Shown here: positions 1 to 59,320 of the stretch, piece by piece | Layout of the letters: every line of letters starts with the position of its first letter | Numbering within the stretch: position 1 is the first letter of the stretch | Assembly (NCBI GenBank): GCA_040223695.1 | Contig: JAVKFU010000013.1 | Location: 1-59,320 of the forward strand | Direction of reading: 5' to 3' | Length of the DNA stretch: 59,320 nucleotides | Source of the DNA: Deltaproteobacteria bacterium | GTDB taxonomy: Bacteria; Desulfobacterota_D; UBA1144; Nemesobacterales; UBA2774 | The notes under the pieces: model-generated | Told to the model about the DNA's origin: nothing | The model's input: only the letters and a program-made list of their open reading frames with translations | The model's database searches: none | Translations under genes and position numbers: made by a program

Positions 1-1
1 T

Positions 2-142
2 CTCCAGGCCTCTGTTGAGACAGGCTCTTCGTGTACCCTAACCAACAGGGTCAGACAGATAATCGGAAGCTCGGGGGGAGACGGGGACGACCCTGACGAC
101 GACCCCAGACGCTCACGGAAAAGACCGCGCCGGGGGAGATAA
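2..142 (+). CDS. C-terminal end of an unknown protein (partial at left edge)
   Basis: One forward frame is open from the window edge to a TAA at 140-142 and encodes 46 residues. The other two forward frames are closed by stops in the first 40 bases. The tail has a Gly/Asp-rich stretch followed by an Arg/Lys-rich end (DDDPRRSRKRPRRGR), typical of a disordered, highly charged C-terminus. I do not recognise the family. The gene body lies to the left of the window, so the reality of this gene rests only on the open frame. Confidence 0.4.
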   Translation, partial: LQASVETGSSCTLTNRVRQIIGSSGGDGDDPDDDPRRSRKRPRRGR

Positions 143-186
143 TCATATGCTTTCAAATTTTCATAATATCATTTAGAAAAGGGAGC

Positions 187-229
187 TGTAATATTGCGAG
201 GGTCTGAATTAAAGCCCGCCGGTATTACA
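187..229. repeat. Imperfect inverted repeat between convergent gene ends
   Basis: TGTAATA at 187-193 is matched by TATTACA at 223-229. A partial GC-rich inner match lies between them (GGG 200-202 with CCC 215-217). It sits between the end of the rightward partial gene and the end of leftward thiC, where a bidirectional transcription end would be expected. There is no clear T-run, so a terminator role is only a guess. Confidence 0.25.
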
Positions 230-325
230 AAGAAACCTACGACGAATAAAACAGAGTCCGGCAGATCTGTCCCGACTAATTATTCCAATATGCATTGAGG
301 AAAATATATCTAAACCCGGAATCCG

Positions 326-2248
<1,923 letters not shown>

Positions 2249-2359
2249 TTAATCCGGCGTCTTTAATTCGACCCTAACAGATATTATAAAAGTAACGGAC
2301 GGAAAGCGCAATGAAAGTCCTGATTTGTGAACGCCCTCTGGTGCTGTAAAATACTGTGC

Positions 2360-3409
2360 ATGCGGGATTTAGTGCTGGGAATAGAGACATCTTGCGACGA
2401 AACGGCGGCGGCGGTTATAGAGGGAGGGAAAAAAGCCCTATCCAACGTGGTTGCTTCCCAGATCGACATTCACAAAGAATACGGGGGAGTCGTACCGGAA
2501 ATCGCCTCGAGAAAACATGTGGAGCTGATTCTGCCCGTAATAAAAAAAGCCATTACCGAGGCGGGTATAGACGCCGGGGAGCTTGACGGCATCGCCGTTA
2601 CGAACGGCCCCGGGCTAATCGGCTCCCTGATGGTCGGATTATCAACGGCCAAGGCAATGGCGTACGGGACGGGAAAGCCGCTCATCGGAGTGAACCACCT
2701 GGAGGCTCACCTTTCGGCCGTGCACCTGGAGAATGAAGTTGAGTTCCCCTATGTCGGGCTCGTTGTTTCGGGAGGGCATACCAGCCTTTACCTCGTAGAG
2801 GGCTATACGGATTTCAAGCTCCTCGGAAAGACGAGGGACGACGCCGCGGGGGAGGCTTTCGATAAGGCGGCGAAGCTCCTGGGGCTTGAGTACCCCGGAG
2901 GGGTGGCTATCGACAGACTCGCGAAGGACGGGGACAGGGAGGCGGTATCATTCCCGAGGCCGTTTAAAAACTCCTCCTCGTCTGACTTCAGCTTCAGCGG
3001 AGTAAAAACCTCTCTCGTCTATTACCTGAAAAAGCATCCCGAGCCGGATGAGCGGCAGATGAAAGACATATGCGCCGGTTATCAGGAAGCCATAGTGGAA
3101 ACGCTAGTTGACAAGACTCTCTTAGCCGCTATGGAGTACGGCGTGAAAGCCGCGGTCCTCTCAGGGGGCGTCGCCTGCAATTCGAGGCTGAGGACATTGG
3201 CAAAGGAAAGGTTTCAGGAGGAGGGCATTTCACTATTTATACCGTCGCCCGTGTACTGTACGGATAACGCGGCAATGATAGGGTCGCTCGGCGGCTTTAT
3301 GCTGAGGGAGGGGGAAACATCCACACTGGATTTGAACCCCTTCTCCACAAGCCGCCCGAAATATATAAGGGGCAAGGGAATGGTTCAGGATTCTCAAAAG
3401 TCGGGTTAA
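2360..3409 (+). CDS. tsaD: tRNA N6-adenosine threonylcarbamoyltransferase TsaD
   Basis: Catalytic subunit that transfers threonylcarbamoyl from TC-AMP to A37 of ANN-decoding tRNAs, working with TsaB/TsaE. The product is 349 residues from the ATG at 2360, where the typical N-terminus MRDLVLGIETSCDETA begins. An in-frame GTG at 2327 would add 11 residues unlike the family. Conserved features are KHVEL and NHLEAH (metal-binding histidines), the SGGHTSL loop and a late CTDNAAMIG with the metal-binding Asp. The stop (3407-3409) abuts the stop of the opposing Dabb gene exactly. Confidence 0.96.
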   Translation: MRDLVLGIETSCDETAAAVIEGGKKALSNVVASQIDIHKEYGGVVPEIASRKHVELILPVIKKAITEAGIDAGELDGIAVTNGPGLIGSLMVGLSTAKAMAYGTGKPLIGVNHLEAHLSAVHLENEVEFPYVGLVVSGGHTSLYLVEGYTDFKLLGKTRDDAAGEAFDKAAKLLGLEYPGGVAIDRLAKDGDREAVSFPRPFKNSSSSDFSFSGVKTSLVYYLKKHPEPDERQMKDICAGYQEAIVETLVDKTLLAAMEYGVKAAVLSGGVACNSRLRTLAKERFQEEGISLFIPSPVYCTDNAAMIGSLGGFMLREGETSTLDLNPFSTSRPKYIRGKGMVQDSQKSG

Positions 3410-3712
3410 TTAAATCTCGTAATCCACGACGGCCCTTTCGGAACGTATCTCGCCGACAAAATCGACTATCTTCATATGCTCGGGATGTTTTTGATATGCT
3501 TCGAGGCCTTCCCTGCTCTCGAACTCGGAATAAAGGACGACATCGAAAGCCGCCGGAGACGGGTTTAGATTGAGTCCCACCTCAATTGCCTTTACCTCTT
3601 CGATAACACCTTCGAGCGCTTCAAGCGACTCCTTCAGTTTCTTCGTGTTCTCCTCCCTGTCGGCTCCTCGGGCAAAATCCTTGAGCTTCCACATCACTAT
3701 ATGCTTAATCAT
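3410..3712 (-). CDS. Dabb (stress-responsive A/B barrel) family protein
   Basis: A 100-residue protein with the Dabb ferredoxin-like fold: N-terminal IKHIVMWKLKD, central VGLNLNPSPAAFDVVLYSEF and the closing IRSERAVVDYEI strand. Members are small dimeric barrels with varied roles, from stress-induced plant proteins to polyketide cyclases, and many have no known substrate. The gene is convergent with tsaD, with adjoining stop codons. The function here cannot be deduced. Confidence 0.85.
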   Translation of the reverse strand: MIKHIVMWKLKDFARGADREENTKKLKESLEALEGVIEEVKAIEVGLNLNPSPAAFDVVLYSEFESREGLEAYQKHPEHMKIVDFVGEIRSERAVVDYEI

Positions 3713-3939
3713 CGCGTTCTCCCTTTGATCGATTGAGTCATGACAACCCTGTAATACGTTGCAGCCTCAGCAAAACTTTGATTTTCTACAACGAGTCAAT
3801 AGAATTATACTACTGGACATAAATTTCATTACAACGTGAATTCCGGGGTAGATTTTATTAGTTATCAAAATAGAATAACCGTTCAACAGTTTCCGGCCGT
3901 AAGCAGAGCAACATCAACTGTATTCAGGGAGAATTTACA

Positions 3940-6006
3940 GTGGCTTTAATGGACAGCGAGGAATCCAGAAAGGGAAAGAAAACTTATGATCTCAAGATCA
4001 TAAAATGGCTTTACAGCTTTACCGGCCCCTACCGCTTTTTTATGGCCCTCGCGCTGTTGTTTATGGTGCTCACGGCCCTGCTCGAGCTTTCGGTGCCCTA
4101 TATCGCTAAAATCGCTGTCGATAAATACATATATCCCTCCTGGAGAATAGCCCGCTTCGAAGACAACGATACGGATATAAAGTTCGAACAAAACCTCAAA
4201 GAGAACTATGCGTCCCTGATCGTACCTCTCGGCGAAGATTCATACCTTGTCGATATGTCCGAACTGGACTCGACGGACAGACATAATCTAGAGAAGCTCG
4301 GCATGGTGACCGAGGAGAGATATCTGGTCATCGATCCGGACGAATTCGAAGGGGCGAAGTCCGGCAGGGTGACGGGAATAATTAACGCAAGCCCGGACGT
4401 ATTTAAAAAGACCGGCAGCGTCTATTACGCAAGCTACGATTCCCTCGATCAGTTGAGCCGGAAAGACCTCCTGTTAATCAGGGGAGACGAGATAAGCGAA
4501 GTAATTAAACTTGCGGCGGTTTTATTCCTGTGTCTCGTCGGAATATTTATCTTCAGCTCCCTTTTCACCTACCTTCTTAACTATTCCGGCCACAAGATTA
4601 TGCATAGGATGAGGACAGACGTATTTTCGCACATACTCAGCCTTCCCCAGAGCTTTTTCGATAAGAACCCCGTGGGACGACTGACAACAAGAGTTACGAA
4701 CGACGTAAACGCCATAAACGAAATGTACACATCTGTAACGGTACAGTTCTTCAAGGATGTGCTCGTGGTTTTAGGCGTTTTTATAGTCATGTTTTATATG
4801 AATAAAAGTCTCACGTTATTCGTCGCTCTCTTCACGGTGCTCATGTTTCTCTTTGCCGTCATGTTCAGAATGAAGCTCAAGACGGTTTACAGGGACGTTA
4901 GGCGTTCCATCGCCAAGCTGAACGCTTTCGTTCAGGAAAGCGTAAGAGGGATTGTGCTCATAAAACTCTACAACAGAGAGATGGAGAACTTCGAGAAGTT
5001 CAAGGAAACGAACAGCGAGAACTTCAGGGCCAATATGGACCAGCTATGGGTATACGCTACATTCAGACCGTTTATAGAATTCACGAGCGTATTTACCGTA
5101 GCTTTTATTCTCTGGTACGGCGGGCTTAAAGTCATGAGGCTTGATCTTACGCTCGGAGCCCTCATCGCGTACCTATACTATGTGAGGATGCTGTTCAGGC
5201 CCATTATGGAGCTCGCTGAGAGATATAACATATTTCAGTCCGCCTCAGTGGCATCGGAAAACCTTTACGACCTTGTGACCGTTGTGCCGGAGCAGCGGGA
5301 GGGTATAAAAGAGTCTGATGTGCGGGGAAGACTCGAATTTAAAAACGTATGGTTTTCATACAACGACAAGGAATGGGTATTGAAGGACGTGTCGTTTAAG
5401 ATCGAGCCGGGAGAGACCGTTGCGCTCGTGGGACTTACGGGATCCGGTAAAACGACAATAGTCAATCTGATTCTGAGGTTCTATGACGCTCAGAGGGGGC
5501 GAATACTTTTCGACGGGGTGGACATTAAGGACTTAAGCCCCGAATTTTTAAGGAGGAATATATCGGCGGTATTCCAGGACCTCTTCTTGTTCGCAAAGAA
5601 TGTATCGGACTCCGATTCCGGCGGGCCCTCACGCGGTGTAAATATAGATGAGCTCACCGGTAACGGCAGTAACAAATCATCGGGGGAAAAGCAGCTTGTA
5701 TCTCTCGGGCAGGCGTTTTCCAAAGACGCGAATTTCCTTATACTGGACGAGGCGACCTCCAACATAGACGCGAGGATCGAGAGGGAGGTTCAAAACGCGC
5801 TCAGAAACGAAACACACGAGAGGACTACGTTAATAATCGCTCACAGGCTTTCGAACGTAAGACACGCCGACAGGATAATGGTTATACATAAAGGGGGGAT
5901 TTCGGAAATCGGCACACACGCGGGCCTGCTTAAGAAAAAAGGCATTTACTATAATCTCTACCAGCTGCAAAACGAGATACACCGCTTTTCTCTATTGGCG
6001 GATTAG
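3940..6006 (+). CDS. ABC exporter half-transporter, MdlB-like, with shortened ATPase helical domain
   Basis: A fused membrane/ATPase exporter half of 688 residues. TM1 is at about 33-60. An unusual soluble insert follows at about 68-185, then the remaining helices (188-212 onward) and an ATPase domain from about 445. Walker A is GLTGSGKTT (about 498-506), the Q-loop is VFQD, Walker B is FLILDEATS with the catalytic Glu, and the switch His is in IIAHRLS (about 634). The signature is degraded (KSSGEKQ instead of LSGGQ), and only about 34 residues separate the Q-loop from it, some 25 fewer than usual. The GTG start at 3940 has AGGGAG 8 nt upstream. The substrate is unknown. The half at 44476-46194 has the complementary defects and is the likely partner. 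Confidence 0.9.
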   Translation: MALMDSEESRKGKKTYDLKIIKWLYSFTGPYRFFMALALLFMVLTALLELSVPYIAKIAVDKYIYPSWRIARFEDNDTDIKFEQNLKENYASLIVPLGEDSYLVDMSELDSTDRHNLEKLGMVTEERYLVIDPDEFEGAKSGRVTGIINASPDVFKKTGSVYYASYDSLDQLSRKDLLLIRGDEISEVIKLAAVLFLCLVGIFIFSSLFTYLLNYSGHKIMHRMRTDVFSHILSLPQSFFDKNPVGRLTTRVTNDVNAINEMYTSVTVQFFKDVLVVLGVFIVMFYMNKSLTLFVALFTVLMFLFAVMFRMKLKTVYRDVRRSIAKLNAFVQESVRGIVLIKLYNREMENFEKFKETNSENFRANMDQLWVYATFRPFIEFTSVFTVAFILWYGGLKVMRLDLTLGALIAYLYYVRMLFRPIMELAERYNIFQSASVASENLYDLVTVVPEQREGIKESDVRGRLEFKNVWFSYNDKEWVLKDVSFKIEPGETVALVGLTGSGKTTIVNLILRFYDAQRGRILFDGVDIKDLSPEFLRRNISAVFQDLFLFAKNVSDSDSGGPSRGVNIDELTGNGSNKSSGEKQLVSLGQAFSKDANFLILDEATSNIDARIEREVQNALRNETHERTTLIIAHRLSNVRHADRIMVIHKGGISEIGTHAGLLKKKGIYYNLYQLQNEIHRFSLLAD

Positions 6007-6034
6007 CTCGCACAGGCCCGGAGAAAAATTCATA

Positions 6035-7234
6035 ATGGATTTCATCTCCTTACCCGAACATGTAGATCGAATAACCGCCTATTTAAAAAGACGGGAAACT
6101 TTTAGCAAGTCCGACCTCAAAATCGCGGTCTCTCCCTACAGGATCTCTCCTCTCGGCGCGCACGTGGATCATCAGGGAGGCCCTGTGCTGGGCATGACTA
6201 TAAACGCGCGCACCATTCTGGCGTTTATTCCGAATAGAGAGAAAAAGATACGACTCTACAGCATGAACTATCCGGGAGTAGTCGAATTTGGCATAGAAAA
6301 TATAAAGACTCCGCGGAAAGACGATTGGGGAAGGTACGCCATGGGCGCGGCGAAGGTTCCGGGCGAATCTATGGATATCGAACGTGGATTTACAGGGGCT
6401 TTGAGCGGCGCACTGCCCGCGTGCGGGCTCAGCTCTTCGGCGTCGGTCGGACTCGCGTACCTGAGAGCGCTCGCAGAGGTTAACGGCCTGTCACTCTCCC
6501 GTGAAGAATACGTTGAGCTTGACCGGAGAATAGAGAACGACTACCTGAGACTTGAAAACGGAATACTCGATCAAGCCTCGATCGTTTACGGCAAAAAGGA
6601 CAATCTTCTTCATATAGACACGCGTACAGGAGAAACGACGGCGCATCCGAAGCCGGAGGATTGCGGGGACTTTAAGATACTCATCGTTTATTCAGGTGTG
6701 CCCCGAGAGCTTACGTCCTCCGGCTTTAACACGCGCGTCGAGGAATGCAGAAAAGCAGCCGGGTTTCTGGGTATTATGGCCGGATTGAGGGCAGCCGGGA
6801 TTCTATCCGATGTGCCCGAGAGAGTATTCGTTGAAAAATCCGGCAAACTTCCCGAGGATTTGAGAAAAAGGGCAGCGCACTATTTTACCGAAGCCGGGCG
6901 CGTGAAAAAGGGGATTGAGGCGTGGGACGGCGGGGATATAGAGGCATTCGGAAAATTGATGGACGAATCATGCGAAAGCTCGTTTATAAACTACGAAACC
7001 GGGAGTCCCGAGCTTGAAACTCTTCAGGAGATATTAAATTCGGCGGGGGGCGTTTACGGAAGCAGGCTGAACGGCGGGGGCTATGGAGGCTCGCTCACGG
7101 CTTTTGTAAGGAGGGATTTTTCGGAAGCTTCCGCCGAGAGCATTCTTGAACGATACAAAAGCAAATATCCCGAAAGCGGGGAAAGCGCCGCCGTATATTT
7201 TGCGGAAACTGACGACGGGCTAAGGCTGTTATGA
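6035..7234 (+). CDS. GHMP sugar kinase, galactokinase/galacturonokinase-like
   Basis: A 399-residue GHMP-fold sugar-1-kinase. The N-terminus SPYRISPLGAHVDHQGG is the galactokinase-type substrate signature, in the form I associate with plant galacturonokinase (PLGAHxDHQGG) rather than GalK (GEHTDYN). The ATP loop is CGLSSSASVG (about 130-139) and the C-terminal motif is SRLNGGGYGGS. It probably phosphorylates the anomeric carbon of a hexose or uronic acid. It starts 29 bp after the ABC gene and overlaps the following nucleotidyltransferase by 4 bp (ATGA). That coupling fits a salvage route from sugar to sugar-1-phosphate to NDP-sugar. Substrate identity is inference. Confidence 0.85.
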   Translation: MDFISLPEHVDRITAYLKRRETFSKSDLKIAVSPYRISPLGAHVDHQGGPVLGMTINARTILAFIPNREKKIRLYSMNYPGVVEFGIENIKTPRKDDWGRYAMGAAKVPGESMDIERGFTGALSGALPACGLSSSASVGLAYLRALAEVNGLSLSREEYVELDRRIENDYLRLENGILDQASIVYGKKDNLLHIDTRTGETTAHPKPEDCGDFKILIVYSGVPRELTSSGFNTRVEECRKAAGFLGIMAGLRAAGILSDVPERVFVEKSGKLPEDLRKRAAHYFTEAGRVKKGIEAWDGGDIEAFGKLMDESCESSFINYETGSPELETLQEILNSAGGVYGSRLNGGGYGGSLTAFVRRDFSEASAESILERYKSKYPESGESAAVYFAETDDGLRLL

Positions 7235-8004
7235 TCGCAATATTGCTCTGCGCGGGTTTTGCCACAAGGATGTATCCGCTTACGAAGAATTTTCCCAAGC
7301 CCCTGCTCGACGTAGGAGGCCGGCCGGCCCTGGATTATCTAATAGACCGGATTGCGGGTCTGAGAGATCTCGATTCAATATACGTTGTTACCAATAAACG
7401 TTTCTTCCATGACTTTTTATCCTGGGGAGAAAAAAAGGACGCCGAGATAACGGAGCGGGGAATAAGCCTCCACGTATATAATGACGGGGTCGAGAACCCG
7501 GAGGACCGCCTGGGGGCTGTGGGCGACCTGGGCTTCTTATTAGACAGAATTCGTGACAAGACGGGGGCCCTTGTTGCGGCGGGCGATAACATTTTCCGCT
7601 TCTCTCTTGAGCCCTACTGGGAGAAATTTCTCGACGACCGCAGAAGCTACGTATTCGCCGTACCGACGGATGACAGGGAGAGGATTAAAAGAACCGGCGT
7701 TCTTGAAATGGGCCCAGATAAACGAGTTTCGGCATTTCATGAAAAGCCGGCAAAGCCTCCCTCGAACCTGGCCTGTCCGGCGATTTATTTTCTCGCGCCC
7801 GAAGCGCTTGAGCTTACAGCCGGGTACCTCATCCGGCCTGACGCCGGGGATGAAATCGGTCTCTTCATCTCGTATCTGGTGCAGAGGGAAAAGGTGTACG
7901 CATTTTACAACCCCGGAGAAGCAGTCGATATAGGGACGATTGAATCCTATCAACATGCTAAGGAAATATTCGGCAAAGAGACCGCCGATAAAAGATCCGA
8001 GTAA
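7231..8004 (+). CDS. Sugar-1-phosphate nucleotidyltransferase
   Basis: A 257-residue NTP_transferase-family enzyme. The N-terminal nucleotide-binding motif is LLCAGFATRMYPLT followed by FPKPLLDVGGRP, as in glucose-1-phosphate thymidylyl- and uridylyltransferases. GDNIF supplies the metal-binding Asp, and PGEAVDIGTIESY near the end is the usual family ending. The start codon overlaps the stop of the kinase, so the two are translationally coupled. Which nucleotide and sugar it uses cannot be read from the sequence. Confidence 0.88.
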   Translation: MIAILLCAGFATRMYPLTKNFPKPLLDVGGRPALDYLIDRIAGLRDLDSIYVVTNKRFFHDFLSWGEKKDAEITERGISLHVYNDGVENPEDRLGAVGDLGFLLDRIRDKTGALVAAGDNIFRFSLEPYWEKFLDDRRSYVFAVPTDDRERIKRTGVLEMGPDKRVSAFHEKPAKPPSNLACPAIYFLAPEALELTAGYLIRPDAGDEIGLFISYLVQREKVYAFYNPGEAVDIGTIESYQHAKEIFGKETADKRSE

Positions 8005-8071
8005 CAGAATATTTGTACCCCGAAAGTCGTGACCAGCCCGATTCGTCCCCCGCGAGTGTGAAATTTACAAA

Positions 8072-8090
8072 TATTTAGGTAACCTAAATA
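8072..8090. promoter_or_regulatory. Operator palindrome upstream of the MarR gene (site 1)
   Basis: Perfect inverted repeat TATTTAGG-taa-CCTAAATA, ending 12 bp before the MarR start. The same motif recurs twice before the downstream sigma gene, which is good evidence for an autoregulatory MarR site. A weak -10-like TACAAA (8066-8071) directly abuts it. Confidence 0.7.
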
Positions 8091-8102
8091 CAGGGTAAAT
8101 AG

Positions 8103-8714
8103 ATGTCAATTTTTGATCCTGTGTACAGACAAAACAATATCGGCGGGCAGATAACAAGGACATTGTTCCATATCGGTCAGGCCGTAAGGAATATTTTCTG
8201 GGATAAAAGCAGGCTCGAACACCTCACTCCCGCCCAGGTTAAGTCTCTATTATTCATAAATTATACGAGAAGCGATGCTATCACTATCGGCAACATCGCA
8301 AAGTATCTGACCTGCACACCCGCAACCACAAGCGGCGTAATAGATTCACTCGAGAAGAAAAATCTGATATTGAGAACCAGGGACCCCGAAGATAGAAGGA
8401 AGGTTCATATATCTTTGACTCCGGATGGCACGAGAGTGGTTGGCATGGTCGAAGATATAGGTAACGAAATTGAGGAGATAATAAGTGAATTCAAACCCAA
8501 AGAGCAAAAGGTTCTGGAAGAACTGCTGCTCAGAATCTCGGAAAAGCTTGTCGAAAGAGGGCTCATATTCACAGGGGATATCTGCACTGACTGCTGTTTC
8601 TTCCAAAGAGACAGGAACGTCGGAGAAATGAAACCTCATTATTGCGAAAATCTTCATATAGTGCTCGGCGAAGAGGATATTTGCAAGGAATGTCCGCATT
8701 ATAAAAAACACTAA
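8103..8714 (+). CDS. MarR family transcriptional regulator with cysteine-rich C-terminus
   Basis: A 203-residue protein with a winged helix-turn-helix at about 30-140: SDAITIGNIAKYL, then recognition helix TPATTSGVIDSLEKKNL, then the wing RTRDPEDRRKVHI. A C-terminal extension carries Cys161, 164, 165, 181, 194 and 197 plus several His, arranged CxxCC...HYC...CxxC. This looks like a metal or Fe-S site, or a thiol switch. AGGG lies 8 nt before the ATG. Operator-like palindromes lie before this gene and before the sigma factor gene 90 bp downstream, so it probably represses both. The signal it senses is unknown; redox or metal is inferred from the cysteines. Confidence 0.9.
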   Translation: MSIFDPVYRQNNIGGQITRTLFHIGQAVRNIFWDKSRLEHLTPAQVKSLLFINYTRSDAITIGNIAKYLTCTPATTSGVIDSLEKKNLILRTRDPEDRRKVHISLTPDGTRVVGMVEDIGNEIEEIISEFKPKEQKVLEELLLRISEKLVERGLIFTGDICTDCCFFQRDRNVGEMKPHYCENLHIVLGEEDICKECPHYKKH

Positions 8715-8742
8715 TTGAAAAGTTAAAATTTTTTGTTATAAT
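8715..8742 (+). promoter_or_regulatory. Sigma-70-type promoter of the sigma factor gene
   Basis: TTGAAA (8715-8720), a 16-bp spacer and a perfect TATAAT (8737-8742). It begins at the base after the MarR stop codon. Transcription would start near 8749, inside the first operator palindrome, so bound regulator would block initiation. Confidence 0.7.
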
Positions 8743-8761
8743 TACTTAGGAGTCCTAAATA
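8743..8761. promoter_or_regulatory. Operator palindrome before the sigma gene (site 2)
   Basis: TACTTAGG-agt-CCTAAATA has the same half-sites and 3-bp spacer as the palindrome before the MarR gene; the right half is identical. It abuts the -10 box and covers the predicted transcription start. Confidence 0.68.
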
Positions 8762-8777
8762 TTAGGGGCGCTAAATA
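8759..8777. promoter_or_regulatory. Operator palindrome before the sigma gene (site 3, degenerate)
   Basis: ATATTAGG-ggc-GCTAAATA is a weaker copy of the MarR-type operator, with the right half matching 7 of 8 bases. It lies 16 bp after site 2 in tandem, suggesting cooperative binding by two dimers. Confidence 0.5.
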
Positions 8778-8804
8778 TTAGTAGCTGCTTGAGGGTATTT
8801 ATAA

Positions 8805-9929
8805 ATGAAGCTTAAACAATTAATCTATAGAGAAGAAAGTGATCATTTAAGCCCGGGTTTAAATTCATTTAATGAACCGGAGGAGGAATTTGATTCCGGG
8901 CCGGACAGAGACGAGTTCGCCGCTGATGAACCCACCGCTAAGTCAGGCAAGAAAAACGGCAGGAAAAATAAAGAGAATCCCGATCCTCATTACAGATTAT
9001 TATTTGCATACTTTAAAGACCTGAATGAGGAGAAGCTTCTCACAAGACGTGACGAAGTTGTGCTCGCTGCAAAAATTAAGCTCTGTGAGCATAAGGCGGA
9101 GAGCATAGCCCGAATAACGAATTCAAAGTCCCGGAAAAGAGAGCCACTTTCCGGAAGAGACAGGGACATGCTGGACGCGCTTTTACGCTCGTTTAACGCG
9201 AAATCGCAAAAATATCAGGACAAGTTTATTAAATCCAATCTGAGACTTGTTATCGAACTGGCGAATAGATACACCGGAAGGGGTTTACCCCTGGGCGATC
9301 TGATTCAGGAGGGGAATATCGGACTGATGAAAGCGGTTATGAAATTCGATCATACAAAGGGCTTTAAATTCTCCACCTACGCTTCATGGTGGATCCACCA
9401 GTCGCTGTCAAGAGCGGTAATGGAGCAAACGCAGGTTATACACATACCGGTATATCTGCAGGAGCTGTCGGCAAAGATATATAGAGCCAAGGCTAAACTC
9501 GAGCTTAACAGCGACAAACCGGTTTATCCCCGGGAAATAGCGGAAGAAGCGGATCTTCCCTTGGACGCCGTAACCACCATACTGAAGGGAGGGGACATGA
9601 CCGTACCGCTTGAACTCTCATCGGGAGGGGAAGACTCCAAGACGTACCTCGATATTACCTCGGACCCGAATGCCAAACGCGCCGAATACTATCTGGCAAT
9701 GAAATCTATTACGGAAGGGGTCAGAGACTCTCTCGACGTTTTATCAGAGAGGGAGAGGGATATTGTGAAAATGAGATTCGGCATCGACTACGACGATGAC
9801 CACAAGCTGGAGCAGATCGCGAACAAATACGGTCTGAGCAGGGAACGGATAAGGCAGATTGAAAAAGAAGCCCTGAATAAACTGGCGGATTCGGATAAGG
9901 GCAGGGTTTTAAGAGAGTTTTTGAATTAA
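8805..9929 (+). CDS. RNA polymerase sigma factor, sigma-70 family (group 2-like)
   Basis: A 374-residue sigma factor. An acidic, low-complexity N-terminus (1-60) precedes region 1.2 (about 65-100). Region 2 spans about 143-213, with NLRLVIELANRY, LPLGDLIQEGNIGLMKAV and the region 2.3/2.4 stretch FSTYASWWIHQSLSRA. Region 3 follows, and region 4 is C-terminal with the helix-turn-helix LEQIANKYGLSRERIRQIE. It lacks the large region 1.1 insertion of a primary RpoD, so an alternative RpoS/SigA-like role is likely. A strong promoter and two operator sites in front indicate control by the upstream MarR protein. Confidence 0.93.
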   Translation: MKLKQLIYREESDHLSPGLNSFNEPEEEFDSGPDRDEFAADEPTAKSGKKNGRKNKENPDPHYRLLFAYFKDLNEEKLLTRRDEVVLAAKIKLCEHKAESIARITNSKSRKREPLSGRDRDMLDALLRSFNAKSQKYQDKFIKSNLRLVIELANRYTGRGLPLGDLIQEGNIGLMKAVMKFDHTKGFKFSTYASWWIHQSLSRAVMEQTQVIHIPVYLQELSAKIYRAKAKLELNSDKPVYPREIAEEADLPLDAVTTILKGGDMTVPLELSSGGEDSKTYLDITSDPNAKRAEYYLAMKSITEGVRDSLDVLSERERDIVKMRFGIDYDDDHKLEQIANKYGLSRERIRQIEKEALNKLADSDKGRVLREFLN

Positions 9930-10009
9930 TATCATTCCAAGGGCACTACTCCTGACTTTCAAATATTTCTGTTTAAAATAAACGTACTCTAATCCACGAC
10001 AGGGAGAAG

Positions 10010-10525
10010 GTGCAAGTGAGCGAAAATATCAAACGGATTTTAGACGCTAACGAGGAGTACTCCAAAGAGTACAATAAGAAAGCTATACCCGGTATCAAGC
10101 CCGCGAGGAGACTGGCAATACTTACTTGTATGGACACACGTATCGACCCCTTGAGATTCGCAGGCTTAAAAAAGGGCGACGCCCATATAATCAGAAACGC
10201 CGGAGGGAGGGCAAGCGATGACGCCATACGCTCTCTCGTTCTCTCCAGCAGGTTGCTTGGGACAAATGAGTGGCTTGTCGTACATCACACCGATTGCGGC
10301 CAGGAGAACTTCAGCAATGAAGAAGTGTGCAAACTCATGAGGGACACTTCCGACAGCGGGGAGGGAGATTTTATAAACTGGCTTACAATCTCTGATAGAA
10401 CCCAAAGCGTTAAAGACGACGTGCGGCGTATCAGAAATCACCCTCTGGTTCCAGGGGATGTAACGATTTACGGATTTCTTTTTGAGGTCGAAACAGGGAG
10501 GCTCAAAGAAATCATAAGCGAATAA
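10010..10525 (+). CDS. Beta-class carbonic anhydrase (Rv1284-like clade)
   Basis: A 171-residue enzyme that interconverts CO2 and bicarbonate. Zinc ligands are visible: Cys40 in LTCMDTRID, His93 and Cys96 in HHTDCG. The Asp42/Arg44 dyad is conserved, followed by HIIRNAGG. The short length and HHTDCG sequence match the compact beta-CA clade that includes mycobacterial Rv1284. The GTG at 10010 is very close to the AGGGAG ribosome site; a second in-frame GTG at 10016 has better spacing and may be the true start. Confidence 0.92.
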
Positions 10526-10667
10526 ATTTTTGCCGAACATCTTGCCTAAAAGATTGGACCAGGAAAACACAATACAGAAATCAGAGTTATTACAGACCGT
10601 CTTTTACCGACCGGGGTCTGCATGAGTATTGACGGCATTGATTCGACAGGATTACCGAAAAAAGATG

Positions 10668-11618
10668 TCACTGCTCGATCGAAGCGCTTTTAAATTGTAT
10701 GGAATCGGGAAACGGGAACCTTGTATTCTCTTCCTTGCCGTCGAGCTCCTGAACGTCTTCGGCCCCGAAGTCCCTGAGGCGCGAAATTACCTCAAGCACT
10801 ACTGTTTCGGGAGTGGAGGCGCCTGAGCTGAGACCGACGACCATGTTTTCAGAGAACATATCCCTGTCCAGATCCCGGGCACCTTCGATCAAGTAAGCTT
10901 TTTTCACACCGCTCGCCTTCGCTACCTCGACCAATCGATTGGAATTCGAGCTTTCGGGCGAGCCCATTATAAATATTATATCCGCAAGCCTGGCAAGCGC
11001 CTTGACGGCGTCCTGCCTGTTCTGAGTAGCATAGCAAATGTCGAGCTTGGACGGACTTACTATATTCGGGAACCTCCGCTTGAGTACTTGAAGAATATCT
11101 CTTGTATCATTCACACTCAAAGTCGTCTGCGTGACGTACGCCACTTTGTCCGGGTCTGCAAGCGTGATACGTTCGGCTTCTTCAACCGATTCGACGACAA
11201 CTACTTTTTCGGGAGCCTCGCCGCTCGTGCCTATGACTTCGACATGGTTTCTGTGACCGATTAAAATAATCGTGTACCCAATATCGGCGTAATGCTTGAC
11301 CTCGTTATGCACCTTTGTAACGAGCGGGCACACTGCGTCGACTACCTCCAGACCGTCCCTCTGTGCTTCACTCCAGACCGCCGGACTCACGCCGTGGGCG
11401 CTGAATATAACCTTTGCCCCTTTGTCCTTTATCTCGCTCAGCTCCTCGACGAACTTAACTCCCTTCGCCTTGAGCGACTCGACAACACGCTTGTTGTGAA
11501 CAATGGCGTGACGCACATAGATCGGGGGACCGTACATCTCAAGGGCGCGCTCCACAATATCGATTGCGCGGTCAACACCGGCACAAAATCCCCTCGGCTT
11601 GGCTACAATTACTCGCAT
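10668..11618 (-). CDS. ispH: 4-hydroxy-3-methylbut-2-enyl diphosphate reductase IspH
   Basis: Last enzyme of the MEP isoprenoid pathway, reducing HMBPP to IPP and DMAPP with an Fe-S cluster. The 316-residue protein has the three cluster cysteines (Cys12 in KPRGFCAG, Cys97 in DAVCPLV, Cys195 in DICYATQNRQ) and the AHG, EVIGTSGEAP and GSPESSNSNRL motifs. It is transcribed leftward and is convergent with the carbonic anhydrase gene. Confidence 0.97.
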   Translation of the reverse strand: MRVIVAKPRGFCAGVDRAIDIVERALEMYGPPIYVRHAIVHNKRVVESLKAKGVKFVEELSEIKDKGAKVIFSAHGVSPAVWSEAQRDGLEVVDAVCPLVTKVHNEVKHYADIGYTIILIGHRNHVEVIGTSGEAPEKVVVVESVEEAERITLADPDKVAYVTQTTLSVNDTRDILQVLKRRFPNIVSPSKLDICYATQNRQDAVKALARLADIIFIMGSPESSNSNRLVEVAKASGVKKAYLIEGARDLDRDMFSENMVVGLSSGASTPETVVLEVISRLRDFGAEDVQELDGKEENTRFPFPDSIQFKSASIEQ

Positions 11619-11978
11619 ATAAATACCTTTTTAAATAATAACTGTTTCCTCAGCATCTTCATAATATGGGCGGAAGACTACAGAGCATCAATGCTGGAAG
11701 CACGAGCGGCGATATTTAAGACCAATTAAATATGAAGGCCTTTCAATTTCCTTATCGAATTTTTCAAGTAATTCCGACACCTTATTCGCCCCTTTTATTC
11801 CCACGAACATAAAGTGATTGCCCTAAAGCTTGTTTCAAAAATGGTTCTGATTCACATCCCCAGCGCTTATTTAATATTAATCAATCTTGGTTTAAAATGA
11901 GTGAAGCGCGTAGAGTCGGATTAATTATCATAAACCCGCGAAGAGACCGATTCTACATTTCACAAGCGGAGGTTATCT
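11619..11978. other. 360-bp divergent spacer between ispH and an SDR gene
   Basis: AT-rich spacer that must hold the promoters of both divergent genes. I could not pick a convincing -35/-10 pair. The SDR gene has GGAGG a few bases before its ATG. The only coding signal is a possible 40-codon leftward frame (11688-11810), listed separately. No repeats or strong hairpins stand out. Confidence 0.4.
11688..11810 (-). CDS. Possible 40-residue small protein upstream of ispH
   Basis: A leftward ATG-started frame of 40 codons, ending in TGA at 11688-11690, with AGGG about 10 nt before the ATG. The product begins MFVGIKGANKVSELLEKF and has a plausible soluble composition with an amphipathic helix. 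It lies about 70 bp upstream of ispH on the same strand. It could be a real small gene, a remnant, or chance. No family is recognised. Confidence 0.22.
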   Translation of the reverse strand: MFVGIKGANKVSELLEKFDKEIERPSYLIGLKYRRSCFQH

Positions 11979-12761
11979 ATGAGACTGAAAGACAAAGTGG
12001 CTATTATTACAGGGGGGTCTTCGGGAATAGGGCGCGCGATAACCCTCGGATACGTAAAGGAGGGAGCCAAGGTAGCCATAGCCGCACTACACGAGGAACC
12101 GTGCAGGGAGGTCGTTAAGGAAATAGAGGACATGGGCGGCGAGGGCATATATTATACGCTCGACGTCTCGGACCTGGAAAAGCATGGGGAACTCATTGAC
12201 AAAACTTTGGAAGCGTTCGGCAGGGTGGACATTCTTGTAAACGACGCCGGGTACGCGAGACGCGAGACTGTCTTCGACGTAACACCCGAGAACTGGGACA
12301 AAATGATGGATATTAACCTGAAAAGCGCTTTTTTTCTGTCTCAGAGCTTCGCCAATCAGCTCATCAAGCAGGGGTCTCCCGGAAGGATAATAAATATCGG
12401 CTCCGTGGCGGGGGCAATGGATATGCACCCGGTTTCAATCGCTTACCACGCCGCCAAGGGAGCGCTAATCAACGTGACAAGAGTAATGGCTGTAGATCTG
12501 GCCCATTACGGAATTACCGTAAACTGTATCGGTCCGGGCTCGACTATAACTCCGCTGTCCGCATCAGCAAATCCAGAGTACGACGAATACATGACGACGG
12601 GAATCCCCGAAGGAAGAAGGGGGAAACCGGAGGATATTGTACCGCCCGCCGTCATGTTCGCCACCGATGAGGCGGAATACATAACGGGACAGACCATTTT
12701 CGTCGAAGGCGGTGCGATGTCCGTTTATCTGGGGAAGGAAGAGCCGGATTTTAAGGCCTAG
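11979..12761 (+). CDS. Short-chain dehydrogenase/reductase (glucose-1-dehydrogenase/FabG-like)
   Basis: A 260-residue classical SDR. The cofactor motif TGGSSGIG is at 11-18 and the catalytic triad is Ser142, Tyr156, Lys160 (YHAAK). The C-terminal TGQTIFVEGGAM is typical. The usual NNAG structural motif reads NDAG (88-91), a mild variant. The substrate is not predictable. It is convergent with the P-loop kinase gene, 4 bp apart. Confidence 0.88.
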   Translation: MRLKDKVAIITGGSSGIGRAITLGYVKEGAKVAIAALHEEPCREVVKEIEDMGGEGIYYTLDVSDLEKHGELIDKTLEAFGRVDILVNDAGYARRETVFDVTPENWDKMMDINLKSAFFLSQSFANQLIKQGSPGRIINIGSVAGAMDMHPVSIAYHAAKGALINVTRVMAVDLAHYGITVNCIGPGSTITPLSASANPEYDEYMTTGIPEGRRGKPEDIVPPAVMFATDEAEYITGQTIFVEGGAMSVYLGKEEPDFKA

Positions 12762-12765
12762 GGTT

Positions 12766-13386
12766 TCAATCGGGGTCGAGAATCAGGTCTGCTCTTTTTT
12801 TGTGTTGTTCGAGATAGGGTAAATAGCCGTCAAAATATATCTTCTTTTTCTCGAGCCATCCCCTGTGGTTTAAGTGTCTAGCCGCATGGTCCCTCGCTTC
12901 GGCCCTCTTGAGCGCAACCTCCCACGGGACATTAATGAACACTATTAAGTCGACAAATCCGGCTAATTCGTCATCGCAGGAAAATAACCCTTCGAGGATA
13001 AAATATTTGCAATTGCGGGCATCAATTTCGATCTCTGAGTCGATGCCGCCGGTGGAAAGATTATATAGGCCGGAAAGTCTAAATTGCCTCCCCTCTTTTA
13101 CCGACCTAAGGGTTTCGTTGACCTTTTCAAGATCATACCATGCACGCAAATCTATTTTCCCATGCTCGATCCGTTCGTCCCACTCGGCTCTTTTCACGCA
13201 AACGAATAAATCCATAGTCATCAACATCGAATCACGGCCAAGGGCTTCATGCAGTTTCTCGGCTTCGTAGCTCTTGCCGCTACCTATTGTGCCGTCTAAC
13301 GCGATCACGAGGGGGGACTCCGTTTCGGTATTACGTATGGCTTCGACTATCTCGGGAAATCTCATTGCCGGCTCCGGATTCATCAA
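12766..13386 (-). CDS. P-loop kinase, uridine kinase-like
   Basis: A 206-residue soluble protein with Walker A LDGTIGSGKS, a TMDLFV segment in the place of the substrate-binding Asp, and a hydrophobic strand ending KYFILEGLFS like the uridine kinase fold. A lid with RDHAARHLNHRG follows. This resembles the uridine kinase/phosphoribulokinase superfamily but not closely enough to name the substrate. A second ATG at residue 8 (13363-13365) could be the start. Confidence 0.75.
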   Translation of the reverse strand: MMNPEPAMRFPEIVEAIRNTETESPLVIALDGTIGSGKSYEAEKLHEALGRDSMLMTMDLFVCVKRAEWDERIEHGKIDLRAWYDLEKVNETLRSVKEGRQFRLSGLYNLSTGGIDSEIEIDARNCKYFILEGLFSCDDELAGFVDLIVFINVPWEVALKRAEARDHAARHLNHRGWLEKKKIYFDGYLPYLEQHKKRADLILDPD

Positions 13387-13548
13387 ATTTCATTTGTTGT
13401 AATTATAAATACAGTTTATGAAGATAACTCAATATTCGGCAAAAATTAAATTGAACAAATATATCTACAAAAATTTAACAATAAATGATAGGGTACGAAT
13501 GTATATACAACATAATTAACTAGCCGGCTTCTATTAAAGGAGGACACC

Positions 13549-14835
13549 GTGGGTAAAAACGGCGCTTCCGAAAGCGGGATGAGGAATGTTATTGCTGGTT
13601 GTGTGGGCAATGTGCTTGAATGGTACGATTTTGCCCTCTACGGCTTTTTTGCGCCGATCATCGCCAAGCTGTTCTTCCCTTCGGATGACCAGATAAGCTC
13701 TCTTTTAGCTACATTCGGAGTATTTGCCGTCGGATTCTTCATGCGCCCTGTAGGCTCGGTTATTTTCGGCATATTGGGGGACAGGCTGGGGAGAAAAAGG
13801 GCGCTTGAAATCTCGGTCATCATGATGGCGGTACCCACAACCCTAATCGGGGTCCTTCCGACCCATGCGGAAGTAGGTATACTGGCACCGATTCTTATGA
13901 CGCTTATAAGGCTGATACAGGGCGTATCAGTGGGCGGTGAATTCACGGGCTCTATATCCTTTGTTGTCGAACATGCTCCTTACCCGCCCGGACGGAGAGG
14001 CTTTTACAGCAGCTGGACCGTGTTCAGTCTCTTGGGCGGAATTCTCCTCGGCTCAGCCATAGCTTCCCTGGTCACGAATATACTCACGCAGGAGGAGGTT
14101 CACAGCTTCGGTTGGCGGCTTCCATTTTTCCTCGGAATCGTAATAGGTTTAATAGGGCTTTATTTGAGAAGCGGACTCGACGAATCACCCACATTCAAGC
14201 GTCTCAAAGAATCCGGACAGCTTTCGGAGAGGCCGATAAGGGACGCGGTACATAATCACTGGAAGGAGATACTGACTGTAGTCGGAGCGACTTGTGTTGG
14301 GTCGATCAATTTTTATCTGATTTTTGTTTACATGACTACGTTCCTTTCTACAGAGACCCACGTGCTTCTATCTTCCGCTCTCGATATTAACACGATAAGC
14401 ATGGTTGCCTTGATGGTACTCACCCCTTTTATGGGGCTTTTATCGGACAAGATCGGGAGAAAGCCGCTTTTAATCGGCGGGTGTTTAATAATCGCAATAT
14501 TTGCAATCCCCCTTTTCATAGTGCTAACCAAAGGCCACATAATATACGACATGCTCTCACAGCTTGTTTTCGCCCTCGGACTTTCAATGGTGTTCGGGCC
14601 TTTCGGGGCTATGATGGTCGAGCTTTTTCCCACGAAAGTTCGCATGAGCGCGGTCTCCATAGGATACAACGTAGGTTTTGCGGTGTTCGGAGGGACGGCT
14701 CCTTTTGTTGCTACATATCTTATAGAAGCGACCGGGAGCAAAATTTCCCCGAGCTATTATCTGGTTGCCGCGGCGCTTATTTCCATATTCGTATTCATAA
14801 GAATACGCGAATCTTTCCGTGACGAAGAGGTTTAA
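13549..14835 (+). CDS. MFS transporter, metabolite:H+ symporter family
   Basis: A 428-residue, 12-helix transporter. The N-terminal GNVLEWYDFALYGFFAP, the RPVGSVIFGILGDRLGRKR loop and GVSVGGEFTGS are the hallmarks of the MHS family (ProP, KgtP, ShiA, citrate carriers). A second SDKIGRKP loop marks the other half. It probably imports an organic acid or osmolyte with protons. The start is GTG at 13549, decided by a strong AAAGGAGG at 13536-13543. Confidence 0.9.
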   Translation: MGKNGASESGMRNVIAGCVGNVLEWYDFALYGFFAPIIAKLFFPSDDQISSLLATFGVFAVGFFMRPVGSVIFGILGDRLGRKRALEISVIMMAVPTTLIGVLPTHAEVGILAPILMTLIRLIQGVSVGGEFTGSISFVVEHAPYPPGRRGFYSSWTVFSLLGGILLGSAIASLVTNILTQEEVHSFGWRLPFFLGIVIGLIGLYLRSGLDESPTFKRLKESGQLSERPIRDAVHNHWKEILTVVGATCVGSINFYLIFVYMTTFLSTETHVLLSSALDINTISMVALMVLTPFMGLLSDKIGRKPLLIGGCLIIAIFAIPLFIVLTKGHIIYDMLSQLVFALGLSMVFGPFGAMMVELFPTKVRMSAVSIGYNVGFAVFGGTAPFVATYLIEATGSKISPSYYLVAAALISIFVFIRIRESFRDEEV

Positions 14836-14987
14836 GATAGAAAGTACGTATTCGAGGAGATAATATGATTATCTGTCGTCTGAGCACATAAAAGCTGAGG
14901 ATGTTGACACCGAAATTTTTAACGATGATCAGTATGGAGTGACAAATTTAATATACTTCTTCAGACCAACAATAATGGGTTTAATTG

Positions 14988-15416
14988 TTATTCAACTTTT
15001 AGAAGATACTTTCCCGTTGTTTCCTGACCATTCATATCCGATATCCTAAAGCCTATCTTATATTTACCGTGAGGGATATGAACGGACTCGGCATGCAATT
15101 CAGCGCCCTCTTTATTTTTCTTTATATATTGTTTTACTCTGCTGGTTACATTTATTTTTAAAAAATACTTCTCAGCCCAGACATCGAGTGAATTTAAATC
15201 CAATGTTGAATTATTCCCTTTGAAAAGCACAAATATATCTGCCGGGTCTATTGCAATAATTGTCGGTCCTTTATCTGTCTTAATGACATCCGGTTCTTCT
15301 ATTATGATGCTCGGACCGGAAGATAAAGCCCGATGATCATTTCGTATATTTTCCTTTTCCCATTCCGAGTCCGCGAATCTAAGATTTTTAGCTTCATCAT
15401 CCGTAAGCAGTACCAA
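14988..15416 (-). CDS. Exported protein of unknown function; true start probably further upstream
   Basis: From the TTG at 15416 the product is 142 residues without a signal. The same frame continues upstream without a stop to 15527 and encodes a clear signal peptide (SISKSLLILTVFNIIGF, then a polar VSYGQ region). No ATG, GTG or TTG starts that extension. ATC at 15515 lies 7 nt after GAGGGAG and gives a 175-residue precursor; ATT at 15521 is a second option. The mature part ends in a beta-rich segment (KYKIGFRISDMNG) that may be an Ig-like domain. No family is recognised. Confidence 0.65.
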   Translation of the reverse strand: MVLLTDDEAKNLRFADSEWEKENIRNDHRALSSGPSIIIEEPDVIKTDKGPTIIAIDPADIFVLFKGNNSTLDLNSLDVWAEKYFLKINVTSRVKQYIKKNKEGAELHAESVHIPHGKYKIGFRISDMNGQETTGKYLLKVE

Positions 15417-15561
15417 CGGTTTTTGACCGTAAGAGACTGTAGCGTTTAGACATATAAAGCCAATTATATTGAATACCGTTAGTATTAATAATGATTTGGA
15501 AATTGATCTGAAGATTACAATGCTCCCTCAAATTGTTTAAAGCGGGCTATCTTTAGATTCT

Positions 15562-15590
15562 ACAATATATTTCTGATCTGTAACTGTCAA
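15562..15590 (-). promoter_or_regulatory. Putative sigma-70 promoter of the exported protein gene
   Basis: On the reverse strand, TTGACA (15590-15585), a 17-bp spacer and TATTGT (15567-15562). The predicted transcript start near 15555 lies about 40 nt before the upstream start inferred from the signal peptide, which supports the longer gene model. Confidence 0.45.
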
Positions 15591-15696
15591 GCTTCTGAAA
15601 TTATGACAAGACGAATATCATTTACTGAAAACATACATCAATCGGGTGATAGTTTCGTCAAGCCAGCCACAAGCATCTTTTTGGATTCCGGATATT

Positions 15697-16443
15697 TTAA
15701 AACAGCCCCAGCAGCTTTAGAGAAATAATAAAGATGGCCACGACCAGAACATAACGTATGATTTTCTCGCCTCCCCTGACCGAGAGGCGGGCGGCCCACC
15801 AGGCGCCCAGCGCGTTTCCGGCCGCGAGAACAAGCCCCAGAACCCAGCTCACGTTATCGGTCAATATGAATATCAGGAGCGCCGGGACGGTAAATATCAT
15901 CGTGATGAATACCTTGTGCATATTTACGAAGACGAGATTCATCCTGAGCAAATGGTAGAGCGCGGCCATTATTAAAAACCCGACACCTACCTGTATAAAC
16001 CCGCCGTAGAAACCTACAGCGAACATCACGGGGTAAACAAGCCAGGTCTTTCTCCCTTCCTCTGTAGTAATGTCATATTTAGTATGGGGAATAAACATCG
16101 ATACGATCACCCCTATCATTACGATTCCGAGAATACGCTCGAACCACAGGTCTTCGATGCGTACAGCAACGAGCGCGCCCAGGACAGCCCCGGGAAGCGT
16201 CAGTGCGGCGAGCCTCAACCCGAGCCTGGTCCCTGAGATATTTTCTTTCCGGAAGGACAGGGTAGCGGAAACGCTTTGAATCAATATACCTATCCGGTTG
16301 GTCCCGTTTGCGGCTGCGCTGTCGAGCCCGATGAAGATGAGAGCGGGAAGTGTAAGGCTCGAACCTCCGCCCGCCATCACGTTAATCACTCCGGCAACAA
16401 TACCGACACCGAAAAGAATCAGAAAATCCAGATATTCAGGCAT
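15697..16443 (-). CDS. TSUP (TauE/SafE) family membrane transporter
   Basis: A 248-residue, all-helical membrane protein. The N-terminal GVGIVAGVINVMAGGGSSLTLPALI is the TSUP signature, repeated in weaker form in the second half (GFYGGFIQVGVGFLIMAAL). Family members export sulfite, sulfoacetate or related anions. There is no sulfur-metabolism gene next to it, so the substrate is open. It is divergent from the purine permease gene. Confidence 0.9.
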   Translation of the reverse strand: MPEYLDFLILFGVGIVAGVINVMAGGGSSLTLPALIFIGLDSAAANGTNRIGILIQSVSATLSFRKENISGTRLGLRLAALTLPGAVLGALVAVRIEDLWFERILGIVMIGVIVSMFIPHTKYDITTEEGRKTWLVYPVMFAVGFYGGFIQVGVGFLIMAALYHLLRMNLVFVNMHKVFITMIFTVPALLIFILTDNVSWVLGLVLAAGNALGAWWAARLSVRGGEKIIRYVLVVAIFIISLKLLGLF

Positions 16444-16525
16444 GATCCCCTTACGTAAGCTCCCGACTCTCGTTCCGAATTATAATGCCGTGCAAATTCG
16501 GACTAATTATACTTCGTATTCGTGA

Positions 16526-16555
16526 TTGACAATATACTCGCAAGCGTGTGATAAT
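16526..16555 (+). promoter_or_regulatory. Sigma-70-type promoter with extended -10 before the purine permease
   Basis: TTGACA (16526-16531), an 18-bp spacer and GATAAT (16550-16555), with TG one base before the -10 box (TGTGATAAT). The start would fall near 16562, giving a very short leader of about 16 nt with no evident ribosome-binding site before the ATG at 16578. Confidence 0.65.
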
Positions 16556-16577
16556 GACAAGTTGAATTTATCCGACT

Positions 16578-17903
16578 ATGCTCGAAAGATTATTCAATCT
16601 AAAAGAACTAGGGACAAGCGCAGGGCGGGAAACGGTAGCGGGAATAACGACATTCATGACGATGTCGTACATTATATTCGTTCAGCCCGCGGTGCTCGGG
16701 GCGGCTGGGATGGACCCGGGCGCGGTAATGGTGGCGACCTGTGTGTCGAGTGCACTCGGAACTGTTCTGATGGCGCTTCTGGCAAATTACCCTATAGCCC
16801 AGGCCCCGGCGATGGGGCACAACTTCTATTTCTCGTACATAGTGGTTTTGACGCTGGGATATTCGTGGCAGCACGCGCTCGGCGCGGTTTTTATAGCGGG
16901 GCTGGTATTTATACTGCTTTCCACAGTCGGCCTGAGGGAAACCCTGATGAACGTGCTTCCCGGGTGCCTCAAAAACGGAATACCGGTCGGTATAGGGCTG
17001 CTAATCGCGCTTGTGGGATTTGAATGGTCGGGAATAGTAGTCGGGCACCCCGTGACATACGTAACCCTTGGCGACCTCAAATCCACTCCGACCCTGATAT
17101 CCATACTCGGGATTGTAGTAATGGCCGTGTTATTTGCGCTCAGGATGAGAGGAGCGATATTGATCGGAATTGTGGCGGCGGCCGCGGCGGGGCTTCTGAC
17201 AGGAATAATCGAATTTCAAGGGGTGCTGTCCGCCCCTCCTTCGATCGCTCCCACTTTTTTAAAGCTCAGCATCCCTAATATATTTAAAGACCCGCACCTG
17301 ATAACTGTTATTTTCGTTTTTCTCTTTTTAGACCTGTTCGACAGCGTGGGCACCCTCATAGGCGTAAGCCAGCAGGGAGGCCTGATGAAAGAAGGTAAGC
17401 TGCCCAAGGCGAGACAGGCTCTATTGTCGGACGCGATCGCCACGAGCGGAGGAGCGCTCCTCGGCACATCCACCGTCACAAGCTACATAGAGAGCGCTTC
17501 GGGGATTTCGGCGGGCGGAAGGACGGGGCTTACGGGAATCGTGGTCGCCGTACTGTTCCTGCTCGCAATATTTTTCAGTCCGCTCGTACGGATGATAGGC
17601 GCCGGTTACGAGGCGGGCGGAGGCTTGACGCTTTATCCGGTCATAGCCCCTGCCTTGATTATCGTGGGAAGCATGATGTTCAAAAATATCGTCAATATCG
17701 AGTGGGACGATTATACGGAGGGAATCCCGGCGTTTCTCACCCTCGTAATCATGCCGCTTGCGTTCAGCATAACCGAAGGCATCTCTTTCGGAGTAATCTC
17801 GTACGTACTCTTAAAAGTAGTGAGCGGAAAGGGTAAAAGGGTGCACTGGCTCCTGTACCTTTTCGCGGTTCTCTTTATAGCTAGGTATATATGGCTTGAG
17901 TGA
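16578..17903 (+). CDS. AzgA-like purine (adenine/hypoxanthine/guanine) permease, NCS2 group
   Basis: A 441-residue protein with about 12-14 helices. The start ETVAGITTFMTMSYIIFVQP, the QAPAMGHNFYFSYIVV segment and the LDLFDSVGTLIGVSQQ motif are those of the AzgA/PbuG branch of purine permeases. TSTVTSYIESASGISAGGRTG is also diagnostic. It imports purine bases by proton symport. A near-consensus promoter stands just upstream. Confidence 0.93.
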   Translation: MLERLFNLKELGTSAGRETVAGITTFMTMSYIIFVQPAVLGAAGMDPGAVMVATCVSSALGTVLMALLANYPIAQAPAMGHNFYFSYIVVLTLGYSWQHALGAVFIAGLVFILLSTVGLRETLMNVLPGCLKNGIPVGIGLLIALVGFEWSGIVVGHPVTYVTLGDLKSTPTLISILGIVVMAVLFALRMRGAILIGIVAAAAAGLLTGIIEFQGVLSAPPSIAPTFLKLSIPNIFKDPHLITVIFVFLFLDLFDSVGTLIGVSQQGGLMKEGKLPKARQALLSDAIATSGGALLGTSTVTSYIESASGISAGGRTGLTGIVVAVLFLLAIFFSPLVRMIGAGYEAGGGLTLYPVIAPALIIVGSMMFKNIVNIEWDDYTEGIPAFLTLVIMPLAFSITEGISFGVISYVLLKVVSGKGKRVHWLLYLFAVLFIARYIWLE

Positions 17904-18030
17904 ATCCCCGGCGCGGTAATTCCGGAGCCGGCGACGGACGGAATCAGGGGCACCGCTTAAATGCGCCGCCGTGATCAGGGGTTCTTATTGCCAATATTTC
18001 AAGCAACTTGTAAACTATTCACACCAGAAC

Positions 18031-18960
18031 ATGAATTCCAATAATTCCATTACTATCGCGCTCGTTCAAACCAAAGTTTCCGAAGACATTCGGTCAAACG
18101 TGGCGAAAACCGTTAAGATGATAGAGCGGGCGGCCAGGAAAGGCGCCCGGATTGTCGCCCTGCAGGAGCTGTTCCAGACCCCCTATTTCCCTCAGTGGGA
18201 AAACAAGAATAAGGACGACTACGCGGAAAGCCAGAGGGGCTTCACCGTGAGCGAAATGAGAAAAGCGGCTAAAAAATACGGCGTGGCAATAGTGGTTCCG
18301 TTCTACGAGAAAAGGAACGGCAAATATTTCAACACGGCGGCGGTTATCGACAAGAACGGAAAGCTCCTGGGCCGGTACAATAAAGTCCATATCCCTCACG
18401 ACCCGGGCTTTTATGAAAAGGAGTATTTTGAGGAGGGACAATCGGGTTACAAGGTTTTTCAGGTGGATAACGTGAAGTTCGCCGTGCTCATCTGCTTCGA
18501 TCAGTGGTTTCCCGAAGCCGCCCGCATGGCCCGCCTGAAAGGGGCCCGGATAATCTTTTATCCGACCGCCATAGGCAATATCGTCGACTACGAAGAAAAA
18601 GGGGACTGGCATGACGCCTGGGAAACCGTACAAAGGGGCCACGCGATCGCGAACAGCGTGTACGTGGCCGCAATAAACCGCGTCGGCCGGGAAGGCGGGA
18701 TAGAATTCTGGGGACAGTCGTTTATCTCCGATCCGTTCGGTAAGGTCATAAAGCGCGCTTCAGCCACCGGAGAAGAAACGGTAATCATGAAACTCGATCT
18801 GGAACTAAACGACTTTTATTCCGAAGGGTGGGGCTTTTTACGCAACAGGAGGCCCGATACCTACGATACGATCATTTCAGACAAACCGACTGAAAAATCC
18901 GGAAAGCTCCGTAACGTCACCCATTACGGGGACATGAAAAAGGCTTTGAATAAAAAATAA
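18031..18960 (+). CDS. aguB: N-carbamoylputrescine amidase AguB
   Basis: Nitrilase-superfamily enzyme that hydrolyses N-carbamoylputrescine to putrescine, CO2 and ammonia. The 309-residue form starts at the ATG at 18031; an in-frame GTG at 17971 would add 20 residues unlike the family. The triad is Glu46 (VALQELFQ), Lys in RYNKVHIPHD, and Cys in VLICFDQWFPE. The gene sits 10 bp before agmatine deiminase, so the pair converts agmatine to putrescine. Confidence 0.94.
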   Translation: MNSNNSITIALVQTKVSEDIRSNVAKTVKMIERAARKGARIVALQELFQTPYFPQWENKNKDDYAESQRGFTVSEMRKAAKKYGVAIVVPFYEKRNGKYFNTAAVIDKNGKLLGRYNKVHIPHDPGFYEKEYFEEGQSGYKVFQVDNVKFAVLICFDQWFPEAARMARLKGARIIFYPTAIGNIVDYEEKGDWHDAWETVQRGHAIANSVYVAAINRVGREGGIEFWGQSFISDPFGKVIKRASATGEETVIMKLDLELNDFYSEGWGFLRNRRPDTYDTIISDKPTEKSGKLRNVTHYGDMKKALNKK

Positions 18961-18970
18961 TCCGCCCGTC

Positions 18971-20002
18971 ATGAATAATCAGAAGAATCCGCCTTACAGG
19001 ATGCCCGCCGAGTGGGAGCCTCACTCTGCTGTATGGCTTGCCTGGCCTTACGATGAAGATACCTTTCCGGACAGGATTGGAAAAGCCGAATCCGCGTTCG
19101 TGGAAATCATAAGCACCGTCCATAGGAGCGAGCCCGTTGAACTACTCGTGCTGAATCAGAAAATGAGGAGGAAATGCGAAGGAATGCTCAATAGTGCCGG
19201 CGTGGATATGACAAAGGTGAGCTTCCATATAACGGATTACGCCGATGTCTGGCTCAGGGATACGGGACCCGTTTTTGTTAAAGATCACACAGGCAAACTC
19301 ATAATTACTAAATGGGAATTCAACGCCTGGGGAAATAAATTCCCCGAATTGCTCATAGACGGCGCTCTGCCGGAGAAAATCGGCGAATGGAAAAGCTTGC
19401 CCGTAGAAAAGCCCGACGCCGTGTTCGAGGGAGGCGCGGTTGACGTCAACGGCGAGGGGATGTGTCTGACCACGGAGCAGTGCCTGTTAAATGAAAACCG
19501 TAACCCCGGAAAAACAAAACCGGACATAGAAAGATATTTGAAGGAATACCTGGGAGTCCGGAAAACGATCTGGCTCAAGGAGGGGCTCGTTAACGACCAC
19601 ACGGACGGTCACATTGACGAGCTTGCCCGCTTTTGTGCGCCTAATAAAATCGTTTGCGGTTATGAAGACGATGAAGACGACGAAAATTACGGAATTCTTC
19701 AGGCCAACTATAAAACCCTGTCGGAGGCGGCTGATATGAACGGCAAGCCATTTGAAATCGTAAGGCTCCCGATGCCTCACGTGCGATACGACGAGGGGAG
19801 AAAGGCGCCCGCTTCCTATACGAATTTCTACATAAGCAACACCGTCGTCCTCGTGCCTGTTTTTAATGACATAAATGACGAGGAGGCATTAAGAATTCTC
19901 GGCGACTGCTTCCCCGGACGGAAGGTGGTGGGCATTGACTGCGGCGATATTATTTACGGTGGCGGGGCGATTCATTGCGTAACCCAGCAGCAGCCGAAAT
20001 AA
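18971..20002 (+). CDS. aguA: Agmatine deiminase AguA
   Basis: Guanidine-modifying (peptidylarginine-deiminase fold) enzyme that converts agmatine to N-carbamoylputrescine and ammonia. The 343-residue protein begins with the family ending-and-start RMPAEWEPHSAVWLAWP. It carries ADVWLRDTGP, the FEGGAVD Glu, the NDHTDGHIDE His/Asp motif and the catalytic Cys in GGGAIHCVTQQ. It is tightly linked to aguB. Confidence 0.96.
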   Translation: MNNQKNPPYRMPAEWEPHSAVWLAWPYDEDTFPDRIGKAESAFVEIISTVHRSEPVELLVLNQKMRRKCEGMLNSAGVDMTKVSFHITDYADVWLRDTGPVFVKDHTGKLIITKWEFNAWGNKFPELLIDGALPEKIGEWKSLPVEKPDAVFEGGAVDVNGEGMCLTTEQCLLNENRNPGKTKPDIERYLKEYLGVRKTIWLKEGLVNDHTDGHIDELARFCAPNKIVCGYEDDEDDENYGILQANYKTLSEAADMNGKPFEIVRLPMPHVRYDEGRKAPASYTNFYISNTVVLVPVFNDINDEEALRILGDCFPGRKVVGIDCGDIIYGGGAIHCVTQQQPK

Positions 20003-20092
20003 TTTTTGACTTCATTCCAAACAGCTATAAAATATTTTCGTTTTCCAACCGCTAGAACTTGAGACAAAGGAATTCGCGGAATACAAATTAAT

Positions 20093-20119
20093 CCCATACC
20101 GGCTCCGATACGGGATGGG
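20093..20119 (+). other. Leader hairpin before the deoxyhypusine-synthase-like gene
   Basis: CCCAT-a-CCG pairs with CGG-g-ATGGG around a 9-nt loop. It ends just before the ribosome site (GGGGAGG) of the gene starting at 20137. It could modulate translation; no known riboswitch class is recognised. Confidence 0.3.
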
Positions 20120-20136
20120 AGGGGAGGATTCCTTAA

Positions 20137-21171
20137 ATGGCAAAACCGACAAAAAAACAACTGCTCAGGGAAGCCGTCAAGCACATCGATATTAAGAAGA
20201 TCGACGGCAAGCAGATTATCGACGCCTACCGGGGGATGTCTTTCTCTTCAAGAGACACCGCAAGGGCGGCAGACATATTCAATATGAACATCAGGGACAG
20301 GAACGCATCCGTATGGCTGACACTGGCCGGGTCCACTTCCGCGGGCGGCTGTATGCAGGTCTACGTGGATATGGTAGAGAATAATATGGTTGACGTTATT
20401 GTGGCCACGGGAGCTTCTATTGTGGATATGGACTTTTTCGAGGCACTCGGATTCAGGCATTACGCAGGCACGCCGTTTATCGACGACGGAATGCTGAGGT
20501 CACTCTACATCGACCGCATATATGACACGTTCATCGATGAGGATCAGCTACAGGTCTGCGACGGAACTATCGCGAAAATCGCCGATTCTCTTGAACCCAG
20601 GCCGTATTCCTCCCGCGAATTCATCCGTGAGATGGGCAGGTGGCTCACCAAAAACGTGAAAAAGAAGAACTCCCTGGTCCAGGCCGCTTACGAAAACGAC
20701 GTGCCTGTTTTCTGCCCCGCATTTACCGACTCATCGGCGGGCTTCGGCCTGGTTTACCATCAATGGCACAATCCCGACTCGCACGTTTCTATAGACAGCG
20801 CAAAGGATTTTCTGGAGCTGACCAGGATCAAAATCGCGTCCAAAGAAAGCGGCCTATTTATGGTCGGCGGGGGAGTGCCGAAGAACTTCGCCCAGGATAC
20901 AGTGGTCGCGGCGGAGATTCTGGGGAAAGACGTGCCGGTCCATAAATACGCCGTGCAAATCACCGTGGCGGATGTCCGCGACGGCGCATGCAGCTCATCC
21001 ACCCTGAAGGAAGCGTCCTCCTGGGGCAAGGTAAGCACCGTCTATGAACAGATGGTTTATGCCGAGGCCACTACGGTCGTGCCTTTAATCGTCGCTAACG
21101 CCTACCAGACCGGGCACTGGAAAAAGAGAAAGAAGAGAAATTTTGCCAGGATTTTCCAGGACGGCCAGTAG
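20137..21171 (+). CDS. Deoxyhypusine-synthase-like protein, probable polyamine (homospermidine) synthase
   Basis: A 344-residue member of the deoxyhypusine synthase family. The NAD-site motifs GSTSAGG and DVIVATGASIVDMDF are present. The catalytic Lys is preserved as Lys298 in SSWGKVS, matching the human SWGK lysine. Bacteria lack the eIF5A substrate, so bacterial members are thought to make polyamines such as homospermidine from putrescine. Its place straight after aguB and aguA, which supply putrescine, supports that reading. The exact product is inference. Confidence 0.88.
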   Translation: MAKPTKKQLLREAVKHIDIKKIDGKQIIDAYRGMSFSSRDTARAADIFNMNIRDRNASVWLTLAGSTSAGGCMQVYVDMVENNMVDVIVATGASIVDMDFFEALGFRHYAGTPFIDDGMLRSLYIDRIYDTFIDEDQLQVCDGTIAKIADSLEPRPYSSREFIREMGRWLTKNVKKKNSLVQAAYENDVPVFCPAFTDSSAGFGLVYHQWHNPDSHVSIDSAKDFLELTRIKIASKESGLFMVGGGVPKNFAQDTVVAAEILGKDVPVHKYAVQITVADVRDGACSSSTLKEASSWGKVSTVYEQMVYAEATTVVPLIVANAYQTGHWKKRKKRNFARIFQDGQ

Positions 21172-21272
21172 ACGTATGTATGAGTGGGCGGATTTTTCCA
21201 GCCGAGAGCGCAAAAAATACTTTAAAGAAATAGGAGCGGAATTTTTACGTGCGTAATAAAATCCCGGGGGCG

Positions 21273-22013
21273 TTAACCCAGAAGCCAAGGAGCAGCCGCC
21301 CTGTCAACATACCATTCGAGCACCCCTTTATCGGGATGAACCATTGAAGCTGGATATGGAATGGGCTCAGAACCCCTCTCCAATATATCTCTGAGTACAG
21401 GCTCTTTCCCGGCGCCGGCTACGAGAAAGGACACCCTTTCTGCGTTGTTTATGACGGGGAAAGTAATGCTTATCCTCTTTTGTCCCGTCTCGGGATGGGT
21501 CGCCACGACACAAACTCTGTCCTTTTCCAGGAGAGCAGGCGCACCGGGGAATAAGGAAGCGGTGTGCCCGTCTTCGCCCATTCCGAGAAATATCCAGTCG
21601 AAGCTGGGAAAACCGTTTCCATTCGACGGAATATATTTCTCTATCTCTTCTTCGTAGCGTTCTGCCTCTTCCTCCGGCGGATTTTCACCCAAAACCCGGT
21701 GGATATTTGACCCGGGTATCTCTATATGAGAGAGGAGAGCGTCGTTCGTCATTTTAAAGTTACTCTGACTGTCGTCAGGAGGGACGCAGCGCTCGTCGCC
21801 CCAGAAGAAAACGACCTTGTCCCATGGTAGTTCATTACCGTACGGCGGTCGGGCGAGAACCTCAAAAAAGGCCTTGGGCGTATGACCGCCCGACAGTGCT
21901 ACGGTTAGTGACTCGCCGGAGGCGGCTTTTTTCTCAAGAGCGCTTTTAAAATCCGCGGCCAGCCGCCCCGCTAATTCGGATATGTCATTGAACAGGTAAA
22001 TTTCCTTCTTCAT
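21273..22013 (-). CDS. pgl: 6-phosphogluconolactonase
   Basis: Hydrolyses 6-phosphogluconolactone to 6-phosphogluconate, the second step of the oxidative pentose phosphate pathway. The 246-residue DevB-type protein shows LSGGHTPKAFFEVL, FFWGDERCVPPDDSQSN and LGMGEDGHTASLFPG. It is the last gene of the leftward operon, 45 bp after zwf. Confidence 0.95.
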   Translation of the reverse strand: MKKEIYLFNDISELAGRLAADFKSALEKKAASGESLTVALSGGHTPKAFFEVLARPPYGNELPWDKVVFFWGDERCVPPDDSQSNFKMTNDALLSHIEIPGSNIHRVLGENPPEEEAERYEEEIEKYIPSNGNGFPSFDWIFLGMGEDGHTASLFPGAPALLEKDRVCVVATHPETGQKRISITFPVINNAERVSFLVAGAGKEPVLRDILERGSEPIPYPASMVHPDKGVLEWYVDRAAAPWLLG

Positions 22014-22058
22014 GTCGACTCCCTCGAGACAGAAAAAATCTGCGCGGTATTCACCTTG

Positions 22059-23594
22059 TTACAGCTCGCAAAATTCCCCTTCCGTAGCCAGGTTTTTGCA
22101 AGGATATCTCCAGTCCTCATCGGGAGAATTAAACAGGCTCCCGGCTTCGTTCGGACCCCACGTGCCCGCGGGGTAGCCGTACATTTTTATGTCCCGGTTG
22201 TTTTCCCACTCTTTTATTATCGGATCGACAAATTTCCAGCACGCCTCTACAGCGTCCGCGCGGGCATAGTGCGTCGCGTCGCCGAGAATACAGTCGAGTA
22301 TCAGGCGCTCATAGGCTTCGGGAATGTAGTTATCGGCAAGACTCGAGTAATGAAAATCCATCCCGACTTCCTTGATGTCGAACCCCGTGCCCGGTTTCTT
22401 CATTCCGAATCTGAGAAGTACTCCCTCATCGGGCTGAATTCTAATAATCAGCCGATTGGGAGCGGCCTCGCACAGCTCCTCTTTGGTGAAAAGATGGTGG
22501 GGGGTTCTCTTGAAGTCGATGACTACTTCGCTCACGCGAGTAGGGAGACATTTCCCCGTACGGAGGTAAAACGGCACATCACCCCACCGCCAGTTATCTA
22601 TATATAATTTCAAAGCTACGAAAGTTTCGGTCATGGAATCGGGGGCGACATCCTTTTCCTGCCTGTATCCCAGAACCTTCCTGCCCTTGATTTTTGATTC
22701 GGTGTATTGTCCCCTCACAGCGTACTTTTCCACATCCCCGGGCTCGACGGGACGAAGGGACTGAAAGATTTTGACGGTTTCGTTCCTGACATGGGTCGCG
22801 TCGAAAAACGCCGGGGGCTCTATGGTAATCGTTCCAAGAACCTGGAGCAGGTGATTCTGTATCATGTCCCTCATCGCTCCGTAGTGGTCGTAGTAACCTC
22901 CACGCTCCTCGACCCCGATCGATTCGGCGGCTGTAATCTCGACGCGGTTTATATAATTCCTGTTCCATAGAGGCTCGAATATGCCGTTTGCGAACCTGAG
23001 GGCGAATATGTCCTGCACAGTCTCCTTGCCGAGATAATGGTCTATCCTGTAGATTTGATTCTCATCGAATATCTTTTGAAGGTCGTTATTCAGAGCCTTT
23101 GCCGAAGCGAGGTCGCGGCCGAACGGCTTTTCTATTATTATCCTCTTCCATCCGGAGTCCTTTCCCTCCTTTTGCAGCCCTTTTTTCCCGAGGTTTTTGG
23201 CAATCGAGGTATAAAGGCTCGGGGAGGTGGAGAGATAATAGATGTAATTACCCCCCGTTTTTACCGACTTGTCGATTTTCGCCAGCCTCTCCTTGAGGTC
23301 GTCATAATGGCTTGCATCCGTAGCGTCCATCGCCTGGTAGTAAAGATGTTTTGAGAAGGGCTCGAGATCTTTTTGGTCGGACTTCTTAATGCCGGCGTAC
23401 TCTATGATGTCCTCTACAATCTTCTTGCGAAACGCGCTGTCCGAATAAGGGGACCTGCTCGTGCCCAGCACCGCGAATTTATCCGGGAGCAGGCCCTGCC
23501 GGAACAGAGCGTAAAGCGCCGGCATAAGTTTTCTCTTAGTCAAATCCCCGGACGCTCCGAAAATAACAATTACACAATTGTTTTCGTTTGCCAT
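22059..23594 (-). CDS. zwf: Glucose-6-phosphate 1-dehydrogenase
   Basis: Oxidises glucose-6-phosphate to 6-phosphogluconolactone with NADP. The 511-residue protein is full length. It has the GASGDLTKRKL nucleotide-binding motif at about 13-23, the RIDHYLGKE substrate/catalytic His motif and EKPFGRD. It lies between gnd and pgl in the operon, in pathway order reversed relative to transcription. Confidence 0.97.
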   Translation of the reverse strand: MANENNCVIVIFGASGDLTKRKLMPALYALFRQGLLPDKFAVLGTSRSPYSDSAFRKKIVEDIIEYAGIKKSDQKDLEPFSKHLYYQAMDATDASHYDDLKERLAKIDKSVKTGGNYIYYLSTSPSLYTSIAKNLGKKGLQKEGKDSGWKRIIIEKPFGRDLASAKALNNDLQKIFDENQIYRIDHYLGKETVQDIFALRFANGIFEPLWNRNYINRVEITAAESIGVEERGGYYDHYGAMRDMIQNHLLQVLGTITIEPPAFFDATHVRNETVKIFQSLRPVEPGDVEKYAVRGQYTESKIKGRKVLGYRQEKDVAPDSMTETFVALKLYIDNWRWGDVPFYLRTGKCLPTRVSEVVIDFKRTPHHLFTKEELCEAAPNRLIIRIQPDEGVLLRFGMKKPGTGFDIKEVGMDFHYSSLADNYIPEAYERLILDCILGDATHYARADAVEACWKFVDPIIKEWENNRDIKMYGYPAGTWGPNEAGSLFNSPDEDWRYPCKNLATEGEFCEL

Positions 23595-23693
23595 TATTTA
23601 TTCCTCTTATTCAAAAATCTATTTTAATCACAGCCCGGCATAATAAGTAATTCCCGGCTTCAGGGGAAACATTTAATACAGTACAGCCTCCTG

Positions 23694-24593
23694 CTAGTCT
23701 TTCTTTTTAACGGCGTGCCCGCCGAACTGATTGCGGAGCGCGGCTATCGTCTTCATGGAGAAAGAGTCCGAATCCCTCGACTGCAATCTCGCTATCAGAG
23801 AGGCGGTTATTATGGGCGCGGGCACGTTCTGGTTGATCGCCGCCTCGACGGTCCAGCGACCCTCGCCGCTGTCCCAAACATAGGGATCGAGGTCTTCGAG
23901 AGTGGGATCCGCCTTGAATACCCGCTCCGCGAGCTCGAGCAGCCAGGAGCGTATAACGCTTCCGTACTGCCATACCTTGCTTATGGCTCTCAGATCCAGA
24001 TCGAACTGTGAGCTTTCAAGAACCGCAAAACCTTCGGCGTATGCCTGAAGCATGCCGTATTCAATTCCGTTGTGAACCATCTTTACATAATGCCCCGAAC
24101 CCTCGGAGCCGCAGTAAAGGTATCCGTTTTTAGGAGCGAGCGTCTTGAATATAGGCTCTGCGTATTCACATATCTTTTTATCCCCTCCGTACATGAGACA
24201 ATACCCTTCTTTCAGGCCCCACACGCCTCCGCTGACTCCGCAATCCACAAAATGGATGCCGCTTGGCTTGAGCGACTTGGCCCGCTTCATAGAGTCCTGC
24301 CATTCCGAGTTTCCGCCGTCTATTATTACGTCGCCTTTCTTGAGGAGCTTTTTCAGGTCGCGAATATTCTGGTCGACCGGCTTGCCGGCGGGAACCATGA
24401 GCCAGATCACTTTGGGCTTGGGTAATTTCTTGACCATGTCGGCAAGAGAGGCTGCGGGAATCGCGCCCTTCTTTGCGGCCTCGTCTATAGGCCCCTGAGT
24501 TATGTTCCATACAACTACTTCATGGCCGTCCCGAAGAAGACGCTCCGTCATGTTGCCGCCCATCTTCCCCAATCCTATCATTCCTATTTTCAT
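23694..24593 (-). CDS. gnd: 6-phosphogluconate dehydrogenase, decarboxylating (short YqeC-type)
   Basis: Oxidatively decarboxylates 6-phosphogluconate to ribulose-5-phosphate. At 299 residues it belongs to the short bacterial type, not the 470-residue type. It shows GLGKMGGNM at 7-15, IDGGNSEWQDS, CGVSGGVWGLKEG and the catalytic KMVHNGIEYGMLQ. Short-type enzymes often prefer NAD; the sequence alone does not settle cofactor choice. Confidence 0.95.
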   Translation of the reverse strand: MKIGMIGLGKMGGNMTERLLRDGHEVVVWNITQGPIDEAAKKGAIPAASLADMVKKLPKPKVIWLMVPAGKPVDQNIRDLKKLLKKGDVIIDGGNSEWQDSMKRAKSLKPSGIHFVDCGVSGGVWGLKEGYCLMYGGDKKICEYAEPIFKTLAPKNGYLYCGSEGSGHYVKMVHNGIEYGMLQAYAEGFAVLESSQFDLDLRAISKVWQYGSVIRSWLLELAERVFKADPTLEDLDPYVWDSGEGRWTVEAAINQNVPAPIITASLIARLQSRDSDSFSMKTIAALRNQFGGHAVKKKD

Positions 24594-24668
24594 TTCGTCC
24601 TCCTGAAAAATTTATTTTATAGTTCTGTGCATTCGGTTGCTAATTTCTAATCCTATCATCAATAGATT

Positions 24669-25325
24669 TCACTGTACACTGGCGAGTAATGCTTTTACGT
24701 TCTCTTTTACAGTGCCTCCGGAGTTATAAACGCTCGAGCCCGCGACGAGTACCGTGGCCCCGGCCCTTACAATCTCGGGCGCCGTCCCGGTATCCACCCC
24801 CCCGTCTATACCGATCGGAACATCGAGCCCTCTTTCGTCGAGCATTTCACGGAGGGTGCGGATTTTATCCAGCTGGCTGCGTATGAACTTCTGCCCCCCG
24901 AAGCCCGGATTTACGCCCATGACCTGAACAAAATCGGCAAGCTCCAGCACATCCTCAAGGGTGCAGGCAGGGGTCGCCGGGTTTAAAGTAACCCCCGATT
25001 CGATTCCAAGCTCTCTTATGGACTCGAGAACACGGTGCAGGTGAAAGCATACTTCCTGATGCACGATTATACGGTCGGCTCCCGACTCGGCGAATGTACT
25101 TATATACTTTTCAGGCTCGACGATCATAAGGTGGACATCCAGTTTTAATTTAGAAATATTCCTTATAGCGCTCACCACGCCGGGCCCGAAATTGATGTTC
25201 GGGACAAACCTCCCGTCCATCACGTCTATTTGAATCCAGGATACGCCAGCGTCCTCAGCCTGCTTTACGGCATCGCCCAGCTTTGTAAAATCCGCGGATA
25301 AAATTGAAGGTTCAACTGTTACCAT
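24669..25325 (-). CDS. rpe: Ribulose-phosphate 3-epimerase
   Basis: A 218-residue TIM-barrel epimerase that interconverts ribulose-5-phosphate and xylulose-5-phosphate. SILSADFTKLG, the metal-site DVMDGRFVPNINFG, VHLMIVEPE, MGVNPGFGGQKF and IGIDGGV are all intact. It sits between rpiA and gnd in the operon. Confidence 0.97.
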   Translation of the reverse strand: MVTVEPSILSADFTKLGDAVKQAEDAGVSWIQIDVMDGRFVPNINFGPGVVSAIRNISKLKLDVHLMIVEPEKYISTFAESGADRIIVHQEVCFHLHRVLESIRELGIESGVTLNPATPACTLEDVLELADFVQVMGVNPGFGGQKFIRSQLDKIRTLREMLDERGLDVPIGIDGGVDTGTAPEIVRAGATVLVAGSSVYNSGGTVKENVKALLASVQ

Positions 25326-25364
25326 GGTCTTTCACTCACCTTTGGCTCCGGTTTTTAGAGAATT

Positions 25365-26090
25365 CTACGAGTCATTTCGTTTCTGATAACGGATACCGTG
25401 AGGCGTAGCCACGATAACCTCGCTTGCGGTTCCTATAAATATTCCGTATTCGACTATTCCCGCTTTCTGTCCCAGCTTGAGGGTTAAGTCGTCCAGATTA
25501 GAGATCGGCCCGAAATGGGCGTCGATTATATAGTTATTCTGATCCGTCGTATAGGGGGCGCCTTTATCCTCCATACGAAGCTGAGGCTCGGCCCCGAGCG
25601 ATTTGAGGAAACTGGCGACCGGCTTCCACGCGAACGGAATCACCTCTACCGGAACCGGCCAATGTGTTCCGAGCCTAGGCGAGAGCTTGCTCTCATCCAC
25701 GATCATGATATTCCGCCTGCTCGACTGAGCAAGCACCTTTTCCCTGAGCAGCGCCCCCCCGCCTCCCTTGATAAGGTTGAGCTGGGGGTCCACCTCGTCC
25801 GCGCCGTCCAGGGTGAGATCGAGCTCCTGACGCTCATCGAACGTCGTAACCGGGATGCCGTATTCCCTTGCCCTTTTCTCCGTTTCAATCGAGCTCGGTA
25901 TCCCTACTATATTTTTTAACCGGCCGTCGCTTATCCTCCGACCGATTTCCTCAAGGGCGAACTTTGTAGTGCTGCCGGTTCCGAGCCCGAGCACCATCCC
26001 GCTCTCGACAAAATCCACGGCGCTTATTCCCGCTTCCTTTTTAAGCCTGTCCTGAAGCTTTATCTGGTCTTTACCGGGGGTTTCGCTCAA
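25365..26090 (-). CDS. rpiA: Ribose-5-phosphate isomerase A
   Basis: Interconverts ribose-5-phosphate and ribulose-5-phosphate. The 241-residue protein has GLGTGSTTKFAL, DLTLDGADEVDPQLNLIKGGGGALLREK (catalytic Asp, Glu and Lys region) and VDESK. Its start overlaps the stop of the preceding HAD gene by 4 bp, so translation is coupled. Confidence 0.97.
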   Translation of the reverse strand: MSETPGKDQIKLQDRLKKEAGISAVDFVESGMVLGLGTGSTTKFALEEIGRRISDGRLKNIVGIPSSIETEKRAREYGIPVTTFDERQELDLTLDGADEVDPQLNLIKGGGGALLREKVLAQSSRRNIMIVDESKLSPRLGTHWPVPVEVIPFAWKPVASFLKSLGAEPQLRMEDKGAPYTTDQNNYIIDAHFGPISNLDDLTLKLGQKAGIVEYGIFIGTASEVIVATPHGIRYQKRNDS

Positions 26091-26842
26091 CCTGTTTTCT
26101 CCTCCGATGAATTTAGTTCATGTATAAATGCTTTTGCCGTTCCGAGAAGCTCGGGAGGCGAGTCCACTATTCTCAATCTGGCGTTTGGGGGGATCTGATG
26201 CACCGACTCCCTCGTGAAGTCCGTCGTAACGGCAATACAGTTCATAGAGGCGGCCATGGCGGCCTTGACCCCGGAAGACGAGTCCTCTATCACGAGACTG
26301 CCGGAATGAGGCACACCGAGCTCATCGGCAAGGAGATTATAGATTTCGGGATCGGGCTTCGTATGCTCTACGTCCTGAGTAGTCGCTATAAAATCGAATT
26401 CGGACCTTATACCGAGCACGTCGAGAACCCTGTACGCCTCACGCCTGTGGGACATCGTCCCCAAACCGGTCGGATAACCTTCTCCGCGAGCCCACTTGAG
26501 AAGTCCCAAATTATAAGGACACTGGTGCTCCTTTAAAATCCGAGGGTCTGAAATCATGGCGTAATAACTATCCATCCTGATATCGACGAAAGCCTGCCAC
26601 GGACTATCTACATTAAATTCTTCCATTCTTTTGCTCGCGGGCTCTTCGAGATTAAACCTTTTCAAAAGCCCGAGGGCAACCTCCTTCCGCGAGAGACCGA
26701 CAAAGTCTTTAAACGCTTCCACGACCTCATCTTCGGTCAATGAATTGTCAAGCTCAACCGCGGCCTTCGCGTAGGATTTTGCTTTTAGAGCCTCGGTTTG
26801 CACGAGTGTGCCGTCAAGATCGAATATAATGGCTTTTATCAC
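26087..26842 (-). CDS. HAD-superfamily phosphatase/phosphomutase-like hydrolase
   Basis: A 251-residue HAD subfamily I protein. Motif I is FDLDGTLVQTE (Asp nucleophile), motif III Lys lies in TKPDPEIY and motif IV is VIEDSSSGVKAA. A helical cap follows motif I. The resemblance is to sugar-phosphate phosphatases and beta-phosphoglucomutases. It is embedded in the pentose phosphate operon, 11 bp after tal-pgi and overlapping rpiA, so a sugar phosphate is a likely substrate. Confidence 0.85.
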   Translation of the reverse strand: MIKAIIFDLDGTLVQTEALKAKSYAKAAVELDNSLTEDEVVEAFKDFVGLSRKEVALGLLKRFNLEEPASKRMEEFNVDSPWQAFVDIRMDSYYAMISDPRILKEHQCPYNLGLLKWARGEGYPTGLGTMSHRREAYRVLDVLGIRSEFDFIATTQDVEHTKPDPEIYNLLADELGVPHSGSLVIEDSSSGVKAAMAASMNCIAVTTDFTRESVHQIPPNARLRIVDSPPELLGTAKAFIHELNSSEEKTG

Positions 26843-26853
26843 TTTTATTCCGG

Positions 26854-29679
26854 TTATAAGATTTCAGTCAATCTATTTATTCCGCCTATTACATCCTCGC
26901 CCAGATGAAAAGTTATGACCTTCCGTTTTCTGTCGAGGAGCGCCTGGCGGTCCCCAAGCGCGGCGGCGTCCTTAAGCACGCCGAAGCTTATCGAGGAGGC
27001 TTTCTTGCCGGGCTCATCAGGTATGGGCGCGTCCTTGGGCATATCGGAGGTAAACTGAATGAATAAGCCGTGCCCGGCGTCGCCCTTGTGAAGCTGTCCT
27101 GTGGAATGCAGAAACCTGGGTCCGAACCCTACCGTTGTCGCCATCCGGTACTGCCTCTGGATCCTGGTGCGCAGCTTCTGAAGCGCGTCGTATGTTTCGT
27201 CAGAAGGCTTCACATAAGCCTGGAAGGTAACGTAGCTCCTTCCCTTGGACTCGTTCCTGCCTTTCTTCGCAAACGACAGGAACTTTTTAAGGGCGTCCTC
27301 AAGGCTCCCGGTCTTGAAATCGGAATAGACAGTGATGCCGTCCTCCTCCAGGGTCGGCTTTATTCGGGGGAGCTTACCCTTCTTTTGATATTCGGCTATC
27401 ATCTTTCGGGCCAGCACCTTCGCGGCCTCGACGTTGGGCTGGTTAAACGGATGTATTCCTATTATCATTCCGGCAACGGCAATCGCCATCTCCCACCTGA
27501 AGAATTCCCCGCCGATATCGTATATGTCCTTCAGGTTAATACGAACCACTGGGTGTCCCGCCTCTTCAAGGGCCTTTACCTCCGCATCGTAGGTGTTGTC
27601 ATGAGCAAGCCTCATATACACGAACAGTCTGTCGTTCGCGTAATATTCGGGCGGCGCGAGGGGCTCCCGGTCAACGGGAAGAATCCCCTTTCCGTTCTTG
27701 CCGGTGCTTTCTGCGATAAGCTGTTCCACCCATGAGCCGAAGCTGTCTATGGGAGGGGAGGCGACAAGGGTTACCTTATCGCGGCCCGCCTTGGTCAGCT
27801 CGCCGAGGATCGCGCCGAGCCAGGCGCCCGAGTGATCGCCCTCGACAGGGCAGTTGCAGCTTTCGTTGTTATGAAGCATCCTGATAGCGCGGCCGAGGAG
27901 TGTCTCCAGATCGACTCCCTGAAATGCCGCAGGCGGAATGCCGACAAACGAAAGCGCGGAATAGCGGCCTCCTATATTGGGGTCATTGAGGAACGTCTTT
28001 CTGAATTTAAGCTCCTTCGCGATCTTCTCAAGGTTGCTGCCGGGATCAGTTATGGCTACGAAATGACGTCCGACCTCTTTTTTGCCGACTTCCTTCAACA
28101 CCTCGTTATAGAAATATTTCATAAAAGACAGCGTCTCGGCTGTACCCCCGGATTTGGTTGAAATTATGAAGAGGGTTTTTGACAAATCGAGGCGATTTTT
28201 CTGCTCTAAAACGGCGCCCGGATCCGTGCTGTCAAGGACCGCCACGTCGAGATAGCCGTCTTTTACGCCGTAGGTCTCGCGTATGACCTCGGGGGCAAGA
28301 CTGGAGCCGCCCATGCCGCACAGGAGCGCATCCGTATAACCGTCGGCCCTGACTTCGTCTACCACCGAGTTTATACCCGGAAGGGCGTCCATCATTACTT
28401 CAGGTATATGAAGCCAGCCCAGACGGTTGCTTATTTCCGTAGGATTGTCTTCCCAGACGAGATAATCGAAATTCCATATCTTCTGTATGATTTTTTTATC
28501 GCGTATCTTTTGAATCGTCTTGTCCACGGCGGGCTGAAACTCCCCGAGTGAAGCGGAATAAGGCTGCTTCTCCGATCGGATATCTTCCCTTTTTTCCTTA
28601 ATGCTTTCCATCAAGTCCTCAAAGCTCTCGGCGAATTTCCTAACGCCTTCCTTCAGGAGAGTGTCCGTAATTTCTTTCAAATCGACTCCCTGTCTGCCGA
28701 GCTTTTTGACATCGTCTTTGGCTTTTTTCAACCCTTTTGTCAATGTGACCGCAACCTTGCCGTGGTCCTTGAAGTTCTTATAGGTCGCCGGAGGGACAGT
28801 GTTTACGGTGTCCGGCCCTATCAGCTCATCTACATACATCGTGTCCGGATAGGCGGGGTTTTTGGTGCTCGTGCTCGCCCAGAGAACCCTCTGAGGCCTG
28901 GCTCCCAGGTCGGCGAGCTTCTTCCAGCGGGGGCCTTTGAATGTTTTTCTGAATTCTTCGTATGCAAGCTTAGCGTTGGCAATGGCTATCCTGCCCTGAA
29001 GCCCGGTTTTTCCTACTTTTTCCAGTTCCGCATCAACCGCGGTATCCACCCTGCTTACGAAAAAGGAGGCGACTGAAGCGACCCTGTTGACCATATGCCC
29101 TTTGAATACCGAAGGCCCTTCGGAGGCAAGTCTTTCAAGCCCCTTTATATACGCCTCTGCGACCGCCATGTACTGCTCCAGGCTGAACATAAGAGTTACG
29201 TTCACATTGATGCCGGAGCCGATAAGCTCGGTTATAGCCGGGATACCCGCTGATGTAGCGGGGACCTTGATCATGACGTTCGGTCGTCCCAGAGTCACGA
29301 AATACCTCTTCGCATCCTTAATGGTATTCCTGGTATCGTTCGCAAGTGTGGGGCTTACCTCGAGACTTATATAACCGTCTCCGCCGCTCGTTTTGTCGTA
29401 AAGAGGCCTGAATTCATCCGCGGCCATGGCGATATCCTTTAACGCCAGGGCTTCGTAAATTTCATTCACCGATTTATTTTGCTCCACCAGGGCTTTTATA
29501 TCCTCGTCGTAGTCGGAACTGCCCGCAATCGCTTTTTCGAGTATGGAGGGGTTTGAGGTTTCACCTCTCAGCCCTTCATCGATCAGAGCCTTGAGCTCCC
29601 CTGAGGTAAGAAAGGACCTTCTGATGTAGTCATACCAGATAGACTGGCCGAGCTTGGTCAAATCTTTGATTCTGGACAT
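26854..29679 (-). CDS. tal-pgi: Bifunctional transaldolase / glucose-6-phosphate isomerase
   Basis: A 941-residue fusion. Residues about 1-370 are transaldolase, with the Schiff-base Lys in VMIKVPAT, then VNVTLMFS and WASTSTKNP. Residues about 380-941 are phosphoglucose isomerase, with LCGMGGSSLAPEV and FIISTKSGGTAET in the sugar-phosphate site. It joins the non-oxidative pentose phosphate pathway to glycolysis in one polypeptide. Such fusions are known in scattered bacteria. It lies between tkt and the HAD gene. Confidence 0.95.
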   Translation of the reverse strand: MSRIKDLTKLGQSIWYDYIRRSFLTSGELKALIDEGLRGETSNPSILEKAIAGSSDYDEDIKALVEQNKSVNEIYEALALKDIAMAADEFRPLYDKTSGGDGYISLEVSPTLANDTRNTIKDAKRYFVTLGRPNVMIKVPATSAGIPAITELIGSGINVNVTLMFSLEQYMAVAEAYIKGLERLASEGPSVFKGHMVNRVASVASFFVSRVDTAVDAELEKVGKTGLQGRIAIANAKLAYEEFRKTFKGPRWKKLADLGARPQRVLWASTSTKNPAYPDTMYVDELIGPDTVNTVPPATYKNFKDHGKVAVTLTKGLKKAKDDVKKLGRQGVDLKEITDTLLKEGVRKFAESFEDLMESIKEKREDIRSEKQPYSASLGEFQPAVDKTIQKIRDKKIIQKIWNFDYLVWEDNPTEISNRLGWLHIPEVMMDALPGINSVVDEVRADGYTDALLCGMGGSSLAPEVIRETYGVKDGYLDVAVLDSTDPGAVLEQKNRLDLSKTLFIISTKSGGTAETLSFMKYFYNEVLKEVGKKEVGRHFVAITDPGSNLEKIAKELKFRKTFLNDPNIGGRYSALSFVGIPPAAFQGVDLETLLGRAIRMLHNNESCNCPVEGDHSGAWLGAILGELTKAGRDKVTLVASPPIDSFGSWVEQLIAESTGKNGKGILPVDREPLAPPEYYANDRLFVYMRLAHDNTYDAEVKALEEAGHPVVRINLKDIYDIGGEFFRWEMAIAVAGMIIGIHPFNQPNVEAAKVLARKMIAEYQKKGKLPRIKPTLEEDGITVYSDFKTGSLEDALKKFLSFAKKGRNESKGRSYVTFQAYVKPSDETYDALQKLRTRIQRQYRMATTVGFGPRFLHSTGQLHKGDAGHGLFIQFTSDMPKDAPIPDEPGKKASSISFGVLKDAAALGDRQALLDRKRKVITFHLGEDVIGGINRLTEIL

Positions 29680-29732
29680 CTTGCTCTCCTTTATAAAAGT
29701 ATTATCGGACTTACGTCAATCAGGATCATATT

Positions 29733-31790
29733 TTATGATTTTCTTGGGCCCTTCTTTTTGATCCGGTCCATAACGAGCCTGGCCTCTTTGACCACGCAAT
29801 CCACGGTTAACCCGAATTCGGGCAGCAAATCAGAGATAGGAGCGGATTCACCGAAGGTACGCATTCCCACAACGCCTCCCTCAACGTGTCTGATACCGAC
29901 ATAGCGCCCCCAGCCGTGAGTAGAGCCAGCTTCAACCGCTACACGCGCCCTGACCGAGCTCGGAAGCACTTTCTCCTGATATTTCACATCCTGAAGCTCG
30001 AAAAGCTTCCAGCAGGGCATACTGACGACCCTGGCCTTGATCTTCCGCCGGGTGAGTTTCTCGTACGCCCCTAGACAAAGATGAACTTCAGAGCCCGTCC
30101 CTATGAGAATAACATCCGGCTTTCCCTTGCAGTCCGCCAATATGTAGGCGCCTTTCAGCGCCCCCTCGGCCGGGGCGTATTTCTTTCGGTCGATAGTAGG
30201 AATATTCTGCCTGGTAAGAATCAAGGCAACGGGCCGGTTTTTCACTTCCATCACGTACCTCCATAGCATACTGAGCTCGTTGGCGTCGGCAGGTCTTATG
30301 ACGTCGAGATTCGGTATCGCTCTCAGTGAAGCGAGGTGTTCTATAGGCTGATGGGTCGGCCCGTCTTCCCCGAGACCTATGCTGTCGTGGGTAAATATAA
30401 AAATAACGGGGTTCTGCATAAGACAGGCGAGCCTGAGAGGAGCTCTCATATAGTCGGAGAAGACGAAATAGCAGGCAGTATAGGGTCTCAGCTTACTGAG
30501 AGCCATGCCGTTTGCCACGGCCGCCATAGCGTTCTCTCTAATCCCGAAATGGAAATTCCTGCCGTCATACATTCCCTTTTCGAAGCTGCCGGCTCCGTCA
30601 ATGTAGGTTTTGGTTGAAGATCCCACGTCGGCGGCGCCTCCGATAAGCCAGGGGTATTCCGGAACGATAGAATTCAATATCTTGTGGTTTGCCGTGCGCG
30701 TGGCGGGACCTTTGGGGTCCGTGGGGAACACCGGGAGGCACTTTTCCCACCCCTCGGGCATTTCGCGATTTTCCATATGACGAAACTGCTTCGCAAGCTC
30801 TGGGTATTCCTTTTCGTATGCCAGGAATTTCTTGTTCCACTCGTCTTCCAAAACCTCCCCCTTCCTCAGAACGCGCTTACGGTACTCCTTGACCTCTTCG
30901 GGCACATAGAATTTCTTGTCGGGATCCCACCCGTAGTTAATTTTGGTTTTACGAATCTCGTCTTCACCGAGCGGCTCCCCGTGAGCGGCCGATGTATCCT
31001 GTTTGTTCGGACTGCCGTAACCGATATGGCTGTCAACGATGATGAGAGAAGGCTGTTCAGTCTCCTTTAAAGCTCTATCTATGGCTTCTTCGAGAAGCTC
31101 CAAATCGTTTGCGTCACCGACCCGCTGAACGTGCCAGTTGTAACCCATAAATCGGGCGGCGACGTCTTCACTGAAGGCAAGAGCCGTGTGCCCTTCTATA
31201 GTTATGTGATTGTTATCATAAAACCATATAAGATTGCTAAGACCCAGATGGCCCGCGAGTGAGGCGGCTTCGCCTGATATACCCTCCATCATACAACCAT
31301 CGCCGGCGATCGCGAAAACGCTGTAGTCTATAATCTCATGGCCGGGTTTATTGAAGTAAGAAGCGATCCACCTTTCGGCTACCGCCATTCCCACCGATGT
31401 GGCGACCCCCTGCCCGAGCGGACCCGTGGTCGTCTCAATACCCGGAGCCAGTCCGTATTCGGGATGTCCGGCGCATTTACTGTGCAGCTGACGGAATGTT
31501 TTGATGTCGTTCAGTGAAAGATCATAGCCCGTTATATGGAGGAGGCTGTAGAGCAGCATGGAAGCATGTCCGTTGGAAAGCACAAAACGGTCACGATTGG
31601 GCCAGTCGGGATTTTTAGGATTGAGCTTCATGAATCTGTCCCAAATTGTGAAAGCGACCGGGGCCAGGGACATCGGGGTCCCCGGATGTCCGGAATTGGC
31701 TTTTTGCACCGCATCCATGGACAGAGTCCTTATAGTGTTAATAATCAATTGCTCAAGTTCCGGCTTTTTCTTTTTCGGTATTGCTTCCAT
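29733..31790 (-). CDS. tkt: Transketolase
   Basis: Thiamine-diphosphate enzyme that moves two-carbon units between sugar phosphates. The 685-residue protein has the N-terminal KANSGHPGTPMSLA, the ThDP motif GDGCMMEGISGEA...NNHITIEG, and the pyrimidine-domain stretch FTHDSIGLGEDGPTHQP. It is complete and sits at the upstream part of the operon. Confidence 0.97.
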   Translation of the reverse strand: MEAIPKKKKPELEQLIINTIRTLSMDAVQKANSGHPGTPMSLAPVAFTIWDRFMKLNPKNPDWPNRDRFVLSNGHASMLLYSLLHITGYDLSLNDIKTFRQLHSKCAGHPEYGLAPGIETTTGPLGQGVATSVGMAVAERWIASYFNKPGHEIIDYSVFAIAGDGCMMEGISGEAASLAGHLGLSNLIWFYDNNHITIEGHTALAFSEDVAARFMGYNWHVQRVGDANDLELLEEAIDRALKETEQPSLIIVDSHIGYGSPNKQDTSAAHGEPLGEDEIRKTKINYGWDPDKKFYVPEEVKEYRKRVLRKGEVLEDEWNKKFLAYEKEYPELAKQFRHMENREMPEGWEKCLPVFPTDPKGPATRTANHKILNSIVPEYPWLIGGAADVGSSTKTYIDGAGSFEKGMYDGRNFHFGIRENAMAAVANGMALSKLRPYTACYFVFSDYMRAPLRLACLMQNPVIFIFTHDSIGLGEDGPTHQPIEHLASLRAIPNLDVIRPADANELSMLWRYVMEVKNRPVALILTRQNIPTIDRKKYAPAEGALKGAYILADCKGKPDVILIGTGSEVHLCLGAYEKLTRRKIKARVVSMPCWKLFELQDVKYQEKVLPSSVRARVAVEAGSTHGWGRYVGIRHVEGGVVGMRTFGESAPISDLLPEFGLTVDCVVKEARLVMDRIKKKGPRKS

Positions 31791-31983
31791 TATGCTTCTC
31801 CTTAAAATTATTTTCGAGGCGATATGTTAATTCAGTATTAAGACGGCGAAAATTCTAAAAAGTTACGTCCTGTATTATTATTTTTTTTGATAACCTGCAC
31901 CGGATATTCGACATGAGTATCGGTTTTTCATGCAGATTGAATACCCTCTCCGGATAGAATATCTATTTACATCCGCAGACAGC

Positions 31984-32166
31984 TTAAACGCCCCTTGTCC
32001 CATACATCTGCTTTAAACAGTCACCACTGATGAGTTTGTAATTATGCTCTCTTTGCTCAGGAAGCATACTGAATACGTCCTCGCCGCCGCTGTAGTTATA
32101 GAGAGTATCAAGGTCGTCTTTTAGCTTACATTTAACCAAGTGTCGGAGTGCTTCCATATGGAACAA
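31984..32166 (-). CDS. Small protein of unknown function (60 residues)
   Basis: A short leftward frame between the glucokinase-like gene and tkt. GAGG stands 7 nt before the TTG at 32166; an ATG at 32157 is an alternative start. The product is soluble and mildly charged, with two Cys (KCKLKDD and GDCLKQM). No family is recognised. The ribosome site and position in an operon favour a real gene, but the coding evidence is thin. Confidence 0.35.
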   Translation of the reverse strand: MFHMEALRHLVKCKLKDDLDTLYNYSGGEDVFSMLPEQREHNYKLISGDCLKQMYGTRGV

Positions 32167-32269
32167 ATTTCAACCTCGATTAACTGGAATTTAAATCACC
32201 GGATTATCAATTATATCCCCAATGCCATTATCACATAAGGATAGTTTTTTTTCAAGAATAAGCCCGCCT

Positions 32270-33040
32270 TTAAAGCTCGGAGGCGAGCGCCGCGCCGACA
32301 ATACCAGCGTCATTATGCATTTCAGCGGGAACGATTTCGGCTTTAATCTTAATGTACTTAAAAAACTTATCCGACTTTTTACTGACTCCCCCGCCGACTA
32401 TAACGAGATCGGGCGAAATCAGCATTTCCATATGCTTCAAGTACTTATTGACCCTTTTCCCCCATTTCTTCCAGCTAAGGTCTTCCTTTTCTCTGTGTAT
32501 CGCCGCTGCGCGTTTTTCAGCGTCTCCGCCGTCAATCTCTACATGGCCGAACTCGGTATTTCGAACCAGATGTCCGTCTACGAACAAAGCGGAGCCTATA
32601 CCGGTCCCGAGCGTTACCATAAGCACGACACCGCCGCCCGGCTTGTTGTAATCCCTCCCGGCCCCGAACTTCATCTCGGCAAGCCCCGCTGAATCGGCAT
32701 CGTTAATCACATGAACTTTACATTGAGAAATTTTTTCAATCTCTTCCTTTATATTCACTCCTATCCATTTCTTGGAAAGATTCGCCGCGGTATATACGCC
32801 GCCGTTTTTAATCACGCCGGGAAAGCCGCACCCAACCTCCCCTTCCCATTTCCAGTGCTTAATCATATCGTGCATAGCTCCGAGCATATTTTCGGGATTT
32901 GACGGTTGCGGAGTATCGACCCGGTATCTCTCCTCAATCAATTCACCTTTACCGATATCCACCGGGGCCGATTTAATTCCAGTCCCTCCGATATCGATTC
33001 CCAGTACCGGGGGCCTAGCCTTCCTTCGCCTTGTAGCCAT
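32270..33040 (-). CDS. ppgK: Polyphosphate glucokinase-like ROK family kinase
   Basis: A 256-residue sugar kinase. The phosphate loop is LGIDIGGTGIKSA, followed by GCGFPGVI, INDADSAGLAEM with the catalytic Asp, and TLGTGIGSALFVDG. The ending IVGGGVSKKSDKFF and NDAGIVGAA matches polyphosphate/ATP glucokinases of the PpgK type. It would feed glucose-6-phosphate into the downstream zwf/pgi enzymes. Phosphate donor (polyphosphate or ATP) is not proven by sequence. Confidence 0.88.
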   Translation of the reverse strand: MATRRRKARPPVLGIDIGGTGIKSAPVDIGKGELIEERYRVDTPQPSNPENMLGAMHDMIKHWKWEGEVGCGFPGVIKNGGVYTAANLSKKWIGVNIKEEIEKISQCKVHVINDADSAGLAEMKFGAGRDYNKPGGGVVLMVTLGTGIGSALFVDGHLVRNTEFGHVEIDGGDAEKRAAAIHREKEDLSWKKWGKRVNKYLKHMEMLISPDLVIVGGGVSKKSDKFFKYIKIKAEIVPAEMHNDAGIVGAALASEL

Positions 33041-33157
33041 ATTGTATTCCTCTGTCCATATAGAGTTTTTTTTCTAATTCTACACCAATTCAGCGGTAGA
33101 AATAAAATTTTCGAATCCTAGCCGACGGCGGGCTTAGGTAGTAATCAAGCTCTATGC

Positions 33158-33163
33158 TATACT
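33158..33163 (+). promoter_or_regulatory. Possible -10 box of the folate cluster
   Basis: TATACT about 60 bp before the SDR start, with only a weak TTAGGT 18 bp upstream as -35. It lies in the divergent spacer shared with the pentose phosphate operon. Confidence 0.25.
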
Positions 33164-33221
33164 CACTTTTATAAAAAATCACATACGAACAAGCACATAC
33201 GGAGATTCTTAGTCTATAAGC

Positions 33222-33935
33222 ATGAGCAAAGCAGCTTTAATTACTGGTGGAGGGGTAAGGATCGGAAAAGCGATTTCTCTGGCGCTGGCCGATATGGGAT
33301 ACGACATCGCGCTGCACTTCAACAGCTCGGACACAGAAGCGAAAGAAACTGCCGGAGAGATAGAATCGCGGGGCGTGAGATGCGAATTATTTCAAGCCGA
33401 CCTGTCCGTCGTTAAAAACGCGAGGACTTTAATTCCGAGTGTATTTGAAGTTTTCCCGAAATGCTCGATTCTTGTAAACAACGCAGCTATTTTTGAAAAT
33501 ATGCTTTTTTTCGATGTTACCGAAGAAGAGTTTGACAGGGAATTCAATATAAATTTTAAATCGCCGTTCTTCCTCGCGCAGGACTTCAGCGGGCAGGCCG
33601 CGGCAGAATTGATCGTGAATATGCTTGATATGCGTGTTTCACAAATCGAGACCGAGCATTTCGTTTATAACCTGAGCAAAAAAACGCTCCGGGATTTCAC
33701 GCTCATGGCCGCAAAAGCGCTTGGACCGAAAATACGCGTAAACGGAATCTGTCCCGGACCTACCCTGCCGCCTCCGGAGGAAGACGAGGAGTACCTGACG
33801 CGAATTTCAAAAGGGACGCCGCTCGGGAAACCGGGAAATCCCGATTACGTAATCTCCGCGTTAAAATATATTCTGGATAACCCGTACGTAACCGGGGAAT
33901 GTCTCTTTGTTGACGGAGGGCAGCATTTAGTTTAG
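33222..33935 (+). CDS. Pteridine reductase/FolM-like SDR
   Basis: A 237-residue short-chain reductase. The cofactor motif is TGGGVRIG, with the Arg typical of pteridine reductase (TGxxxRxG) and FolM rather than FabG. NNAA and the catalytic Tyr/Lys in YNLSKK are present. The SxxxK-region serine is replaced by a hydrophobic LIVNMLD strand, as in pteridine reductases. It is followed 12 bp later by folB and then folK, which fits reduction of dihydrobiopterin/monapterin or dihydrofolate. The exact substrate is inference. Confidence 0.82.
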   Translation: MSKAALITGGGVRIGKAISLALADMGYDIALHFNSSDTEAKETAGEIESRGVRCELFQADLSVVKNARTLIPSVFEVFPKCSILVNNAAIFENMLFFDVTEEEFDREFNINFKSPFFLAQDFSGQAAAELIVNMLDMRVSQIETEHFVYNLSKKTLRDFTLMAAKALGPKIRVNGICPGPTLPPPEEDEEYLTRISKGTPLGKPGNPDYVISALKYILDNPYVTGECLFVDGGQHLV

Positions 33936-33947
33936 CGGAGCGTCGCC

Positions 33948-34295
33948 ATGATAATTAGAATAGAGAATCTCAGATTGAGGACAGTCGTGGGGATATTCGA
34001 CTGGGAGAAGGAAGTTAAGCAGGACGTTGTTATAAATGTCGAGATAGAGTTCGACGGCGCTGAGGCGATGAAGAAGGACGATATCCAGCACACAATCGAT
34101 TACAAATCAACTACAAAAAGAATCATTTCCGAGGTTGAGGGAAAAGATTACAATCTCATAGAAAAGATTGCGGGCGACGTTATGGAAATTATTATGCAAG
34201 ACAAGAAGGTTCAGAAGGCGACAGTCAAAATCGACAAGCCGGGAGCGCTGAGGTTCGCAGACTCGGTTTCAGTCACACACACGGAGTCCAGGTGA
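33948..34295 (+). CDS. folB: Dihydroneopterin aldolase
   Basis: Cleaves dihydroneopterin to 6-hydroxymethyl-dihydropterin in folate synthesis. The 115-residue protein has LRTVVGIFDWEKEVKQDVVINVEI with the catalytic Glu, TIDYKSTTKRI, YNLIEKIA and the C-terminal IDKPGAL with the catalytic Lys. It lies between the pteridine-reductase-like gene and folK. Confidence 0.95.
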   Translation: MIIRIENLRLRTVVGIFDWEKEVKQDVVINVEIEFDGAEAMKKDDIQHTIDYKSTTKRIISEVEGKDYNLIEKIAGDVMEIIMQDKKVQKATVKIDKPGALRFADSVSVTHTESR

Positions 34296-34314
34296 CCCGC
34301 ACCGGATTTTAAGG

Positions 34315-34707
34315 ATGAAATTCAATCGAGCGGTTATAGGAGTGGGATCGAATATCGACCCTGAGGAAAACATTAAGAAGGCCAAAGAAGCGATTGCTTC
34401 GGAATTCAAGCTGATCGGCGCGTCTTCATTCATCAGGACCGAACCGGTCGAATTTAAGAACCAGCCGATGTTCGTAAACGGGGCCGTGCTTATAGAGACC
34501 GTCATCGATTACGCAGAATTAAAGGCCAGGCTCATCGACCTCGAAATTAAGTTAGGAAGAGTTAGAACCGGTAACAAAAACGGCCCGAGGATTATAGACC
34601 TCGATATTCTGGTATGGAATGGAGATATTGTTGACAGGGATGTTTACGAAAGGGAGTTTCTCGCGGAATCCGTCAAGGAATTACTGCCGGAACTGGATTT
34701 ACGTTAA
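34315..34707 (+). CDS. folK: HPPK, 2-amino-4-hydroxy-6-hydroxymethyldihydropteridine pyrophosphokinase
   Basis: Transfers pyrophosphate from ATP to hydroxymethyl-dihydropterin, the step after FolB. The N-terminus is AVIGVGSNIDPEENI, then FKNQPMFVNGAV and the ATP/Mg motif GPRIIDLDIL. At 130 residues it is about 30 shorter than usual, mostly at the C-terminal end, but the active-site motifs are present. It follows folB by 19 bp. Confidence 0.93.
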   Translation: MKFNRAVIGVGSNIDPEENIKKAKEAIASEFKLIGASSFIRTEPVEFKNQPMFVNGAVLIETVIDYAELKARLIDLEIKLGRVRTGNKNGPRIIDLDILVWNGDIVDRDVYEREFLAESVKELLPELDLR

Positions 34708-34822
34708 GCTTACAGGGCTGAAGTCTATTTAATCACAAAAATAGAGTCCGGATTTAATAGACAGTCTTAAGAGTTAAGCCGGAGCGTGAGATTGTTTACC
34801 CGTACACACCGCCCGCAGTGTA

Positions 34823-35431
34823 TTATTTAAAGTAAACGCAGTAGTGAAGCAAACGGCCATCAAAGAAATTCTTTTCCAGTTTGTATTCACGGCCGAGCGA
34901 CTCAAGCTCATCGAAGTTAAAATTTTTCGGGAGCCTGAATACAACGGAATCTGTCAATGAGAAGGCCATCGCCAGGAGGCCTTTACCGTCAGGCTCGAAA
35001 TCCGACAACGAGAACGATTTCTTCCTGTTATAATCGGTCCCGCCCCATGGAGGGTCGAGAAATACCGTATCGGGTTTTAATGTGGGAAGTATATTCATGC
35101 AGTCTCCGTAAATGAATTCTATCCTCTCCCGTACCCCGAAAACGCCGGCATTGTATTCCGCCATGCGGAGTTTTTCCCGGTCTTTCTCAACAGCAATAAC
35201 GTCCTTACCAACCCTTGCGAATCCGATTGCGCTTCCGCCTACGCCGCAGAAGACGTCCGCAACCAAATTCCCCGGCGTCCTCTCCGCTATACCGAGCGCA
35301 ATTGACTCAAGCGCAAGGGAAAAGAGCCCTTCCTCGTCGAACCGCATGCTTCTCTCCCGCTCCGTGAGCCTGTCCCAATAGCGCTGGAGTCGGGGGCCGA
35401 GGGGGCAAATAGCTCGGTCCCCGTTATTCAT
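34823..35431 (-). CDS. Tgs1-like (RNA cap guanine-N2) class I SAM methyltransferase
   Basis: A 202-residue methyltransferase. Motif I is VADVFCGVGGSAIGFA, then the acidic EKDREKLRMAEYNA, and the catalytic motif VFLDPPWGGTDYN resembles the PPWGGxxY of trimethylguanosine synthase. The start is taken at the ATG at 35431, which overlaps the end of the upstream glycosidase gene by 8 bp. The open frame reaches 35644 but that part is the shadow of the glycosidase gene. Bacterial substrates of this group are unknown; rRNA or tRNA is plausible. Confidence 0.82.
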   Translation of the reverse strand: MNNGDRAICPLGPRLQRYWDRLTERERSMRFDEEGLFSLALESIALGIAERTPGNLVADVFCGVGGSAIGFARVGKDVIAVEKDREKLRMAEYNAGVFGVRERIEFIYGDCMNILPTLKPDTVFLDPPWGGTDYNRKKSFSLSDFEPDGKGLLAMAFSLTDSVVFRLPKNFNFDELESLGREYKLEKNFFDGRLLHYCVYFK

Positions 35432-36524
35432 TCCGTTGCCCCTCACGGAACCAGGCTGAAATTTTTGTTTCAGCTTTTTTACTGTAGGGCGTAAATCCTT
35501 TCTCAATATTGTCCTTTTCTTCGCTGTCCATGTCGGTGAAGTATTTCCATACGAATACACCCGCAAGATAAGGCTTGTCCCTGAACACAACCGACGTTGC
35601 CTCGAATGCCAGAGCCTGCTCCTCCTGACTGGCAACACCGTCATCGCTCCACTCCCAGGGTTTTATGGCAGTGCCCTCGACCGATTTATATCCTATCTCG
35701 GTAAAGATGATCTTCTTACCGTACTTCTCCGATAGCTCTTTTATCTCGGGCTCGTGTCTTTTCCAGCCCCTGACAAGCTCGCTAAGAGCCGGGGCCGCTT
35801 TACCCGTCAAAGGGAAATAGGCGTCTATTCCTATGTAATCCAGAGAATCCCAGAACTCTATATTTTTCGCATTCATTCCCTCGGCCGCGTATGTGAGCCT
35901 TCCGCCGTAAACTTTTCTGACTTCTTCGATAAGCTTCCTCCACTCTCCCGTATATTTCGATACCTCCACAAGCTCCGTTCCGACAACCAGTATCTCTACA
36001 CCGGTTTTTTCCGCAAGCATGGCCTGACCGATTATAAACTTTCTGTAGTTAAAGAACCATTCTTCTCTCTTATCCGAATCCGTGAAATCTATTTTGCTCC
36101 TCCAGTTGTCAGCGTCAAAATTCCAGCCTCCGATCCAGATATGCGGCTTTAACATCACTTTGAACCCGCTCCCATGGAGATTCCGTATTTCATCGATCAG
36201 ATAGCGGTCCGCCATCGTGGGGTCGCCGTCTACTATTAACCCGGTCTCGGCGCGGTCTCTCATATACGCAAATGTGTTTAACTGCACGGTGTCGTAGCCG
36301 ATGCCTTTAAGATGTGAGTGTATATTGCGTGAACTCCCGGAGCCGTAGCCGCTGCCGATTCTGTGTATATGGGCAAGAACAGCGCCTTTATATTCGAGGG
36401 AAGCTCGCTCCGATCCACCCGTTTTATCCCCTACCCTGGAGCTAAGGGAAACAAATAGAAAGGATGCCGATATCAATATTACTATGAGACCCACAGTGAG
36501 GATTTTATATTTATTCCTTTCCAT
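35424..36524 (-). CDS. Membrane-anchored GH113-like glycoside hydrolase
   Basis: A 366-residue protein with an N-terminal membrane anchor (about 8-28) and an extracytoplasmic TIM barrel resembling GH113 beta-mannanases. Candidate catalytic acids are Glu184 in VVGTEL and Glu276 in FTEIGYKS, at the ends of strands 4 and 7. Other typical segments are MLKPHIWIGGWNF and YIGIDAYFPL. It probably acts on a cell-surface or environmental glycan. Its stop overlaps the start of the Tgs1-like gene. Confidence 0.82.
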   Translation of the reverse strand: MERNKYKILTVGLIVILISASFLFVSLSSRVGDKTGGSERASLEYKGAVLAHIHRIGSGYGSGSSRNIHSHLKGIGYDTVQLNTFAYMRDRAETGLIVDGDPTMADRYLIDEIRNLHGSGFKVMLKPHIWIGGWNFDADNWRSKIDFTDSDKREEWFFNYRKFIIGQAMLAEKTGVEILVVGTELVEVSKYTGEWRKLIEEVRKVYGGRLTYAAEGMNAKNIEFWDSLDYIGIDAYFPLTGKAAPALSELVRGWKRHEPEIKELSEKYGKKIIFTEIGYKSVEGTAIKPWEWSDDGVASQEEQALAFEATSVVFRDKPYLAGVFVWKYFTDMDSEEKDNIEKGFTPYSKKAETKISAWFREGQRNE

Positions 36525-36558
36525 TGTCAGTCCGAATAATAGTAACTCAAGAACAGGC

Positions 36559-37299
36559 TTATGAATTCCTTAAATTTTCCAATACCGAATTCATATGATC
36601 GTAATGCGATCCCTTCCAATATATCTTCCTGCAATCGGAGCACCTGAAAAATTCGTCATAATAAAGAATTGTCCCGGGCTCGAGCCGCTCCAGAATATCC
36701 TGCTTAGGGACAGGCTCTATTACACCGTTACAGTCCAGGCACCTGTTAAAGGGAGCTACGTCAGACCAGAGGTCAAACCTTCCCAGCACCTCGATTAACT
36801 GTTTCCCCGGGTCTGGAGACCTTACCCAATAACCGTGGGCTATAATTCTGTGCCGGAGCAGACGACGGTCGCGGGTCAGCACAATGCGGTTTTCCCCACA
36901 CCCCAGCCGCGCCACCTCATGATCGTCGTAGTCGTTCCTGAAAACGGTATCAAATCCCGCCATGCGCAGCAGTCTCGCGAGCTTTCCCAGATTAACATCC
37001 GCGATAAATACCGGCGCCGGTTTATCCCTGAGCTTAACGCGGGGTGAGATCTTCACATGACTTGAAACCGGATAAACGAATACTTCGTCCCCGTCCTTCA
37101 AATGGTAGCCGAAGCCCACGGATTTTCCGTTCACCGTTACCAGATCGACCTCGGTATGGGGGACCCCGATCGCCTCTATGGAGTCTTTAATCGAGGGCCT
37201 GCCGTCAAACTCGTAGTGAACCGTGGCGCCCTTAACAGAGGCGGGCAAGAAATCCTGTAACTCGTCATGTAACTTGAAAAGCGCCTCGTACTCACTCAT
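36559..37299 (-). CDS. Mut7-C nuclease with N-terminal ubiquitin-like domain
   Basis: A 246-residue protein. Residues about 1-85 form the beta-grasp domain common in front of Mut7-C (VNGKSVGFGYHLKDGDEVFVYPV). Residues about 97-235 are the PIN-like RNase domain, with Asp101 (FIADVNLGKLARLLR), Asp144 (LTRDRRLL) and a zinc ribbon from Cys187/190 and Cys220/223. It probably degrades or matures RNA in the cytoplasm; no substrate is known. Confidence 0.88.
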   Translation of the reverse strand: MSEYEALFKLHDELQDFLPASVKGATVHYEFDGRPSIKDSIEAIGVPHTEVDLVTVNGKSVGFGYHLKDGDEVFVYPVSSHVKISPRVKLRDKPAPVFIADVNLGKLARLLRMAGFDTVFRNDYDDHEVARLGCGENRIVLTRDRRLLRHRIIAHGYWVRSPDPGKQLIEVLGRFDLWSDVAPFNRCLDCNGVIEPVPKQDILERLEPGTILYYDEFFRCSDCRKIYWKGSHYDHMNSVLENLRNS

Positions 37300-37367
37300 G
37301 AACCATTCGCGGAATAAAAAAATAATTTTCCCTACATGAATAATATATCAAAGTTATGCGAATAAAG

Positions 37368-39032
37368 TTATACGAATATGGTCGCGAGGTATTCCGTGAG
37401 GTCGCTTTCGCTCGCGGGCTGATTTCTGAAAGCGATGTAGCCGTCGGGGCGTATAAGATAGAGGCAGGCGTTTACGGCGCCGAAGTCGCGGTGCATAACC
37501 AAATCCTTGTCCCCCCATACCGAAGAAAGCTCTCTGAAATCGGGCGGAACCCCTTTTGAGCCCAAAATTAAATGCGTCTCGATAAGGCCTTTGAATCCGG
37601 CATCAACGGTGCTGTGTATTTTCCTCAGCTCGTCAAACTCCATATCCTCGGGATCGGCGCCGGTGAAAAGCAATAGCTCGTGCTCGGCGCCCCTGAGCAG
37701 GTCGTAAAGCCGGACGCTCTCTTTTTGATCCAGGCTAAGGAGGGGGTAATCCTTCACGCGCTCTCCCGCGGTAAGGTCGTGGCGGTAATCATGGAATCCC
37801 TCAATCGCGTCCGGCTGATACCACCTCTCAGCGACTATAGGGCTGCCTTTGTAATGAACCTCGATTTGGGAGAGGGTGTTGAGGACTTTTTTCTGAACAG
37901 CGTCAAGCCCCGATAAAACACCTATCATCTTATTTCGGATCGTAGATAAAACCGGGTTATGGATACCGACCATTCGTGTCGCCATGTCCGTAAGCCCCAC
38001 AACCCCCTCCCCCACACGGCGCCTCTCAATATTGTAGCTCTCAGTGAGGCTCTCCGGCGATTTGCCCTTTAGCACGAGCGCGAGCTTCCAGGCCAGATTA
38101 CAGGCGTCCTGGATACCGGTATTCATTCCCTGACCGCCAAGCGGGCTGTGAATATGGGCCGCGTCCCCGGAGAGGAAAATCCGGCCTTCGGCGTACTTGT
38201 CCACCATACGGTGATGGAGCCTAAAATACGCAAGCCAGTTGGGGTCAGTTACGCTTTTGTAGTCTATCCCCCTTTCGTTCATGAGTCTCCTCACGTCCTC
38301 TATGGTCGGCTCTGGCATGTCCTCTTCTATAGGGGAGTCCGGAAGCTCGAACATCAGTCTCCCCCTGTCACTGTAGAGCGGGAAATACGCGGTAACCCCG
38401 GCAGGATGTATGAATATCGACAGATGGTGGAGAGGATACGTCCAGTCAAGATTACAGTCCGCAAGGAGCCAGTAGTTCGGATAAGGGGCGCCCTTGAAAT
38501 CGAAATTAAGAATATGTCTAGTTGAGCTGTGCGCCCCGTCGCACCCCGATACGTAAGCGCACTCAATAATTTCCTCAGAACCGTCTTTTAATCTGATACG
38601 CGCGGCAGGTTTGTCGTCTGCGCTCTCTATGGATACGAGCTCTTTCTCGCGCTCTATCTCTATTCCGTATGAGCGCAGGCGTCCGGTCAGTATCCTCTCC
38701 GTATCGCTTTGCGCGAGAATGAGGAAAAACGGGTATTTACTCTCGAGCGTATCGAATACAACGCTGGCAAGGGGTTTGCCTTGATCGTACATATCGAAGC
38801 CATTAGATATATTCCCCTGCCCGAGCACCGCATCCGCAATACCCATATTATCGAACAGCTCGAGCGTGCGGGCGTGTATCCCGAAAGCCTTTGATTTATC
38901 CGAAGGGACCGGAGCTTTGTCAATTATTCTCGGTGTAATTCCGTGCCTTGCGAGCTCACAAGCCATGGTCAACCCCGTAGGTCCCGCACCCACAACCAGA
39001 ACATCAGTACTCGATTTTACGGAATCCGCCAT
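37368..39032 (-). CDS. FAD-dependent aromatic monooxygenase (PheA/TfdB group)
   Basis: A 554-residue class A flavoprotein hydroxylase. The dinucleotide fold is VLVVGAGPTGLTMA (about 12-25), the DG motif lies in VSGCDGAHSS and the second FAD motif is FLSGDAAHIHSPLGGQGMN. The C-terminal 150 residues form the thioredoxin-like domain of phenol hydroxylases. It probably hydroxylates a phenolic or polyketide-like ring with NAD(P)H and O2, implying an aerobic phase of life. There are no ring-cleavage genes nearby. Confidence 0.9.
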   Translation of the reverse strand: MADSVKSSTDVLVVGAGPTGLTMACELARHGITPRIIDKAPVPSDKSKAFGIHARTLELFDNMGIADAVLGQGNISNGFDMYDQGKPLASVVFDTLESKYPFFLILAQSDTERILTGRLRSYGIEIEREKELVSIESADDKPAARIRLKDGSEEIIECAYVSGCDGAHSSTRHILNFDFKGAPYPNYWLLADCNLDWTYPLHHLSIFIHPAGVTAYFPLYSDRGRLMFELPDSPIEEDMPEPTIEDVRRLMNERGIDYKSVTDPNWLAYFRLHHRMVDKYAEGRIFLSGDAAHIHSPLGGQGMNTGIQDACNLAWKLALVLKGKSPESLTESYNIERRRVGEGVVGLTDMATRMVGIHNPVLSTIRNKMIGVLSGLDAVQKKVLNTLSQIEVHYKGSPIVAERWYQPDAIEGFHDYRHDLTAGERVKDYPLLSLDQKESVRLYDLLRGAEHELLLFTGADPEDMEFDELRKIHSTVDAGFKGLIETHLILGSKGVPPDFRELSSVWGDKDLVMHRDFGAVNACLYLIRPDGYIAFRNQPASESDLTEYLATIFV

Positions 39033-39086
39033 TCGTATCTCCTTTATAAACTGAAAGTGTGTTTATGCCGACAGGTTATTAAATTA

Positions 39087-39689
39087 TCACGTCGCGTACA
39101 AATACCGCGCCCTCTCAATAAGTTTTCCGGACCTGGGGAACATCCAGAAACTTAAAACAAGCGAAATGACCGCGAAGGGCAGTATATTAGCGGGATCGCC
39201 GCTCAGGAAAGCAAGCACGAAACCGATAATAACCATGATTTCGTTTAGAAACAGACTTATAAACGTGATCTTCTGAAGCTCGTACATTAAAGAGAAGACC
39301 TTGAGCTCGAATTCCGTTAGGGATTCGAGCTGGCCGAGCTTCACCGAATCAATGGATTTCGTTCTCGCGTTTTGGGCAAGGCGCGCCGGGTCGATATTGC
39401 GGCTCAGGATTTTCGTGATGCTTTTGTCCGACATAGAGTATCGGCGATAAAAAATCGAACATATCGCAACCGCAAGCGCCGCTACGTAAAGAGCCGTTCC
39501 CAACCCCCGGCTCCGGGAGATATCATCGGTCCCTCCGCTACCTACGAGTATGTACGCTATCACGGCGTAAAATACGATCGAGCCCGTTATGGCGAACCAT
39601 ATAACCTGTTGAACGATTATAAGGGGCCTAATCAGTTTTTTTAATTCGGTTGATATCATAGGAGCGGGCTTTATATTGAACTTGTCCAA
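39087..39689 (-). CDS. Membrane protein of unknown function, four helices
   Basis: A 200-residue protein with predicted membrane helices at about 22-45, 66-84, 142-160 and 166-186. A charged cytoplasmic segment lies between helices 2 and 3 (SITKILSRNIDPARLAQNAR). I do not recognise a family. It lies 54 bp upstream of the monooxygenase gene on the same strand and may be co-transcribed. Confidence 0.72.
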   Translation of the reverse strand: MDKFNIKPAPMISTELKKLIRPLIIVQQVIWFAITGSIVFYAVIAYILVGSGGTDDISRSRGLGTALYVAALAVAICSIFYRRYSMSDKSITKILSRNIDPARLAQNARTKSIDSVKLGQLESLTEFELKVFSLMYELQKITFISLFLNEIMVIIGFVLAFLSGDPANILPFAVISLVLSFWMFPRSGKLIERARYLYAT

Positions 39690-39747
39690 TTATACATCTA
39701 AATGCCGCCGGGTGAGAAATCATACGCCCGGATTTCTACGGTGAAAA

Positions 39748-40827
39748 TCAGGGGGCCGCTGAATCCGGCTCGCTTTGGGCCTGCCCGACGAACTGCTTCA
39801 AAGGGCCGCGGGGGTCTATTAACCCCTCAAGCTCACTAAACGGTACATTAACAAAATAGGGTCCTTCGGCATAGGAGCCCACTGTATAAGGGGCGAAGGC
39901 AAACACCAAACCCGCCGGGGATAGCGCGAAAACCCCCAGTTCTTCCTCCTTGAAACTCCTAACCTCGCCACCTATGACCCAGCCCGCTTTCTGTTTTCTG
40001 AGGTCATTAATACACAACCCGGATAAGGTATCAATGAATTTTGAGTTGGGCAGGAAGAGGTCGGATAATTTCAACTGAACGGCCCTGCCGTCCTTGATCC
40101 AGTAATTCTTCGACGCAAAATAGGTGTTTCCGTGCGCCCCTCCGGAATATGAGAAGACCTCTCCAGACAGACTTAGCAGATCAGCGGAATAGTACTCGAT
40201 TCTGTAATCATAACTCTGCTGCCAGCCCGCAGCCGAGCTTTGGGTCATGAAGGATTCCTGCGCCTCCCCGACAAATTTATTCTGCGCGGAAAGCATGTCC
40301 TTCCGGAGGCCGTCGGATATATCGCGAAAAGCCTGAGAAGGGGACAAAAAGTATGGCACAGAAAAAGATGCCTCGATCAACGTCCCCTGACGGAGGGTCG
40401 AGAAAATGAAATCCGCAACCTTCTTGAGCTTAAAACCGAGAGAAGTCAGTCCGTTGGCCTTTGTCCATTCCCCCGAAAGGGTACCGAAGCCCGCGCCGTC
40501 AGAGGCGAGTTTTCCATCGAATGTTCCCGTTTTTTCGCCCTTTTCATCCTGCTCGACAATCGTAAAAGTCATGTTGTCTCTATTGAGTTTTCCATTCAGG
40601 GAAATAGGAATGCCGTTTTTATCGTAAATATATAGTCCCGTGATATCCTCCGATTCCACTATTAACTCCATCTGTATAGCGAGATTGTCCCCTATTGTGC
40701 CGACATAGTAATACCGCGCTTCCGAATCGCTCGGATCCTCTGCCGAGACAGTCGGAGATAAAAGGTAAAAAAACGGAGCAGCCAGGACGAGAGCCGCCGA
40801 TAATTTAACAATCGAGATTATTTTCAC
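39748..40827 (-). CDS. Exported DUF3298/DUF4163-type protein
   Basis: A 359-residue protein with a signal peptide (about 1-29, ending VSAED). The C-terminal half matches the PdaC/RsiV-like DUF4163-DUF3298 fold: EVFSYSGGAHGNTYFASKNYW is the DUF3298 signature, and AFAPYTVGSYAEGPYFVNVPFSEL closes it. The N-terminal part carries an unassigned beta-rich region (DGKLASDGAGFGTLSGEW). RsiV-type proteins bind lysozyme, but most members have no assigned function. Confidence 0.85.
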   Translation of the reverse strand: MKIISIVKLSAALVLAAPFFYLLSPTVSAEDPSDSEARYYYVGTIGDNLAIQMELIVESEDITGLYIYDKNGIPISLNGKLNRDNMTFTIVEQDEKGEKTGTFDGKLASDGAGFGTLSGEWTKANGLTSLGFKLKKVADFIFSTLRQGTLIEASFSVPYFLSPSQAFRDISDGLRKDMLSAQNKFVGEAQESFMTQSSAAGWQQSYDYRIEYYSADLLSLSGEVFSYSGGAHGNTYFASKNYWIKDGRAVQLKLSDLFLPNSKFIDTLSGLCINDLRKQKAGWVIGGEVRSFKEEELGVFALSPAGLVFAFAPYTVGSYAEGPYFVNVPFSELEGLIDPRGPLKQFVGQAQSEPDSAAP

Positions 40828-40913
40828 TTAACTATAATCCTTCGTTTCCGATAATGAAGCCGAATTTCTTTTCAACTAAATATTATCACAAATTATTGCG
40901 GAATTTCAGAAAC

Positions 40914-40933
40914 TGTCACACCGTAAAGTGACA
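40914..40933. promoter_or_regulatory. Inverted repeat, possible enhancer site for sigma-54 promoter
   Basis: TGTCAC-N8-GTGACA, perfect 6-bp arms, lying about 120-140 bp upstream of the -24 element at 41052. This is the usual distance for a bacterial enhancer-binding protein site. Confidence 0.45.
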
Positions 40934-40947
40934 ATAAACCGCAAATC

Positions 40948-40964
40948 ATGACTATATTTGTCAT
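40948..40964. promoter_or_regulatory. Second inverted repeat upstream of the sigma-54 promoter
   Basis: ATGAC-N7-GTCAT, perfect 5-bp arms, 14 bp after the first inverted repeat. Paired sites are common for sigma-54 activators, although the arm sequence is not the same as in the first. Confidence 0.35.
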
Positions 40965-41049
40965 AATATTCAGTTAATAAGACCGCTAATCAATTCACAA
41001 AATCCTCGTATTTTGAATTATATCAACGGGTTATGTCGATGACGAACAA

Positions 41050-41066
41050 TTGGCACGCATGTTGCT
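41050..41066 (+). promoter_or_regulatory. Consensus sigma-54 (RpoN) promoter
   Basis: TTGGCACG-CATG-TTGCT is a full match to the -24/-12 consensus, with GG and GC exactly 10 bp apart. The transcription start would be near 41077. It points right, away from the flanking leftward gene 39748-40827 and against suhB, so it does not serve an annotated gene. Confidence 0.78.
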
Positions 41067-41076
41067 AAAATGTTGA

Positions 41077-41220
41077 ATGACAGGTTATAAAAAGTCAGGT
41101 GAATCGGATTTGTGACGAGAACATCAAAAAATATAGATTATTGCAATAAAGCCATAACATATTCCCCATCCTCTAGGGGGTGAATCCTTGAAGAAATTCA
41201 GGGGTTCACCCTCGTATTTT
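41077..41220 (+). ncRNA. Candidate sigma-54-dependent small RNA
   Basis: About 144 nt between the sigma-54 promoter and a terminator-like hairpin. It contains no open frame of note. Both neighbouring genes run leftward, so a rightward transcript here would be independent. Near its 3' end, CCCC (41164-41167) can pair with GGGG (41176-41179) and expose the pyrimidine-rich loop ATCCTCTA, complementary to a Shine-Dalgarno sequence. That stem overlaps the terminator stem by two bases. Size and layout resemble Qrr- or CrcZ-type sRNAs, but no homology is claimed. Confidence 0.5.
41178..41220 (+). terminator. Strong GAAA-capped hairpin with T-rich tail
   Basis: A continuous 15-bp stem runs from 41178-41192 to 41197-41211 around a GAAA tetraloop (41193-41196), followed by CGTATTTT. 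Two of the pairs are G-U when read as rightward RNA but would be A-C mismatches on the other strand. The structure therefore fits a rightward transcript and is not simply the end of suhB. Confidence 0.65.
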
Positions 41221-41238
41221 AAAACACCCCTGTGTATG

Positions 41239-42066
41239 TCAAAGAGCCGGAGCTTTAAACCGGCCCCCGGATACGAGAGATAAAACATCAATCATTTCGC
41301 CGTGTATTCTTCCGTTTGAAGATAGGATCTCTTTTACATAGATACTGAATTTGCCGCCCGTAAAATCGGTGATTTTACCACCGGCCTCCTCTACAATCAA
41401 AACGCCGGCTGCAGTGTCCCAGGGATTAAGCCCAAGCTCCCAAAAGCCGTCGAACCTGCCGCACGCTACATAACAAAGATCAAGCGCGGCAGAACCGTCT
41501 CTCCTGACCGCCCTCGCCCTTCTTATAAAATTGGCAAAATGCTTAAGATTATCCTCAACCATCTTGTTATTCTCATGCACAAAACCCGTAGCCAGGTGAC
41601 TGTGCCCTAGGTCTTGAGAATCGGAGACCCTGATACCGTCCCTGTTTAACCGGGCGCCGCCGCCTCGCTCCGCCGTGAACAGCTCATCCTTAACAGGATC
41701 GTATACCAGTCCGGCCTCTACCATACCCCCGACCTCTAGCGCAATGGAGATTGAGAAAAACGGATACGCGTGCGCGTAATTTGTAGTCCCGTCGAGAGGG
41801 TCGATAATCCAGACATGATCGGAGTTCCTGGAATGCCGGCCCGATTCCTCGGCGAAAATGTCGTGCGAGGGGAAGCTGCGCTTAATGCGGTCTATAATGG
41901 TTCTCTCGGATAATTTATCTACTTCGGTGACGAGGTTATTTTTGCCTTTAAACTCTATTTCACCAATTTTTCCAAGCTTTTCTATGAGTATCTCGCCCGC
42001 TTCTCTGGCCGCCGCCTCTGCAATATCTAAATAGCTCACCTGTAACCCCTTAAACGCATTCTGCAA
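41239..42066 (-). CDS. suhB: Inositol-1-monophosphatase family protein
   Basis: A 275-residue Mg-dependent phosphatase. Metal motifs are FAEESG, WIIDPLDGTTNYAHAYP and LNPWDTAAGVLIVEEAGG. GSAALDLCYVACGRFDGF is the usual substrate region. It dephosphorylates inositol phosphate or a related sugar phosphate; SuhB also has a role in transcription antitermination in enterobacteria, which cannot be assumed here. Confidence 0.94.
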   Translation of the reverse strand: MQNAFKGLQVSYLDIAEAAAREAGEILIEKLGKIGEIEFKGKNNLVTEVDKLSERTIIDRIKRSFPSHDIFAEESGRHSRNSDHVWIIDPLDGTTNYAHAYPFFSISIALEVGGMVEAGLVYDPVKDELFTAERGGGARLNRDGIRVSDSQDLGHSHLATGFVHENNKMVEDNLKHFANFIRRARAVRRDGSAALDLCYVACGRFDGFWELGLNPWDTAAGVLIVEEAGGKITDFTGGKFSIYVKEILSSNGRIHGEMIDVLSLVSGGRFKAPAL

Positions 42067-42217
42067 CCGGATTTGTCCCGGATTCAGTCAATTTTACAAT
42101 TGAAGCCTGTTTATTATGGATATTAACGCCTGATTCGCCTCCGTCCGGGTCACGCTTATTTACGGCTCAATACATCCGCCGACTTGCAGCAATTTCTTTT
42201 ACACCGGGGAAAACTCC

Positions 42218-42421
42218 CTACTCCTGCGACGCTTCGGGAATTATAATCCATCCCAGAACGTAAACGAGAATCGCAGTGCCCGCCGTAAAGAGCGCAATTA
42301 AAGCGAATATGAGTCTTATAAGAGTAGAATCGATAGAAAACATCTCCCCGAGGCCGCCGCATATGCCGGCTATCATTCTATCGGTTCTCGAACGGTAAAG
42401 TTTTTTCACATCTTCAGCCAT
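42218..42421 (-). CDS. PspC domain membrane protein
   Basis: A 67-residue protein: MAEDVKKLYRSRTDRMIAG, then the CGGLGEMFSIDSTLIR motif of PspC and one long hydrophobic helix (about 38-62). PspC proteins take part in envelope stress signalling with PspA/PspB. No other psp gene is in the window. Confidence 0.92.
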   Translation of the reverse strand: MAEDVKKLYRSRTDRMIAGICGGLGEMFSIDSTLIRLIFALIALFTAGTAILVYVLGWIIIPEASQE

Positions 42422-42502
42422 TATTCACCCCCGTATTCAGATATAAAGCAGTATACCAGCTATCCGCCCGATATAATTATCTCTCAACGCTTTATTAAAA
42501 AG

Positions 42503-42994
42503 TCAGTCCAGTGTCCGGATTGCCTTAAGCCCTTCATAGTAGGATGCCGAAAGTTCCGGTCCGGCTGCAAGCAGGTGTCTCATGTATTCTCTTGTAGGAC
42601 TCAATCCATCATATACCCGGTCAGGACGAGCCATATAGGTTACAATTAACTCCTCTCCTTCCATGCCCCGGTCAACTTTCAGATACTTCCTTTCGTATTC
42701 GTTCGGATATCCCTCAAAGATGTCGAGTTTGTAAATCCCGCGCCATGTTATTTTATATAATATCCCTTCTACAGATCCCTTTTCATCCGGGACAATATTC
42801 GCGGCGCCCGCTCCCGGCTTTCCTGAAGATATTTTATTAAAGGCCAATGTAAAACCTCTAAGCACAAGGGGTTCTCTTGATCTGAAGTCAGCGCCCCTCT
42901 TTTTCATCCTCTCGGGATTCATGTTGGAGCCGTAAGCGAAATAATTAACGAGACCGTTTATATCACGATTTTTCATACTAACTTGTTTTAACAT
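42503..42994 (-). CDS. Gamma-glutamylcyclotransferase-like protein
   Basis: A 163-residue protein of the GGCT/AIG2 fold. The substrate loop is YFAYGSNMNPERM and the catalytic Glu lies in LDIFEGYP. Members release 5-oxoproline from gamma-glutamyl peptides or act in other acyl-amine chemistry. A second ATG at residue 7 (42976) is an alternative start. Confidence 0.88.
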   Translation of the reverse strand: MLKQVSMKNRDINGLVNYFAYGSNMNPERMKKRGADFRSREPLVLRGFTLAFNKISSGKPGAGAANIVPDEKGSVEGILYKITWRGIYKLDIFEGYPNEYERKYLKVDRGMEGEELIVTYMARPDRVYDGLSPTREYMRHLLAAGPELSASYYEGLKAIRTLD

Positions 42995-43170
42995 CCCCCG
43001 AATTCTTTTTTCAACAAATGGACGGATATAAAATACTACAGTTCAACAGGAAGACCAAGCAGTACAAAAAACAATTAAAAATAGAGCGGCAAAACGATTT
43101 AGGGTATTATTCACTTTGAATTTTTACTTCACTGAAGAACAGCCATAAAAATGATAACGGGAGAAATAAT

Positions 43171-43593
43171 ATGCACGAATCATTGAAACCGGGCTTGACT
43201 TTCGAGTTTGACTTTGAGGTTCCTGAATCCAAAACCGTACCCTACATATACCCCGAGTCCGCGGAATTTCAAATTATGCCGAAGGTGTTTTCGACAGGAT
43301 TTATGGTGGGTCTCATTGAGTGGGCATGCGTAAGGTTCGTCAACGACCACATAGACTGGCCGAAGGAACAAACCGTAGGGGTAGATGTAAAGCTGAATCA
43401 TACAGCCGCGACTCCGCCCGGATTGACTGTTAATGTAAAAGGAGAGCTGGTCGAAGTGGACGGACGTAAGTTGACCTTCTCGATAGTAGCTCACGACGGG
43501 ATAGATGTCATATCCGAAGGAACTCATCAAAGATTTATTGTAGATGCGGAAAGATTCGCAGCCGGGGTGGAGAAAAAAGCGAAATCGCAGTAA
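43171..43593 (+). CDS. Hotdog-fold thioesterase, FlK-like (fluoroacetyl-CoA thioesterase family)
   Basis: A 140-residue hotdog thioesterase. The catalytic Thr/Glu/His set known from FlK can be traced: Thr in FSTGFMVGLIE, Glu in the same helix, and His in VKLNHTAATPPG. The family ending SEGTHQRFIVD is present. Most FlK-like proteins hydrolyse small acyl-CoAs. GGGAG precedes the ATG. A haloacid dehalogenase gene follows 52 bp downstream. Confidence 0.88.
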   Translation: MHESLKPGLTFEFDFEVPESKTVPYIYPESAEFQIMPKVFSTGFMVGLIEWACVRFVNDHIDWPKEQTVGVDVKLNHTAATPPGLTVNVKGELVEVDGRKLTFSIVAHDGIDVISEGTHQRFIVDAERFAAGVEKKAKSQ

Positions 43594-43645
43594 GCAGGCA
43601 ATTTAGCCCCTGATACCGGATTGAGTAATAGATACGGGCAAGAAC

Positions 43646-44371
43646 GTGAATAAAAGAAACGAATTATCTTCCATTAAGGCACTTACATTCGATGTATTCG
43701 GTACTGTGGTGGATTGGCGGTCAACGATTATCCGGGAGTGTAAGCTCCTCGGCAATTCGAAGGGGATTGAAGCGGACTGGGACCGGTTCGCAGACGCCTG
43801 GCGTGCAGGTTACGCCCCCGCCATGAACCTTGTGCGCACCGGGGAGCTCCGCTGGACGACGATCGACTCACTTCACCGTATGGTGCTCGAGCGCCTGCTT
43901 GAGGAATTCAATATTCGGGGACTGAGCGAATCCGAGAAAGATCACTTAAACCGGGCGTGGCATAGACTCGAACCGTGGGAGGACTCGATTGCCGGGCTCA
44001 ATAAACTGCGGAAGCTCTACATAGTGGCGACGCTGTCCAACGGAAATATGTCTCTACTGGTTAATATGGCAAAGCACGCTGACCTGCCCTGGGATTGTAT
44101 CTTGTCCTCGGAGCTGGCAGGGCGCTACAAACCGGACAGGGAAGTGTATCTGAAGGCCGCGGAGCTGCTTGGGCTAAGGCTGGAACAAGTAATGATGGTG
44201 GCCGCGCACAGGGACGACCTCAAGGCTGCAAAGGCCCTGGGCTTTAAAACCGCCTACGTTTCAAGGCCTCTTGAATTCGGCCCCGGGGGAAAGACGGATG
44301 AAACAACAGACATGCCGTTTGACATAACCGCGCGGGACTTTAACGAGCTTGCCCTAAAGATGGGTGCGTAG
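43646..44371 (+). CDS. Haloacid dehalogenase, type II (HAD superfamily)
   Basis: A 241-residue protein. Motif I is TFDVFGTVVDWRS (Asp nucleophile with the FGTxxDWR pattern of L-2-haloacid dehalogenases), motif II is ATLSNGN, motif III Lys lies in RYKPDREVY, and motif IV AAHRDDLKAAKALGFKTAYV is the usual haloacid-type ending. It would hydrolyse the C-X bond of 2-haloacids. The FlK-like thioesterase directly upstream may act in the same pathway. Confidence 0.88.
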   Translation: MNKRNELSSIKALTFDVFGTVVDWRSTIIRECKLLGNSKGIEADWDRFADAWRAGYAPAMNLVRTGELRWTTIDSLHRMVLERLLEEFNIRGLSESEKDHLNRAWHRLEPWEDSIAGLNKLRKLYIVATLSNGNMSLLVNMAKHADLPWDCILSSELAGRYKPDREVYLKAAELLGLRLEQVMMVAAHRDDLKAAKALGFKTAYVSRPLEFGPGGKTDETTDMPFDITARDFNELALKMGA

Positions 44372-44475
44372 CGTAGTACCCGTATCAGCTCTCTATCTAA
44401 TTTACAAAAAAGTTCGTAGCAAAAAATTCTGTATATTGTGTTACACGAGACTAAATAGTTAAAGCAGCGTCTAAT

Positions 44476-46194
44476 CTATTCAAAGGTTTGAATCCTGTAA
44501 AGTCCCGCGTATATGCCGTCTTTGGCTATCAGCTCTTCGTGGCTTCCGTACTCGACGAGCCTTCCTCTCTCGAATACCGCTATAGAATCGAATCCGCTTA
44601 TAGACGGGACTCTACTCGAAATCGCAAGCAGCGTCCTCCCCTTCATCTCCCTTCTCAGGTTTCTCAACACCAGACTCTCGGTTCTCAAATCAAGCGATGA
44701 AAACACGTCGTCAAGTATAAGCACGCTTGGATTTAATAGTATCGCTCTTGCGAGAGCAAGCCTCTGCCTCTGTCCGCCGGAAAGGCTGAGCCCCCTCTCC
44801 CCCACCCTTGCGTCGAAACCGCCCGGAAAGTCGAGTATCTCGTCATATATCTCGGCTACCCTGGCCGCGTTTTCGACATCGGAATCCGTAATTTCGGGAT
44901 TCATAAAGGATATGTTGTCCCTCACGGTTCCGCTGAAAACGGTGGTCTCCTGAGGGACGTATATGACCCCCTCCCTGAGGCTCTCTTTTTTGATATCCCT
45001 CACGTCCACACCGTCTATAAACATGGTGTTTTCGGGCGGCTCCTCAACCCTGGTAAGAAGCTGGAAGAGAGTGGTTTTCCCCGAGCCCGTAGCACCCGTA
45101 ACTCCTATGGCTTTACCCGAAGGAATGCTCAGAGACACATCCTTTAACGCCCTTTTCCCGTTGTACGAGTAGCTTAGATTCCTTAATTCGATACTGCCAC
45201 TTATATCGAGCTCTACCGTGCCTGACTCGTGTACGGACTGGGGCATTACCTGAAGGATGTTATTTATCCTGTTCAAAGAGGCGTTTCCTCTCTTTATTAT
45301 GTCGACCGCCCACCCCATTGCCATCATGGGCCATGTGAGCATGGTCAGATATACGAGTATGGCGGCAAAGTCGCCCAGAGTGATATCGAGCGTAATAGTT
45401 TTTATGCCGCCAAACCAGAGAAAAATCGCGGTTGCGGTACCTGCCAGAAAAGTTATTACCGGCTGATACACCCCCCAAATTTTAATAAGATGAAGGTTCT
45501 TGTCGAGGTAATCCGAGCTCGATTTACGAAAGTCATTCGTTTCCGCGTCTTCTCTTACGAAGGCCTTTACTACCTTTATGCCCGATATGGATGCCCGAGC
45601 GCTTTCAGTGAGCGTCGAGAACGAGTCCTGGACCTTCTGGAACCTCTTTTCGATCATTTTGCCGAATTTATATATGATTAAGCCGAGTATCGGGAATGGG
45701 ATAAAGGCATACAGAGTGAGCTCCGGAGAAATATATAACATCGCGGCGAAGATGAATATCAGGAGAAAAATGCCGTCATAGGCAACAAGAACCCCCAGAC
45801 CGCACGCGAATTTAAGGGTCTCGATGTCATTTACGGTATGAGCCATAAGGTCTCCTACCTTTCTCTGTGAAAAGAAATCGAAATGAAGGCTCTGAAGGTG
45901 GGAAAAGAACTCGTTCCTGAGAGACTGTTCAATCTTCCGTGCAGCGCCCATAATGAAATACCGCCAGAAGAATCTGAATACGGACATGGCTACCGCAATG
46001 ACGAGCATGTAGAGCCCGTACTTCGAGAGGGCCCTGAAATCAGCGCCCTCAAGCGTGAGTGTATCAATAACCCTTTCTATGATTAGAGGAATCGAGAGCT
46101 GGCAAACATCCACCAGAGAAAGCGCCAGCAATCCCGCGAGAAAGGAATATTTAAACTTTCGCAACAACGAAAATAGCGTTTTCTTCTTATTCAT
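44476..46194 (-). CDS. ABC exporter half-transporter, MdlA-like, with degenerate catalytic site
   Basis: A 572-residue exporter half with six helices (about 15-300) and an ATPase domain from about 335. Walker A is GATGSGKTT (367-375), the signature LSGGQ is intact (471-475), but Walker B ends LILDD with Asp496 in place of the catalytic Glu, and the switch His is Ser527 (AISSR). Such half-sites are typical of heterodimeric exporters (TM287/288 type). The half at 3940-6006 has an intact Glu and His but a broken signature, so the two would form one consensus and one dead ATP site. No substrate is indicated. Confidence 0.92.
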   Translation of the reverse strand: MNKKKTLFSLLRKFKYSFLAGLLALSLVDVCQLSIPLIIERVIDTLTLEGADFRALSKYGLYMLVIAVAMSVFRFFWRYFIMGAARKIEQSLRNEFFSHLQSLHFDFFSQRKVGDLMAHTVNDIETLKFACGLGVLVAYDGIFLLIFIFAAMLYISPELTLYAFIPFPILGLIIYKFGKMIEKRFQKVQDSFSTLTESARASISGIKVVKAFVREDAETNDFRKSSSDYLDKNLHLIKIWGVYQPVITFLAGTATAIFLWFGGIKTITLDITLGDFAAILVYLTMLTWPMMAMGWAVDIIKRGNASLNRINNILQVMPQSVHESGTVELDISGSIELRNLSYSYNGKRALKDVSLSIPSGKAIGVTGATGSGKTTLFQLLTRVEEPPENTMFIDGVDVRDIKKESLREGVIYVPQETTVFSGTVRDNISFMNPEITDSDVENAARVAEIYDEILDFPGGFDARVGERGLSLSGGQRQRLALARAILLNPSVLILDDVFSSLDLRTESLVLRNLRREMKGRTLLAISSRVPSISGFDSIAVFERGRLVEYGSHEELIAKDGIYAGLYRIQTFE

Positions 46195-46458
46195 GGGAAT
46201 AAAATTGTTGGGACCAACATTATTAAGTCACAGGATTATTGAATGGAATAGTATACCTGAACGCAGGGTGAGGCCTTTTTCCGAAACCTCGATTTTGAGG
46301 TTATTCGGGCACAGGTAGAGAACCGATTAACTCAAGAATCGGACGCTTGAATTTTAAACCGCTTCATGCGAGCAAACCCACTGCCTGATACAACCCGTAT
46401 GGCCAGGGAATATTCATTCATTACATTACAGGTCTAGCAGAAAATCAGACCAGGTGCG

Positions 46459-47052
46459 TTAAGGCGCGGATTTAACCCCTTTGCCCATTTTGTTTGTATA
46501 TAAAACCTCGCCGTCAGGAGAGTACTGAGCCGTAAACCACCTTATATCGTCGGGCTCATCCCCTCCGAAGTTTATTCTGGCTATTATGGACGTTAACTGA
46601 TTCTGATCGTCATATTTGTCTTTTACGATTATCGATCCCGGCGGCAGCGGTTTTACTTTGTCTTCGAGCGCCTTGTAAGCCTTATCGTTCAGATACGTTT
46701 TATAGTAACTGCCGGATTTAGCACCATTTTTCGATACCTCGGGTCCCGCGAACTCCTTCCAGTGCATCCGGTAATTCTCGGTCTGAATCAGCTTCCAGAG
46801 CTCGGCCGCAATCTCGGGCGGAGCTTTTTCACCCCACTCCCTCAACTGCTCTTCATGCATTTCCTCGGTCTTATCAACCACATCTTCTACCGCCTCGTCC
46901 ACTTCCCCGGCTCCCCGGGAAATATCTTCTTTTACCTCCTCCGTAGTTGATGCCTTATTTTCAGTTCCTGAATTTTGTTCGGAATTGTTACAGCCCGCGT
47001 AGATGAAACAAGTCCCTATGAGCAAAACCGCAAGTAAATATGAAGTTCTCAT
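46459..47052 (-). CDS. Lipoprotein with cytochrome-P460-like domain lacking the heme motif
   Basis: A 197-residue lipoprotein. The ATG at 47052 is chosen because GGAGGAG lies 5 nt upstream and the product then starts MRTSYLLAVLLIG with a lipobox IYAGC; a start at 47070 is less likely. A Glu-rich linker precedes a domain resembling the P460 fold (YYKTYLNDKAYKAL, GSIIVKDKY, WFTAQYSPDGEVLY). No CxxCH is present, so it is unlikely to bind heme covalently. The function is unknown. Confidence 0.72.
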   Translation of the reverse strand: MRTSYLLAVLLIGTCFIYAGCNNSEQNSGTENKASTTEEVKEDISRGAGEVDEAVEDVVDKTEEMHEEQLREWGEKAPPEIAAELWKLIQTENYRMHWKEFAGPEVSKNGAKSGSYYKTYLNDKAYKALEDKVKPLPPGSIIVKDKYDDQNQLTSIIARINFGGDEPDDIRWFTAQYSPDGEVLYTNKMGKGVKSAP

Positions 47053-47253
47053 TTTCTCCTCCAATCTCATTTTGAGTGATTATTCTATCATCACGACAGA
47101 TGATAATGCAAGAACGGTTACATCAATTATGCAGACGTATTAGCTCGAATTACCCGAGATTCGGCTGAATAAACGCAGTTATTTCCATAAAACATTCATT
47201 ATCAATCGCGGGGTGAAAAAATATCCTAATTTGCAAGTTTTCAGAAAAATAAC

Positions 47254-47282
47254 TTGACAAAGTTTTTGATATCTACTAATAT
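47254..47282 (+). promoter_or_regulatory. Near-consensus sigma-70 promoter of the TetR gene
   Basis: TTGACA (47254-47259), a 17-bp spacer and TAATAT (47277-47282). Transcription would start near 47289, the first base of the operator palindrome. Confidence 0.75.
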
Positions 47283-47288
47283 GTCATG

Positions 47289-47302
47289 ACTGACTAGTCA
47301 GT
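47289..47302. promoter_or_regulatory. Palindromic operator at the TetR transcription start
   Basis: ACTGACTAGTCAGT is a perfect 14-bp palindrome, 7 bp after the -10 box and 12 bp before the first possible start codon. TGACTAGTCA-type cores are common TetR/AcrR operators. Binding would block the promoter, so autorepression is likely. Confidence 0.72.
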
Positions 47303-47313
47303 TCAATGCAACG

Positions 47314-47967
47314 GTGATGGGTCGAAAAATGGCTAAGCCACATAAATCAATTAACAAACAGGTATCAGCGGGCAAAAGGCAGCTGAGAAAGACAGGGCGC
47401 ACGGAAGAAATTATAAAGGCTGCGGCCAGTCTCTTTTCCAACAAAAGCTATCACGATGTAACGATGGACCAGATAGCCGCCGAAGTAGGCGTCGCGAAAG
47501 GCACAATTTATCTGTATTTTGACTCGAAAGAAAATCTTTATCTGGAGATTCTGGAGGATACCTACGAAGAGATCGAATCCATTCTGGAGAAAGAGATAGC
47601 CAAGAGCGACTCCGCACCGCAAAAGCTTAAAAAGATACTCATGCTGATTTTCAAGTTCTATCTACAGAACATGGACGTGCTGCGCATCTTAAGCAGGGAT
47701 GAAACCCACCTCATACGCGAGCACTACGAATTTACAGAGCACTGGAGACTGAGAAGAATAAAGCTCTATCAAAAAATTTTGGAAAAAGGTATAAAGGAAG
47801 GATCGTTCCGGGCCGCCAACACAGAGCTTACCGCTCTAATAATTTTCGGTTTGGTCAGGTCCGTAATGTTTTTCTACCATACCGAAAAAAGTGCAGGGGA
47901 GATAGCAGAAGAGGTATTCTCGATGATTTCCCAGGGAATCCTGGTCCCTGGTGCGGAGAATGCCTGA
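47314..47967 (+). CDS. TetR family transcriptional regulator
   Basis: A 217-residue regulator. The N-terminal helix-turn-helix is at about 28-75 (IIKAAASLF...VTMDQIAAEVGVAKGTIYLYFDSKENLY). The C-terminal ligand domain is all helical and resembles the FadR/YsiA-like group. Start codons GTG 47314, ATG 47317 and ATG 47329 are all possible, with no strong ribosome site. The next gene, an aminotransferase, has its own strong ribosome site 60 bp downstream and may be in the same transcript. Confidence 0.9.
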   Translation: MMGRKMAKPHKSINKQVSAGKRQLRKTGRTEEIIKAAASLFSNKSYHDVTMDQIAAEVGVAKGTIYLYFDSKENLYLEILEDTYEEIESILEKEIAKSDSAPQKLKKILMLIFKFYLQNMDVLRILSRDETHLIREHYEFTEHWRLRRIKLYQKILEKGIKEGSFRAANTELTALIIFGLVRSVMFFYHTEKSAGEIAEEVFSMISQGILVPGAENA

Positions 47968-48027
47968 GGGGAGAGGTTTTATGAGTATAGATTTACAAAT
48001 CATTCATCAATTAAGGAGGTATTTCAA

Positions 48028-49212
48028 ATGGCAGTTTCATATCCATTCAGTACAAAGATAAGCCATTTCGTTCCACCTAAGCAATGGGCCAGCATGCGAG
48101 TCGCCCGGGAGCTGGAGAAAAAGACCGGGCAGAGGGTTATCCATTTCGAAAAAGGGGATTATCAAGGTCCTGATTTCGATACACCGGAGCACATACTTGA
48201 GGCTACAGAGGACGCGCTCAGAGCGGGATATGTCAGATACGACCCGGGTCCGGGCCTCTCGGAGCTCAGGGAAGCCATAGCCGAAGAAGTAACGAGCAGG
48301 GGCAGAAAAACAAAACCCGAAGAGGTAATAGTAACTGCAGGAGCAAAACACGCGCTCACTATGACACTGCTGACATTCCTAGAAGAAGGGGATGAAGTGA
48401 TATTCCCTAATCCCGGCTATCCGCCCGACGAAGTATGGGCAAAATATGTCAGAGCAAACATAAAACACACCCCGCTTACAAAGCCCGATTGGCAGTTCGA
48501 TATAGAGAAGCTGGAAGGCATGATCACACCCAAAACAAAACTGCTGATCATTAACACTCCTCAAAGACCGAACGGACACCTCGTGGAAAATCCCGAGGAG
48601 ATTGCGGAGCTTTGTTTTAAATATCCTAACCTGATGGTTATATCGGACGAGATATTTTCCCATGTAACTTTCGACAAACCGCACAAGACGATATCCGCGG
48701 TTCCGGGAATGGAGGATAAAACGATTGTAATCGACACGTTCTCCAAGACATACGCCATGACCGGGTGGAGAATCGGCTGGGCTGTGGCCCCCGTGCCGGT
48801 TATAGACAAGCTGTCTATTTTCCTTCAGGACTCTATCACAAACGTTGCGGCCTTTATTCAGAAAGCGGCCTACGCCGCTATATCCGGGCCTCAGGACTGG
48901 ACCGTTCAAAAAACACAGCTCCTTAAAGAAAAGCGCAACAGAATGGTAGAAGGGCTTAATTCGGTACCCGGTATAAAATGCGATTATCCCGACGGAGCCT
49001 TTTATGCCTTTGCCGATATTACGGGAACCGGTCTTACATCCCAGGAATTCACGGACCAGCTCGTAGAGAAGGTCGGTGTGGCAGTGGTCGCGGGCACCGC
49101 GTTCGGCAGCCAGGGAGAAGGTTTCGTAAGGGTTACATACGCGTGCGCCGACGAAGATATAGACGAAGGAATAAGAAGGATGAAAGACGCCGATCTCAAA
49201 AAATCGGCCTAG
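48028..49212 (+). CDS. PLP-dependent aminotransferase, class I/II
   Basis: A 394-residue fold-type I enzyme. VTAGAKHALTMTLLTF is the cofactor-phosphate region, NTPQRPNGHLV the substrate region, SDEIFSHVTF the pyridine-ring Asp and DTFSKTYAMTGWRIGW the Schiff-base Lys. A late Arg lies in EGFVRVTYA. It resembles AspB-type aminotransferases. AAGGAGG stands upstream of the ATG. The amino acid used is not certain. Confidence 0.92.
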   Translation: MAVSYPFSTKISHFVPPKQWASMRVARELEKKTGQRVIHFEKGDYQGPDFDTPEHILEATEDALRAGYVRYDPGPGLSELREAIAEEVTSRGRKTKPEEVIVTAGAKHALTMTLLTFLEEGDEVIFPNPGYPPDEVWAKYVRANIKHTPLTKPDWQFDIEKLEGMITPKTKLLIINTPQRPNGHLVENPEEIAELCFKYPNLMVISDEIFSHVTFDKPHKTISAVPGMEDKTIVIDTFSKTYAMTGWRIGWAVAPVPVIDKLSIFLQDSITNVAAFIQKAAYAAISGPQDWTVQKTQLLKEKRNRMVEGLNSVPGIKCDYPDGAFYAFADITGTGLTSQEFTDQLVEKVGVAVVAGTAFGSQGEGFVRVTYACADEDIDEGIRRMKDADLKKSA

Positions 49213-49229
49213 CTTTGGGAAACCGGAGA

Positions 49230-49281
49230 CAAGCTTTTATCCTCTGCCGTTATGAAAAAAAGGCCGGAGGATAAAAGCTTG
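49230..49281. other. Long perfect inverted repeat after the aminotransferase gene
   Basis: CAAGCTTTTATCCTC (49230-49244) and GAGGATAAAAGCTTG (49267-49281) are perfectly complementary over 15 bp, with two further pairs inside and an A-rich loop. The hairpin lies 18 bp after the stop. No T-run follows, so this may stabilise the 3' end or act as a factor-dependent terminator, or be a dispersed repeat unit. Confidence 0.6.
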
Positions 49282-49368
49282 AATCCGTCTCTGTATATAA
49301 AATAAAATTCCAGTATCCATAAAATTTTTATTGCAAATTGCGTCTGAATTGATAAAACTAAGTTATTA

Positions 49369-50217
49369 GTGATGCTAAAGAATATCGTAAAAAAACGAAA
49401 TCTATTATTAAGGCCGCTCCTGGCACTCTTGATTTTTGCTCTGTCGGGCTCGCTTGTTTTTTCATGCTACAAGGCCCCGGTCACCGGGAGGTCCCAGTTC
49501 ATACTTCTTTCTCAGTCAGAAGAGAATCAGCTGGGTCTTGCGGCATTTCAGGAAGTGCTCAAAGAAGAGGAAGTATCGAATAACCCGAAATATAACAACG
49601 CAGTAACAAGAGTTGGCCAAAGAATTGCGCGAGTATCCGATACGCCCGCGTATAATTGGGATTTCAAGGTGCTGGATGACGACGAGCAGATAAACGCATT
49701 CGCGCTTCCGGGCGGTAAGGTAGGAGTATATACGGGCATACTGCCGGTCGCCCAGACGGACGCGGGGCTGGCAACGGTCATGGCCCATGAAGTAGCCCAC
49801 GTCGCCGCTCGCCACGGCGGAGAGAGGGTATCCGCCGACGTGCTGGCTCAAATAGGTGCAGTCGGCCTGAGCGCGGCTCTCGGAGGGAGCGACCCCTGGG
49901 TCTCAACCGCAATCATGCAGGCCTACGGCGTAGGCGTAAATGTGGGCGGTATGCTGCCCTTCAGCAGATCCCAGGAGGCCGAGGCGGACCGTATCGGCCT
50001 TGTATATATGGCGAAGGCCGGATACGACCCGAGGGAGGCCATAGCTTTCTGGCAGAGAATGGACGCGGCTGTCAAAGGGAAACCCCGGCCCCCTGAATTT
50101 CTTTCCACCCATCCGGGCTACGGAACGAGGATAGGCAATCTGCAAAGGTCGCTTCCTGAAGCGCTGCCCTACTATGAGAGTTCCGACAAGGCCCCGAACA
50201 ATAAAATCACGAATTGA
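49369..50217 (+). CDS. M48 family metalloprotease lipoprotein (BepA/LoiP-like)
   Basis: A 282-residue periplasmic protease. The signal peptide ends in a lipobox-like LVFSC (Cys33). The zinc motif is HEVAHVAARHGGER and the third ligand lies in SQEAEADRIGLVYMAKAGYDP. STHPGYGTRIGNL is the conserved tail. It likely helps quality control of outer-membrane proteins. GTG at 49369 or ATG at 49372 starts it. Confidence 0.92.
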   Translation: MMLKNIVKKRNLLLRPLLALLIFALSGSLVFSCYKAPVTGRSQFILLSQSEENQLGLAAFQEVLKEEEVSNNPKYNNAVTRVGQRIARVSDTPAYNWDFKVLDDDEQINAFALPGGKVGVYTGILPVAQTDAGLATVMAHEVAHVAARHGGERVSADVLAQIGAVGLSAALGGSDPWVSTAIMQAYGVGVNVGGMLPFSRSQEAEADRIGLVYMAKAGYDPREAIAFWQRMDAAVKGKPRPPEFLSTHPGYGTRIGNLQRSLPEALPYYESSDKAPNNKITN

Positions 50218-50303
50218 GTAAGGGTCGTGAGTAACGGACAGTCAAAACCGGGAATTCATATTCCTGCCGCCGGAGAGCCGGGCTTCGCCGAGTAATAAAT
50301 TAA

Positions 50304-50960
50304 ATGACAAAATCCGAACGTATTAATAAGCTCTACGATGCGTTATATAAAAGCTACGGCCCTCAGGGCTGGTGGCCCGGAGAAAGCAAGCTTGAGTACG
50401 TGCTCGGAGCCATACTCACTCAGAGTGCGTCCTGGAAAAACGTTGAGAAGGCGTTAGATAATCTAAAAATGGCGAATCTTATATCCGTCGAGAAACTAAA
50501 CATGATTACGGCGGATGAGCTTGCTCCCCTCATCAGGCCTTCGGGGTACTATAATCAGAAGGCATTAAAAATAAAGAACTTTATCAATTTCCTTATTCGG
50601 CATTACTCGGGCAGTCTCGATCGAATGCTCAGGGAAGAGAGATCCGTTCTCAGAGACAAGCTGCTCGGAATAAAGGGCATAGGGCCCGAAACCGCCGACA
50701 GCATAATGCTGTACGCTGGAGACATTCCGGTATTCGTGATAGACGCATACACCTACAGGGTAATGTCGAGGCACGGACTCGTGCCCGAGGAAACTAACTA
50801 CGGTGAAATGCAGGATATAATAATGGGTTCACTGACCGAGGACGCGGGCATTTTTAACGAATACCATGCCCTGCTGGTAAAAGTGGGGAAAGAACACTGC
50901 AAAAAGCGCGCCCCTCAATGTAAGGGATGCCCGCTCGAGTACGACCCTCATGCGGTTTGA
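50304..50960 (+). CDS. Endonuclease III-like DNA glycosylase, MagIII-type
   Basis: A 218-residue HhH-GPD glycosylase. The hairpin is LLGIKGIGPETADSIMLYA and the catalytic Asp lies in VIDAYTYRV. The C-terminus has only three Cys, Cx6CxxC (HCKKRAPQCKGCPLE), instead of the four of Nth. This matches the COG2231 group that includes H. pylori MagIII, a 3-methyladenine glycosylase. Repair of alkylated or oxidised bases is likely. Confidence 0.85.
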   Translation: MTKSERINKLYDALYKSYGPQGWWPGESKLEYVLGAILTQSASWKNVEKALDNLKMANLISVEKLNMITADELAPLIRPSGYYNQKALKIKNFINFLIRHYSGSLDRMLREERSVLRDKLLGIKGIGPETADSIMLYAGDIPVFVIDAYTYRVMSRHGLVPEETNYGEMQDIIMGSLTEDAGIFNEYHALLVKVGKEHCKKRAPQCKGCPLEYDPHAV

Positions 50961-50968
50961 AAAATACA

Positions 50969-51005
50969 GCGGCGCATTACCGCGTTAGACCGCACGGACT
51001 TTTAA
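50969..51005. terminator. Possible bidirectional terminator between convergent genes
   Basis: GCGG-CGC (50969-50975) pairs with GCG (50982-50984) and CCGC (50990-50993), leaving a 5-nt bulge. AAAAATA lies on the left and ACTTTT on the right, giving short T-runs in both directions. It lies between the ends of the glycosylase gene and rplT. Confidence 0.35.
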
Positions 51006-51045
51006 ACGAGATTTTATGGATTTAATCTGCAAATGAGCGCGGCAG

Positions 51046-51399
51046 TTAATTGAGCCCTGTTTTGGCGACATCGACTACGGCTTTGAAGCTTTCCGGCTCC
51101 CTTATCGCCATTTCCGACAGGGTTTTTCTGTCGAGCTCGACACCGGCTTTCTTCAACGATCCCATAAACTTGCTGTAAGAAAGACCGTGAGGTCTCACAG
51201 CCGCGTTTATTCTCGCAATCCAGAGACGTCTGAAATCCCTTTTCCTCTGTCTTCTGTCCCTGTAAGCGAAAGCAAGGGCGCGGATTACGGTTTCCTTTGC
51301 CCTTCTGATATTATTCTTTCTTCTGCCCCAGTAACCCTTAGCCTGCTTCAGCAGTCTCTTTCTTCTCTTCCGGGACGCTACCCCTCTTTTTATTCTCAT
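51046..51399 (-). CDS. rplT: 50S ribosomal protein L20
   Basis: A 117-residue large-subunit protein that binds 23S rRNA and is needed early in assembly. [35 protein letters not shown] and [10 protein letters not shown] are invariant-type segments. It is the last gene of the thrS-infC-rpmI-rplT group, 69 bp after rpmI. L20 autoregulates this operon in many bacteria; I did not find its mRNA site here. Confidence 0.98.
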
Positions 51400-51468
51400 T
51401 TCAAACTCCCTTCGATCATAGGATCGTCAAATTCAATCTTTATGCGAACTAACTTACCTTATTAAGAA

Positions 51469-51672
51469 TTATTTATACGGAACGTATGTTTTAATTCTCT
51501 TCGCTGCGGCGCCTTCGAGAAAATCAGGTGATTTTAGTCTTCTGACTCGCTTCCTGTTCTTCTTTATGTTTAAGTGGCTTCCGCCTCCGCGGTTCCTTTT
51601 CACTTTTCCGCCGGCTGTTACCCTGAATCTCTTCGCGGCGCTTCTGTTTGTTTTAACTTTCAGTTTTGGCAC
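51469..51672 (-). CDS. rpmI: 50S ribosomal protein L35
   Basis: A 67-residue basic protein beginning (V)PKLKVKTNRSAAKRF, matching the MPKLKT start of the family. The GTG at 51672 is chosen because AGGAGGT lies 10-11 nt upstream; the GTG at 51684 overlaps that ribosome site and would add GKK to the N-terminus. The start lies inside the 3' end of infC (20-bp overlap). Confidence 0.96.
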   Translation of the reverse strand: MPKLKVKTNRSAAKRFRVTAGGKVKRNRGGGSHLNIKKNRKRVRRLKSPDFLEGAAAKRIKTYVPYK

Positions 51673-52222
51673 TTTCTTTCCCACCTCCTGAGCTTTTCTT
51701 AGGCGACAGAACCATTATCAGGTTTTTACCCTCGAGCCTGGGAGCCATATCGACGCCGCCTACATCCGCCACTCTTTCAACTATCTTGTTTGCGAGCATC
51801 CTGCCTATCTCCGGGTGAACTATTTCCCTTCCTCTGAAGAATATCCTTATTTTCGCCTTGTTTTCGTCCTCGAGAAATTCCCTGATGCGGTTTATCTTAA
51901 CGTCGAGATCGTGCTCGCCGATATTCGGGCGGAACTTAACTTCTTTCACAGTCTGTGTCTTCTGCTTTTTGGCATTGGCCTGTTTCTTTAACTCATACTT
52001 ATATTTGCCGTAATCCATCAACCTGCAAACAGGGGGATTGGCATTCGGGGCAACCTCTACAAGATCGACTCCCCTTTCTTCAGATATATTAAGCGCCTCA
52101 CGAATCGGAACCACCCCGAGCTGTTCACCGCCCACGTCGACAAGCCTGACTTCCCGCGCTCTGATCCTCTGGTTTATCCGAACTTCCGGTTCTCTGCTTC
52201 TGGACCCTTTAGACTTTCTTAT
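51653..52222 (-). CDS. infC: Translation initiation factor IF-3
   Basis: Binds the 30S subunit and checks the start codon. The protein is 189 residues from ATA at 52222. EVRINQRIRAREVRLVD starts the N-domain, then CRLMDYGKYKYE; the C-domain has VKEVKFRPNIGEHD and IFFRGREIVHPEIG. The upstream TTG at 52243 is directly followed by GGAGGGAGGT, which can only be the ribosome site. The codon at the right distance (9 nt) is ATA, and it overlaps the thrS stop (ATAA). Rare starts (ATT, ATA) are known for infC and serve its autoregulation. Confidence 0.95.
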   Translation of the reverse strand: MRKSKGSRSREPEVRINQRIRAREVRLVDVGGEQLGVVPIREALNISEERGVDLVEVAPNANPPVCRLMDYGKYKYELKKQANAKKQKTQTVKEVKFRPNIGEHDLDVKINRIREFLEDENKAKIRIFFRGREIVHPEIGRMLANKIVERVADVGGVDMAPRLEGKNLIMVLSPKKSSGGGKESAKTES

Positions 52223-54153
52223 CTCTGTTCTACCTCCCTCCAAGTTTGAGGATCAAGTTCATTTTCTATATGGCTTACAAACTCCTCGACCTTCATCGGA
52301 GAAATATTCTCGCCTCCCAGCTTTCTCGGAGCCACAGTTCCCGACTCCATCTCCTTTTTGCCTACAACAAGGAGGTAGGGAATCTTCTCAAGCTGCGCTT
52401 CTCTGACCTTTAATCCGAGCTTCTCGTTTCTTATGTCTTTTTCTGCTCTTATATCTCTACCTCTCAAGACTTTATATATCTCTTCCGCATACGGCGCTTG
52501 CTCGTCCCCTATGGTAGCAATACGCACCTGAACGGGACTCAGCCATACCGGAAAGGCCCCGCCGTAATGCTCTATGAGTACGCCGAAAAACCTCTCCATA
52601 GACCCGAATATGGCCCGGTGAATCATTATAGTTCTATGGCGGCTGTTATCCTCACCGATAAAACTCATATCGAACCTATCGGGAAGGTTAAAATCTACCT
52701 GAACTGTCGAGCACTGCCAAGCTCTGCCTAAAACATCTTTTATCTTGATATCGATTTTTGGACCGTAGAAGGCGCCGCCGCCCTCATCAATCTCGTAATC
52801 AATTCCCTTGGCCTCAAGAGCGTTCTTTAACGCGGCCGTCGCCCTGTCCCAGCCTTCCTCGGTACCGACAAATTTCTCGGGCATGGTAGAGAGATAGATC
52901 TCGTAATCGTCAAAACCGAATGTTTTCAGGAATAGAACGGTCAGATCAAGAACTCCGATCACCTCTTCTTCAATCTGATCGGGCCTGCAGAATATATGCG
53001 CGTCGTCCTGTGAGAATCCCCTTACCCTTAGAAGGCCGTGCAGCACCCCCGAGCGCTCGTAACGGTAAACCGTTCCTATCTCCGCCCACCTGAGCGGCAG
53101 GTCCCTGTAGCTTCTTATCGCCGTCTTGTAGATCATTATATGAAAGGGGCAATTCATGGGTTTTATCTGATATTCGGTATTGTCGACTTCCATGCGGGGG
53201 TACATGTTCTCATTGTAGAAATCGAGGTGTCCGCTGGTTTTCCACAGGTCTATTTTTGCTATGTGAGGGGTGTAGAGCAGCTCGTAACCGTAACGCTCGT
53301 GCTGTTCGCGCCAGAAATCCTCGATCACACGCCTTATTCTCGAGCCTTTGGGGTGCCAGAGAACAAGCCCGGCGCCCGTCTCGTCCTGAATAGAGAAGAG
53401 ATCGAGCTCCCTGCCCAGTTTGCGATGGTCCCGTTTTTTAGCCTCCTCAAGCTTGTTAAGATACTGTTTTAATTCCTTATTATTCCAGAAAGCGGTGCCG
53501 TATATACGCTGGAGCATGGGGTTCCTTTCGTCCCCTCTCCAGTAAGCGCCCGCAGTGCTGAGGAGCTTAAAGGCCTTGACATGAGCCGTGGACGGCGCGT
53601 GAGGGCCCCTGCAGAGGTCATGCCACTCTCCCTGCTCGTAGATGGTAATCTCCTCACCTGACGGAAGGTCCTTTATTATCTCGACTTTGTAGTTTTCCCC
53701 CTCATTCTCAAATACACCGATCGCGCTTTCTCTGGAGACCTTTTTCCTGACGAGCGGTTTTTTCTCCCCGACTATCTCTTTCATCCTCATTTCTATTTTT
53801 TCCAGATCTTCAGGGGTAAAACCGCGGGAATATTCAAAGTCGTAATAAAATCCGTTCTCTATAACAGGTCCTATTGTTACCTTGGCTTCGGGGAACAGGG
53901 ACTGAACGGCTTCGGCCATTATATGGGCCGCTGTATGCCTTATGAGCGCGAGACCCTCTTCGGAACCCGTTTTAACTGGATATACAGAGGAATCAGTCTT
54001 GATCTCAAACCAGAAATCTACAAGCTCCCCGTTTACCTTCGCGCCAACGGTACTGTTCTCCATACCTAAAGAATTTATGATTTCCCCGACGGCGGTGCCT
54101 TTGGGAAAGGTTTTCTCCGCTCCGTCGGGAAGGCTGATCTGTACTTCTTCCAT
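52219..54153 (-). CDS. thrS: Threonyl-tRNA synthetase
   Basis: Charges tRNA-Thr. The 644-residue protein starts at the ATG at 54153 (a TTG at 54162 is an alternative). The order is TGS domain (about 1-62), editing domain with HTAAHIMAEAV, catalytic domain with MNCPFHIMIYK, VRGFSQDDAHIFC and YGPKIDIKI, and anticodon-binding domain. It starts 16 nt after a tRNA-Val gene on the same strand and its stop overlaps the ATA start of infC. No T-box leader fits in front. Confidence 0.98.
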   Translation of the reverse strand: MEEVQISLPDGAEKTFPKGTAVGEIINSLGMENSTVGAKVNGELVDFWFEIKTDSSVYPVKTGSEEGLALIRHTAAHIMAEAVQSLFPEAKVTIGPVIENGFYYDFEYSRGFTPEDLEKIEMRMKEIVGEKKPLVRKKVSRESAIGVFENEGENYKVEIIKDLPSGEEITIYEQGEWHDLCRGPHAPSTAHVKAFKLLSTAGAYWRGDERNPMLQRIYGTAFWNNKELKQYLNKLEEAKKRDHRKLGRELDLFSIQDETGAGLVLWHPKGSRIRRVIEDFWREQHERYGYELLYTPHIAKIDLWKTSGHLDFYNENMYPRMEVDNTEYQIKPMNCPFHIMIYKTAIRSYRDLPLRWAEIGTVYRYERSGVLHGLLRVRGFSQDDAHIFCRPDQIEEEVIGVLDLTVLFLKTFGFDDYEIYLSTMPEKFVGTEEGWDRATAALKNALEAKGIDYEIDEGGGAFYGPKIDIKIKDVLGRAWQCSTVQVDFNLPDRFDMSFIGEDNSRHRTIMIHRAIFGSMERFFGVLIEHYGGAFPVWLSPVQVRIATIGDEQAPYAEEIYKVLRGRDIRAEKDIRNEKLGLKVREAQLEKIPYLLVVGKKEMESGTVAPRKLGGENISPMKVEEFVSHIENELDPQTWREVEQR

Positions 54154-54169
54154 GTTATCCAATATCGCG

Positions 54170-54244
54170 TGGTGAGCACGGCAGGATTTGAACCTGCGAC
54201 CTCTTGCGTGTCAAGCAAGCGCTCTCCCCCTGAGCTACGCGCTC
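54170..54244 (-). tRNA. tRNA-Val (anticodon GAC)
   Basis: A 75-nt cloverleaf on the reverse strand. The acceptor GAGCGCG pairs with CGTGCTC with one G-U. The D-arm is GCTC...GAGC, the anticodon stem CTTGC/GCAAG with loop TTGACAC, and the T-arm GCAGG-TTCAAAT-CCTGC. Discriminator A and an encoded CCA follow. Anticodon GAC reads GUC/GUU valine codons. It is 16 nt upstream of thrS and probably co-transcribed. Confidence 0.95.
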
Positions 54245-54265
54245 AAAAATTTCCCAGAACCCTTA

Positions 54266-54294
54266 ATTTTCTTATATAAAACAGGAGCTGTCAA
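54266..54294 (-). promoter_or_regulatory. Putative promoter of the tRNA-Val/thrS operon
   Basis: Reverse strand TTGACA (54294-54289), a 17-bp spacer and GAAAAT (54271-54266). The start would be near 54259, about 15 nt before the mature tRNA 5' end. The -35 is perfect; the -10 matches 4 of 6. Confidence 0.45.
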
Positions 54295-54360
54295 GACTCG
54301 CGTTGCTTTGATTTTGTTGCTCTGGATTTAAATTGTTGGTAAGATAACGCTGTACTCAGC

Positions 54361-54435
54361 TGGGGCGTCGTCTAATTGGCAGGACTCAGGCCTTTGGAGC
54401 CTGCTGTGGAGGTTCGAGTCCTCCCGCCCCAGCCA
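54361..54435 (+). tRNA. tRNA-Gln (anticodon TTG)
   Basis: A 75-nt cloverleaf. The acceptor TGGGGCG pairs with CGCCCCA, the anticodon stem CAGGC/GCCTG holds loop CTTTGGA with anticodon TTG, and the T-arm is GGAGG-TTCGAGT-CCTCC. The CCA end is encoded. It is transcribed right, divergent from the tRNA-Val/thrS operon. Confidence 0.95.
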
Positions 54436-54638
54436 CATTATTCAGCGCAGATTATTTCGGAGCAGCACACCAAGCAGAAATCGTCAAGTGAATTCAGCCT
54501 TTTCTTCTCACCGACGGACCATCATCGTAATTGCCGATGGTTATGTGCCCGGGGTATTATATATCAGGATCTTTGTGCGTTTAATCGTTTATTTCGTAAA
54601 AACTTTTTCCTTATTCATATATTTATCAAGGTGCTCTA

Positions 54639-56804
54639 ATGTCATCCGGAAGTCAGGATAAACTCAACCCCTCTCAGTCAGAGGCCGTTAAACATGCGGG
54701 CGGCCCACTGCTCGTTCTCGCGGGCGCGGGTTCGGGAAAAACAAAAATTATCACCGAAAGAATCGCCTATCTGATCAATAATCAACAAGTAAGCCCCTCC
54801 AATATACTGACCGTAACATTTACTAATAAAGCTGCGAACGAGATGAAGCAAAGGGTGAGCCGGCTGATCGATAACCGGTCCGTAAACTTGTGGATAGGAA
54901 CCTTTCACAGCATATGCGTCAAAATTTTAAAGAGAGAAATAGAGAATCTCGATGGTTTCAAAAATAATTTCATAATCTACGACGAGAGCGATCAAATAAA
55001 GCTGATAAAGGAATGCATGGCCAGGCTGAATATCGGTGAGCGCGCATTCGAACCGAGGTCGGTAAGGTCAAAGATAGACGGCGCGAAGAACAGGGGAGTG
55101 AGCCCGGGAGAGCTTGGCGCGAATATATACGACGACAGAATCTCGAAGATATACGACCTCTACGAACAGGAATTAAGAAAGCTGAACGCTCTTGACTTCG
55201 GAGACCTGCTTTATGTTACGGTAAACCTGTTCGAGAAAAAGCCGGAAGTTCTGAGCAAATATCAGGGGCTTTTCAAGCATGTCCTGGTCGACGAATACCA
55301 GGACACGAACCATATGCAGTACAAATTGGTGGAGCTGCTTTCGAGGAGGCATAAAAATATTTTTGTCGTCGGGGACGACAATCAGTCGATATACGGCTGG
55401 AGGGGCGCCGACATAACGAACATATTAAACTTCGAGAGAGATTATCCGGACGCCAGAATAGTAAAACTCGAAAAGAACTACAGGTCTACAAAAACCATCC
55501 TACAGGCCGCAAATCAGCTGATTCTAAAGAATAGACGCAGACACGACAAGAACCTTTGGACAGAGAACCCGGAGGGAGAACAGCTGGTTTATTACGAAGC
55601 GAGGGACGAGCGGGATGAGGCAAAATACGTGGTCTCACAGATAGTGTCCGAAATTTCAAAGTCGGGATATTCATACAAGGACATAGCCGTATTTTTCAGG
55701 ACGAACAACCAGTCGAGACTCTTAGAGGAAGAGTTCCTCCGGCGGAACGTCCCCTATACGATAGTAGGCGGAATCGGCTTTTACCAGAGAGCCGAAATTA
55801 AAGACGTGATGGCGTTTCTCAAGGTGATCGCGAACCCGCTTGACAATATAAGCCTTAGGAGGATTATAAACGTCCCGCCCCGGGGTATCGGAAAGGGGAC
55901 AGTCGATAAATTAGAGGAAATTTCCAGAGAAGAAGGCGTCTCGTTATTCGACTCCATGCGGACAGCTCTCAGAAACGAAGCTCTGCCTAAAAGAGCGTCC
56001 GCAAACCTCGAAAGATTCCTGAAACTAATGGATGAGCTGATTGGATTCGGCGAGAAGCGCGAAATAGGAAAGCTCCTGGATTTCGTGCTTCAGAAAACTG
56101 GCTATCTGGAAATTCTGGAAAGGGAAGAGGAGAGAAGGGAGAACGTGGGAGAAATACTGAACCTGGCCGCGGAATTCGAAAATGAAGAAGAGGACGCCTC
56201 TCTCCATAACTTTCTGGACTGGGTTTCGCTCGCAAGCGACGTAGACAGGTTTAACGATAAAGACGACAGGGTAGCGCTTATGACTCTCCACTCCGCAAAG
56301 GGACTCGAATTTCCCGTGACTTTTATAATCGGGATGGAAGAGAACCTCATTCCTCATTTTAATTCAGCTAAAAACGGAGAAATAGAAGAGGAGAGGAGGC
56401 TTTTCTACGTGGGCCTCACGCGCGCCAAGGAAAAAGTGTATCTTACAAGCGCCTCAAAAAGGAGGGTCTTCGGAAAAGAGGAGAGACCGGCGCCTTCCCG
56501 GTTTATTAGCGAAATTCCAAACGATCTTTTAATCTGGAATAACTATTACTCAGGACTGTATAAGGAAGTCGGTAAACGAGCATACCACCAACAAAAGCTG
56601 ATAAAATCCGAGGCGGGGGTTACTCAAAAATCCACCAATGCCAAAAACGGCGGAAGATACAGGATCGGGCAAATTATAGATCATCCGTCATTCGGGCAGG
56701 GGGTAGTAAAGAGAGTCGAGGGTACGGGCGGGAGTGCGAAAGTCACGATCTCCTTTCCCGGTTATGGAATAAAAAAGATTATAGCAAGTTATCTGGAAGG
56801 GTGA
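54639..56804 (+). CDS. pcrA: ATP-dependent DNA helicase PcrA/UvrD
   Basis: A 721-residue SF1A 3'-5' helicase for nucleotide excision and mismatch repair and recombination control. Motif I is LAGAGSGKTKIITERIAYL, motif II VDEYQDTN, motif III GDDNQSIYGWRGAD, motif IV NYRSTKTIL, motif V VALMTLHSAKGLEFP and motif VI EERRLFYVGLTRAKE. The C-terminal 50 residues form a Tudor-like domain (IGQIIDHPSFGQGVV) that contacts RNA polymerase in PcrA/UvrD. AAGGTG precedes the ATG. Confidence 0.96.
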   Translation: MSSGSQDKLNPSQSEAVKHAGGPLLVLAGAGSGKTKIITERIAYLINNQQVSPSNILTVTFTNKAANEMKQRVSRLIDNRSVNLWIGTFHSICVKILKREIENLDGFKNNFIIYDESDQIKLIKECMARLNIGERAFEPRSVRSKIDGAKNRGVSPGELGANIYDDRISKIYDLYEQELRKLNALDFGDLLYVTVNLFEKKPEVLSKYQGLFKHVLVDEYQDTNHMQYKLVELLSRRHKNIFVVGDDNQSIYGWRGADITNILNFERDYPDARIVKLEKNYRSTKTILQAANQLILKNRRRHDKNLWTENPEGEQLVYYEARDERDEAKYVVSQIVSEISKSGYSYKDIAVFFRTNNQSRLLEEEFLRRNVPYTIVGGIGFYQRAEIKDVMAFLKVIANPLDNISLRRIINVPPRGIGKGTVDKLEEISREEGVSLFDSMRTALRNEALPKRASANLERFLKLMDELIGFGEKREIGKLLDFVLQKTGYLEILEREEERRENVGEILNLAAEFENEEEDASLHNFLDWVSLASDVDRFNDKDDRVALMTLHSAKGLEFPVTFIIGMEENLIPHFNSAKNGEIEEERRLFYVGLTRAKEKVYLTSASKRRVFGKEERPAPSRFISEIPNDLLIWNNYYSGLYKEVGKRAYHQQKLIKSEAGVTQKSTNAKNGGRYRIGQIIDHPSFGQGVVKRVEGTGGSAKVTISFPGYGIKKIIASYLEG

Positions 56805-56904
56805 TTAATACTAAGCGGTCCTCTCTTGGTCTTTTTTGAATCGGAAGTACTGAGAGGCCTGAGAACAACTCTTATTATTCTGAAGAAACTGCAAGATAAA
56901 AAAA

Positions 56905-56930
56905 GATTTCTCGCGCCGCTCGAAATGACA
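56905..56930. repeat. Dispersed-repeat-like fragment (CTCGAAATGACA type)
   Basis: GATTTCTCGCGCCGCTCGAAATGACA resembles a repeat seen between genes in many environmental bacteria (form GATTTCTCGCTTCGCTCGAAATGACA). It stands in the 431-bp spacer between pcrA and selO, together with three other repeat-like elements. Confidence 0.4.
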
Positions 56931-56942
56931 CCTCCGCCTTAA

Positions 56943-56965
56943 TCCTCCCCCATCAAGGGGGAGGA
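56943..56965. repeat. Perfect hairpin repeat (TCCTCCCCC/GGGGGAGGA)
   Basis: Nine-bp arms TCCTCCCCC and GGGGGAGGA flank the loop ATCAA. The composition matches the CCCCCT/AGGGGG intergenic elements of many draft genomes. No T-run follows, so it is not a typical terminator. Confidence 0.5.
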
Positions 56966-57013
56966 AATTACCGGTACAAGGAAAGAGGGGGTGGAAGAAT
57001 TGATGAAGGGGGG

Positions 57014-57037
57014 CATCCTTCGACTAGGCTCAGGATG
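57014..57037. repeat. Dispersed-repeat-like hairpin (CATCCTTCGAC...AGGATG)
   Basis: CATCCT (57014-57019) and AGGATG (57032-57037) are complementary and enclose TCGACTAGGCTC. The pattern CCTTCGAC-aggCTCAGGATGAA is a known type of intergenic repeat in environmental bacteria. Confidence 0.45.
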
Positions 57038-57156
57038 AAGAGGTAAGAAAAAAACCAAATCCCCCTTTTGTTTGATTTCAAAAATGCAGTGCCATGGCCA
57101 GTGAGCTTCAGTGTTTTTAACCAAGAGCATCCGATACCTCTGATTTGTCGGTATCA

Positions 57157-57178
57157 TTCCCCTTTTTCTAAGGGGGAA
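57157..57178. repeat. Hairpin repeat (TTCCCCTT/AAGGGGGAA)
   Basis: TTCCCCTT pairs with AAGGGGGAA with one bulged G. It is the second polyC/polyG element in this spacer. It lies about 58 bp from the 3' end of selO on the other strand. Confidence 0.45.
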
Positions 57179-57235
57179 ATATTATATATTATGATGAGAG
57201 GCGCTAAAATATTCGCCCCCCGCATGTTTTTTATC

Positions 57236-58705
57236 TTAAGAAGAGCAGCTTATCACGAGGCTACGCGCCCACTCGGGAGCGGGTTCCGAGTACCGTTCCA
57301 ACTCCGGCTGCTCGCTGAATGGATTCTTGAGTAAATTATGAAGGAGCGCGATTTCCGTGTAATCCCGCTCCTGCTCTGCTTTTCTTATCGCCTGCTCAGC
57401 AAGATAATTTCGGAGAATGTATTTCGGATTAACTGAATCCATCATCTTCTTTCGCTCGGCGTCACTGCTATTCTCCGCTCTCAAACGCTTTTTATAAGAC
57501 GCGCTCCATTTTTCAAATCGCGCCTCGTTTTTAAATATCCCGGCAGTATCTTTAACGCCTCCGAAGCCCTCTGCTGAAAACCCGCTGAGACTCCTGAAAA
57601 AATTCGTATAGTCTGCTCTGCCCTCCTCAAGCAAATTAAGCAGCTCCTGTATCAATTCGCCGTCCTCAGGCATAATCTCCTCAAACCCGAGCTTTCTACG
57701 CATAATTTCAAAGTAACTCTCCCCGTAGCGTTTCTTGAAAGATTCAAGAATTTCCTGGGATATCTCACGCGGCATAAGAGCGCTTAAAGATTTGGCCAGC
57801 TTCCTCAGATTCCATAGCGCGATGGCCGGCTGATTGGAAAATGAGTATCTGCCGAAATGATCAGAGTGATTGGGTATGTAGCCGGGATCGTACTCCTCTA
57901 CGAACCCGAAGGGGCCGTAGTCGATAGTGAGTCCGGTTATGGACATATTATCCGTGTTCATTACACCGTGGGTGAAACCGCAGGCCTGCCAGAGCGCGAT
58001 CAGCCCGGCGGTTCTTCCGACCACTTCACCCAGAAAGAGAGCATATTTATCATCTTCTTCTACAAATCGGGGGAAATGATTTTCTATGACATAGTCAGCG
58101 AGCAGTTTTACATGCTCGTGTTTGTCCTCGTAGTAAAATGCCTCGAAAGAGCCGAAACGGACGTGGGTTTCCGCTACCCTGAGCATCATTGCCCCGGTCT
58201 CGGGAGTCTCGCGCTCCACCCTTTCGCTGCTCCCTATGATACAGAGCGCCCGCGTTGTCGGAATACCGAGACCGTGCATCGCCTGCGAGCAAAGATACTC
58301 CCTCACGGTCGATCTTAAAACCGCTCTTCCGTCAAAGACCCGTGCGTATTTCGTTCTTCCCGCACCCTTTAAATGAAGGTCCCATTTCTCCCCTTTTGAA
58401 TTCCTTACCTCGCCGAGAAGTATCGCCCTTCCGTCCCCGATATCGGGATTGTATACGCCGAACTGATGCCCTGTGTAGTACATCGCTATGGGTCGTGACC
58501 CAGGGATTAATCTTTTACCGGAGAAGTAATCGACAAACTCCGGATCATACACCACCGACGGGTCGAGCCCGATTAATGACGCCGCGTCCGGATTGAAACT
58601 CACGAGATGAGGGGTCTCAAACGGCGTGGGGTTCACCGGCTGATAAAACTCTTCCGGCAGCCTGCTGTATGTATTGTCGAATTCAAGCTCGTGTAATTTT
58701 CGCAT
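57236..58705 (-). CDS. selO: Protein adenylyltransferase SelO (YdiU family)
   Basis: A 489-residue pseudokinase-fold enzyme that transfers AMP from ATP to Ser/Thr/Tyr residues of proteins, linked to redox stress. AMYYTGHQFGVYNPDIGDGRA, HLKGAGRTKYARVFDGRAVLR, MLRVAETHVRFGSFE and the metal site NTDNMSITGLTIDYGPFGF are intact. The C-terminus SCSS carries Cys487 where eukaryotic SelO has selenocysteine. A 19-bp palindrome stands 8 bp before the start. Confidence 0.95.
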   Translation of the reverse strand: MRKLHELEFDNTYSRLPEEFYQPVNPTPFETPHLVSFNPDAASLIGLDPSVVYDPEFVDYFSGKRLIPGSRPIAMYYTGHQFGVYNPDIGDGRAILLGEVRNSKGEKWDLHLKGAGRTKYARVFDGRAVLRSTVREYLCSQAMHGLGIPTTRALCIIGSSERVERETPETGAMMLRVAETHVRFGSFEAFYYEDKHEHVKLLADYVIENHFPRFVEEDDKYALFLGEVVGRTAGLIALWQACGFTHGVMNTDNMSITGLTIDYGPFGFVEEYDPGYIPNHSDHFGRYSFSNQPAIALWNLRKLAKSLSALMPREISQEILESFKKRYGESYFEIMRRKLGFEEIMPEDGELIQELLNLLEEGRADYTNFFRSLSGFSAEGFGGVKDTAGIFKNEARFEKWSASYKKRLRAENSSDAERKKMMDSVNPKYILRNYLAEQAIRKAEQERDYTEIALLHNLLKNPFSEQPELERYSEPAPEWARSLVISCSS

Positions 58706-58712
58706 ACGGTCA

Positions 58713-58731
58713 ATTAATCCTTAGGATTAAT
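58713..58731. promoter_or_regulatory. Perfect palindrome before selO
   Basis: ATTAATCCT-T-AGGATTAAT, perfect 9-bp arms with a 1-bp centre, ends 8 bp before the selO start codon. The position suggests an operator for a dimeric repressor or control of ribosome access. No regulator gene is adjacent. Confidence 0.45.
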
Positions 58732-58877
58732 ATACATATTGAGGGCAAAAACAGTTAACGCCGCAGGACGGACAATTAGAAACCCGTCCGTAATCATTGT
58801 ATATTTAAGTCCGCACGCAGGCCGTCAATGAATAAACCGCGGGCCAGGAATTGGTATCATATTCAAAAGATTAATAT

Positions 58878-59168
58878 ATGAAACACAGAAAGAATAAAAT
58901 AAAACGCCAGCACAGCATAATTAAAGGGCTTCAAAATTTCCTGGAAACGAATGTTTCGCCGAATGAGTTTGTCGAGTCGGTAATTCCGGGTGAAATCAAG
59001 GTCGGAAAAACGACCGGCGAAAACCTGGTGGTTCGTTACAAGTACGCCACAGTGAGCGGGGCGAAATTAATCGCAAGAAGCGGGAATTCGGTGCAGGAGG
59101 TATTTGTTGTTACGAGTGAGCCCGAAAAGCTAAAAGAGATAATTGCGAATTCCCAGAAAAGGGGTTAA
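58878..59168 (+). CDS. DUF2103 family protein
   Basis: A 96-residue basic protein. HSIIKGLQNFLET, then SVIPGEIKV and the ending KLIARSGNSVQEVFVVTSEPEKL match DUF2103, sometimes annotated as predicted metal-binding. The N-terminus MKHRKNKIKRQ is strongly basic. The function is unknown; nucleic-acid contact is possible. Its stop overlaps that of the convergent dnaE end by 3 bp. Confidence 0.82.
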   Translation: MKHRKNKIKRQHSIIKGLQNFLETNVSPNEFVESVIPGEIKVGKTTGENLVVRYKYATVSGAKLIARSGNSVQEVFVVTSEPEKLKEIIANSQKRG

Positions 59169-59320
59169 ACGAATCTCAAGCAGTTTTTCCCCAACAGGCT
59201 CTCAACCTCACTAATAAAATTATCCTGGACATCTACACGCACGTCCCCTACCTCTAGAACCGCTTCACAGGTTTCCGTCGACAGGTGCAGATGGACCATG
59301 GAATCACCGGGATAGCTGTT
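59165..59320 (-). CDS. dnaE: DNA polymerase III alpha subunit, C-terminal end (partial at right edge)
   Basis: A reverse-strand frame enters from the right edge and ends in TAA at 59165-59167. The last 51 residues include NSYPGDSMVHLHLSTE, EVGDVRVDVQDNF and EVESLLGKNCLRFV, which follow the closing pattern of DnaE (YPGDxPVxLHL...LGDxxRVxPxxxF...EVExLLG). The body of the gene lies outside the window. Confidence 0.75.
   Translation of the reverse strand, partial: NSYPGDSMVHLHLSTETCEAVLEVGDVRVDVQDNFISEVESLLGKNCLRFV

Follow-up and report, generated by a model that had tools for sequence, protein, structure and literature searches.

The spacer between an inositol monophosphatase family gene and a DUF3298/PdaC gene in a Candidatus Dadabacteria genome very probably contains the gene of a rightward, non-coding small RNA with a sigma-54 promoter, a reading that sequence comparison with relatives strongly supports. 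This reading can be widened: the RNA would be linked to PilSR and belong to a multi-copy RNA family not described before. Leaving the identity of the targets aside, we consider it probable that the whole chain holds, in which PilR and sigma-54 would drive expression of an RNA that represses its targets by pairing at ribosome-binding sites.

The window, a 59,320-nt stretch of DNA, belongs to a 3.03-Mb, 23-contig assembly (G000) from the same family as the relatives that carry the conserved block of the RNA. An initial annotation had proposed an orphan sigma-54-controlled small RNA at this place. All of its element coordinates were verified against the window sequence (Table 1), and the open reading frame coordinates bear out its statement that both flanking genes run leftward. 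The full-consensus RpoN site that it described, TTGGCACGCATGTTGCT, does lie on the + strand and point right, and the predicted RNA length of about 144 nt fits the positions of the promoter and the terminator. The 59-kb window holds no other exact match to TGGCACN5TTGC; allowing up to one mismatch raises the number to three, against 1.9 expected. Finding one such site in 59 kb proves little by itself; this one is raised above chance because the site, the 25-nt block and the hairpin are all kept at the same position in five other genomes. The sigma factor and its enhancer-binding proteins are also at hand, rpoN being found in 16 of 16 genomes of the family and 14 strong sigma-54 activators in the window genome.

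Table 1. Features of the small RNA locus and of sibling copies in the same genome (positions without a contig label refer to the window)
Feature	Position	Strand	Remark
DUF3298/PdaC gene	39748-40827	-	left-hand flank of the spacer
Spacer	40828-41238		between two leftward genes (inositol monophosphatase family and DUF3298/PdaC)
Outer inverted repeat, TGTCAC-ACCGTAAA-GTGACA	40914-40933	.	possible second activator site, or unrelated
Inner palindrome ATGACTATATTTGTCAT, ATGAC-TATATTT-GTCAT	40948-40964	.	likely PilR site (predicted), 87 bp before the sigma-54 site
Sigma-54 (RpoN) promoter, TTGGCACGCATGTTGCT	41050-41066	+	predicted transcription start ~41077
Predicted small RNA	41077-41220	+	~144 nt; from promoter and terminator
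Invariant block, GCCAUAACAUAUUCCCCAUCCUCUA	41151-41175	+	identical in six genomes, three genera
Terminator hairpin, 17 bp, GAAA loop and T-rich tail	41176-41220	+	fold and covariation
Inositol monophosphatase family gene (PF00459)	41239-42066	-	right-hand flank of the spacer
Type C copies in the window genome (L184, L186)	C17:160573-160648 and C18:325604-325681	-	two copies; relatives L170-L189

We searched the spacer by BLASTN against 60 relatives. Five genomes of the same family, from two other genera, gave matches, which were strong only to window positions 41151-41220 (83-91%). The sigma-54 site, the 25-nt block and the hairpin are thus kept in the same spacer in six Candidatus Dadabacteria genomes from three genera; this conservation of promoter and hairpin in relatives, together with the presence of rpoN, supports the reading as an orphan sigma-54-controlled RNA. 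The first 25 bases of the conserved region (GCCATAACATATTCCCCATCCTCTA) are invariant in all six sequences, and the orthologous copies examined adjoin the same two genes. A sigma-54 site lies on the same strand, 54-133 bases 5' of the block, in all six syntenic orthologues, while the DNA between site and block varies in length and sequence. The 5' part of the RNA is not conserved among orthologues, so that their predicted lengths range from ~80 to 180 nt. Persistence of the promoter and of the RNA 3' end while the intervening DNA diverges is what an RNA gene predicts, unlike a chance site. A copy in a seventh genome (G003) is flanked by the same genes; it has diverged, and its sigma-54 site, CGGTACGCAGCTTGC, is degenerate. 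A sigma-54-like site 5' of the copy in G021 (L025) was dismissed as chance, as the syntenic copies of other genomes have no counterpart to it. The same comparison speaks to whether the transcript might be the mRNA of a small protein. Every orthologue does have short open frames, but comparing these frames across orthologues revealed none in common, the 5' part cannot be aligned, and the invariance of the block covers every base instead of following codons, all of which makes such an mRNA highly improbable.

About 110 bp past the promoter, the initial annotation had described a 15-bp stem with a GAAA tetraloop. This stem (GGGTGAATCCTTGAA-GAAA-TTCAGGGGTTCACCC, including two G-U pairs) exists and can be extended to 17 bp (41176-41213), with GTATTTTAAAA directly 3' of it. 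The T-rich tail attributed to it is present, if weak in this genome and stronger in relatives. The two G-U pairs had been taken as compatible with a rightward RNA only, and folding agrees: the + strand reaches -39 kcal/mol (z = -3.3, with 0 of 200 shuffles as good), whereas the - strand is not much better than its shuffles (z = -1.3) because the two G-U pairs turn into mismatches there. The stem also covaries among relatives. Across the six orthologues, both sides have changed in a compensatory manner in 3 of 17 stem pairs, and 98% of cells are paired, compared with 16-60% in slid registers. When 24 family copies were aligned, double changes appeared in 10 of 16 pairs, and doubly changed cells numbered 43, where shuffles gave 12.2 and slid controls no more than 9; this alignment was fitted to the covariance model and hence leans towards structure, yet its contrast with slid registers is still large.

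We also weighed whether the hairpin could terminate the leftward inositol monophosphatase gene, the sigma-54 site being a chance match and no RNA gene existing. The hairpin begins only 26 bp past the stop codon of that gene, and the perfect stem of the copy L006 would fold on the - strand too, on which the covariance model also recorded matches of the stem. However, the stem has no T-run behind it on the - strand, where its version in this genome is mismatched; the sigma-54 site and its enhancer are kept in syntenic orthologues; and siblings of the RNA with the same seed adjoin unrelated genes. We therefore regard this explanation as very hard to sustain.

Two inverted repeats had been noted 5' of the promoter, and both are borne out at the positions listed in Table 1. 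Orthologue counterparts of the inner palindrome (TGACTATATTTGTCA) lie ~100-125 bp before the sigma-54 site; the outer repeat, with its N8 spacer, is not of the TGACN7GTCA type. We searched all 16 genomes of the family for TGACN7GTCA followed after 77-137 bp by TGGYAYN5TTGC, using the reversed pattern as a control, and obtained 28 matches, compared with 0 for the control. The palindrome alone (TTGACAACTTTTGTCAA, 3 mismatches) showed no excess over control, so that specificity arises only in combination with the sigma-54 site; combined in this way, the inner palindrome (40948-40964) qualifies as a specific candidate enhancer. A weight matrix built from the 24 non-RNA sites only scored the window palindrome above 300 of 300 shuffles and found the RNA enhancer in six of seven orthologues at 0-3 of 300 shuffles, with a weaker result for the degenerate G003 copy (10 of 300). 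As far as sequence alone can tell, the locus thus has the upstream NtrC-type activator site of sigma-54-dependent small RNAs. Enhancer-like palindromes were also seen at G000:C18:48244-48260 (L148, TTGACAAATTTTGTCAT) and G004:C55:3873-3889 (L149, TTGACAATTTTTGTCAT), in two genera and with the same neighbours, mechanosensitive-channel-like and response-regulator/PAS genes (named by eye); no sigma-54 site was found near either of them.

The genes downstream of each match to the combined pattern were then read, and Pfam was run on one representative of each. Apart from the RNA, the matches precede genes for a type IV pilin (N_methyl), a protein with the MshEN domain of pilus ATPases, a sigma-70-family factor and a subtilase (Peptidase_S8). 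Four matches lie in the window genome, before the pilin (C6), the MshEN gene (C13:110609), the sigma factor (C2) and the window RNA. The same genome carries a cluster (L191) in which genes for a T2SSE ATPase and a T2SSF (PilC-type) protein are followed by a PilS-type kinase, with the PilS transmembrane domain (PF25323), adjoining an NtrC-type regulator, the putative PilR (ORF 3941-5365). A candidate enhancer type is therefore common to the RNA and the pilin genes of a genome with a predicted PilS/PilR pair. The PilS domain occurs in nine genomes of the family, and these coincide fully with the genomes that gave enhancer matches; in the seven genomes of genus g2, neither the PilS domain, the enhancer pattern nor the sigma-54-type RNA was found. 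This match (9 versus 7) counts as a single phylogenetic contrast rather than nine, and one loss within one genus may account for it.

In other bacteria, PilR is an established activator of pilA, acting at a sigma-54 promoter (PMC2725144, PMC6058289). This precedent, the pilin and MshEN genes of the regulon and the co-occurrence with PilS strongly suggest PilR as the most likely activator of the RNA. It is unlikely that the RNA, though real and sigma-54-dependent, answers to another NtrC-type regulator. The genome does offer 14 strong activators to choose from, the palindrome is unlike the published P. aeruginosa PilR elements, and a sigma factor and a protease are among the regulon genes; against this, the pilin and MshEN genes belong to the regulon, and PilS presence tracks the enhancer in 9/9 versus 0/7 genomes. 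With PilR as the activator, sigma-54 RNA polymerase would transcribe the RNA rightward once activated by PilR, of the PilS-PilR pair, at TGACN7GTCA ~90 bp upstream. The RNA would then be made together with the type IV pilin, the pilus ATPase-type protein, an alternative sigma factor and a secreted protease. No PilR-controlled small RNA is reported in the titles or abstracts of the literature searched.

We further investigated copies of the RNA elsewhere with a covariance model (R2). Copies beyond the window type (type A) fall into syntenic groups. Type B, present in most genomes of the family, consists of GCCAUCAUCCUCCAWAGGG and a terminator beside a BtrH/DUF4872 gene; the window genome has one on the same contig as the window (C13:186917-186980, - strand; L041, L063), and the BtrH_N/DUF4872 neighbour recurs in several other genomes. 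Related copies in other families of the order sit beside a coaD/aminotransferase-type gene group or SDR genes. Type C has a doubled seed, UCAUCCUCCAUCCUCCUUUAA (CAUCCUCC), in an RNA of roughly 100 nt with a covarying terminator. Its strikingly conserved promoter is sigma-70-like, TTGACA-N2-TTAAGTAAAATACTTTATTTTTATT, with an internal AAGTA...TACTT palindrome. Type C copies often lie near an SCO1-like or rhodanese-like gene (named by eye) and form tandem duplicates in G004 and G014. Among 29 distinct sequences, nearly all of type C, 133 cells were doubly changed against 37.7 in shuffles. Type C is a strong candidate small RNA family in its own right.

Across 387 genomes searched with strict filters, every match at E ≤ 1e-5 fell within the order. 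Half of the 58 genomes of the phylum have a match at E ≤ 0.01, with family f8 giving weak matches only, which are not member-like, and genus g10 giving none. Rfam returned no match, whether for the window at the gathering score or for representative loci at E ≤ 0.5. The RNA family is lineage-restricted, multi-copy and absent from Rfam. Exact seed matches on contigs of viruses or other phyla were taken as chance. That unrelated loci hold siblings with a common seed is an argument for a trans-acting RNA.

In types A, B and C alike, the terminator stem is closely preceded by CAUCCUCY. The complement of this motif, RGAGGAUG, resembles a Shine-Dalgarno sequence, which fits the earlier proposal that a CU-rich segment could pair with Shine-Dalgarno sequences; the segment, described at the time as a loop, is rather a predicted unpaired linker 5' of the terminator stem. 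In the window RNA, CCCCAUCCUCUA has a mean unpaired probability of 0.88, compared with 0.46 for the whole RNA, and the means for the seed across orthologues range from 0.51 to 0.99 in the predicted folds, two orthologues having it about half open. In addition, the blocks of types A and B start with GCCAU, complementary to AUGGC, a start codon followed by the GC of a GCN codon. A comparable arrangement is known from the alpha-r14 small RNAs (NfeR1) of Rhizobiales, which are Hfq-independent, expose an unpaired anti-Shine-Dalgarno seed (CCUCCUCCC) in each of three hairpins and, for NfeR1, have no sigma-54 promoter (PMC10746234). Like these, the family has an unpaired anti-Shine-Dalgarno-type seed and sibling or repeated seeds. 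Unlike them, it carries the seed in the linker before the terminator, in one copy (two in type C), and has no Rfam match; the window RNA has one terminator hairpin and one CAUCCUCU linker, and no CCUCCUCCC. Pairing at ribosome-binding sites is the simplest reading, because the seed is Shine-Dalgarno-complementary as in the alpha-r14 RNAs, and we think it reasonably likely that the RNA represses in this way. It would expose the invariant CU-rich segment (GCCAUAACAUAUUCCCCAUCCUCUA) just before the terminator, and this segment would pair with Shine-Dalgarno and start-codon regions of mRNAs, lowering translation when the pilus programme is on. Siblings under other promoters, with the same CAUCCUCY seed, probably act on overlapping targets.

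As for targets, matches to a long antisense target (AGAGGATGGGGAATATG, ≤3 mismatches, six genomes) exceed the reversed control in several genomes. Nearly all of the 20 long-complementarity regions read lie inside or antisense to genes, and only one match, in the window genome (C15:465671), is at a start codon. A single long antisense target was rejected, as no recurrent one was found in the six genomes. Leaders of the pilus regulon mostly paired with the seed no better than shuffled sequences did; the best leader was that of pilA in the window genome (z = -2.9), a result not repeated in other pilin leaders. Hfq (PF17209) was not detected in the 16 genomes of the family, while control genomes gave matches.

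These results also bear on a rather unlikely alternative, in which the block of the PilR/sigma-54 RNA binds a protein or sequesters another RNA, as CrcZ does in the Hfq/Crc system, and pairs with no mRNA. Such a role would suit a fully invariant 25-nt block, which exceeds the usual seed length, and the failure to find a conserved long-complementarity target. It sits poorly with the lack of detectable Hfq in the 16 genomes, and with the fact that types A, B and C have only the Shine-Dalgarno-complementary CAUCCUCY in common, doubled in type C. Returning to pairing at ribosome-binding sites, we tentatively suggest that Dadabacteria may use lineage-specific, Hfq-independent sibling RNAs (A under sigma-54/PilR, B and C under other promoters) as a translation brake whose condition is set by the promoter, that of type A being the pilus state.

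Qrr (via LuxO) and GlmY (via GlrR) are sigma-54-dependent small RNAs under NtrC-type activators. CrcZ, under CbrB, is another (PMC8657755). The window RNA has the general features of this kind, a conserved sigma-54 promoter in genomes with rpoN, a predicted non-coding transcript and a covarying terminator with a T-tail. Like CrcZ/CrcY/CrcX, Qrr and GlmY, it has a stand-alone sigma-54 promoter, an upstream activator site, a length of ~100-180 nt and its own terminator, and like the Qrr and Crc RNAs it has several sibling copies. Unlike Qrr, CrcZ and GlmY, to which it shows no sequence relation and whose Rfam models it does not match, it apparently has PilR as its activator, siblings under differing promoter types and a host in which Hfq was not detected. 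The kind is thus known, an activator-controlled sigma-54 small RNA with an anti-Shine-Dalgarno-like seed, while the apparent novelty lies in the family, its host lineage and its wiring to the pilus. Synteny, covariation and a regulon with sharp limits here back an RNA family outside Rfam, from an uncultured and little-studied lineage. As Hfq appears to be lacking, the family could serve to test whether anti-Shine-Dalgarno riboregulation can do without its customary chaperone, and the siblings under different promoters open this idea to comparative testing.

If confirmed, a PilR-controlled small RNA would constitute a post-transcriptional arm of type IV pilus regulation. As in the PilSR/RpoN pilus regulons of Pseudomonas and Geobacter, a PilS/PilR-type pair is found with sigma-54 promoters before pilin genes (PMC2725144, PMC6058289); unlike in those regulons, a small RNA gene is included and a sigma-70-family gene lies under the same enhancer. 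A subtilase-family (Peptidase_S8) gene occurs under this enhancer in four relatives (L199, L201, L209, L220), and the pattern found none in the window genome. The sigma-70-family gene of the window genome, under a pilin-type enhancer and a sigma-54 promoter (G000:C2:1874-1993, - strand; L205), suggests a sigma cascade, and has orthologues at L202, L204, L206-L208, L217 and L222.
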